A DNA stretch of 36,909 bases from a virus. Of the stretch, positions 1 to 36,909 are shown one piece after another. The position numbers and the translations under genes are program-made. Below the pieces are notes generated by a model. It was not told where the DNA came from. It worked only from the letters and a program-made list of their open reading frames with translations, and searched no databases. Position 1 is the stretch's first letter, and each line of letters opens with the position of its first letter. The stretch spans positions 1 to 36,909 of IMG/VR virus record IMGVR_UViG_3300046690_000489, one strand, 5' to 3'.

Positions 1-30
1 TCGGGTTATTTTCCAGACGCCAGAAACCAC

Positions 31-64
31 AAAACCCCTGATCTCCTTCGAAATCAGGGGTTTT
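31..64. terminator. Host-side terminator of the tRNA-Ser transcript (left junction)
   Basis: A perfect 12-bp inverted repeat (31-42 with 53-64, arms AAAACCCCTGAT and ATCAGGGGTTTT) with T-runs on both strands. It lies just beyond the left core repeat, in the place where the original tRNA-Ser transcript, reading leftward, would have ended before the phage integrated. A diverged version sits beside the right core repeat at 36809-36843. Confidence 0.75.
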
Positions 65-76
65 GCGTATTGAATA

Positions 77-99
77 TGGCGGTGAAGGAGAGATTCGAA
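77..99. repeat. Attachment-site core, left copy
   Basis: This 23-bp sequence begins TGGCGGTGAAGG and ends GATTCGAA. It is repeated exactly and in the same orientation at 36858-36880, where it forms the 3' end of the tRNA-Ser gene including the encoded CCA. To its right the sequence no longer continues into a tRNA T-stem, so this is the truncated copy created by integration. phiCTX is known to integrate in the same way into a serine tRNA gene. Confidence 0.9.
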
Positions 100-173
100 A
101 CCGCCCGATTGCGATTTTCGCGACATCGGCCCCCGGTTTATAAGGGTTTCAGGGCGATAGTTAGCGCGCAAGC

Positions 174-192
174 GGTCCCACGGCGGTCCCAT
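174..192 (+). promoter_or_regulatory. Probable integrase arm-type sites, left arm
   Basis: Two direct copies of GCGGTCCCA(C/T), with their GTCCCA cores at 175-180 and 186-191, exactly 11 bp (one helical turn) apart. They begin about 76 bp from the left core. A matching pair, also 11 bp apart, lies about 80 bp from the right core at 36762-36778. Placement, spacing and orientation fit tyrosine-integrase arm sites; binding is inferred. Confidence 0.6.
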
Positions 193-265
193 GAGTTTGT
201 GCGGCAGTCGAATAAGCCAAGGGCCATGGAGGGGTATCCCTTTTTTCGGGAGCGGCATCGGAAAA

Positions 266-539
266 AGGTAATTTCAGTAACTTAATCAACTGACCGGCCT
301 GAGAGCCTTTATTTGACTGGCCTGCGAGGGATCGGCACAAGGTAATTTTTAAGTAATGTAGAGGTAAGGTTATTACCTTTTAAGGAAGTAATTTTTTGAT
401 TTATCCACCCCTTATAAATCAGTCACTTACGCTCACATTACCTTTTTCATTACTCAAAATTACTTTCTGAAGTAATCCAACAAAGCCAATGAATACGGGG
501 CTTTCAGCGATCCACCGATATCCGAATTACCACATTACT
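266..539. repeat. Array of RGTAAT hexamers (possible origin or protein-binding array)
   Basis: Thirteen copies of the hexamer RGTAAN, eleven of them exactly RGTAAT, in about 275 bp. Plus-strand copies start at 267, 276, 341, 352, 363, 387 and 471; minus-strand copies at 372, 437, 449, 459, 526 and 534. G-type and A-type copies tend to occur as neighbouring pairs, 8-12 bp apart. Two form perfect inverted repeats: AGGTAA with TTACCT (362-378) and ATTACTT with AAGTAAT (459-476). The block is AT-rich in a GC-rich phage and contains a DnaA-like box. An iteron-type origin is the favoured reading. Confidence 0.6.
401..409 (+). promoter_or_regulatory. DnaA-box-like sequence within the hexamer array
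   Basis: TTATCCACC matches the DnaA box TTATCCACA at eight of nine positions. It sits near the middle of the RGTAAT array and beside a T-run and a second AT-rich stretch. One 8/9 match is weak alone but supports an origin in this context. Confidence 0.35.
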
Positions 540-743
540 TTTTTCCGACTGCGCTCCTGAAATTCAGCGCCTGACGGTGCCTCATGTCTGACGAACCAAC
601 GACCCTGGGAAACGCATCGGGTGCCCGATCCTTCGCAGGGATTCGCAGGCTTTTTGCCTCATTCATTCAGTCTCACAAAGCCCAGCCGTGGCTGCGCTCA
701 GCGGATCGCAGGACTGCGGAAAAAAAGACCAATTTAGCCCGCA

Positions 744-762
744 GGCGAGGTGGGGGGACGAC
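744..762 (+). other. P2-like cos (cohesive-end) sequence
   Basis: GGCGAGGTGGGGGGACGAC agrees at 14 of 19 positions with the P2 cohesive end as I remember it (GGCGAGGCGGGGAAAGCAC), including the whole GGCGAGG start and the following GGGG. It is followed at once by the palindrome GGCGCGCGCC (763-772). It lies between attP and the portal gene Q, where P2-like phages have cos. The exact nick positions cannot be read from the sequence. Confidence 0.6.
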
Positions 763-1053
763 GGCGCGCGCCAGGTATGAAAAGGCCTCGCGGCATGACT
801 TGTGGCACGCCCACGCACAAAAGTTCGAGCAGCTCGACTCCTCACGTTTAATCTTCGAAGACCACGATTTCCTGATGCAGAATCCGAAGATGCATTGCGC
901 AACGCTGTGGTCGGTAGCGTTAGTTTGGGAACGGGATAACTAATCGACCAGCATCCGGCGACCCCAAACGAAATCGTTGCGACACGTTTGTGTTTTAGTC
1001 AGAACGCCACTACACCTATTGCTCATCCTAGCCAAGCAATGGAGAGCAGCGAA

Positions 1054-2337
1054 TTGACAGCAGAAATCGCCATTATGAGTCGCACCGCCGTGGTACTTGC
1101 AGCCGACAGTGCAACGACAGTGACCTCTTGGAAGGATGGAATTCAGGAACGGCGATATTTCAAAGGCGCCAATAAACTCTATGAGCTGTCCCGGGCTGCT
1201 CCAGTGGGGCTGATGATTTACGGCTCAGCAGGTATACAAGGCGTACCCTGGGAACTGCCGATAAAGGCATTTCGAGAGTCTCTTGGGAGTCAACAGCACG
1301 ACCATCTAGGAACCTACCCAGAGCGCTTTTTTGAATTTGTTCAGCATCACGACAAATTATTTTCGGAGGAGACGAAACGAACGGCACTGTTTAGCCTGGC
1401 TGGCTCTGCAGCATTCCGTCTGCAAATGCTGATAGCCGAGAAAGCCGGCTTCAACAAAATTGAAGAATTAACAGGAGTGCCATTTGCGGATATCGATGAT
1501 GCCTTAGCCAAGGTGGAGAATGACGTTGAGGCAATGGCCTTGAATGAGCTGCTCGTCGAGGCAGATATCGCCAACGCAACTGCGAAAATTTCCGACGACT
1601 TTATAGCCGTCGCTCCAAACGTGACGACGCTATTTTTGCAGGATCCAACGCGCACGCCTTTGGTCGCTCGATTTGTCGCAACGTTGATAAAGTATGCGGT
1701 CAAAGATTTCTGCAAATTTGCCGATAGGACTGGTGTGGTAATTGCAGGGTATGGGAAGGAAGACTTTTTCCCGACGCTTGAAGTTTTTGAATGCTACGGT
1801 TTTCTCGGTGACCGTCTGATCTGGTCCAGGCAGCCACCTCGGGTGATGGATGCAAGCTCGCCAGCTGTCATCCAACCTTTCGCCACGACGAATATGATCA
1901 ATACGTTCCGTATGGGGGTCGCTCCGGACGTGTTCGAGGCTGTACACGCATCGACAAATAATTCTCTGGCAGATTTTGGTCGGTTGGTAATGTCTGAATG
2001 CGGAGCCGCTACTCCCCTAACGGAGGATCGCTTGCAGGAGATGGTGTCCACCGCACATCAGGACCATACCGACAAATGGGTGCAGGAAATGAGGAATCAG
2101 CATGTCATTCCCCTGTCCAATATTATACATTCGCTGCCTTTACCAGATATGGCTGGGTTGGCAAAGAGCCTCATTGAGCTAGAGTCACTGAAAGAAAGGG
2201 TGACTAAGCCTAGCGAGTCGGTCTCAGGGCCAATAGATGTGGCAGTAATTAGCAAACATGATGGTTTCGTCTGGATTGATAGAAAACATTATTTCAAACC
2301 AGAATTGAATCCCCGTTTTTTTAAACGATCAGAATGA
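1054..2337 (+). CDS. Proteasome-like Ntn-hydrolase, cargo protein of unknown role
   Basis: The start is taken as TTG at 1054, with GGAG at 1041-1044. The frame runs on upstream to 988, but TTG gives the best ribosome binding site and puts Thr directly after Met. After Met removal the chain begins T-A-E-I-A-I, and numbering from that Thr puts the Asp of the proteasome-style stretch AVVLAADSATT at position 17. A later NKL lysine (position 40) could match proteasome Lys33 after a short insertion, and a YGSAG loop follows. Thr1/Asp17/Lys33 is the proteasome beta/HslV catalytic set, normally exposed by cleaving a propeptide; here Met removal alone would suffice. At 427 residues it is about twice the length of HslV, with a C-terminal half I cannot assign. 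It overlaps no phage gene and forms an operon with the next gene. It occupies the phiCTX cytotoxin slot, so defence or lysogenic conversion is plausible but unproven. Confidence 0.7.
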   Translation: MTAEIAIMSRTAVVLAADSATTVTSWKDGIQERRYFKGANKLYELSRAAPVGLMIYGSAGIQGVPWELPIKAFRESLGSQQHDHLGTYPERFFEFVQHHDKLFSEETKRTALFSLAGSAAFRLQMLIAEKAGFNKIEELTGVPFADIDDALAKVENDVEAMALNELLVEADIANATAKISDDFIAVAPNVTTLFLQDPTRTPLVARFVATLIKYAVKDFCKFADRTGVVIAGYGKEDFFPTLEVFECYGFLGDRLIWSRQPPRVMDASSPAVIQPFATTNMINTFRMGVAPDVFEAVHASTNNSLADFGRLVMSECGAATPLTEDRLQEMVSTAHQDHTDKWVQEMRNQHVIPLSNIIHSLPLPDMAGLAKSLIELESLKERVTKPSESVSGPIDVAVISKHDGFVWIDRKHYFKPELNPRFFKRSE

Positions 2338-2348
2338 AGGAGATTGTT

Positions 2349-2540
2349 ATGAATTTCTTAACCTCCCGACCTACGCAAACGGAAATGCTGTCGGCTGCAA
2401 AAGATGCGTTAAGCGAGGAAAACCAGCAAATTCGCCCTGCACGGCAAGAAAGAGAAACCGACGATTATTCTCTTATGCTGAAAAGAGTGGACAGCAAGCC
2501 TAGCGCTCAGGAAATTCTGCAAGCTTTTTCATCACACTGA
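2349..2540 (+). CDS. Small protein co-transcribed with the Ntn-hydrolase
   Basis: 63 residues beginning MNFLTSRP. An ATG at 2334 overlaps the preceding stop, but AAGGAG at 2337-2342 lies six bases before the ATG at 2349, which is the better start. The protein is polar and probably helical, with two similar short segments (PTQTEMLSAAKDAL near residue 8 and PSAQEILQAF near residue 51). It shows no signal peptide or membrane segment. I do not recognise the family. The tight coupling suggests a partner, substrate or inhibitor of the hydrolase. Confidence 0.6.
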   Translation: MNFLTSRPTQTEMLSAAKDALSEENQQIRPARQERETDDYSLMLKRVDSKPSAQEILQAFSSH

Positions 2541-2550
2541 TCGCAGAATG

Positions 2551-2578
2551 AAAAAAACCGCAGATTTGCGGTTTTTTT
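2551..2578. terminator. Bidirectional terminator between cargo module and portal gene
   Basis: AAAAAAACCGCA, a short loop, then TGCGGTTTTTTT: a 12-bp perfect hairpin with T-runs on both strands. It closes the Ntn-hydrolase operon on the plus strand and the P-Q operon on the minus strand, which converge here. Confidence 0.9.
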
Positions 2579-2581
2579 CAT

Positions 2582-3604
2582 TCATTTGTTTGCACCAATC
2601 TCATATGTTTTGAAGCGAACAATTTCCTCCCCCACCCAGTCATTCAGTTGCATCATCCGTGTCTGAATAGGCTCCAACTCATTGGCTACATAGATCTGGG
2701 CTGCCTCCCGAATCGACCCAAACCCACCCGCATTCTGCGGAACAATCCCCATCAACTGCGGCGGTATACGCAGGCTCGCCAACACATCATCCCGAGTCTG
2801 ATTTTTGATGGAGTTGAATTCATCCTTCGCCGCCACCTCGCTGACCGGAATCAGCTGAATCCCATCCTTCTTCCCTGTCGGCGAGTAAACAAACAAATTC
2901 CTGAAATTACCCGGCCCTTTCGATTCCTTGAGTGCCTTGCGCAACGCATCAATGTCCGCCTCGGTCTGCGCCGCATCCGTCATGTACAAAATGAACCCGG
3001 CATGACTCCCGTTCTCGTAGTACTTGCGCCGGAACAGGGTCGCCGACTCGTTCAACAGCGCCGACTGCAAAGCGCTGATCCACTCCGGCAACCCGTAAAT
3101 CTCCTGATGCAGATCCGCCTCACGCAGATGAAAAATGCTGTCAGGCTCAAACGCGTGTTCATCCTTCCACCCCCGGACTTGGTAGAACTGCCCATCCGGC
3201 CCCGCACGCATGTACTTCGCCAACGGCGTTTCCAGCTTCCGAACCCCGCCCAACCGCGAACGCCGCCCTTCCAGATAGCCATTGCCCAGACACAGAAAGT
3301 CCAACGCAAACTGCTCAAACGAAGACCGCGACAACAGCGGATGCGGGATAAACGTCTTGCTCAACAGGTTGCGCTTGAACATCAACCCGGAATGCAGATG
3401 CACGCTGGCCCCAACCGACCGGGCCAGCCCGTCCAGCGACAGCGGCGGCTCATACCAACGCCCGTTGAACCAGCACTCCAGATAGTCGAAAACCTCCCGA
3501 CCACCCAGCACCGGCGTCGGCTCGCCGAAGGAAAACACCTGAGTCCCGGCGCCGGCGGCGGGTGTGGTCGCGGGCAACGTCTGGTTGGCCATTTGTTCGG
3601 TCAT
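2582..3604 (-). CDS. Q: Portal protein (P2 gpQ family)
   Basis: 340 residues, the usual length of P2-family portals. The protein forms the ring at the capsid vertex through which DNA is packaged and to which the tail is joined. Recognisable features are the early FSFGEPTPVL segment, the LPEWISALQSALLNESATLFRRKYYENGSHAGFI block in the middle, and a C-terminal region with RIPPQLMGIVPQNAGGFGS. The start ATG overlaps the stop of the terminase gene P (ATGA), so the two are translationally coupled. Confidence 0.95.
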   Translation of the reverse strand: MTEQMANQTLPATTPAAGAGTQVFSFGEPTPVLGGREVFDYLECWFNGRWYEPPLSLDGLARSVGASVHLHSGLMFKRNLLSKTFIPHPLLSRSSFEQFALDFLCLGNGYLEGRRSRLGGVRKLETPLAKYMRAGPDGQFYQVRGWKDEHAFEPDSIFHLREADLHQEIYGLPEWISALQSALLNESATLFRRKYYENGSHAGFILYMTDAAQTEADIDALRKALKESKGPGNFRNLFVYSPTGKKDGIQLIPVSEVAAKDEFNSIKNQTRDDVLASLRIPPQLMGIVPQNAGGFGSIREAAQIYVANELEPIQTRMMQLNDWVGEEIVRFKTYEIGANK

Positions 3605-5361
3605 CAGTAAATCTCCATACGCCCGGTGTTGGCAGTGGTCTGCCCCTCAAGCGGTTCGTGGTGCAATGCGTGAAAGAGCGCCCAAGCCAGGTCGGCGTGG
3701 CCGGTGTTGTCGTTGCGGCCGGCGGTGTAGGTGTACTGGCGTCCGCCGGCGGTGACGGTTTTGCGGATCGCCATCAGCGACTGGGCCATGTCGGTCCAGC
3801 CGGCGTCGAATTCGAGCCGGCCTTTGTGGATCACGTCGTAGGCCTTGAGTACCAGGCGTGTTTTGACTTCGGGGGAATAGCTGAAGGTGGTCACCGCCGG
3901 GAAGAACTGGCGCACCAGCTGGGCCACGCCGCTGCCCAGACCGGTCACGTCGATGCCGATGTAGGTCACCCAGTAGCGGTCGCAGACGCTCTTGATAAAT
4001 GCGGCCTGCGCGGCGAAGTCCATACCTCGGAACTGGTGGCGCTCGAGGATGCGGAATTTGCCGCCCGGTACCAGCGGCGGCGCAACCACCACCATGCCGG
4101 AACAGTCGCCCGTCTCGGCCGGGTCGTATCCGATCCACACCTGTCGATCGCCGAATGGGCGCATGGCGAACGGTTTGTAGTCCTCGGCCCACTCGACCCA
4201 GCTGTCCACCATGCACGACTGCAACAGGGTCAGCGGAAAGATGCTCGCGCCGTCGTCGACGAACTCACACATCAGTAGGTTGGCGAACGCCTCGGGGCTG
4301 TATTCGCGGCGCAGTTCCTCGATGTCGAACAGGTCGCAACCGCCCCGCTCCGCGTCCAGAATCGTGACGATCTGCCGCCACAATCGATCTTCACAGAACC
4401 GGCCCTGCTGGAGCGCGCCGTGGGAAACATCCACCTTCGTATGCTGCGCGGCGGGCTTGCCCTTGTTGAAGCGCTCGCCAGTCCAGAAGGTGTACGCCTC
4501 GTGCGCCATGCTCGACGGCGTGGAAAAGTAGGTCTTGCGCCACTTTTTGTGCATCGCCATGCCCGAGGCGACTTTGTTCAACTCCTCGAACTTGAACGTC
4601 CAGAAGAATTCATCGAAGTAGAAATTTCCGTGGTAGCCCTGGGCGGTACGCGCGTTCGTACCGAGGAAAAACAGCTCGGCGCCGTTGGGCAAAACGATGG
4701 GATCGCCAGTCAGCTCGACGCCGATAATCTCGCGGCAGAACGCCTGAATGTAGCCCCTGAACAGATAAGCCTGATTCTTTGAAGCCGACAGGAAAATCTG
4801 GTTGCGCCCGGTGTCCAGCGCATCGATGAACGCCTCGCGGGCGAAGTAGTAAGTCGCACCGATCTGCCGGCTCTTGAGAATGACGCGGGTGCGCTGATTG
4901 CCAGCCCGGTACCAGTCTTTCTGATAGTCGAAACAGCCATCGATGAAGGCCTCGCGCAGCAGCTCGATCTGGTCTTCATCAATCTCGTTTTTGACGGCCT
5001 TCTTCTTCGGCTCGGCATTGCGCTTGGCCAGGTTCGGATTGAGGTCGGTTTCGGTACCGCCACCCTGAAAGCGCTGGATTCGCGCCTGCCGCTCCAACTG
5101 CCGGTGCAGCAAATCAATCTCTTTGAAATCGCCGCCGCTTTTCCCTTCCTTGAGGATCAGTTGCACCAACCGCGCTTCCAGCGCCCCGCCGATGCGTTCG
5201 ACGTTATCCGCCCGGTCCCACTCATCGCGAGCCTTCCAGCTGTGTAGCGTTTTTTCCTTTTCGCCCGTAGCCTCGGCTATCTCGCAGATGCGCCAACCCA
5301 TCCAGTAGAGAAACTTGGATTGGCGGCGGGGGTCGATAGGTAGCAGTTCGGTCGTAGTCAT
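3604..5361 (-). CDS. P: Terminase large subunit, ATPase (P2 gpP family)
   Basis: 585 residues, the usual size. It has an N-terminal helix-turn-helix-like region (near residues 25-50, WRICEIAEATGEKEKTLHSW). The ATPase domain follows, with a Walker A-like stretch around KSRQIGATYY (about residue 165) and FYFDEFFWTF as Walker B. A C-terminal nuclease region has IGYDPAETGDCSGMVVVAPP and IGIDVTGLG, supplying acidic residues for metal binding. It powers DNA packaging into the capsid with gpM. No Shine-Dalgarno is visible before the ATG. An Ogr-type dyad lies 48 bp upstream, the same distance as at gene V. Confidence 0.95.
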   Translation of the reverse strand: MTTTELLPIDPRRQSKFLYWMGWRICEIAEATGEKEKTLHSWKARDEWDRADNVERIGGALEARLVQLILKEGKSGGDFKEIDLLHRQLERQARIQRFQGGGTETDLNPNLAKRNAEPKKKAVKNEIDEDQIELLREAFIDGCFDYQKDWYRAGNQRTRVILKSRQIGATYYFAREAFIDALDTGRNQIFLSASKNQAYLFRGYIQAFCREIIGVELTGDPIVLPNGAELFFLGTNARTAQGYHGNFYFDEFFWTFKFEELNKVASGMAMHKKWRKTYFSTPSSMAHEAYTFWTGERFNKGKPAAQHTKVDVSHGALQQGRFCEDRLWRQIVTILDAERGGCDLFDIEELRREYSPEAFANLLMCEFVDDGASIFPLTLLQSCMVDSWVEWAEDYKPFAMRPFGDRQVWIGYDPAETGDCSGMVVVAPPLVPGGKFRILERHQFRGMDFAAQAAFIKSVCDRYWVTYIGIDVTGLGSGVAQLVRQFFPAVTTFSYSPEVKTRLVLKAYDVIHKGRLEFDAGWTDMAQSLMAIRKTVTAGGRQYTYTAGRNDNTGHADLAWALFHALHHEPLEGQTTANTGRMEIY

Positions 5362-5408
5362 GGCCGCGATGCTGCCGCCCGCGCCCGCGACTCAATAGCG
5401 CTGCCCCT

Positions 5409-5427
5409 TGTACCGCCCTGCCCTACA
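5409..5427. promoter_or_regulatory. Putative Ogr-type late activator site between P and O
   Basis: TGTA, 11 bases, TACA. The same dyad with the same spacing occurs before V (12631-12649) and before FI (17199-17217), the other two late operon heads. P2 Ogr/Delta activators are known to bind a TGT-N12-ACA dyad near -55 of late promoters; here the spacing is one base longer. This single dyad lies between the divergent P and O operons. Confidence 0.7.
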
Positions 5428-5530
5428 GTCCTGCCTCATTGCCGCAACTCGCGCGCGTCACGACCATGCCCTTCATCGCAACGCACTGCTCACCCAACAG
5501 CAGGCGCCCCAAGCAATGAGGATTTCCGGC

Positions 5531-6361
5531 ATGAAGAAGTTTCGCAGCAACTGGTTCCGCGTCGCCGTCGAGGGCGCTACCTCGGACAAGCGCATCATCA
5601 AACGTACCTGGCTGGAACAGGCTGCGAAGAACTTCAATCCGTCCACCTACGGCGCCCGCATCTGGCTGGAGCACTACCGTAGTGTGATGCCGGACAGCCC
5701 GTTCAAGGCTTACGGCGACGTGCTGGCCGTGAAGACCGAAGAAGTGGACATCAACGGCCAGAAGAAACTGGCGCTGTTCGCCCAGGTTGAGCCGACGTCC
5801 GATCTGATCGCCATGAACAAGGCGAAGCAGAAGATTTACACGTCCATCGAAATCGACGACAGCTTTGCCGACACCGGCGAGGCCTACATCGTCGGACTGG
5901 CGGTCACCGACTCCCCGGCCAGCCTCGGCACTGATGTCCTGGCGTTCTCCGCGCAGAAGCCGGACGCCAACCCGTTCAAGGATCGCCACTATTCCGCGAC
6001 CTCGATGTTCACCGAAGCGCTGGAAACCGAGCTGACCTTTGAGGAAATCGAGGACAAACCAAGCCTCGGCGCTCAGCTGTTCAGCAAGGTGCAAATCCTG
6101 CTCGGCGGCAAACAGGCCAAGGATGACGCCGAGTTCTCGCAGATCAGCCAAGCCGTCGAAGCCGTCGCCGAGCACGTCAAGGACCTGCCGGACCAACTGG
6201 CCGCCGAGAAAAAATTCTCCGCCGGCCTGAACACCCGGTTGGATCAACTGAGCAAGGACTTCACCGAGTTGAAGGCAAAGCTCTCAAACACCCAAGACCA
6301 CAACCAGAAGAAGCGCCCTCCGGTCACCGGTGGCGACAACCAGGTCATGACCGACTGCTGA
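5531..6361 (+). CDS. O: Capsid scaffolding protein and maturation protease (P2 gpO family)
   Basis: The open frame extends upstream, but the ATG at 5531 has GAGGA eight bases before it. This start also puts the predicted catalytic residues at Asp19, His48 (WLEHYR) and Ser105 (YTSIEI), almost the same as the Asp19/His48/Ser107 triad described for P2 gpO. The N-terminal half is the serine protease that trims capsid, scaffold and portal. The C-terminal half, charged and probably coiled-coil (about residues 195-255), is the internal scaffold. Length is 276 residues. It is the first gene of the plus-strand head operon. Confidence 0.95.
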   Translation: MKKFRSNWFRVAVEGATSDKRIIKRTWLEQAAKNFNPSTYGARIWLEHYRSVMPDSPFKAYGDVLAVKTEEVDINGQKKLALFAQVEPTSDLIAMNKAKQKIYTSIEIDDSFADTGEAYIVGLAVTDSPASLGTDVLAFSAQKPDANPFKDRHYSATSMFTEALETELTFEEIEDKPSLGAQLFSKVQILLGGKQAKDDAEFSQISQAVEAVAEHVKDLPDQLAAEKKFSAGLNTRLDQLSKDFTELKAKLSNTQDHNQKKRPPVTGGDNQVMTDC

Positions 6362-6404
6362 CAGCCGGCCCACCCACAGCCCCGACCCTCGAAGGACGAT
6401 ATTC

Positions 6405-7424
6405 ATGCGTAACGACACTCGCGAACACTTCAACGCTTACCTGAGCCAGTTGGCCCGCCTTAACGGCGTGTCCTCGACCGCCGCCACCTTCGCGGTCGAT
6501 CCGACCGTGCAGCAAACGCTGGAAACCCGCATGCAGGAATCCAGCGAATTCCTTGGCCAGATCGGCATCATCGGCGTCGATGAACTGCAAGGCGAAAAAG
6601 TTGGCCTTGGCGTCAGCAGCACTATCGCCGGCCGTACCGACACCACCGGCAACGGCGTGCGCCAACCTCGCGATGTGTCGTCGCTGGACAAGAAAGGCTA
6701 CGAAGCCAAGCACACCGACTTTGACACCGCGATCCGCTACGCGCAGCTCGACGCCTGGGCGAAGTTCCCCGACTTCCAAGCACGCCTGCGCGATGCGATC
6801 CTCAAGCGCCAGGCCCTCGACCGCATCATGGTCGGCTTCAACGGCGTGAGCGCTGCCGCCACTACTGATCGTCAGGCCAACCCCCTGTTGCAGGACGTCA
6901 ACATCGGCTGGCTTCAGCAGTACCGCAACAACGCCTCGGCGCGCGTACTCAAGGATGGCAAAACCGCCGGTAAGATCGTCATCGGCACCGGCGCAGAAGC
7001 GGACTACAACAACCTCGACGCGTTGGTCTATGACGCAATCGCCAACCTGATCGACCCGTGGCACCGCAAGGATCCGGGCATCGTCGTCATCCTCGGCAGC
7101 AACCTGGTGCACGACAAATATTTCCCGCTGATCAACAAGGAACAGCCGGCCACCGAAAAATTGGCGACCGACATGATTCTTTCGCAAAAGCGCATGGGCG
7201 GTAAGCAGCCGGTCGAAGTGCCGTACGTGCCCGACGGTGCTGCACTAATCACCACGCTGAGCAACCTCGCCATCTACTGGCAGATCGGCGGACGCCGTCG
7301 CTACGTGAAGGAAGCGCCGGAAAAGAACCGCGTCGAGAACTACGAATCCAGCAACGACGCCTATGTCGTCGAGGATTACGGCCTCGGATGCCTGGTCGAG
7401 AACATCGAGCTTGAAGGGGCATAA
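6405..7424 (+). CDS. N: Major capsid protein (P2 gpN family)
   Basis: 339 residues, typical of the family, with AAGGA placed correctly before the ATG. It carries the expected N-terminal region that gpO removes on maturation (MRNDTREHFNAYLSQLARLNGV) and the gpN-like central part with VSSLDKKGYEAKHTDFDT. It forms the HK97-fold icosahedral shell. It lies directly after the scaffold gene and four bases before the terminase small subunit gene. Confidence 0.97.
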   Translation: MRNDTREHFNAYLSQLARLNGVSSTAATFAVDPTVQQTLETRMQESSEFLGQIGIIGVDELQGEKVGLGVSSTIAGRTDTTGNGVRQPRDVSSLDKKGYEAKHTDFDTAIRYAQLDAWAKFPDFQARLRDAILKRQALDRIMVGFNGVSAAATTDRQANPLLQDVNIGWLQQYRNNASARVLKDGKTAGKIVIGTGAEADYNNLDALVYDAIANLIDPWHRKDPGIVVILGSNLVHDKYFPLINKEQPATEKLATDMILSQKRMGGKQPVEVPYVPDGAALITTLSNLAIYWQIGGRRRYVKEAPEKNRVENYESSNDAYVVEDYGLGCLVENIELEGA

Positions 7425-7427
7425 GCC

Positions 7428-8129
7428 ATGGCCAGCAGTCTCGCCAAGCAGCATTTCCAACGAGTCACTGCCGCCATTGAAGCGGCGGCGACCGAACCCA
7501 CGCAGACCATGGCCGGCGCCACGGCCTACGAACATCAGCTCAACCAGTTGCTGCAAGATCGCCTGCGCCTGAAACAGGTGCAATCGAACCAGGGCAAGGC
7601 CGAACTCAAGCGTCAGCTGCTGCCCGAATACATCCCCTATGTGCAAGGCGTGCTGGACGCTGGCCAAGGTGCCCAAGACGAAGTGCTGACCACCATCATG
7701 GTCTGGCGCTTCGATGCCGGCGACTTCACCGGTGGCCTCGACATCGCCCAGTACGTGCTGCAACACAAGATGGTCATGCCGGACCGCTTCGCCCGCACGT
7801 TGGGCTGTCTCGTCGCCGAAGAAGTAGCGACCGCCGCGTTCAAGGCGCAGAAGGTCGGCGAGCCGTTCGACCTTACCGTCCTGCACCGCACCGCCGAACT
7901 GACCGACGCCGAAGACATGCCGGACCAAGCCCGCGCAAAGCTGTTCCTCGCCATGGGCCGCGCAACGCTGCAAGGCATCACCGACGAAAAACCCGGTCAA
8001 TCCGGACAGGTGCAGGCCGGCATCGACCTGTTGAAAAAAGCCATCGACCTGCACGACGCCTGCGGTGGCAAAAAGGATCTGGAGCGGGCCGAACGCCTGC
8101 TCAACAAACTCGCTGCCACTGGCAGCTAA
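7428..8129 (+). CDS. M: Terminase small subunit, endonuclease (P2 gpM family)
   Basis: 233 residues. The order capsid, then this gene, then head completion identifies P2 gpM, the subunit that with gpP cuts at cos and starts packaging. Visible features are an N-terminal helical region rich in Ala and Gln and the segment LPEYIPYVQGVLDAGQGAQDEVLTTIMVWRFDAGDF (about residues 65-100), characteristic of the family. It begins four bases after gene N, with AAGGGG upstream. Confidence 0.93.
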   Translation: MASSLAKQHFQRVTAAIEAAATEPTQTMAGATAYEHQLNQLLQDRLRLKQVQSNQGKAELKRQLLPEYIPYVQGVLDAGQGAQDEVLTTIMVWRFDAGDFTGGLDIAQYVLQHKMVMPDRFARTLGCLVAEEVATAAFKAQKVGEPFDLTVLHRTAELTDAEDMPDQARAKLFLAMGRATLQGITDEKPGQSGQVQAGIDLLKKAIDLHDACGGKKDLERAERLLNKLAATGS

Positions 8130-8233
8130 CCGAGCGTCCCCACGCACCCCGCCGGCTCGGGGCGGAACGGCCAGGCCGCTCCTCCTGAACGTGAAGCCCC
8201 GACCACCGGCGACCTACAATAGAGCGCAGATTC

Positions 8234-8704
8234 ATGAGCGGATTCGTAGCGGGCGGCACCGGTGCCCCGGCCCCGAGCGGCCACATCAACACCGACCCCT
8301 TCTGGCCATCGATCGACCTCGACGACGTGCGCGGCACTTTGCGCATCGACTCCAGCGTCACGCCGATCCGACTGGAAACCGCGACCATCGCCGCCGCGAT
8401 CAGCGTAAACCGCGAGTTCGCCACCTGGCGCCGCGCCAAACAGGCCGAAGGCTACGCCACCCTCGCGGACGTTCCGGCCGAACAAATCGAGGACAAATCC
8501 GAACTCGTTCACCTCTATCAACGAGCGATCTATGCCGCGACCGGCGCGGAGATTTGCGAGCGTTACCGTTCCTATGACAGCACCAACAGTGGCAACCAGA
8601 ACGCCGAAGAACTGACGCCGAGCATCGACGAACTGCGCCGCGACCAGCGCTGGGCCGTGCGCGACTTCCTCGGCCTCGGCCGCACCACCGTGGAGCTGAT
8701 CTGA
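8234..8704 (+). CDS. L: Head completion/stabilisation protein (P2 gpL family)
   Basis: 156 residues. The segment DPFWPSIDLDDVRGTLRIDSSVTPIRLETATIAAAISVN is typical of gpL. The protein joins the filled head and prepares it for the tail. About 100 bases separate it from gene M; its last base is the first base of the tail gene X start codon. Confidence 0.93.
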   Translation: MSGFVAGGTGAPAPSGHINTDPFWPSIDLDDVRGTLRIDSSVTPIRLETATIAAAISVNREFATWRRAKQAEGYATLADVPAEQIEDKSELVHLYQRAIYAATGAEICERYRSYDSTNSGNQNAEELTPSIDELRRDQRWAVRDFLGLGRTTVELI

Positions 8705-8916
8705 TGGCCGGCAGCATCCGCGCTCAGCAAAACGACACCGTTGATGCCCTGTGCTGGCGTCACTACGGCCGCACCGCCGGCGTGACCGAAGCAGTTCTCG
8801 ACGCCAACCCCGGCCTTGCCGATTATGGCCCGACCTTGCCGCAAGGCCTTCTGGTGCAAATGCCCGAAGCCCAAGCCGCCGCCCCGCAACGGCAGATGGT
8901 GAACCTATGGGACTGA
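8704..8916 (+). CDS. X: Tail protein X, LysM-like (P2 gpX family)
   Basis: 70 residues with a single LysM-like fold: an N-terminal QNDTVDALCWRHYGRT and a C-terminal TLPQGLLVQMPE. This is the pattern of P2 gpX, a small tail or baseplate-hub protein. The start codon overlaps the gpL stop. Confidence 0.9.
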   Translation: MAGSIRAQQNDTVDALCWRHYGRTAGVTEAVLDANPGLADYGPTLPQGLLVQMPEAQAAAPQRQMVNLWD

Positions 8917-8970
8917 ACCGCCCGCACCGCGCCCTTGAACCCAACCACTCTGGATCATGGAATGAAACGC

Positions 8971-9285
8971 ATGCCTGACCGTCCCGACACCTGGGCCTGG
9001 CTCGCCGCCTGGCTCGAACAGAACTGGCCCGCCATTTACTCCGGCCTGCTGGCCGTGATCATTGCGAGCCTTCGCGTGATCTATGGCGGCGGCACCGTGC
9101 GCCGGATGGTGATCGAGGCTCCCCTTTGCGGCGCACTCGCTCTGTCCGCCAGTCACGGGCTGTCACTGCTGGGGATTCCGGCAAGCACTGCGCCTTTCTT
9201 CGGCGGTGTGATTGGCCTGCTCGGTGTCGAAGGCACTCGCGCAGCCGCCAAGAAGATTTTCAACCGCAAGGTAGAACAGCTATGA
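8971..9285 (+). CDS. Holin
   Basis: About 104 residues from the ATG at 8971 (GGAA eight bases upstream). An in-frame ATG at 8962 and a TTG at 8935 are alternatives. After the start MPDRPDTWAWLAAWLEQNW there are two to three hydrophobic segments (about 20-38, 52-70 and 74-90). A basic tail (KKIFNRKVEQL) follows. This matches holins that lie before the muramidase in Pseudomonas P2-like phages and R-type pyocins. The stop overlaps the endolysin start (ATGA), as expected for a lysis cassette. Confidence 0.85.
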   Translation: MPDRPDTWAWLAAWLEQNWPAIYSGLLAVIIASLRVIYGGGTVRRMVIEAPLCGALALSASHGLSLLGIPASTAPFFGGVIGLLGVEGTRAAAKKIFNRKVEQL

Positions 9286-10124
9286 CCACACTTCGCCACG
9301 GTGACCGCTCGCAAGCGGTGCGCAATCTGCAAAAGAGCCTCAACCAGCACGGCGCCAAACTGAACGTCGATGGTGATTACGGCGACGCCACGGAACACGC
9401 CGTGCGCGTCTATCAACTCAAGGTTGGTTTGGTGGCTGATGGCGTCGCCGGCAGCAAAACACTGAGCGCGCTCGCCGGCACCAGCTGCCAGCAGCTGCTG
9501 AAGAATGCCGACCTGGTCAACGCTGCCGAACGCCTCAGCGTGCCGCTGGCCAGCGTCTACGCGGTCAATGAAGTTGAGTCGAAAGGAGCCGGCTTCCTCG
9601 ACAACGGCAAACCGGTGATCTTGTTCGAACGGCACATCATGTATCGTCAACTGGCGAAGATTCGGCACGAAGACGACGATCCCGCCGCTCTCAAACACCA
9701 CGCTGATCAGTTGGCCGCAGCCAACCCGGCCATCGTCAATCCGAAATCCGGCGGCTATGCCGGCGGTAGCGCCGAACACCAGCGCCTGGCGACTGCTCGC
9801 CTCATCGACGACACCGCCGCACTGGAATCCGCGTCATGGGGTGCGTTCCAGATCATGGGCTTTCACTGGCAGCGCCTGGGCTACAACAGCGTGCAGGAAT
9901 TTGTCGTCGCCATGAGCGCGGGAGAATCGCAGCAATTCGACGCGTTCGTCCGTTTCATCGAGACCGATCCGGTGCTGCACAAGGCGCTGAAGGGCCGCAA
10001 ATGGGCCGAGTTCGCCAAGCTCTACAACGGACCGGACTACCAGCGAAACCTGTACGACATCAAACTTCAGCGCGCCTACGAACGGCACGACGATTGCGGT
10101 TGCGGGCAGGCGGTGGCGGCATGA
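9282..10124 (+). CDS. Endolysin: peptidoglycan-binding domain plus N-acetylmuramidase domain
   Basis: 280 residues. The ATG at 9282 overlaps the holin stop, so the longer upstream reading is not used. Residues about 1-70 form a PG_binding_1 domain (LRHGDRSQAVRNLQKSL, then NVDGDYGDATEHAVRVYQ). Residues about 90-270 resemble the DUF3380 muramidase domain, with the catalytic-type Glu in AVNEVESKGAGF and ESASWGAFQIMGFHW. There is no signal peptide, so it depends on the holin to cross the membrane. Confidence 0.92.
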   Translation: MTTLRHGDRSQAVRNLQKSLNQHGAKLNVDGDYGDATEHAVRVYQLKVGLVADGVAGSKTLSALAGTSCQQLLKNADLVNAAERLSVPLASVYAVNEVESKGAGFLDNGKPVILFERHIMYRQLAKIRHEDDDPAALKHHADQLAAANPAIVNPKSGGYAGGSAEHQRLATARLIDDTAALESASWGAFQIMGFHWQRLGYNSVQEFVVAMSAGESQQFDAFVRFIETDPVLHKALKGRKWAEFAKLYNGPDYQRNLYDIKLQRAYERHDDCGCGQAVAA

Positions 10125-10327
10125 TCGACTTCGACGCGGTGCAGCGGCTGAATGTCCAGGACGGCGATCTGCTGGTCGTGCCAGAGAACAGCGATCAGCA
10201 CGACATGGTGCAGCTGCGCGACGCGCTCCGCATTCAGAACCCTCAGCGAAAAGTGATCATCATTCGCGGACCGATCCAACATATGGACGTCGGCGAAATG
10301 AATCAGCTTGGCTGGTATCGGGCGTGA
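10121..10327 (+). CDS. Small conserved-looking phage protein in the lysis cassette
   Basis: 68 residues. The ATG at 10121 overlaps the endolysin stop and the stop overlaps the GTG of the Rz gene, so it is a tightly packed member of the cassette. It shows DLLVVPENSDQHDMVQLRDAL and KVIIIRGPIQHMD, suggesting a small alpha/beta fold, with no membrane segment. I do not recognise a named family. It may be a regulator of lysis or a minor structural protein. Confidence 0.75.
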   Translation: MIDFDAVQRLNVQDGDLLVVPENSDQHDMVQLRDALRIQNPQRKVIIIRGPIQHMDVGEMNQLGWYRA

Positions 10328-10767
10328 GTACGTTGCGGCAAACCCTGCTCGGCGTTGCACTGCTTGCAGCGTTGGGGCTGCTGATCTGGAACCAAGAGCT
10401 GCGCATCAGCGGGGCGAACAAGGACACGCAACTGGCCGAGCAAGACGCCAGCCGCGCCCGAGAACAAGCCGAACGCTACCTCGCCAACGCCAACGCGTTG
10501 CGCGACACCCTGCAACAGGAACGTAATGCCCAGACCACACTGCGCGCGCAACAGGATCAACTGCGCCAAGGCCTGGCAAAGCGCGAACTCACCATCGAGG
10601 CTCTGAAACGTGAAAACGTCGATCTACGCAATTGGGCTGCCCAGCTTTTGCCTGATGCTGCTCACCGGCTGCGCGAACGCCCCGCCCTCACCGGCGCCGA
10701 CGCTTATCGTCAGTGGTTGTCCGGCCGTGGTGCCGTGCACGCTGCCGGCGACCAGCCCGCGCAGTAA
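10324..10767 (+). CDS. lysB: Inner-membrane spanin subunit (Rz/LysB)
   Basis: 147 residues from a GTG start. It has an N-terminal membrane anchor (about 8-22, LLGVALLAALGLLIW) followed by a long coiled coil rich in Glu, Gln and Arg (about 30-105). With Rz1, encoded inside it in another frame, it would form the spanin that fuses inner and outer membranes at the end of lysis. The location after the endolysin matches P2 lysB. Confidence 0.9.
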   Translation: MSTLRQTLLGVALLAALGLLIWNQELRISGANKDTQLAEQDASRAREQAERYLANANALRDTLQQERNAQTTLRAQQDQLRQGLAKRELTIEALKRENVDLRNWAAQLLPDAAHRLRERPALTGADAYRQWLSGRGAVHAAGDQPAQ

Positions 10768-10867
10768 CGGCGATCAGCTCACCGATCAAGATCGCGTCGA
10801 AGCCGCTTGGGCAGACTGTGCCAGCCAAGTGGACATGGTTTACCAACACCAGCAGGCCCAACCATGA
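10610..10867 (+). CDS. lysC: Outer-membrane lipoprotein spanin subunit (Rz1/LysC)
   Basis: 85 residues, start GTG at 10610, lying largely inside the Rz gene in another frame, which is the classical nested Rz/Rz1 layout. It has a lipoprotein signal ending in the lipobox LLTGC (Cys near residue 21) and then a Pro-rich segment (APPSPAPT). The stop overlaps the ATG of gene R. Confidence 0.88.
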   Translation: MKTSIYAIGLPSFCLMLLTGCANAPPSPAPTLIVSGCPAVVPCTLPATSPRSNGDQLTDQDRVEAAWADCASQVDMVYQHQQAQP

Positions 10868-11340
10868 ACAAGCCCGACAGCCTGAAAGCCCACCTGCTCG
10901 CCACGGTGGCCGAACTCAAGCACAACCCCGACCGACTGTTGATCTTCATCGACAACGGCAAGATCCGCTGCACCGCCGCGCAGTCGCTGTCGTTCGAGTA
11001 CAGCTTCGACCTGCAAGTCATCCTCACCGATTTCGCCGGCCATCCCGACAGCGTCATGTTGCCGCTGCTGGGTTGGCTGAGCGTTCACCAGTCCGAACTG
11101 CTGGAGAACCTGAACAAGGCCGCTGATGGCATTCAGTTCGAGGCTGACATTCTCGACAACAGCAAAGTCGATATGAGCCTGACGCTGCCGCTGACCGAGC
11201 GTGTGGTGGTGGGCAAGGATGACCAGGGCAACACCACCATTCGACATCCCGGAGAGCCGCAACGGTCTGCTGACTTTCTTGCTCCGAACTGGATACCTGG
11301 TGCGCAGGGCACGGGTAGTGAATGGGTGCTGCCGAAATGA
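10864..11340 (+). CDS. R: Tail completion protein R (P2 gpR family)
   Basis: 158 residues from the ATG at 10864, which overlaps the Rz1 stop. The start MNKPDSLKAHLLATVAELKHNPDRL and the central SFEYSFDLQVILTDFAGHPDSVMLPLLGWL are characteristic of gpR. With gpS it finishes the tail and forms its head-proximal end. The stop overlaps the gene S start. Confidence 0.93.
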   Translation: MNKPDSLKAHLLATVAELKHNPDRLLIFIDNGKIRCTAAQSLSFEYSFDLQVILTDFAGHPDSVMLPLLGWLSVHQSELLENLNKAADGIQFEADILDNSKVDMSLTLPLTERVVVGKDDQGNTTIRHPGEPQRSADFLAPNWIPGAQGTGSEWVLPK

Positions 11341-11801
11341 CCGATCGACTGGAAGCGCTGGAAGACTGGGCAGCGGGGCTGCTTGGGCAGCTTGAACCGG
11401 CGTCGCGCAACAAGTTGGCCCGCAGCGTTGGCCAAGCATTGCGTCGAAGCCAGCAGCAACGAATCATCGCCCAGCAGAACCCGGACGGCAGTAAGTACGC
11501 ACCGCGTAAGCAGCGGAACCTGCGTGGTAAACAGGACCGAGTTAAGCGGAAGGTGAAAATGTTTCAGAAGCTGCGGACGGCAAGCTTTCTCAAGGTGCAA
11601 GGCGATGGGAGTGCTATCAGCGTCGGATTCACCGGTCGAATTGCCCGGATTGCTCGGGTGCATCAATACGGTTTAAAAGATCGGGCGGAACGTGGCGCTC
11701 CAGACGTCCAGTACGAGCAAAGGGAACTACTCGGTTTTACTGACGCTGACCTTGAATTGATTCGGGATCAACTACTGAATCATTTAACTCAAATACCCTG
11801 A
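11337..11801 (+). CDS. S: Tail completion protein S (P2 gpS family)
   Basis: 154 residues from the ATG at 11337, overlapping the gpR stop. The start DRLEALEDWAAGLLGQLEP and the basic middle (PRKQRNLRGKQDRVKRKVKMFQKLR) are typical of gpS/virion morphogenesis proteins. Last gene of this late operon before the cargo insertion. Confidence 0.93.
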   Translation: MTDRLEALEDWAAGLLGQLEPASRNKLARSVGQALRRSQQQRIIAQQNPDGSKYAPRKQRNLRGKQDRVKRKVKMFQKLRTASFLKVQGDGSAISVGFTGRIARIARVHQYGLKDRAERGAPDVQYEQRELLGFTDADLELIRDQLLNHLTQIP

Positions 11802-11904
11802 TCTCAATGGCAAAATTTCCCTTCCAACCTGAAAACGAGTAAAAGAACTCTGGCGTTAACCGAACAACAGCAAGGATTGTATAGCCGGACGGAGCTCTTG
11901 GAAC

Positions 11905-12624
11905 ATGCTTAAAACTTTTGAGGCGCATTGCCCTCGATGCAATGGAGAAAGAACCTGCTATATCCATGGTGAGGTTGACACGCCATGGAGCTGGTCTGAT
12001 GGAAAGCATGAGCAATGGGGGCAAAGCGACTTCAAACTAGCCCAGTGTTGTGGATGCAAAGAAGTCTTCTTTCATAAAAGCAGTTGGGACTCCGAAGATT
12101 GGGACATCGGCTACAACGCTGCTGGGGAGGAGGTGTACTCCAATACCATTACGATTACTACCTATCCGGTTCCAGAAAAGAAAAGCGAAAAACCTGACTG
12201 GGTATGGAAGATAGCGAAAATTGACCCCCAACTTTTTTCGATCTTGAATGAGATGTATCAGGCGTACGAACATGGATCGTTCATCCTCGCGGCAATAGGT
12301 TTGCGAACCGCCTTCGACCGCACCACAGAAATTTTAAAAATTCATCCTTCACTACCATTAGAACAAAAGGTAAAGCGTCTCCGTGAAGAGGGATTTATTG
12401 GAGAAACTGAATCACAGACTTTAGGCGTGGTGATAGATGCAGGTAGCGCAGCTGCACACCGCGCCTGGTCTCCGGCACATCCAGAGTTTCAAACCTTACT
12501 GACCACCCTTGAACAGTTTATTTATCGAACTGTGGTTAGTGGAAAAGATGTTTTATCTATAGCTCAGAAAATTCCTGCCAAGCCTCCGCGCCCACCAAAA
12601 GCACCAAAGCCAATTACAAAATAG
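11905..12624 (+). CDS. DUF4145-like protein with zinc ribbon, cargo gene between S and V
   Basis: 239 residues. The N-terminal part holds four cysteines placed like a zinc ribbon (Cys9/Cys12 and Cys48/Cys51). The C-terminal part, from about residue 110, has YQAYEHGSFILAAIGLRTAFDRTTEIL, LEEKV-type spacing, and GVVIDAGSAAAHRAWSP, which fits the DUF4145 family known from restriction-modification and other defence-linked proteins. The gene is visibly more AT-rich than its neighbours and has its own upstream gap of about 100 bases. It splits the structural cluster at the junction where P2 itself carries the non-structural orf30. A role in host protection is an inference. Confidence 0.7.
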   Translation: MLKTFEAHCPRCNGERTCYIHGEVDTPWSWSDGKHEQWGQSDFKLAQCCGCKEVFFHKSSWDSEDWDIGYNAAGEEVYSNTITITTYPVPEKKSEKPDWVWKIAKIDPQLFSILNEMYQAYEHGSFILAAIGLRTAFDRTTEILKIHPSLPLEQKVKRLREEGFIGETESQTLGVVIDAGSAAAHRAWSPAHPEFQTLLTTLEQFIYRTVVSGKDVLSIAQKIPAKPPRPPKAPKPITK

Positions 12625-12630
12625 AAAGTC

Positions 12631-12649
12631 TGTAGGGCTGAGTTTTACA
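12631..12649. promoter_or_regulatory. Putative Ogr-type late activator site before V
   Basis: TGTA, 11 bases, TACA, identical in arrangement to the sites at 5409 and 17199. It lies 48 bp before the gene V start. Its location after the cargo gene means the baseplate operon would keep its own late promoter despite the insertion. Confidence 0.72.
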
Positions 12650-12696
12650 ACTCTACAAAGCTGCACTCCCACGCGTGTGGCGCCACCATCGGCGCC

Positions 12697-13269
12697 ATGA
12701 ACGACTTAGCCACCCTCGCCCGCCTGATCGAAAACCTCATCCGCCTCGGCACCATCGCTGCCGTCCAGATGAAGCCCCCGCGTGTGCAGGTCAAAACCGG
12801 AACCCTCACCACCGGCTGGCTCCCATGGGTCGCCGCCCGAGCCGGCGCCGACCGCGAGTGGAGTCCGCCCACCGAAGGTGAACAGATCATCCTTTTCAGC
12901 CCATCCGGCCAACTCGGCAACGGCGTGGTCCTGACTGGCCTGTTCAGTGACAACGTGCCGGCCAACGGCGACCGCGAAGGACTGCACCGAACGACCTACC
13001 GCGACGGCACCGTCATCGAGTACGACAGCGTCGCCCACCATCTCAACGCCACGCTGGCCGAAGGTGGTACCACAAACCTGGTCAGCACCGGCGGCATCCA
13101 CATCGTTGGCCCGATCACCCACGAAGGCGACTACACCCAGACCGGCAACCAAACCGTCACTGGTCTGGTCACCGTGTCCGAAGATGTCATCGCGGCCGGC
13201 ATCAGTCTGGTGAAGCACCTGCATGGCGGCGTCATGCCCGGCGGTGCGAAAACGGGGAAACCCGAATGA
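12697..13269 (+). CDS. V: Baseplate assembly and spike protein V (P2 gpV family)
   Basis: 190 residues. The N-terminal OB-like region (about 15-90) has VQVKTGTLTTGWLPWVAARAG, then a beta-helical stretch (about 100-170). The C-terminal tip has KHLHGGVMPGG, whose His-x-His pair corresponds to the iron-binding apex of the P2 membrane-piercing spike. No Shine-Dalgarno is visible. A 7-bp inverted repeat (TGGCGCC, six bases, GGCGCCA; 12678-12697) ends at the first base of the start codon. It may hold the start in a hairpin. First gene of the baseplate operon. Confidence 0.94.
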   Translation: MNDLATLARLIENLIRLGTIAAVQMKPPRVQVKTGTLTTGWLPWVAARAGADREWSPPTEGEQIILFSPSGQLGNGVVLTGLFSDNVPANGDREGLHRTTYRDGTVIEYDSVAHHLNATLAEGGTTNLVSTGGIHIVGPITHEGDYTQTGNQTVTGLVTVSEDVIAAGISLVKHLHGGVMPGGAKTGKPE

Positions 13270-13610
13270 ACCGAGAAACCGGCGCAGCCCTGGGCTTGGT
13301 CGAACACATCGCCCAGTCCATCACCGACATCCTGACCACTCGCATCGGCACCCGCGTAATGCGTCGCGAATACGGCAGCTTGCTTCCCGAGTTGTTGGAT
13401 CAGCCGTTCAATGACATCACCCGCTTGCAGGTCTACGCCGCCACCGTCATGGCTCTGATGCGTTGGGAAACCCGCATCAGCCTTAGCCGTATCCAGTTTA
13501 TCGGCGCGAACCTTCAGGGCCAGGCGGCGCTGGAGTTCGAAGGCACCATCGTCGACAACAATCAGCCGCTGAGCCTGAGCGTGCCTCTGCAACTGGGGGG
13601 CAGCGTATGA
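13266..13610 (+). CDS. W: Baseplate protein W (P2 gpW, gp25-like)
   Basis: 114 residues; start overlaps the gpV stop. The features are those of the gp25/GPW lysozyme-like baseplate family: LTTRIGTRVMRREYGSLLPELLDQP near the start and VEFEGTIV-type strands at the end. It is a wedge component of the contractile-tail baseplate. Confidence 0.95.
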   Translation: MNRETGAALGLVEHIAQSITDILTTRIGTRVMRREYGSLLPELLDQPFNDITRLQVYAATVMALMRWETRISLSRIQFIGANLQGQAALEFEGTIVDNNQPLSLSVPLQLGGSV

Positions 13611-14518
13611 ACACTTTCGTCGCCATCGACCTCGGCCAACTACCAGCGCCGCAGATCGTCGAACAGATCGATTACGAGCAGATCCTCGCCGAGCGCAAGG
13701 CCTACGCCGTAAGCCTCTGGCCGATCGAAGAACAACCCGAGATTGCCGCCCGGCTCAACATGGAGTCGGAGCCGCTGACCAAATTACTCGAGGAAAACGC
13801 CTACCGCGAAACCGTTTGGCGCCAGCGGGTCAACGAGGCATCGGTTGCCAACATGCTGGCGTTGGCCAAGGGCACCGACCTCGAACAACTCGCCGCCAAC
13901 TTCAACGTGAAGAGGCTGGTCATTCAAGCTGCAAACCCGACAGCTGTACCGCCCCTCCCAAAGCTGATGGAAAGCGACGACAGCCTGCGCGAGCGTGCAC
14001 AAATGGCATGGGAAGGCCTCAGCACCGCCGGCCCGCGCAACAGCTACATCTTCCACGCCCGGTCCGCTGATGGTCAGGTAGCCGACGCCACTGCGGAAAG
14101 CCCGGCCCCGGCCGAAGCCGTGGTCACCGTGCAATCCGTGCTGGGCGATGGCACCGCGTCGCCGGCACTGCTCGACAAGGTCAAAACCTACCTAAGCGAC
14201 GACGACCGCCGCCCCGTTGCGGATCGACTTACGGTCCAGGGCGCGGAGATTATCAACTACCAGATCAAAGCCAAGATCTACCCGTTGAGCAACGGACCCG
14301 AAACTGAATTGGTCCTCGCAGCAGCCGAAGCCCAGTTGCTCCAGTTTGTGCATCAGCGCCGACGCCTGGCACTGGAGGTTTCCGAATCTATCGTGCATGC
14401 CGCGCTGCACGTCGAGGGCGTGCGCAAAGTCGTACTGGAAGACTGGGAAGACATCGTCGCCACCAAATACCAGGCACCGTATTGCACGAGCGTGGAACTG
14501 ACACTGGGGGTTGAGTGA
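13607..14518 (+). CDS. J: Baseplate assembly protein J (P2 gpJ family)
   Basis: 303 residues; start overlaps gpW stop. Typical gpJ features are the leading IDLGQLPAPQIVEQIDYEQILAER, the segment LMESDDSLRERAQMAWEGLSTAGPRNSY, and PVADRLTVQGAEIINY. It forms the baseplate rim with gpI and gpW. Confidence 0.96.
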   Translation: MNTFVAIDLGQLPAPQIVEQIDYEQILAERKAYAVSLWPIEEQPEIAARLNMESEPLTKLLEENAYRETVWRQRVNEASVANMLALAKGTDLEQLAANFNVKRLVIQAANPTAVPPLPKLMESDDSLRERAQMAWEGLSTAGPRNSYIFHARSADGQVADATAESPAPAEAVVTVQSVLGDGTASPALLDKVKTYLSDDDRRPVADRLTVQGAEIINYQIKAKIYPLSNGPETELVLAAAEAQLLQFVHQRRRLALEVSESIVHAALHVEGVRKVVLEDWEDIVATKYQAPYCTSVELTLGVE

Positions 14519-15141
14519 TGACCTACCAGCCATTGCTACCCGGCAACTCGACACCACTGGAACGCCAAGCAGCGCAGGCCTTGGCAGAAAGCCAGCGTGT
14601 GCCGATTCCGTTGCGCACGCTCTACAACCCTGACCAGTGCCCCCTGCCCTTACTGCCGTATCTGGCCTGGGCGTTTTCGGTCGATCGCTGGGACAGCAAA
14701 TGGACAGAAGCCGCCAAGCGTGCCGCGTGCCGTGCCGCGTATTACGTGCACTCGCACAAGGGCACCATCGGTGCGCTGCGCCGGGTCGTTGAACCGCTCG
14801 GCTACCTGATTGAGGTCGCCGAGTGGTGGCAAACAGTTCCACCTGGCACGCCGGGCACCTTCGCGTTGCGCATTGGCGTCCTCGACTCCGGCATCACCGA
14901 AGCGATGTATCAGGAACTGGTCTGGCTGATCGACGACGCCAAGCCACTCACCCGCCACCTCACCGGCCTCGACATCATTCTTGAAACCCGACTCGACGCC
15001 TTCGTTGGCTTCGCCGTTTACGACGGCGACGAAATCGACGTGTATCCCTGGAACAACCCGGACATCGACGTATCCGTCCGGGGTTACAGCGGCGTGAGCC
15101 TCTACACCCTCGACGAACTGGACGTGTATCCCCATGGTTGA
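14518..15141 (+). CDS. I: Tail protein I (P2 gpI family)
   Basis: 207 residues from the ATG at 14518; the stop of gpJ overlaps it, and a GTG one codon earlier is also possible. The YNPDQCPLPLLPYLAWAFSVDRWDSKW block and the later HSHKGTIGALRRVVEPLGY block are hallmarks of gpI, which joins the baseplate to the tail fibre. The C-terminal part has repeated short DVYP motifs. Confidence 0.95.
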   Translation: MTYQPLLPGNSTPLERQAAQALAESQRVPIPLRTLYNPDQCPLPLLPYLAWAFSVDRWDSKWTEAAKRAACRAAYYVHSHKGTIGALRRVVEPLGYLIEVAEWWQTVPPGTPGTFALRIGVLDSGITEAMYQELVWLIDDAKPLTRHLTGLDIILETRLDAFVGFAVYDGDEIDVYPWNNPDIDVSVRGYSGVSLYTLDELDVYPHG

Positions 15142-16657
15142 TCAGAACTCTATTTTCGGCGGCATGCTGACGACGCTGGGCGCCGCCAAGAAAACCAACT
15201 GCGACGCCCTCGGCATTCCCTGGGAGCCGCGTTACATGCTGATCGGCGATGCCAACGGTACCGATCCGGTACCCAGCCCCGCGCAGACCAAGCTGATCAA
15301 TCAGCGGTACCGCGCCCAGCTCAATCAGCTGCGTGTTTCGCCGACCGATGAAAATGTCCTCATCGCCGAGCTGGTGTTGCCCCCGGATGTTGGCGGCTGG
15401 TGGATCCGCGAATTGGCACTAGAAGACAACGACGGCGTGTTCTCGGCGGTCGCCAACGTAGCGCCAAGCTACAAGCCATTGCTCGCACAAGGTTCCGGCC
15501 GTAACCAGGTCGTGCGGATGCACATCATCACCAGCGGCACGTCGAACATTCAGTTGAAGATCGACCCGTCGGTAGTCTTGGCAACCAGAAAGTACGTCGA
15601 CGACTCAATCAAGACGCTTTATAGCAAGGCGGAAATCGAAGCCATGATCGCTCAGGCGTCCGCCCTGCCGGTGGGCACGATGGTTGCGTTTCCGGTGAAT
15701 AAAATTCCGCCTGGATTTCTTGAGGTTGATGGCAGTGTTAAGAGCATCTCCGCTTATCCCGATCTGGCGGCGTACCTTGGCGCAGCTTTTAACAGGGGTG
15801 ATGAAGGGGCAGAAAACTTCCGCCTGCCAGAATCCCGCGCGGAATTCCTACGCGGTTGGGACCATGGGCGCGGTATAGATGCTGGGCGAGCGGTAGGCAG
15901 TCTTCAGGCTCAACAGACCGAGGATCACTCGCACGTAACAGGCGTGAACGACACAGGCACCGCCGCCGTGTCGATTCAAAACGCACGCGGGGTCGGAGCG
16001 GGGGCGGGCCAGTGGCCATATGGCGCCACGGCTATCGGCGTTCCCGGCACTAACACTGTTTCAGCTAACACTTCCTACACTGCGGCCGGTGAGGATAGCT
16101 GGCTGAAAACCGGTCCGAACATTCCTCTGAGCACGGGCGAGACACGGCCGCGCAACCTGGCGGTGATGTGGTGCATTAAAGCGTGGAACGCGCCCATCAA
16201 TCAGGGAAACATCGACATCGCCGCGCTTGAAGCTCTGGCGACGCAGGCCACAGAAATCAAGCTTGGCACAGCCAAGATCGCTACGCAGGCGCTGACAGAT
16301 GCCGGCGCGGACGACACGACAATTGTCACGCCTAAAAAACTGCGTTGGGGGTTTGCTGCCCAGATTGCGGGTAATGGTTCCTCTTCTTACGTCGTATTCC
16401 CGAGCTGGCTGGGAGGGGTGATTCTGCAGTGGGGAACCACAACCGTCATCAACTCCGGTGCGAACCTCACCGTTCCTTTTCCGGTCGCCTTTAACGTCAC
16501 ACCGGTCGTTCTTCTGACCTACGCCAACGCAGCGAACGATGCGACAAACGGGCAGGCCTTCGTGGCGCAATCACGTCTATTCCAGACGGCGCAGATGATC
16601 GTGCGCAACCTCGGCCCGGCCGTAGCGCAATATTTTTATTTGGCTATTGGCCGCTAA
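15134..16657 (+). CDS. H: Tail fibre protein H (host-recognition)
   Basis: 507 residues. Residues about 1-155 are the P2-type fibre base that attaches to the baseplate (DUF3751-like, MLTTLGAAKKTNCDALG, then VGGWWIRELALEDNDGVF). Residues about 175-265 form a phage tail-collar domain (PVGTMVAFPVNKIPPGFLEVDG, then FRLPESRAEFLRGWDHGRGID). The last 100 residues (LPSWLGGVILQWG-like, then FPVAFNVTPVVLLTYANA) are the small beta-rich receptor tip found in many Pseudomonas fibres. The fibre is short compared with the P2 fibre (about 669 residues). It sets host range. Confidence 0.92.
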   Translation: MVDQNSIFGGMLTTLGAAKKTNCDALGIPWEPRYMLIGDANGTDPVPSPAQTKLINQRYRAQLNQLRVSPTDENVLIAELVLPPDVGGWWIRELALEDNDGVFSAVANVAPSYKPLLAQGSGRNQVVRMHIITSGTSNIQLKIDPSVVLATRKYVDDSIKTLYSKAEIEAMIAQASALPVGTMVAFPVNKIPPGFLEVDGSVKSISAYPDLAAYLGAAFNRGDEGAENFRLPESRAEFLRGWDHGRGIDAGRAVGSLQAQQTEDHSHVTGVNDTGTAAVSIQNARGVGAGAGQWPYGATAIGVPGTNTVSANTSYTAAGEDSWLKTGPNIPLSTGETRPRNLAVMWCIKAWNAPINQGNIDIAALEALATQATEIKLGTAKIATQALTDAGADDTTIVTPKKLRWGFAAQIAGNGSSSYVVFPSWLGGVILQWGTTTVINSGANLTVPFPVAFNVTPVVLLTYANAANDATNGQAFVAQSRLFQTAQMIVRNLGPAVAQYFYLAIGR

Positions 16658-16675
16658 GGGCTTGGGAGGTACGCA

Positions 16676-17203
16676 GTGAAATATGCAACGTTTGACAGCA
16701 ATGGGGAGCTTTCCGGGCGATATGATTCTCGGATCAATCACACCATCCCCACCGACGCGATCGAGCTTTCTGAGGCGTTGTGGTTGGCCACCATCAGGGA
16801 GGCGGATGGGGTTTGGTGTTTGATTAATGGGGCTATTGAAAAACGCCCCCTTACGATTGTTCCGCCTGATTACGGCAAAATTGTCGCGGCAGAACGTTTC
16901 AAGCGCGAGGCGATTGGCGTTGTGGTTTCAGGTATGCAGATCGAGACAACTCGCGACAGCCAGGCGCTGATTGCCAGTACCGGATTGTCTGCCGTTCTCG
17001 ATCCTGAATACCGCTGCAACTTCAAGACGGTGACGGGCTTTGTCGAGATCGGCGCCCCGCAAATCATTGAGATCGCCAAGGCTGTTCGGGCGCACGTTCA
17101 AGCGTGCTTTGACCGTGAACTCGCTTTGCTGCGAGCCATCGAGGCCGGCGAATACCGCGATGAGATGCTGACTGAGGGTTGGCCAAACTCCGCCGCCCTG
17201 TAA
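16676..17203 (+). CDS. Tail fibre assembly/cap protein (gpG position, DUF4376-like)
   Basis: 175 residues from a GTG start preceded by GGGAGGT. The C-terminal half (about 65-170) with AAERFKREAIGVVVSGMQIETTRDSQALI resembles DUF4376 proteins that follow fibre genes in Pseudomonas phages. The N-terminal half is a small beta domain. By position it takes the role of P2 gpG, the fibre chaperone, but the sequence class differs. Its stop codon lies inside the late activator dyad of FI. Confidence 0.8.
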   Translation: MKYATFDSNGELSGRYDSRINHTIPTDAIELSEALWLATIREADGVWCLINGAIEKRPLTIVPPDYGKIVAAERFKREAIGVVVSGMQIETTRDSQALIASTGLSAVLDPEYRCNFKTVTGFVEIGAPQIIEIAKAVRAHVQACFDRELALLRAIEAGEYRDEMLTEGWPNSAAL

Positions 17204-17217
17204 CCCCTTCCCCTACA
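17199..17217. promoter_or_regulatory. Putative Ogr-type late activator site before FI
   Basis: TGTA, 11 bases, TACA, the third copy of this dyad. Its first bases overlap the stop codon of the fibre-assembly gene. The FI start lies 77 bp downstream. Confidence 0.72.
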
Positions 17218-17293
17218 ACCCCACGCGCTCGCCCATCCGGCGCGCGCGCGGCAGCCTGTGCACTGTCATCCCATTTACTGCGCAGGCAAATCC

Positions 17294-18463
17294 ATGGCCG
17301 ATTATCTTCACGGCGTGCGGGTGCTCGAACTCAACGACGGCACCCGCCCCATTCGCACCATCCCCACCGCCGTCATCGGCATGGTCTGCACGGCCGACGA
17401 TGCCGACGCTACCGTTTTCCCGCTCGACACGCCGGTACTGCTCACCAACGTACAGACTGCCGTCGGCAAGGCTGGCACCACCGGCACCCTCGCCGCCAGC
17501 CTGCAAGCCATTGCCGACCAGACCAAACCCTACACCATCGTCGTGCGCGTAAAGGCAGGCGCCACCGAAGCGGAAACGGCCAGCGCATTGATCGGCACCA
17601 CCACCGCCGACGGTAAATACACCGGCATGAAAGCGTTGCTCGCCGCCAAGGCCAAAGTCGGCATGGTGCCGCGCATCCTCGGCGTGCCAGGTCTAGACAG
17701 CCAACCCGTGGCCACGGCGCTGGCGAGCATTGCCCAGCAGTTGCGCGCCTTCTCCTACGTCAGTGCCTGGGACTGCAAAACCAAGGAAGAAGCCGTCGCC
17801 TATCGCGAGAACTTCGGCGCCCGGGAAGTCATGGTGATCTGGCCAGACTTCCAGAACTGGGACACCGTCACCAGCACCACCGTGAAGGCCTCGGCCGTTG
17901 CCCGTGCACTCGGCCTGCGCGCCAAGATCGATCAGGAAGTGGGCTGGCACAAAACCCTTTCCAACGTCGCGGTGAACGGCGTCACGGGCATCAGCGCCGA
18001 CGTGTTCTGGGATCTACAAAACCCGGCCACCGATGCCAATTACCTCAACGGCAACGAAGTCACCACCCTGATCAACGAAAGCGGCTTCCGCTTCTGGGGC
18101 AGCCGCACGTGCAGCGACGATCCGCTGTTCGCCTTCGAGAACTACACCCGCACCGCGCAGATTCTGGCCGACACCATGGCCGAAGCGCAGATGTGGGCCG
18201 TGGATAAGCCAATGCACCCGTCCCTGGTGCGCGACATGATCGAGAGCATCAAGGCCAAGTTCCGCGAGATGGTCGGCAGCGGCTACCTGATCGGCGGCGA
18301 CTGCTGGTACCCGGAAGACATCAACGACAAGGACACGCTCAAGGCCGGCAAGCTCTACCTCGATTACGACTACACGCCTGTGCCGCCGCTGGAAGACCTG
18401 ACCCTTCGCCAGCGCATCACCGACCGCTACCTGATCCAGTTCGCCAGCAAAGTGAACGCCTGA
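17294..18463 (+). CDS. FI: Contractile tail sheath protein (P2 gpFI family)
   Basis: 389 residues from the ATG at 17294 (MADYLHGVRVLELNDG). The longer open frame upstream reads into the leader. The family pattern is clear: LHGVRVLELNDGTRPIRTIPTAVIGMVCTADDAD near the start, LGVPGLDSQPVATAL in the middle and NGVTGISADVFWDLQNPATDANYLNGNEVTTLI towards the end. It polymerises round the tube and contracts on infection. Confidence 0.97.
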   Translation: MADYLHGVRVLELNDGTRPIRTIPTAVIGMVCTADDADATVFPLDTPVLLTNVQTAVGKAGTTGTLAASLQAIADQTKPYTIVVRVKAGATEAETASALIGTTTADGKYTGMKALLAAKAKVGMVPRILGVPGLDSQPVATALASIAQQLRAFSYVSAWDCKTKEEAVAYRENFGAREVMVIWPDFQNWDTVTSTTVKASAVARALGLRAKIDQEVGWHKTLSNVAVNGVTGISADVFWDLQNPATDANYLNGNEVTTLINESGFRFWGSRTCSDDPLFAFENYTRTAQILADTMAEAQMWAVDKPMHPSLVRDMIESIKAKFREMVGSGYLIGGDCWYPEDINDKDTLKAGKLYLDYDYTPVPPLEDLTLRQRITDRYLIQFASKVNA

Positions 18464-18509
18464 ATCGGCGCTCCCCTGCGGGGGAGTCCGTACCCCGGAG
18501 ACCAACGCC

Positions 18510-19025
18510 ATGGCCATGCCTCGCAAACTCAAAAACATGAACCTGTTCAACGACGGCAACACCTACCAGGGCGTTGCCAAAAGCGTCACCCCGCCGCCGC
18601 TCGGACGCAAGATGGAAAGCTATCGCGGCGGCGGCATGAACGGCCCGGTCAAGGCTGACCTCGGCTTCTCCGATGACGGCATCCAGTTCGAATGGAAAAC
18701 CGGCGGGCTGGATCTGATCGCGCTCAAGCAGTTCGGCAGCGTCAACGCGTCCGGTGTGCAACTGCGCTTCGCCGGCTCGTTTCAGCAAGACGACACCGGC
18801 GAAATCAGCGCCGTGGAAATCATCGTGCGTGGCCGTCACGAAACGATCGAGATGGGCGACGCGGCGCCCGGTGAAGACACCGAACACAGCATCACCACCA
18901 CCTGCAGCTACTACAAGTTGATCGTCGACAACGAAGACATCATCGAAATCGACTTGCTCAACTTCATCGAGAAGATCAACGGCGTGGACATGCTGGAGAA
19001 ACAGCGCTCCGCCATCGGCCTTTGA
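18510..19025 (+). CDS. FII: Tail tube protein (P2 gpFII family)
   Basis: 171 residues. It begins MAMPRKLKNMNLFNDGNTYQGVAKSVT, the normal start of gpFII, and has the expected GGGMNGPVKADLGFSDDGIQFEWKTGG segment. It forms the inner tail tube. A GGAG-rich leader precedes it, and it is co-transcribed with the sheath. Confidence 0.97.
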   Translation: MAMPRKLKNMNLFNDGNTYQGVAKSVTPPPLGRKMESYRGGGMNGPVKADLGFSDDGIQFEWKTGGLDLIALKQFGSVNASGVQLRFAGSFQQDDTGEISAVEIIVRGRHETIEMGDAAPGEDTEHSITTTCSYYKLIVDNEDIIEIDLLNFIEKINGVDMLEKQRSAIGL

Positions 19026-19058
19026 ACCACTCCTTAAAACCATTACCTGGAGCAGCAC

Positions 19059-19391
19059 ATGAATACTGAAGAAACCAATACCGAAGCCCTGCCGGCAGTC
19101 GATGACAATACCGTCATCCTCGATACCGCGATCCTGCGTGGCAAGAATCAGATCGACAGCCTCACCCTGCGCAAGCCCTGTTCCGGCGAGCTGCGCGGCG
19201 TTCACCTGGTGGACCTGCTGAACCTCGACGTCGCCGCCCTGCTCAAGGTACTGCCGCGCATCACCTCGCCGAGCATCACCGCCACCGAAGCCGCCGGCAT
19301 GGACCCGGCCGACCTGCTCGCCTGCGGCAACAAGGTCGCGCATTTTTTGTTGCAGAAGTCGGTGAGGACGGACGCCTCCCTCGTTGCGTAG
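19059..19391 (+). CDS. E: Tail assembly chaperone E (P2 gpE)
   Basis: 110 residues with the family core VILDTAILRGKNQIDSLTLRKPCSGELRGVHLVDLLNLDVAALLKVLPRITSP. It binds the tape measure during tail assembly. A slippery heptamer near its end lets part of the ribosomes continue in another frame to make E+E'. Confidence 0.95.
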   Translation: MNTEETNTEALPAVDDNTVILDTAILRGKNQIDSLTLRKPCSGELRGVHLVDLLNLDVAALLKVLPRITSPSITATEAAGMDPADLLACGNKVAHFLLQKSVRTDASLVA

Positions 19392-19519
19392 AGGACGCCA
19401 TGGCCGATCTGGCCGTGGTTTTTCACTGGGCACCGGCTGACATGGACCAGCTGGGCCTGCAAGAACTGATGGACTGGCGCGAGCGCGCCAGGGTGCGGAG
19501 TTCCACCGATGGCGAATGA
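19059..19519 (+). CDS. Tail assembly chaperone fusion E+E' made by -1 frameshift
   Basis: Reading gpE in frame to TTTTTTG (19343-19349), slipping back one base, and continuing gives an extension of about 56 residues to the stop at 19517-19519. The extension contains LAVVFHWAPADMDQLGLQELMDWRERARVR, typical of the P2 E' extension and its equivalents (GT in lambda). E' has no good start of its own, apart from an ATG at 19400 without a clear ribosome binding site. Its end overlaps the tape measure start at 19509. Confidence 0.85.
19343..19349 (+). promoter_or_regulatory. Ribosomal -1 frameshift site
   Basis: T TTT TTG in the reading frame of gpE, the same heptamer used in P2 gene E. The -1 frame stays open for 56 codons after it and encodes a recognisable E' segment. 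Confidence 0.85.
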
Positions 19520-22232
19520 CTTAAAACTTCAGGTACTGCTCAACGCGATTGACCGGGCGAGCGGCCCCCTGAAGGCCATCGACAAGGGCAGCATCGGCGC
19601 TGCCCGCGCACTCAAGGACGCCCGCGACCGCCTCAAGGAACTCAACGCCCAGCAGAAAGACGTCAGCGCCTGGCGGACCCAGCGCGCCGCCGCTGAACAG
19701 ACCGAAACCGCCCTCACCTCGGCCCGCGACAAAGTGCGCGCGCTCAGCCAGCAGTTTGCCGCCACGGGCGTTCCGACCAAGGCATTGGCCAAGGACTTCC
19801 GCACCGCCGTGCGTGAGGCTCAGCGACTCAAGGAACAACACCAGCAACAGTCCGAACAGTTGCAGACCCTGCGTTCGAAGCTGTACAGCGCAGGGATCAG
19901 CACCAAAGACCTCGGCACCCACGAACGCCAGTTGCGCGAGCAGATCGGCGCTACCAACACCACGATCAGCGAACAGGGCAAACGGCTGGTCGCGCTGAAT
20001 GCCCAGCAGAAACGCATGGCCGCCGAACGCGCCAAACTGGCAAAGACCCAAGGCCTTGCCAGTGACATGGCGGTCAACGGTGCGGCCGGGTTGGGCGTTG
20101 GTTACGCGGCCAGCCGCCCGATAGCCAAAGCCGTGGGTGCATTTGCACCGAACGAAGACTCAGCCACACAGCTGAAAGTGTCGATGATGGACAACACCGG
20201 CAAAGTCGCCGAGGACTTCCAGAAGATCACTGACCTCGCCACGAAACTGGGCGACCGTTTGCCTGGTACCACCGCTGATTTTCAAGAAATGATGACCATG
20301 CTGCGGCGCCAAGGCCTCAGCGCGCAAAGCATCCTCGGCGGTACCGGCGAAGCCGCCGCGTACCTGGGCGTGCAGTTGAAAATGCCGGTGGCCGAAGCCG
20401 CCGAGTTCGCGGCCAAGATGCAGGACGCCACGCGCACCTCCGAGAAGGACATGATGGCGTTGATGGACACCATTCAGCGCGGGTTCTACTCCGGTGTCGA
20501 TTCAACCAACATGCTGCAGGGCTTCAGCAAAATTGCCCCGGTGATGGACACCATCAAGAAGTCAGGGATCGAGGCCGCGAATGAACTGGCTCCGCTGCTG
20601 ATCATGATGGATCAGGCCGGCATGGAAGGCGGCGCCGCTGGAAACGCATTCCGCAAAATCTTTCAGGCAGGCTTGAACAAGGACAAGGTCGACGACGTCA
20701 ACAAGATCCGCCAACTCAAGGGCCAGAAGATTCAGTTCAGCTTCACCAACAAGGAAGGCAACTTCGCCGGGCTGGAGAACTTGTTCGCCCAAGTCGAAAA
20801 GCTGAAAGCACTGAACGACGAAGACCGTACCGAGACCATCAAGGACCTATTCGGTGATGACTCGGAAACCATGACCACCCTGAACACCATGATGAACAAG
20901 GGGCTGGCGGGTTACAAAGAGGTGCAGCAGAAGCTCCAGAATCAAGCCGACCTGCGCACGCGGGTCAATGAGCAACTCAGCACCTTGACCAACGTCATGG
21001 AAGCCGCCGAGGGCAGCTTCACCAACGCCATGGCCGAGTTCGGCGCCGCCGTCGCGCCGGATCTGAAAGAGCTGATCAACACGCTAGGTGAGGTCGCCAA
21101 CAACGTCGGCGCCTGGGCGCGGGAAAACCCGAAACTCGCCGGCGGCTTGGTCAAAGTCGTGGCGCTGGTCGCGGGTCTGTCGTTCGTTTTCGGTGGCTTG
21201 GCCATCGGGATGGCCAGCCTGCTCGGCCCGTTTGCCGTTATTCGTTACGGCATGGCGATGTTCGGCATGCAGGGTGGTGGCACGCTGAGAATCATGCAAA
21301 AGCTCGCCCCCACCATCACCGGTCTGGCCCGCAATGCACTCCCCATGCTGGGCCAAGGTCTTCGCACGCTGGCCAGCACACTCAGCGGCGCACTGGTGAC
21401 TGCCCTGCGAACAGTTAGCATTGCACTGTGGGGCCTCGCCACCAACCCGGTGGCGCTAGCCATCGGTGCCGTCGTTGCGGTGCTCGCCGGTGCGGCTTAC
21501 CTGATCTACAGCAACTGGGATGCGGTAAAACTCTACTTCTCAAACGCTTGGACCGAGATCAAAGCCGGGTTCAGCGGCGGTATCGGCGGCATCCTCACCA
21601 CGCTCGCCAACTTCAGCCCCATCGGCTTGATCTACCAGGCCTTCGCCGGCGTACTGAGTTACCTCGGTGTAGATCTGCCGAGCCGCTTCACCGAGTTCGG
21701 CAACATGCTTGTCAACGGATTGGTCAACGGACTGCTCGCGGGGTTGGGCCAGATCACGAATGCCGTCAGCTCTATCGCTGATTCGGCAATCAACATGTTC
21801 AAGGAAAAGCTCGGCATCCACAGCCCGTCCCGCGTGTTCACCGCGCTCGGCGGCTTCACCATGGCCGGGCTGACCCAAGGTCTGCAAGGTGGCCAGGATG
21901 GCCCGCTGGGCGCCATAACTGACATGGGCAAACAAGTCGTGTCGGCCGGGCAACGGACGCTCGGCGCCGTGGCTGGCCCGCTCGGCGCCATCGGGCTGCC
22001 GCAGTTGCCGACCGGCGCCGCCGCCTCCTCTTCAGTGTCGATCGATAATCGCGCGCCCATCAGCCCGGCGACGGCCGCTGCCTACGACAGCCACGACACC
22101 TACGAAATCAACATCCACACCACGCCCGGCATGGATGAGCGCGCCATCGCCCGCGCCGTGCGCGCCGAGTTGGCCCGCGTCTCCAGCGAAAAGAGCGCCC
22201 GCCAGCGCAGCAAACTGTCCGACCTGGAGTAA
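19509..22232 (+). CDS. T: Tape measure protein (P2 gpT family)
   Basis: 907 residues. The N-terminal 190 residues are a long coiled coil (Ala-, Lys- and Gln-rich). Then comes the TP901-type tape-measure domain with TKLGDRLPGTTADFQEMMTMLRRQG and ANELAPLLIMMDQAGMEGGAAGN. Two hydrophobic segments follow (about 555-585 and 645-675, AIGAVVAVLAGAAYLIY). Near the C-terminus is LGIHSPSRVFTALGGFTMAGL, typical of the end region. Its length sets the length of the tail. The ATG overlaps the E' stop. Confidence 0.95.
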   Translation: MANDLKLQVLLNAIDRASGPLKAIDKGSIGAARALKDARDRLKELNAQQKDVSAWRTQRAAAEQTETALTSARDKVRALSQQFAATGVPTKALAKDFRTAVREAQRLKEQHQQQSEQLQTLRSKLYSAGISTKDLGTHERQLREQIGATNTTISEQGKRLVALNAQQKRMAAERAKLAKTQGLASDMAVNGAAGLGVGYAASRPIAKAVGAFAPNEDSATQLKVSMMDNTGKVAEDFQKITDLATKLGDRLPGTTADFQEMMTMLRRQGLSAQSILGGTGEAAAYLGVQLKMPVAEAAEFAAKMQDATRTSEKDMMALMDTIQRGFYSGVDSTNMLQGFSKIAPVMDTIKKSGIEAANELAPLLIMMDQAGMEGGAAGNAFRKIFQAGLNKDKVDDVNKIRQLKGQKIQFSFTNKEGNFAGLENLFAQVEKLKALNDEDRTETIKDLFGDDSETMTTLNTMMNKGLAGYKEVQQKLQNQADLRTRVNEQLSTLTNVMEAAEGSFTNAMAEFGAAVAPDLKELINTLGEVANNVGAWARENPKLAGGLVKVVALVAGLSFVFGGLAIGMASLLGPFAVIRYGMAMFGMQGGGTLRIMQKLAPTITGLARNALPMLGQGLRTLASTLSGALVTALRTVSIALWGLATNPVALAIGAVVAVLAGAAYLIYSNWDAVKLYFSNAWTEIKAGFSGGIGGILTTLANFSPIGLIYQAFAGVLSYLGVDLPSRFTEFGNMLVNGLVNGLLAGLGQITNAVSSIADSAINMFKEKLGIHSPSRVFTALGGFTMAGLTQGLQGGQDGPLGAITDMGKQVVSAGQRTLGAVAGPLGAIGLPQLPTGAAASSSVSIDNRAPISPATAAAYDSHDTYEINIHTTPGMDERAIARAVRAELARVSSEKSARQRSKLSDLE

Positions 22233-22238
22233 CCCGCC

Positions 22239-22679
22239 ATGATGCTTGCCCTGGGCATGTTCGTTTTCAGCCTCTCCACCGCCGCCTACCAGGAACTGCA
22301 ACGCCAAACCGAATGGCGCCACGCCAGCAGCAACCGCGTCGGCGCCGCGCCGGCACGCCAGTTCGTCGGCCGTGGTGATGACTCCATCACCCTGCCCGGC
22401 ATCATCCTGCCGGAACTCGCCGGCAGCGCCCTCAGCCTCGACGCTTTGCGCTTGATGGCCAACACCGGCAAGGCGTGGCCAATGGTCGAAGGCAGCGGTC
22501 GGATCTACGGCCTGTGGATCATCGAAAGCCTGAGCGAAACCAAGACGATTTTCTTCCGCGACGGCACGCCGCGCCGCATCGAATTCACCCTCAACCTCAA
22601 ACGCATCGATGACGACCGCATCGACCTGATCGGCGCCGGTACCAGCGCCGGCGTCAGCATCATGAGGGCGCTGCTGTGA
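22239..22679 (+). CDS. U: Tail protein U (P2 gpU family)
   Basis: 146 residues with MLALGMFVFSLSTAAYQELQRQTEWRHASSNRVG at the start and DGTPRRIEFTLNLKRIDDD at the end, both characteristic of gpU, a terminal tail protein. Six bases after the tape measure; stop overlaps the gpD start. Confidence 0.96.
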   Translation: MMLALGMFVFSLSTAAYQELQRQTEWRHASSNRVGAAPARQFVGRGDDSITLPGIILPELAGSALSLDALRLMANTGKAWPMVEGSGRIYGLWIIESLSETKTIFFRDGTPRRIEFTLNLKRIDDDRIDLIGAGTSAGVSIMRALL

Positions 22680-23956
22680 TCGATGCCGCCCTCTCCCGCG
22701 TCACCGGTTTTCTGGACAAGACCATCGAGCGCTATAAACGCGAGGCGGCTTACCCGGTGCCAGCGTTCCGTATCACCGTGGACGGTAATGACATCGCCCA
22801 ACTGATCAGCCCGCGCCTGATGAGCCTAGACCTGACCGACAACCGCGGCATCGAGGCCGACCAACTAAGCATCACCCTCAGCGACCACGACGGGCTGCTC
22901 GCCATCCCGCCAAAGGGCGCGGTGGTTCGGTTGTGGCTTGGTTGGAGTGATACCGGACTGGTCGACAAGGGCACCTACACCGTCGATGAAACCGAACATT
23001 CCGGCGCGCCGGACGTGCTGAGCATTCGCGCCCGCTCGGCCGATCTGCGCAAAGGCCTGAAGACCAAACGCGAACGCAGCTGGAGCAACACCACGCTCGG
23101 TGACGTGTTGGGCGATATCGCCCTAGGCAACGGTCTGACCGCCACCATCGCCGGCGCGCTCGACGGTTTGCCTATCCTGCAACTGGACCAGGCCAACGAG
23201 TCCGACGCCAACCTGATCAGCCGTGTCGGCGAAGAGTTCGACGCAGTGGTCACCGTCAAAGCCGGATGCCTGCTCTGCCTCCCCGCCGGCGGCGGCAAGA
23301 CCGCCAGCGGCGCCGAGCTACCCCACATCACGCTTACCCGCGCCGACGGCGACCAGCACCGCTACCTGCAAGCAGACCGAGATAGCTACGACGGTGTGCG
23401 TGCCTACTTCTACGATGTGAACAGCGCCAAAAAACAGGAGGCCATCGCCGGCGGCGGTGAGAACCTCAAGGATCTGCGCCACACCTACAGCGACCGACAG
23501 TCTGCCCTGCGCGCCGCGCGGGCCGAGTTCAATCGCCTACAACGTGGCAGCGCGACGCTCAGCTATACCCTGGCCATGGGCAGACCGGATCTGATACCTG
23601 AGTTGACCTATACGTTGGAAGGTGTGAAGCCTGAGATCGACGAAATCATCTGGTACGGCGGGAATGTGCAACACACGTTCAGCGCAGATAACGGTTACAC
23701 CGTCAGCCTTGAGCTGGAGAGCAAGTTACCGGAGGACACTGTTGAGGATTTGGCGGAGGAGAACAAGGGAGACTTCACAGGGATCATTGCCCACTACCGC
23801 GACAAAAAAACCGGGCAAGAGAAGACAGTGACTGCTGGCGATCAGAGCAAACCTCGACGGTTGCGATGGCTGTATGCATCAGAGAAGACAGCTAAGAGAG
23901 CGGTTAATCGAGAATTCCAACGGCTCCAAACGACCAAGGAAGAAAGCCCCACATGA
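22676..23956 (+). CDS. D: Late control/baseplate hub protein D (P2 gpD family)
   Basis: 426 residues from a GTG overlapping the gpU stop. It has YPVPAFRITVDGNDIAQLISPRLMSLDLTDNRG near the start and LRHTYSDRQSALRAARAEFNRLQRGSATLSYTLAMGRPDL in the middle, the normal gpD pattern. The protein forms the hub under the spike. The last 60 residues carry KRAVNREFQRLQ, and the base composition becomes more AT-rich here, next to the accessory region. Confidence 0.95.
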   Translation: MIDAALSRVTGFLDKTIERYKREAAYPVPAFRITVDGNDIAQLISPRLMSLDLTDNRGIEADQLSITLSDHDGLLAIPPKGAVVRLWLGWSDTGLVDKGTYTVDETEHSGAPDVLSIRARSADLRKGLKTKRERSWSNTTLGDVLGDIALGNGLTATIAGALDGLPILQLDQANESDANLISRVGEEFDAVVTVKAGCLLCLPAGGGKTASGAELPHITLTRADGDQHRYLQADRDSYDGVRAYFYDVNSAKKQEAIAGGGENLKDLRHTYSDRQSALRAARAEFNRLQRGSATLSYTLAMGRPDLIPELTYTLEGVKPEIDEIIWYGGNVQHTFSADNGYTVSLELESKLPEDTVEDLAEENKGDFTGIIAHYRDKKTGQEKTVTAGDQSKPRRLRWLYASEKTAKRAVNREFQRLQTTKEESPT

Positions 23957-23976
23957 AAGAGGCAAACACGTAGTCG

Positions 23977-24435
23977 TTATCCCGCAAACACAGAAATGAT
24001 CGTCCCCCCACCGTCGCGATCAAAAGCTTGGCATTCAATGGCAAGCCCCTTCAGCTCAACTTTTGAAATCTCTCCGCTGTCGTTTAGCGCCTTCGTCCGA
24101 CATTGCTCCGAAAACTTTGCAATATCGGACGCAGAGCGCCTTGAAACCAAGCTGCCAACTCTACCGACCAGCTCATAGAATTGCTGGTCAGGTCTCGCCC
24201 CGTCCCATGAAACCATGATGTTCGGCAATCCGAGCGCACAGCTTAAAGAGAGGGTGGTGTTTAACCCGTCACGATATTCGGTAGTCTGTTTGCCTTCGGT
24301 CTGCTTTACCTGCGTGAGATGGCGCTCCTGCTGAAGCTTTGCCAAGATTGTGTCGCAACGCTCGGCGAGCGCTCCGGTGGAAAACGTCAAAAGCGCCATG
24401 CTGATACTGATGCTGACGCAATACTCATTTTTCAT
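23977..24435 (-). CDS. Predicted secreted (periplasmic) protein, unrecognised
   Basis: 152 residues from the ATG at 24433-24435, which has AGGGA upstream. The frame continues further upstream, but that part reads through the promoter region. It has a clear signal peptide (MKNEYCVSISISMALLTFSTGALA, probable cleavage after residue 24), then a soluble part with four cysteines (CDTI, CALG, CRTK, CQAF). These could form disulphides in the periplasm. It is divergent from the next gene. I do not recognise the family. A secreted product expressed from a prophage suggests lysogenic conversion or superinfection exclusion, by inference only. Confidence 0.65.
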   Translation of the reverse strand: MKNEYCVSISISMALLTFSTGALAERCDTILAKLQQERHLTQVKQTEGKQTTEYRDGLNTTLSLSCALGLPNIMVSWDGARPDQQFYELVGRVGSLVSRRSASDIAKFSEQCRTKALNDSGEISKVELKGLAIECQAFDRDGGGTIISVFAG

Positions 24436-24509
24436 AAGCGTCCCTGTTTCTATCGTTCTGATCGGTTTGACGCCGGATATTTTCACTCTTAGAAATATGT
24501 TCATCACTC

Positions 24510-24515
24510 TATAAT
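24510..24515 (+). promoter_or_regulatory. Possible -10 box of the 24550 gene
   Basis: A perfect TATAAT 35 bp before the ATG at 24550, in an AT-rich divergent intergenic stretch. No good -35 box is seen 17 bp upstream, so strength and use are uncertain. Confidence 0.4.
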
Positions 24516-24549
24516 GTAAGCAGAAGAGACCACTCATCAAGGAAGCAGA

Positions 24550-24897
24550 ATGACAGACCTAATTTCTACAGTTTCAACGGCAGTAAACCTTGCACTGCGG
24601 TTGAAAGACATCAGCAAAAATATTGAAAACGCTGAGTTTAAAGGAATTCTAGCCGATCTCAGCCTTGAGCTATCAGAGGTCAAACTCAAGCTTGCAGACC
24701 TGCTATCAGAAAATGCGCAACTGAAAGAGAGAATCAGCTCATTAACCAGTGCAACCGGTGAGCGCTGCCCTAGCTGTAATAACAGGACGTATAAGCTAGT
24801 CTCCTCGAAACCCGACGCGACATTTGGCGCATTAGGGGCGAATTCACGTCTATATAAATGTGACTCTTGCGACTTCTCCGAAACAGTCATTGTTTAA
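24550..24897 (+). CDS. Coiled-coil plus zinc-ribbon protein, unrecognised
   Basis: 115 residues with AAGGA seven bases before the ATG. Residues about 15-68 are helical with heptad-like leucines (LALRLKDISKNIEN, then LSLELSEVKLKLADLLSENAQLKERI). Residues 73-107 contain two CxxC pairs (CPSC and CDSC), forming a zinc ribbon. This layout occurs in small phage and host proteins of unknown role. It stands alone between its own promoter and terminator, the only plus-strand gene in an otherwise minus-strand accessory block, so it is probably expressed in the lysogen. Confidence 0.7.
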   Translation: MTDLISTVSTAVNLALRLKDISKNIENAEFKGILADLSLELSEVKLKLADLLSENAQLKERISSLTSATGERCPSCNNRTYKLVSSKPDATFGALGANSRLYKCDSCDFSETVIV

Positions 24898-24900
24898 AGA

Positions 24901-24925
24901 AATGCCCGGCTGATAGCCGGGCATT
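24901..24925 (+). terminator. Terminator of the coiled-coil zinc-ribbon gene
   Basis: AATGCCCGGCT, three-base loop, AGCCGGGCATT: an 11-bp perfect hairpin starting three bases after the stop codon and followed by TGCTTTC. Confidence 0.85.
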
Positions 24926-24981
24926 TGCTTTCAATGGTCAAGAAAGACTTCGCCTTTCTCTCATCTATGTTCTTTCAACTC

Positions 24982-25380
24982 TTATTGCTGCTGCTTCTTG
25001 AGCTGCTCTTTCCGACGCTCCTGTGTCGCATCATGTGACGCTTTGGCGACATCCGTGAGTGTTCTATTAGCAGTACCTACCATCGCTGCACCGATCATAA
25101 ACACCACAATCTCACCAAAAAAACCTAGGTTCTGCAGCTGTAGCGGTTCATTCAAATTGGGCTGGGCAGCAATCTTCCAGATGGACCCCAGCACTGGGAA
25201 CTGAGTATTCGTGTAAATCTTGCCCACGAGGTTTTTTACCGCCACCCATCCATTGAGATCCGCCCATCCGTAAATCCCCAGAAGCAACGAGACCAAAACG
25301 AAAACAAAACCTACTACCGCAATGATCAGGCCTCGAACCGCTAGTTTTTTCGCCGCTTTGACTTCTTTTTCAACTTCCAC
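24982..25380 (-). CDS. Predicted inner-membrane protein with two transmembrane segments
   Basis: 132 residues from a GTG preceded by AAAGG. Basic, Lys-rich start (EVEKEVKAAKKLAVR), then a first membrane segment (about 16-38) and a second (about 86-106). The loop between them (LNGWVAVKNLVGKIYTNTQFPVLGSIWKIAAQPN) may be periplasmic. A charged cytoplasmic tail ends in RRKEQLKKQQQ. There is a faint resemblance to YniB-type proteins that I cannot confirm. It is co-directional with the repressor, so lysogenic expression is likely. A superinfection-exclusion role is possible but unproven. Confidence 0.65.
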   Translation of the reverse strand: MEVEKEVKAAKKLAVRGLIIAVVGFVFVLVSLLLGIYGWADLNGWVAVKNLVGKIYTNTQFPVLGSIWKIAAQPNLNEPLQLQNLGFFGEIVVFMIGAAMVGTANRTLTDVAKASHDATQERRKEQLKKQQQ

Positions 25381-25572
25381 AAATCTGACCTTTTCCGTGT
25401 GCCATTTCGATGGAGAACTCGTTTGCAGGCCGCTTGGAATAGACGGTAAAGCCTCTTCAGATACGTCCCTGCAGAGTTCTCACTCCATAAAGTTTGTCGA
25501 CTTATGCAGCTGTTTCTTGAGCTGCACAGCGGAAGGACAAGCGCCTCCCGTGAACGTGCCTACAAACGTGAA

Positions 25573-25595
25573 AGCCCCGGAAAGCTACCGGAGCT
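25573..25595 (-). terminator. Possible terminator after the small 25611 gene
   Basis: On the minus strand AGCTCCGG, seven bases, CCGGGGCTTTC: an imperfect 8-bp hairpin with a short T-run, just after the stop of the 38-residue gene. Confidence 0.45.
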
Positions 25596-25610
25596 ACCTC
25601 GTGTAACGCC

Positions 25611-25727
25611 TTACTTCGTTGACTGCACAAGCGCCTCCATGATCCTCAGCACGTCCTGCCGCTGCTGGTCATCCAGCTTCGCGAGAAGCTGCAAAAAAAG
25701 GTGCTCCAAAGGGGTAAGGTTTTCCAT
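25611..25727 (-). CDS. Very small protein (38 residues), unrecognised
   Basis: MENLTPLEHLFLQLLAKLDD... from the ATG at 25725-25727, with GGAG eight bases upstream. The longer frame beginning at 25835 has no comparable ribosome binding site. The sequence is one or two amphipathic helices with many leucines. Function unknown; it resembles an interaction peptide rather than an enzyme. It is in line with the neighbouring minus-strand accessory genes. Confidence 0.5.
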   Translation of the reverse strand: MENLTPLEHLFLQLLAKLDDQQRQDVLRIMEALVQSTK

Positions 25728-25932
25728 CGTGCGTACTCCATTTCCTTGTGATGGGCGGGGCGCCATTCGCAGCACCTGAACCGCCCGGGAGTCACCCATT
25801 CTCAGCACGTTTTTCTGTGCCACCAGCCCCGCCAAATCATTTGGGTCCGGACTGAATGGGTGTCGCCTCCCAGATGGCTACTCCCGTACCTATGCACCAC
25901 GTTGGAAATGTAAGTAGCAGTTGCGCCGGGTT

Positions 25933-26709
25933 TTACAGTACCGGACGCGGTGGCAGGGTCATGTAGACACCGTTCTCACCCCATCCCTGCAAGTTCCCCT
26001 TTGCATCGACTACGTAGTACTCATTGAACATATTGTCTGGCTCATCCAGGCGCAGTCCACCATCAGCAAGCTTCTTCGCTCGATAGCTATATGTATTTTT
26101 CCCACCACTCGCAAAGATTTGGTCCATGGAATATTTGCCATCGCGTTTGTACAACACGACCAAATGACCAAGAGCACCGTCGCGCAACCAGGAACCAAGC
26201 CGATCTGGATACTCCTTCAGGTCCAGCCCCTTCAGAGTTTCATAGTCCTGCGCGCTAAGGCCGATGAGGGAGCTTTTGTAGTCAGGATCAAAACTGGCAT
26301 TGGCCCAGTACGCCTTGTCGTTTTGGCCTTCGATCCTAAAGCCGATGAATGTCGTCTTGGGCTTCGACTTCGTATCGGCGCGAACGGCCTTGGCTACTTC
26401 AGACAGCTCCGCATCACTTACACGCTTGGGTAAGACGACTTCAACTTTACGAGGTCGTCCCTCTTGGAAATCGTCTTTAGTGATCGTGTAAGCCTTGGTC
26501 GCAACACTCTGCGTTACCTTTTCGACAGGCTCGTCTTTGTTACCCCTTGAGCACATCGACACTGTCACAGCGATGATGATTACCAGAATGACAAACCCGC
26601 CGATCTTCTGGCCCAGGGTGACTCCCGGATCGGCAACGCCACAGCTGGGACAAACCTTCGCTGAAATATCTACTTTGTGTTTGCAAGACTTACAGGGCTT
26701 CAAAGCCAT
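25933..26709 (-). CDS. Zinc-ribbon, single-pass membrane protein, unrecognised
   Basis: 258 residues, with AAAGGAG eight bases before the ATG. Residues 6-23 form a zinc ribbon (CKSC and CPSC), then comes one membrane segment (about 36-53). A polar region of about 200 residues follows, presumably periplasmic, with two short repeated WG/GxW-type patterns near the end (LGSWLRDGALGHLVVLYKRDGKYSMDQIF, then LQGWGENGVYMTL). The layout recalls the sensor-like zinc-ribbon membrane proteins common in prophages. It lies just downstream of the repressor gene and its terminator. Confidence 0.65.
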   Translation of the reverse strand: MALKPCKSCKHKVDISAKVCPSCGVADPGVTLGQKIGGFVILVIIIAVTVSMCSRGNKDEPVEKVTQSVATKAYTITKDDFQEGRPRKVEVVLPKRVSDAELSEVAKAVRADTKSKPKTTFIGFRIEGQNDKAYWANASFDPDYKSSLIGLSAQDYETLKGLDLKEYPDRLGSWLRDGALGHLVVLYKRDGKYSMDQIFASGGKNTYSYRAKKLADGGLRLDEPDNMFNEYYVVDAKGNLQGWGENGVYMTLPPRPVL

Positions 26710-26740
26710 TCGAACCGCTCCTTTCTATATCCATGAAAAA

Positions 26741-26759
26741 GCCGGCCATCGTGGCCGGC
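26741..26759 (-). terminator. Terminator of the repressor gene
   Basis: GCCGGCCA, three bases, TGGCCGGC: a perfect 8-bp hairpin followed on the minus strand by TTTTTC. It separates the repressor transcript from the accessory genes downstream. Confidence 0.85.
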
Positions 26760-26796
26760 GTGTTGCGCCTACACACCTGAGCAGTCATTGCCCAAG

Positions 26797-27156
26797 TCAG
26801 TCGTTCTCTTTTTTCCCATCAATGCTCGCGGCTTTTGCAAAAGCCGAAACCATACGAAGCAGCACCTCTCGATCCAAGTCCGTGACGTGCTGATAGAACT
26901 CAAGAAATTTTGCCGTATCGGGACTGATGCTTTCGACCGTTGTGGGCTTGCGCTCACCGGTCACCACATACAACACGTCGACTCCCTTCTCAGCCACTGC
27001 GGCTAGATAGGTCGCATCAGGGCTACGTTCGCCCTTCTCGTAGTTGTATTGGCTGTTTTTTGAGGCACCAGCCTTCGCTGCGAAATCGGTTTGATTGAAG
27101 CCCAACCGTTCGCGCTCTTCTTTCAGGCGATCACCAATTCCCACAAATGTCTCCAT
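26797..27156 (-). CDS. Prophage repressor, helix-turn-helix (C/CI-like)
   Basis: 119 residues from the ATG at 27154-27156. An XRE-type helix-turn-helix lies in residues about 8-60 (IGDRLKEERERLGFNQTDFAAKAGASKNSQYNYEKGERSPD). The C-terminal part is short and helical and lacks a visible LexA-like Ser/Lys protease, so induction would not be by classical RecA-driven self-cleavage. It is divergent from a small DNA-binding gene, and the palindrome in between is the likely operator. The ribosome binding site is weak. Confidence 0.88.
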   Translation of the reverse strand: METFVGIGDRLKEERERLGFNQTDFAAKAGASKNSQYNYEKGERSPDATYLAAVAEKGVDVLYVVTGERKPTTVESISPDTAKFLEFYQHVTDLDREVLLRMVSAFAKAASIDGKKEND

Positions 27157-27162
27157 AGCGAT

Positions 27163-27191
27163 TTGACATTCCCACAATCATGGGAAATACT
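27163..27191 (+). promoter_or_regulatory. Early promoter with operator palindrome in its spacer
   Basis: TTGACA (27163-27168), a 17-bp spacer, then AATACT (27186-27191) reads toward the early genes. A perfect inverted repeat, TTCCCA-CAATCA-TGGGAA (27169-27186), fills the spacer exactly. A repressor dimer bound there would cover the polymerase site. It is also 12 bp from the repressor's own start codon, so autoregulation is likely. Confidence 0.75.
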
Positions 27192-27200
27192 TCGCCTGTC

Positions 27201-27220
27201 ATCACACGAAATCACACGAA
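27201..27220 (+). repeat. Tandem 10-bp repeat in the early leader
   Basis: ATCACACGAA occurs twice in immediate succession, eight bases before the next start codon, between the early promoter and the Cro-like gene. It may be a second binding site for the Cro/Cox-like protein. Confidence 0.5.
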
Positions 27221-27228
27221 ACGAGACT

Positions 27229-27441
27229 ATGCCGAACGGATACCCCACGGAGCAAGCGTGCCAAGGCGCCCGCGAGCGCCTCGCGCATCAAGGTCTATCT
27301 GCCAAGGATTGGGCCGATCAACACAACCTCACGCCTTCTACGGTGTACGCCGTGCTGAACGGACAGAAGAAATGTCTGCGGGGCGAGTCTCATCGCGCCG
27401 CTGTACTGCTCGGTATCAAAGACGGCGTGATTGAAAACTAA
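27229..27441 (+). CDS. Small DNA-binding regulator (Cro/Cox position)
   Basis: 70 residues from the ATG at 27229. A helix-turn-helix lies at about 23-45 (LSAKDWADQHNLTPSTVYAVLNGQKK), and the segment SHRAAVLLGIKDG near the end is usual for this small phage family. It is the first early gene, divergent from the repressor, where lambda Cro or P2 Cox would be. It probably turns off the repressor and may help excision. Confidence 0.75.
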   Translation: MPNGYPTEQACQGARERLAHQGLSAKDWADQHNLTPSTVYAVLNGQKKCLRGESHRAAVLLGIKDGVIEN

Positions 27442-27470
27442 GCCCGTTGGCTCAGGGAGGAAACCAGAAG

Positions 27471-27944
27471 ATGAAACGCCCAGTTCTAGCCAACAGGAAA
27501 GACGTGGTCAGCGCAGTGATTGGTGCATACCAGGGAGGCCGCATTTACGCCGCTGCCGACTTGGGAATGCCACTCAAAAAGTTCGACAACCAGGCCTATG
27601 AAAACGCCGGCAGCCGACCGCTGAGTGATGACCACATTCATCGCCTTGAACAGGTAGCAGGAACAACCTTCCTGCCGGATTACATTGCAGCCAAATACGG
27701 CGGAATGTTCGTCCCGCTGACAGCATCGGCGGATCTGGACAACGTTGAGTTGTACAACCGGTCAGTCAAAGCCGCCGCCAAGCGCGGGATGGTTGATCAG
27801 ATCATTGCCAAAGCACTCGACGACGGTGTCATTGAGTCCTGCGAAGCCCAAGCAATCATCAACGCTCTGGTGCACTACATGTCCGCCCGCTACGCCGAAG
27901 TGCTGGCCACCATTCAATTGCACGGTCGGGGGTTCGCCGGGTGA
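27471..27944 (+). CDS. Phage regulatory protein CII family (CP76-like)
   Basis: 157 residues from the ATG at 27471 with GGGAGG about ten bases upstream. The N-terminal part (RKDVVSAVIGAYQGGRIYAAADLGMPLKKFDNQAYENAGSRPLSDDHIHRLEQ) is typical of the phage regulatory CII family in Pseudomonas P2-like phages. The rest is helical. It overlaps the Ogr-like gene by four bases. Confidence 0.8.
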   Translation: MKRPVLANRKDVVSAVIGAYQGGRIYAAADLGMPLKKFDNQAYENAGSRPLSDDHIHRLEQVAGTTFLPDYIAAKYGGMFVPLTASADLDNVELYNRSVKAAAKRGMVDQIIAKALDDGVIESCEAQAIINALVHYMSARYAEVLATIQLHGRGFAG

Positions 27945-28231
27945 GTACTTACAAGCTTGTCTGCCCGCACTGCCTCGGCCGTATGCGTATCCGCACCAGC
28001 GAAGGCACACACATTTTCCTGCGCGTGGCCTACCTGCAATGCACCAACGAGGCTTGCGGCTGGTCGGTGCGTGCGGAGTTCGAAATGACTCACGAAATGA
28101 GTCCCAGCGGCATGGCCAACCCATCGGTGCGCTTGCCGATTGCCGACATCGCCCTGCGCCGCGCCGCGATGAAAACCGCCAACGATCAACCCGACCTGCT
28201 CGACCAAATGGAAATGGAGTGTGCGCAATGA
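27941..28231 (+). CDS. ogr: Late-gene transcription activator, Ogr/Delta zinc-finger family
   Basis: 96 residues from a GTG overlapping the CII-like stop. The cysteine spacing is C-x2-C-x22-C-x4-C (CPHC, then CTNEAC), exactly the pattern of P2 Ogr and P4 Delta. Such proteins bind a TGT/ACA dyad upstream of late promoters and contact RNA polymerase. Three matching dyads occur here (5409, 12631, 17199). Unlike P2, where ogr follows D, the gene sits in the early operon. Confidence 0.9.
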   Translation: MSTYKLVCPHCLGRMRIRTSEGTHIFLRVAYLQCTNEACGWSVRAEFEMTHEMSPSGMANPSVRLPIADIALRRAAMKTANDQPDLLDQMEMECAQ

Positions 28232-28599
28232 ACCACGATCAGTTGACCCACGACTACCGCAGCAGCATGCAACGTGCCGCGTTCGCTTACCTGCAACGAC
28301 ACGAAGCGCAGTACCTGGTGGACTCGGACCTGCTCTATGAAAACTGCGTTCGCCACTTGGCCACGTCGCTGGAAGTGCCGGTCTTCATGGCGGAACGCCT
28401 GGTGCACAACGCCAGGACTGAATTGCAGGTGATCAATCAGCGCAAGTGGATCGGCGTGGACTGGGGCAACAGCCCCGGCTGCACGGTCGTGCACTTGATC
28501 GACACCCGTGCTGATCTGCGCTACCCGGTACCGGCGAGGCTGCTGCCGCAAAGCCTGCTCACCCAGCGCGGTTCCGCGCACAAGCACCACCCTCAGTAA
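28228..28599 (+). CDS. Unrecognised early phage protein
   Basis: 123 residues from the ATG at 28228, overlapping the Ogr stop. The N-terminal half is helical (MNHDQLTHDYRSSMQRAAFAYLQRHEAQYLVDSD). The C-terminal part contains KWIGVDWGNSPGCTVVHLIDTRADLRYPVP. I see no metal or nucleotide motif. It is in line with the early regulators and replication genes. Confidence 0.7.
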   Translation: MNHDQLTHDYRSSMQRAAFAYLQRHEAQYLVDSDLLYENCVRHLATSLEVPVFMAERLVHNARTELQVINQRKWIGVDWGNSPGCTVVHLIDTRADLRYPVPARLLPQSLLTQRGSAHKHHPQ

Positions 28600-28674
28600 C
28601 CCCTTTTTAAACAACCCGCCCTGCCCCGCTTCCCGTGGGTTTGGGTGAGCTTTGCCTGAAATCCGAGGTGGATC

Positions 28675-28908
28675 ATGGAAATCGACATCGCCATCACCGC
28701 AAAACTGCCCCGTGCACAGGCCGAAGCCCTGCTCCAGGCACTGCGCGCCCAGTACTCAATGCAGTTCAACGAGTACTGGTATGACGATCGCTTTCGCATG
28801 ATCCCCGAGGGTTTACGGCACGGCTCGCTGCTGTCGGCCTTCCCGGTGATGGCCGCGCAAAAACGCCTAATTGGCGCCCTTAAACACAGTCTCGGCGAAG
28901 TGAAGTAA
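28675..28908 (+). CDS. Small unrecognised early protein
   Basis: 77 residues with GAGGTGG before the ATG. The start MEIDIAITAKLPRAQAEALLQALRAQYSMQFNEYWYDD suggests a small beta-alpha fold. It lies just upstream of the primase-helicase gene (six bases between them), so it may help replication. Confidence 0.65.
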   Translation: MEIDIAITAKLPRAQAEALLQALRAQYSMQFNEYWYDDRFRMIPEGLRHGSLLSAFPVMAAQKRLIGALKHSLGEVK

Positions 28909-28914
28909 GCCCCG

Positions 28915-31629
28915 ATGAACATGAAACACGATTTGCGCGCCGACATCCTGCAACGTCTTGAATCCGACTACGGACTGAAGCACAAAGCCGGTAAATACAT
29001 GCGCCAGGGTGAATGCCCCGCATGCAAGAAAAAGGAGCTGTACGCCTTCCACGATGACCCGTGGATGATCCGTTGCGGCCGGGGCAAGTGCGGCCAGACC
29101 TGGCACGTTAAAGAAATTTACGAAGACCTGTTCGAAGACTGGAGCAAGCGCGCCCCGGCTAGCGAGCAACACCCCAGCGCCACCGCCCGTGCCTATCTGG
29201 AATTTGCCCGAGGCTTTCGGCTTGATCTGATTCAAGGCTGGTTTACGCAGGAAACGTATTTCTCCGGCGAGCTGAATGCCGGCAGCGCGACGGTGCGCTT
29301 TGCGTTGGAGAAAGGTGGCTACTGGGAACGCCTGATAGACCGGCCGCACCGGTTCGGCAAGATGAAAGCGCGGTTCAAGCCTGGCGATAGCCCGCGTGGG
29401 TATTGGTGGTGTCCGCCATGTGTCGAGCTGCTGGACGTCAAAGAGCTGTGGATTGTCGAGGGCATCTTCGATGCCATCGCCCTGGTACATAACGGCATTG
29501 CGGCGGTGTCGGCGATGTCGTCGGCCTTCTTCCCTGAAGAGTCTCTGAAAGAGCTGGCCCGGCAGCGCGGCGGTAAATTGCCCAAGCTCATTTGGGCATT
29601 GGACAACGAACCCGGCGCGCACAAATACACGAAGCGTTGGGTGCGTCAGGCTCGCGCCCTGGGCTACGAGTGCGAAGCGGCGCAGATCCCGCAGTCGGAC
29701 AGCCGCAAGGTCGATTGGAACGATCTGCATCAGCGCTGGGCATTCATCGACGGCGAAAGCGAGCGTGCCGAGCAGATCGAAAAGGATCTGGCCACGGCTC
29801 GCTATCACGGCGCCTTGCTGATCGCCGAAAGCGCGTCCGAGAAAGGCGTGCTGATGTACGAATGGCGCGAGCGCCACGAGTTTCACTTTGGCTTCGACAG
29901 CCGGCTCTACTGGTTCAAGATGGACCTGGAGAAATTCAACAAGGCCATGCAGGCGCTGGAATCCTCCGATCGCCACGAAGACCAGCTGCTGAACGAAAAG
30001 CAGCGTCGCGAAAAGGCCCTGCGCCAGTGCGGCGGCGTGGTGGAAATCGCCAACTGCTACCCACAGGCACTGTATTTCCAGCGCAACGAAGTCACCGACG
30101 AATCCTGGTACTACTTCCGCGTCGATTTCCCGCACGACAGCGGCAGCGTCAAGAACACCTTCACCGGTGGCCAGGTCGCGGCTGCGAGCGAGTTCAAAAA
30201 GCGCCTGCTCAGCATGGCCGCCGGTGCCGTGTTCACCGGTAGCGGTCAGCAGCTCGACAAGATCATGAAGGATCAGCTATTCGGCCTGAAAACCGTCGAG
30301 ACCATCGACTTCATCGGCTACAGCAAACTGCATGGCTGCTACGTGTTCGGCGACCTTGCGGTACGCGGCGGCATCGTCAGCGTGGTGAACAAGGAGGACT
30401 TTTTCGAGTTCGGCAAGCTGCGGCTGAAGACGCTGCAGAAGTCGATCGCCATGCACATACAGCGCGACAGCAAACAGTACCGCACTGACTGGCTGCCGAT
30501 GCTGTGGCTGTGCTTCGGTGCCAAGGGAATAGTTGCCCTGGCGTTCTGGTTTGGCTCGCTGTTCGCCGAGCAGATCCGATCTCAGTACAAGTCCTTTCCG
30601 TTCCTTGAGGTCACCGGTGAAGCCGGCGCCGGCAAGACCACGTTGCTGACTTTTCTGTGGAAACTGCTAGGCCGCGAGCATGAAGGTTTTGACCCGTCGA
30701 AATCGACCCGTGCCGGACGCCAGCGCGCTATGGGCCAAGTCTCCAACATGCCGGTCGTGCTGATCGAAGGTGACCGTAACGAGCCGGATAAGGCACACGC
30801 CAAGGGCTTCGACTGGGACGAACTGAAGGACTTCTACGGCGGCGGCACACTCGGCACCAAGGGCATGAAAACCAGCGGCAACGAGACCTACGAACCGCCG
30901 TTCCGGGGCGCAATTGCGATTAGCCAGAACGCTGATGTCAGCGCGTCAGAAGCGATCCTCACCCGGATTATCAAATCCCACTTTGCGCGCCCGGAAGTCA
31001 CCACCGAGAGCCGTGCAGCGGCTGACAACCTGAACCTGATCCCGGTCGAGCAACTGAGCCACTTCCTGTTGCTGGCCGTTCGTGCCGAAGCCCAAGTGAT
31101 GGCCAAGTTCGCCGAACGCGTGCTGGTTCATGAACAGCAACTGCGCCGGCTCAAAGAAATCCGCGTGGAACGGATCATCAAGAACCACAGCCAGTTGATG
31201 GCCCTGGTCGATTGCCTGCGCCTGGTTTGCCCGCTCGATGACAACCACGTCGCCACGACGCATCAGGCGCTGATGGTCATGGCGCTGGAGCGGCAAGCCG
31301 CGATCAGTGCCGACCACCCGCTGGTTGCCGAATTTTGGGAAGTCTACGAATACCTCGAAAGCCTGGGCGAAGGCCCGCAGGTCAACCACAGCACCGACCC
31401 GAAACTCATCGCGATCAACCTCAACGAGTTCGCCGAGAAGGCCAGCGAGCATCGGCAGAACCTCGCTGACCTCAAGACCCTGCGCGGGCTGCTGGTCAAC
31501 AGTCGCAGCCACAAATGGCTGGAATCGAACAAGGCCGTGTACAGCGCAGTCCGCGCATCACAAGCGGCCGGCAACGCGATGTTCAACAAACCCACCACCG
31601 TGCGCTGCTGGATTTTTCAGAGCGCGTAA
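28915..31629 (+). CDS. Toprim primase-helicase, replication protein
   Basis: 904 residues. A CHC2-like zinc finger is formed by Cys34, Cys37, Cys54 and Cys59. A Toprim domain follows, with Glu182-Gly183 (LWIVEGIFDAI) and the acidic strand LIWALDNEPG near 225-234, as in primases. The last third is a P-loop ATPase: Walker A GEAGAGKTT near residue 570, then MPVVLIEGDRNEPD near 610-625. No rolling-circle tyrosines of the P2 gpA kind are seen. It would unwind and prime DNA itself. P2 uses gpA and host Rep, so replication here probably differs. Confidence 0.85.
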   Translation: MNMKHDLRADILQRLESDYGLKHKAGKYMRQGECPACKKKELYAFHDDPWMIRCGRGKCGQTWHVKEIYEDLFEDWSKRAPASEQHPSATARAYLEFARGFRLDLIQGWFTQETYFSGELNAGSATVRFALEKGGYWERLIDRPHRFGKMKARFKPGDSPRGYWWCPPCVELLDVKELWIVEGIFDAIALVHNGIAAVSAMSSAFFPEESLKELARQRGGKLPKLIWALDNEPGAHKYTKRWVRQARALGYECEAAQIPQSDSRKVDWNDLHQRWAFIDGESERAEQIEKDLATARYHGALLIAESASEKGVLMYEWRERHEFHFGFDSRLYWFKMDLEKFNKAMQALESSDRHEDQLLNEKQRREKALRQCGGVVEIANCYPQALYFQRNEVTDESWYYFRVDFPHDSGSVKNTFTGGQVAAASEFKKRLLSMAAGAVFTGSGQQLDKIMKDQLFGLKTVETIDFIGYSKLHGCYVFGDLAVRGGIVSVVNKEDFFEFGKLRLKTLQKSIAMHIQRDSKQYRTDWLPMLWLCFGAKGIVALAFWFGSLFAEQIRSQYKSFPFLEVTGEAGAGKTTLLTFLWKLLGREHEGFDPSKSTRAGRQRAMGQVSNMPVVLIEGDRNEPDKAHAKGFDWDELKDFYGGGTLGTKGMKTSGNETYEPPFRGAIAISQNADVSASEAILTRIIKSHFARPEVTTESRAAADNLNLIPVEQLSHFLLLAVRAEAQVMAKFAERVLVHEQQLRRLKEIRVERIIKNHSQLMALVDCLRLVCPLDDNHVATTHQALMVMALERQAAISADHPLVAEFWEVYEYLESLGEGPQVNHSTDPKLIAINLNEFAEKASEHRQNLADLKTLRGLLVNSRSHKWLESNKAVYSAVRASQAAGNAMFNKPTTVRCWIFQSA

Positions 31630-31636
31630 ACCGCAA

Positions 31637-31680
31637 CCAGCGCTGCAACGCTGGGCACGCTCCAAAGGAGAAGCACCATG
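31637..31680 (+). promoter_or_regulatory. Hairpin + RBS cassette, copy 1
   Basis: Stem CCAGCG, loop CTGCAA, stem CGCTGG (31637-31654), then nine bases and AAAGGAGAAGCACCATG with the start codon. Copies 2 and 3 share the loop and the RBS block but not the stem sequence. The stem pairs perfectly in each copy. Confidence 0.75.
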
Positions 31681-31974
31681 CAAGTTCAGGTCATCACCGG
31701 CGACGCCGGCACGGGCAAGACCACAAAACTCAGGTCGATCGAGGCGCAGCAACTGGCCAAAGGCAGACAGGCCGGAATCATCCATGCGGACGCGTATTCG
31801 CATCACGGCCTGCTGGCAATCATGGAAGTCAGGTTGGAGCGCGGCGAGCGGACGCTACTTGTCGACGATTGCTCGAGCAAACAGATAGAGGAGATCTTGC
31901 AGTGGCAGAAGGAGGCCGCTGGCAACGAGCGCTTCAAAGACTTGGCGATTCACCTGGTTCGCCGCGCCGGCTGA
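31678..31974 (+). CDS. Very small P-loop NTPase-like protein
   Basis: 98 residues. Walker A near residues 8-16 (GDAGTGKTT) and a possible Walker B near 58-64 (TLLVDDC). The protein is far shorter than ordinary P-loop ATPases, yet both motifs are present at a plausible distance. It begins ATGCA like the other genes with the repeated leader. It lies just after the primase-helicase. Function not known; perhaps a replication accessory or a helicase loader. Confidence 0.75.
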   Translation: MQVQVITGDAGTGKTTKLRSIEAQQLAKGRQAGIIHADAYSHHGLLAIMEVRLERGERTLLVDDCSSKQIEEILQWQKEAAGNERFKDLAIHLVRRAG

Positions 31975-32000
31975 TCAACGAGTTCATGCCGGAAAGAAGT

Positions 32001-32056
32001 GGTGCCGAGGGGCTGCAACCCCTCGCCACCGACCACCCCAAAGGAGAAGCACCATG
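32001..32056 (+). promoter_or_regulatory. Hairpin + RBS cassette, copy 2
   Basis: Inner stem CGAGGGG, loop CTGCAA, CCCCTCG (32006-32025). GGTG/CACC extends it (32001-32004 with 32027-32030) across one C-C mismatch. Then nine bases and AAAGGAGAAGCACCATG. The loop, the nine-base spacer and the RBS block match copy 1 with a new stem. Confidence 0.75.
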
Positions 32057-32317
32057 CAAGCACAAAACCAAAGTGGCGGCGGCACAGAGGCTACCACGAA
32101 CGCCTTCAAGGTCGGCGATGACGTGACTTTCGTCGTTGCCCGCAGCACTGGGCACAGCGTCAGTCTCAGCGTTCGCGAAGGGAAGATTGCCGAGATCGAT
32201 CGTGCTACGGCGGTCGTGAAACTCCGCAATGGCCGTACCAGTGTGCAGCCGTTGAACAAGCTGACACGCCAGGGCGAGCGCAACGCCCTAACCCGCGCAT
32301 TGCTGGGGGACGTCTGA
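32054..32317 (+). CDS. Small unrecognised early protein
   Basis: 87 residues, start within the second copy of the repeated leader. It is probably a small beta-barrel (VGDDVTFVVARSTGHSVSLSVREGKIAEIDRATAVVKLRNGRTSVQPLNKL), reminiscent of KOW/SH3-like nucleic-acid-binding folds. Stop overlaps the ATG of the next gene. Confidence 0.65.
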   Translation: MQAQNQSGGGTEATTNAFKVGDDVTFVVARSTGHSVSLSVREGKIAEIDRATAVVKLRNGRTSVQPLNKLTRQGERNALTRALLGDV

Positions 32318-32538
32318 TGCAACCTTCAACCAATTCTGTTGCACGTACACGCCCGCAGATGGCGAGCCATCGGCTTGACCTACCCAGTCGCTGCGACATC
32401 TGTGGCAAAGCCCGATCTACGCGCAAGCACCAGGCCTGTAGTCGGATTCGACAGCAGCGCAAGTCTGTCGAGTGGGCCGAGCTGATGGCGACACGGGCGG
32501 AAGCGAAGAAGAACAAGCCACGGCGCTACGCGCGCTGA
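32317..32538 (+). CDS. Small zinc-finger protein, paralogue A
   Basis: 73 residues, basic. The core CDICGKARSTRKHQACSRIRQQR has four probable zinc ligands: Cys, Cys, His, Cys. The gene at 32865 encodes the same core. Its stop overlaps the preceding gene's end by one base (ATG at 32317). Small basic zinc-finger proteins of this size in phages often bind RNA or DNA. Confidence 0.75.
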   Translation: MQPSTNSVARTRPQMASHRLDLPSRCDICGKARSTRKHQACSRIRQQRKSVEWAELMATRAEAKKNKPRRYAR

Positions 32539-32548
32539 TTTGAATGAC

Positions 32549-32597
32549 GGGCGACTGGGAACTGCAATTCCCGGTCGCCCGAAGGAGAAGCACCATG
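32549..32597 (+). promoter_or_regulatory. Hairpin + RBS cassette, copy 3
   Basis: A 13-bp stem with one T-G wobble (GGGCGAC, T, GGGAA with TTCCC, G, GTCGCCC), loop CTGCAA (32562-32567). It is followed directly by GAAGGAGAAGCACCATG. This is the longest stem, with no spacer before the RBS block. Confidence 0.8.
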
Positions 32598-32852
32598 CAG
32601 GCAACGGCTCTGTTGTTTTTATACCTGTGCACCAACGCATCCCGCCTCGACTGCCAGGTAATTCCTGTCCGGCAATGGGTCAGCGGGGACGCCTACGAGC
32701 AATGCGCGAGAACCGCACACTCTCTGGAAAACGCCCTGACCCCGGCCAATCGACCTCGGCATCGGTTTGTTTGCGAAACGCCGGACGCCGGCAGCTCCAA
32801 GACTGAAACCGAAAATCAGCCTCACCTAACGCTTCAATCGTTTCGGCTGTGA
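32595..32852 (+). CDS. Small unrecognised protein, possibly exported
   Basis: 85 residues from the ATG at 32595 in the third copy of the repeated leader. A hydrophobic start (MQATALLFLYLCTNA) could be a signal or a membrane anchor. Three further cysteines (CQVI, CART, CETP) follow. I do not recognise the family. Confidence 0.6.
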   Translation: MQATALLFLYLCTNASRLDCQVIPVRQWVSGDAYEQCARTAHSLENALTPANRPRHRFVCETPDAGSSKTETENQPHLTLQSFRL

Positions 32853-32864
32853 TCGGGGGACACG

Positions 32865-33074
32865 ATGAAGAGAAGAAAATCGTTTCCCTGGAATCTGGAC
32901 CTCACCGGCGCCTGTGATCAATGTGGCAAATCCCGCGCCCACGGCAACCACCGTAAATGCAGCAAAGCACGGCAAGTGATTGCGTCACTCCGCAGAGCCG
33001 AGGAAGCCCGGTCCGGCATTCCTCCTACACCTAGAAAAAGCGCCGGATTGTTCTGGTTACTTCGTCAGGACTGA
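32865..33074 (+). CDS. Small zinc-finger protein, paralogue B
   Basis: 69 residues, basic. The core CDQCGKSRAHGNHRKCSKARQ aligns with paralogue A (CDICGKARSTRKHQACSRIRQ) with the same C-x2-C-G-K-x-R-x4-H-x2-C spacing. The rest differs. It is the last gene before the terminator that precedes the integrase. Confidence 0.7.
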   Translation: MKRRKSFPWNLDLTGACDQCGKSRAHGNHRKCSKARQVIASLRRAEEARSGIPPTPRKSAGLFWLLRQD

Positions 33075-33105
33075 TCAGCAACACTCCAACCTACGGCAAC
33101 ACAGG

Positions 33106-33125
33106 AAGGCCCGATGTCGGGCCTT
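33106..33125 (+). terminator. Terminator at the end of the early operon
   Basis: AAGGCCCGA, TG, TCGGGCCTT: a 9-bp perfect inverted repeat (some pairs open at the loop), followed by a T-rich run (TCTGCTTTTGC). It ends the early operon just before the integrase leader. Confidence 0.75.
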
Positions 33126-33176
33126 TCTGCTTTTGCTCTGCTGATCAGTGGTTCAGTTCATCGTTTAGGGACGTGT

Positions 33177-34364
33177 ATGGCACATGGCGTAGAGGCCCGT
33201 GGCAATTCGGTGCGGGTCTATTTTCGTTACAACGGCAAGCGGTACCGGGAGCTTTTGCCCGGCGGGAATACCCCGGCCAACCGGGAGCGGGCCGCGCACC
33301 TGGTCAACATCATTGAATACGAGATCAAGGCTGGCACTTTCAGTTACAGCCGGCACTTTCCTGATTCAGCCACCTTGGTCGAGAACACCTTCGGCCACTA
33401 CCTCGACCTATGGCTGAAGATCAAAAGCAACAGCGTTGCTGCGACGTCTTATCGAGGATATGCCAATAAGGCCGAGGTACATGTTCGACCGCGCTGGGGC
33501 AAGGTGCAGATCGACCAGATCGATCATCTGGATTTGCAGGAATGGGTACAGGACACGCTGTCGAAGCGGCTGAAGAACAAGACTATCCGGGACGTCATCA
33601 GTAACGTGCGCCAAGTCTTTCGGCTGTACCGCACTCGCAAAAAGGTTGCGCATGATCCGACCGAGGGTTTGTTTGTGCGATTACCCGACCCTGAAGCGCC
33701 GGACCCGTTCACAAGGGCGGAGATAAAGCAGATTCTTGAGACTCCCACGAATCGGACGCAGGAGCTGCTGATGATTCAGTTCATGATTTGGGCGGGGCCA
33801 CGGGTATCGGAAACCATTGCGCTGGCATGGGAGGACGTGGATCTGGAGCAAGGCACGGTGACCTTTCGCAGGTCCAAGGTGCGCGGCGCGTACCGAGTGA
33901 CGAAAACCCGCCGATCGACGCGCCGGGTGCGCCTGTTAGCTCCAGCATGGGACGCCCTACGTCAGATCGATGCGTTGACTCGCAGACGCAAAGCGGAAAC
34001 CGTGGAGGTGGTCGAGCGGGACAACAAGACGGTGCGAAAACACAAGCTGCACTTTGTGTTCCTGAACACCAAAAGCGGCCTGCCGCACGCCAATGATTTC
34101 GTGGTGCGCGATCGTTTCTTCAAGGCGCATTTGCACGCTGCCGGCGTTCGCTACCGGGGACCCGGGCAGTGCCGGCACACCTACGCCAGTCAGTTGCTGA
34201 CCACAGGGGTGGCGTCGATCGACTGGATCGCCGAACAGATGGGCCACACCAACGGCAACATGATCCGTCAACACTACGGGACGTGGATTAATGAAGACGG
34301 ACCCGACGTGGTGGGGATGCTGCAAATGGCCTTGAAGCTGGCACCGGTTACAGCTCTGCGCTGA
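33177..34364 (+). CDS. int: Tyrosine-type site-specific integrase
   Basis: 395 residues from the ATG at 33177 with AGGGA six bases upstream. The N-terminal 60 residues are an arm-binding type domain (VRVYFRYNGKRYRELLPGG), then a SAM-like core-binding domain. The catalytic domain has Arg209 (GPRVSE), Arg333-His334 (CRHTYAS), GH in QMGHTNGN, and Tyr367 (QHYGTW). The usual His three residues before the second Arg is replaced by Gly. It recombines the phage attP with the tRNA-Ser site. It reads toward the right att core. Confidence 0.93.
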   Translation: MAHGVEARGNSVRVYFRYNGKRYRELLPGGNTPANRERAAHLVNIIEYEIKAGTFSYSRHFPDSATLVENTFGHYLDLWLKIKSNSVAATSYRGYANKAEVHVRPRWGKVQIDQIDHLDLQEWVQDTLSKRLKNKTIRDVISNVRQVFRLYRTRKKVAHDPTEGLFVRLPDPEAPDPFTRAEIKQILETPTNRTQELLMIQFMIWAGPRVSETIALAWEDVDLEQGTVTFRRSKVRGAYRVTKTRRSTRRVRLLAPAWDALRQIDALTRRRKAETVEVVERDNKTVRKHKLHFVFLNTKSGLPHANDFVVRDRFFKAHLHAAGVRYRGPGQCRHTYASQLLTTGVASIDWIAEQMGHTNGNMIRQHYGTWINEDGPDVVGMLQMALKLAPVTALR

Positions 34365-34455
34365 ATCCGCTGAGGCCACCACTTTCGGCGAAGCCAGAAG
34401 GTCATCGAGTGGTAAGCCAGCCTGGGGAGGACTGGTTTCCACGCTGCCAGAATAA

Positions 34456-34485
34456 GGCCCCACACCGTGACCAGGTGTGGGGGCC
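34456..34485. terminator. Hairpin between convergent integrase and NACHT genes
   Basis: GGCCCCACACC, seven bases, GGTGTGGGGGCC: an 11-bp stem with one bulged G, between the ends of int (plus) and the NACHT gene (minus). There is no clear T-run, so it may act weakly or in both directions. Confidence 0.5.
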
Positions 34486-34536
34486 GATTGAACATAGGCT
34501 GGAAGTATGTGAATCTCTGCAACTTCGACGGAGAGA

Positions 34537-36318
34537 TTACGATTTTTTTTCTGGTCGAAGTATGTTTAGTTTTTTTCGCTCAGCACCAACTATGGCATCA
34601 AACTTGGCGAGTTCAACCTTAATATCCTCTTGAACTTGAATGAGCACTGATACAACGCCCTTCGGATTAAGATAATCAAACATCGCCTTCAGGTTCACCC
34701 CCAAAACTCCCGCCCTCAATGTTTTCGTTGCTCTTATTGAATTATATATATCGCGATCCGAAGCATTCGCCATTGCCGCCTCTGCAACTTCATGCATAAG
34801 ATCAGTGAGGAGATGATAGAAAGGAAACATTGTTTCCGAGTGCATAACTACAAATGCACTAATGGTAGTTCCGGACGTCTCAATGAAAAAACTTGGAAGC
34901 TTTTTCTCTAAATAACGAAGATGATCTTCTTCATTCTGACTTGATACAGCCAGAGAAATCTCCTCAAGCTCTGCCGGATAATACTTTAAGACGTAGTGTT
35001 GACCGTATCGAAATTCGTCCATATATTTTAGGAAGGCTAATACATCCTCCCAAGAGTTCAGATCCTCAGCGGCTATATCATAAAAATCACAAGCTAGTTC
35101 GGCCGATGAATTTCTTACGAATGAGGCAGCATGGTATTCGAGTATACTCTTGTGAAGAAAGCTAATTTGCTCATAACCATCTTCAAGCATCAGACACGCG
35201 ACGTTCACAATATCTTTTCGAAAGCCTTCAACTTCACATGTCACCCCCCCTACGTACTCCATAGCCTCATTAAATACATGATGAAACTCAATTTCCTTCA
35301 TCGTTCGCCCAAGGCGCAACTGCATTGTCATGAAACAAAAGGCATCAAATAGACGATGAAGTTTCGACTCAGATAGCCCACTATATCGCTCTCTTTGAAA
35401 ACCCGGCTTAAACCTATCATGTCTGGTAAAAACCGCTGAAAACAAGCTATTAAAAAATTCCGGGAGCGTCGCCGGTATATGGCTCTCCATTTCGTATACA
35501 AGACACAGCAAAGTTAACATAAGCGGAGTTGTAATAACACCGCGAATATTGCTGGGAGCATCTATTATAGATTGATATATGTTTTCTCTTAGAATTATAT
35601 CCTCAATCAGCTTTCGTAAAAAAGGCTGATAGTCGTCTTCTTCAAACTCATCTATTTCAAAACTTCTAAATCCAGAAAGTCGTTGCACGGCATGGTGCGG
35701 CCGCGACGATATAATTAAAGATAAGTAACCGTATTTTTTCTGAAAATTTTGAATGGCATATACTGTCGAAGTGACCATGCTTTCTGGGATCTCATCAAAC
35801 CCATCAAGCACTAAACTTGTCTTGCCCTCTGTGGCTAAAAAGTCGAACACATCTCTACCGCCTTTTATTCCAGCAGCATCAATAAAGTCGAGAATCAGAT
35901 CAATAAGAGGGCGATCACTAGAAACCATGCGCAGTTCAATAAATATTGGTATCCTGCCACTACTTACAATCTCATTACAAAGATTGCGCATCAGGATAGA
36001 CTTTCCCTGACCAACAATCCCTTCAATAACGGACTTGCCGTTAATTACGCTCCCTATCACCGCACATGCATTTCGATTGTTTTTTTGAATTATTCGCGGA
36101 GGATAATAAAAGTCACTAATCAATACTCCCTTATCACGCGACCACATAGTTTTTACTGTATTGATATTTAGGATAATTTCCGTCAGATTATTTATTGAGA
36201 TCGTCGCATCCCACTTCATTTTCTGCTTTCTAAAAGCTACACCTAGTTCTTTAACTATCGTCGTGATTGTGGGTGTCAGCGCCTTGGCTAATGCTGCTGC
36301 AGTAATTTCTATAGCCAC
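34537..36318 (-). CDS. NACHT-type STAND NTPase, candidate anti-phage defence (bNACHT-like)
   Basis: 593 residues, GTG start at 36318 with AAGGA eight bases upstream. Walker A GIVGQGKS (about 100-107), Walker B LVLDGFDEIP (169-178), sensor-type LIISSRP (201-207), and FLHKSILEYHAASFV (387-401), the NACHT-typical winged-helix region. The N-terminal 70 residues are short and helical, with no recognised effector domain. The C-terminal 190 residues are helical. NACHT proteins are an established class of bacterial phage-defence proteins, some needing no partner gene. The gene is strikingly AT-rich compared with the phage backbone, which suggests recent transfer. It lies between int and att, a usual cargo position. 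Confidence 0.82.
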   Translation of the reverse strand: MAIEITAAALAKALTPTITTIVKELGVAFRKQKMKWDATISINNLTEIILNINTVKTMWSRDKGVLISDFYYPPRIIQKNNRNACAVIGSVINGKSVIEGIVGQGKSILMRNLCNEIVSSGRIPIFIELRMVSSDRPLIDLILDFIDAAGIKGGRDVFDFLATEGKTSLVLDGFDEIPESMVTSTVYAIQNFQKKYGYLSLIISSRPHHAVQRLSGFRSFEIDEFEEDDYQPFLRKLIEDIILRENIYQSIIDAPSNIRGVITTPLMLTLLCLVYEMESHIPATLPEFFNSLFSAVFTRHDRFKPGFQRERYSGLSESKLHRLFDAFCFMTMQLRLGRTMKEIEFHHVFNEAMEYVGGVTCEVEGFRKDIVNVACLMLEDGYEQISFLHKSILEYHAASFVRNSSAELACDFYDIAAEDLNSWEDVLAFLKYMDEFRYGQHYVLKYYPAELEEISLAVSSQNEEDHLRYLEKKLPSFFIETSGTTISAFVVMHSETMFPFYHLLTDLMHEVAEAAMANASDRDIYNSIRATKTLRAGVLGVNLKAMFDYLNPKGVVSVLIQVQEDIKVELAKFDAIVGAERKKLNILRPEKKS

Positions 36319-36375
36319 GATTTGCGTCCTTGTAATTGAAATCCACTCCCTAAGTGAGAGCAGTGACAGAGTTAT

Positions 36376-36404
36376 TTAATAGGAAATACATGGTCGCTAG
36401 TCAT
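36376..36404 (-). promoter_or_regulatory. Candidate promoter of the NACHT gene
   Basis: On the minus strand ATGACT (36404-36399), a 17-bp spacer, then TATTAA (36381-36376). The spacing is ideal, each box matches at four of six positions, and it lies about 58 bp before the GTG. Confidence 0.5.
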
Positions 36405-36432
36405 TTGCATTTACGAAGCCAGTTGCTTCTCT

Positions 36433-36651
36433 TTATGACTGCCGTAGTCGCATGATCGCATCTGTTAGCGCTTGTGCGTTGGTGTCCAAGGTCTCCATAG
36501 CCATGACAGCGCTGAGGGCAACGTCCTCGACGCCATTCTCTGTAAGCCACTTAGTGACCTCATCTATCGCTGCACTGATCGCATGCTGATTGTGTAGAAG
36601 CAACGTGAGCGCATCCGCCGTGGCAATGTTGGATTCAGAGTTATCTGACAT
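36433..36651 (-). CDS. Small helical protein next to the NACHT gene
   Basis: 72 residues from the ATG at 36649-36651, with AGGA eight bases upstream. The longer frame reaching 36906 reads through the att core and the tRNA gene and is rejected. It is acidic and wholly helical (ALTLLLHNQHAISAAIDEVTKWLTENGVEDVALSAVMAMETLDTNAQALTDAIMRL). It is a member of a kind of small hypothetical proteins frequent in Pseudomonas, without named function. It reads toward the NACHT gene and could belong with it, though a separate promoter lies between. Confidence 0.6.
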   Translation of the reverse strand: MSDNSESNIATADALTLLLHNQHAISAAIDEVTKWLTENGVEDVALSAVMAMETLDTNAQALTDAIMRLRQS

Positions 36652-36760
36652 GGGATCCGTCCTGGAGTGAAGGGGTTTGGAAAGCCTAGCTGATGTCGCC
36701 GGGTCTCCTGGCTTGGACACTAATTTTTCAGGCGCCTTTTCCTCATCAAAAGAGTGCTCC

Positions 36761-36778
36761 AGTCCCATCTCAGTCCCA
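36761..36778 (+). promoter_or_regulatory. Probable integrase arm-type sites, right arm
   Basis: Two direct copies of CAGTCCCAT, with GTCCCA cores at 36762-36767 and 36773-36778, 11 bp apart, 80 bp from the core. They mirror the pair at 175-191 in spacing and orientation. Confidence 0.6.
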
Positions 36779-36808
36779 TATGGCCTTTTTTCAGATGCCA
36801 AAAACCAC

Positions 36809-36843
36809 AAACCCCCGACTTTCTCTAGGAAAATCAGGGGTTT
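36809..36843. terminator. Phage-borne replacement terminator for the tRNA-Ser gene
   Basis: An imperfect hairpin (AAACCCC with GGGGTTT; inner TTT/AAA pairs) beside the right core repeat, on the side the tRNA transcript exits. It resembles the host terminator at 31-64 in sequence and place, and the surrounding 90 bp also match in part. After integration the tRNA would keep both its 3' end and a terminator. Confidence 0.7.
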
Positions 36844-36857
36844 GCGTTTACTGAATG

Positions 36858-36880
36858 TGGCGGTGAAGGAGAGATTCGAA
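36858..36880. repeat. Attachment-site core, right copy, within tRNA-Ser
   Basis: Exact copy of 77-99. It covers the encoded CCA, the discriminator, the acceptor 3' strand and part of the T-arm of tRNA-Ser, so the gene remains whole after integration. Confidence 0.9.
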
Positions 36881-36909
36881 CTCTCGATACAGTTTCCTGT
36901 ATACACACT
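36858..36909 (-). tRNA. tRNA-Ser, 3' part (gene cut by the window edge)
   Basis: Reading the minus strand: the end of the anticodon stem AGTGTGT, a long variable arm ATACAG-GAAA-CTGTAT, T-arm GAGAG-TTCGAAT-CTCTC, acceptor CTTCACC, then GCCA. The long variable arm is typical of tRNA-Ser. The bases next to the anticodon stem resemble E. coli tRNA-Ser(GGA), but the anticodon itself lies just outside the window. Confidence 0.9.

Follow-up and report, generated by a model that had tools for sequence, protein, structure and literature searches.

The window, a 36,909-base virus record, is a P2-like prophage of the Pseudomonas type, and on balance we favour the reading that it carries a small phage regulon, made up of a covarying leader, a trans-acting reader of that leader and a 73-residue zinc-finger protein, F1, which is a member and, among phage-encoded proteins, the best candidate for that reader, with its paralog F2 not a ligand. 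Under this reading, two to five genes per phage would share a translational leader laid out as a stem of variable sequence and a hexaloop C(U/G)GCAA, followed after 13-23 nt by a constant AAGGAG-spacer-AUGCA start. A putative trans-acting factor would read the loop and, at the 5' boundary of the ribosome site, set the joint translation of the leader genes, and F1, which would belong to the regulon through its fusion or coupling to a leader gene or its position after one, may be that factor or else an accessory or autogenous regulator. A coordinated translational regulon of this kind in a temperate phage, with several genes, one loop and different stems, would be unusual.

Five small genes lie between the primase and the integrase of the window; three begin behind a hairpin leader, and two encode F1 and F2:

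27941-28231, Ogr (PF04606, E 5e-16)
28915..31629, + strand, primase, 904 aa (phrog_1139), the anchor for sampling relatives
31637..31654, + strand, leader 1 hairpin (hexaloop CTGCAA 31643-31648; SD 31665-31670)
31678..31974, + strand, leader-1 gene, 98 aa, P-loop-like protein (phrog_7795)
32006..32025, + strand, leader 2 hairpin (hexaloop CTGCAA 32013-32018; SD 32041-32046)
32054..32317, + strand, leader-2 gene, 87 aa, with an N-terminal tag and a body replaced by others in relatives (phrog_3728)
32317..32538, + strand, F1, 73-aa CCHC mini zinc finger, whose start and the leader-2 stop overlap
32548..32581, + strand, leader 3 hairpin, 14-bp stem, beginning 10 nt past the F1 stop (hexaloop CTGCAA 32562-32567; SD 32582-32587)
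32595..32852, + strand, leader-3 gene, 85 aa, ATG at 32595, without a family match
32865..33074, + strand, F2, 69-aa CCHC mini zinc finger, immediately 5' of the integrase
33177..34364, + strand, tyrosine integrase, downstream of F2 (PF00589, E 5e-15)

Past the integrase, a 593-aa ORF (34537-36318, - strand) has an NTPase-like look and is possibly a defence or moron gene. The window ends in a tRNA-like fragment (36861-36909), perhaps a remnant of the attachment site, and phage Sirocco has a tRNA-Ser at the end corresponding to this fragment.

The leader hairpin and its loop

The leader is a real, covarying and conserved RNA hairpin with a constrained loop. Its pattern occurs in exactly three copies in the window, with none expected in shuffles. 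What the initial annotation had described as a repeated leader is constant in its hexaloop, SD, spacer and start (CTGCAA ... AAGGAGAAGCACCATGCA), whereas the stem differs in every copy. Across 51 leaders, 7/7 stem pairs are altered on both sides, with 82 compensatory cells compared to 27 ± 4 in shuffled and 8-22 in slid controls. Leader 3 has a fold z of -4.0, and the 101 nt surrounding leader 1 are no more stably folded than shuffled sequence (z -0.4). In the loci collected by that stage of the analysis, the hexaloop at 209 GGAGA..CACC start sites is CTGCAA in 150 cases and CGGCAA in 40, and the second residue is Q or H in 309 of the 330 leader genes that have one, so that the start is nearly always ATGCA. 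The Rfam 15 covariance models gave no credible match on the leaders (positions 27000-36909, E ≤ 5).

Leaders were present in many viral contigs among the matches listed in a viral-contig scan, and the 84,980 species genomes scanned contained 29 stretches with the CTGCAA form, all of them in Pseudomonas. Among 398 Pseudomonas genomes, the CGGCAA pattern matched in 23 and the CTGCAA pattern in 25, with most of the leader-like matches clustered two to four together. A single genome (G095) appears in both lists, its CTGCAA match by eye not being leader-like, and none of the 398 clearly carries the two loop types together. Variant hairpins were also seen in relatives of the phage: a TTGCAG loop, which is CTGCAA in reverse complement and gives the look of an inverted hairpin, lies in L296 near 6697, in L310 near 3219 and in L311, and four leaderless relatives (L171, L172, L211 and L321) each retain one hairpin of the leader-2 kind whose loop differs (TTGCAC, CGCCAA). 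The loops seen in leaderless relatives include CGCCAA, AGCCAA, TTGCAG, TTGCAC and TTGCCC, the hairpin finder having chosen alternative stems for many of them.

The loop is uniform within a phage. Among 129 non-redundant phages with at least two leaders, 126 have a single loop throughout (83 CGGCAA, 43 CTGCAA), compared to a mean of 58 and a maximum of 76 in 2000 permutations, and at least two distinct stems occur in 118 of the 129. The loop type switches eight times on the primase tree, and the phages concerned are uniform across all their copies. Because loops agree within a phage although the stems differ, these data suggest that a trans-acting factor reads the leader loop; vertical descent, or exchange among the repeated copies, could also favour uniform loops. 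A fixed RNA partner, such as an sRNA or rRNA, was judged unlikely by reasoning, since loop position 2 is either U or G, and no single base forms standard pairs with the two. A comparison of 149 loci, covering 4.5 kb upstream and 3 kb downstream, gave no clear candidate for another gene that separates leader-bearing from leaderless phages, the gene clusters being polluted by spurious ORFs and merging.

F1 and F2 among relatives of the phage

F1 and F2 are, as first annotated, two paralogous mini fingers encoded on the + strand (73 and 69 aa) that flank the third leader gene, whose ATG is at 32595; the motif C-x2-C-G-K-x-R-x4-H-x2-C-S-x2-R-Q is exact in both, and both are basic, with net charges (K+R-D-E) of +14 for F1 and +11 for F2. 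Their similarity (17/36 identities by BLASTP, E 7e-9) reflects homology and not chance, as both also match the same PHROG families: phrog_10699 (F1 E 2e-30 over residues 5-72, nearly the full-length profile; F2 E 2.5e-6) and phrog_17140 (F1 E 3e-12; F2 E 3e-16 over residues 11-45). Neither finger matched a Pfam or NCBIfam family at cutoff, a PDB sequence search gave no family match (best E 0.39), and Foldseek with the F1 model found no matching solved fold (best E 3.5). In the AlphaFold2 model of F1, built with 35 sequences (pLDDT 78.5, pTM 0.46), the Cys pair is predicted in a short turn, and a single predicted helix at 39-65 bears the second pair at its start.

To place the fingers among relatives, phages were sampled via the primase, independently of leader and finger. 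The best 80 of 457, 213, 262 and 172 relatives per query were taken, so the sample stays close to the four primase queries; dropping loci with less than 2.5 kb downstream left 238, represented by 200 non-redundant loci that include the window. F1 is present in 94 of the 139 leader-bearing representatives and in 5 of the 61 leaderless ones. In 20 path-disjoint pairs that differ in the leader, F1 follows the leader in eight, opposes it in none and is absent from both members in 12 (sign test on the 8:0 tree-independent pairs, p 0.008); in 36 path-disjoint pairs that differ in F1, the leader follows in seven, opposes in none and is the same in 29. F1 is thus rarely found without the leader, whereas the leader does occur without F1. 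The expectation that phages with the hairpin always encode the finger did not hold, as F1 is missing from 45 of the 139 leader phages and both fingers from 36, and these 45 exceptions led us to reject F1 as a universal partner of the leader. Among 50 whole records, 46 were P2-like with a leader, 37 of these with a finger; the four finger-bearing phages that are not P2-like have no leader, a single match (E 0.04) being judged chance.

F2 behaves differently. It is anti-associated with the leader (16 of 139 leader-bearing versus 34 of 61 leaderless representatives), and in all 50 sampled cases the F2 gene stops 30-110 nt short of the integrase start. The proposal that both fingers are ligands of the hairpins therefore fails for F2 and stands as a candidate relation for F1, which tracks the leader; F2, a paralog that has diverged and is linked to the integrase, is not a leader ligand. 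Its strong link to integration makes F2 a candidate accessory protein of integration or excision, for example a directionality or attachment-site factor.

Candidates for the reader of the loop

It is quite possible that F1 has no reading role and is mere cargo among the many genes that are exchanged behind the leader cassette. Among 98 F1 genes, 24 are fused behind the leader tag, 33 come immediately after a leader gene and 41 lie elsewhere (an F1 match in L406 that lacks the second finger half was omitted from these context counts); with F1 so often within the leader cassette, its association with the leader may be hitch-hiking. Moreover, leader-2 genes (in L022, L073, L016 and the window, 32054-32317) join a constant N-terminal tag, MQ.NQPQGG.AEATT, to unrelated bodies, a pattern in the sequences by which leader and tag appear to form an exchange cassette with F1 as one of the exchanged bodies. 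The 29 pairs above in which the leader is unchanged although F1 differs point the same way. Against this reading, F1 remains enriched in leader phages outside the leader slots (36 of 82 with a leader, 5 of 61 without), an enrichment that is confounded by relatedness.

F1 as the actual reader of the loop is a plausible candidate, although we regard it as doubtful. F1 would then activate or repress the translation of all leader genes in the manner of Com, and phages that have leaders and no F1 would be recent losers or borrowers, which is consistent with the small and shallow F1-negative leader clades (36 clades, the largest with four tips). The one-way association with the leader, persisting outside the slots, also argues for it, as does the leader found directly 3' of the F1 stop in 15 of the 98 F1 genes, with exchanged cargo that includes a C5 DNA methylase (PF00145) as leader-3 cargo in L082; no such role was assigned to the other cargo genes. 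In addition, loop type fits the F1 gene tree slightly better than the primase (six changes versus 7-9 for 15 primase windows of equal length), a fit that physical linkage alone could yield. In the opposite direction, besides the 45 leader phages without F1, leaders without F1 are as intact as those with it (91/102 versus 229/245, p 0.19) and their loops as uniform (37/38 phages versus 89/91), and an identical 24-residue F1 finger core occurs in CTGCAA and in CGGCAA phages.

A host factor that reads the hairpin, perhaps with a host-specific loop preference, is a tentative alternative that would be compatible with F1 as cargo. The restriction of CTGCAA leaders to Pseudomonas, the lack of a clear genome with both loop types among the 398 and the persistence of leaders without F1 are all in keeping with it; however, no isolated host gene with a leader was noticed in those 398 genomes, where leader-like matches sit in prophage-like clusters. 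The Pseudomonas regulators RsmA and Hfq-Crc bind other sequences than the leader loop, which also counts against a host reader. Finally, a DNA element, acting as a recombination anchor or priming site and not in RNA control, is very improbable, as the cassettes exchanged behind the leader and the inverted TTGCAG loop within similar stems of some relatives are set against a near-fixed spacing to the SD and start codon, conservation that continues through the start codon, and conservation of the loop rather than of the stem sequence.

Comparison with Com/mom and other small zinc proteins

Com of phage Mu had been offered as a precedent for the fingers, and it serves as a fair functional one, with no relatedness found in any test that was run (no Pfam Com match at E ≤ 1). 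Com, a finger of the CCCC type, recognises CC(N)2-3GAG within the loop of a hairpin (PMC6483171). The likeness to Com/mom lies in a tiny basic zinc-finger protein and in a short hairpin, with a loop of six bases, that closely precedes a translation start (PMC6483171), and the C5 DNA methylase cargo of L082 echoes Mom as a DNA modifier. Com's CCCC finger differs from the C-x2-C/H-x2-C (CCHC) fingers of F1 and F2, and the loop motif that it reads differs from the C(U/G)GCAA loop of the leader; there are, moreover, several leader genes per phage here. Given the CCHC finger, the different loop and the missing family match, we do not file F1 and F2 as Com, although by analogy a finger of the F1/F2 type may still work like it.

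A bolder extension, which we consider unlikely as a whole, is that F1 is the founding member of a new class of zinc fingers with which phages read RNA, in which a CCHC knuckle and one long helix would recognise the C(U/G)GCAA hexaloop and co-regulate the translation of exchangeable accessory genes, as a multi-gene counterpart of Com/mom whose diverged sister, F2, was recruited to integration. If F1 does read the loop, it would be a compact new RNA-binding module, and if it does not, some other RNA-binding protein, of the host or of the phage, is still to be discovered. Because the loop agrees across a phage, the reader can be searched for directly, and F1 is one concrete candidate protein. In the portions of the literature covered by our search, no paper was found that appears to describe the leader or the finger.

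Similarly to Ogr/Delta, the fingers are small zinc proteins of the same P2-like phage type, but PF04606 is not matched by F1 or F2, and the Ogr of the window is a separate gene. The PHROG profiles that F1 and F2 do match (10699, 17140 and 6887) are families without an assigned function, and their F2-like members include proteins of lambda-like Pseudomonas phages, encoded between the replication genes and ninB, without a leader.
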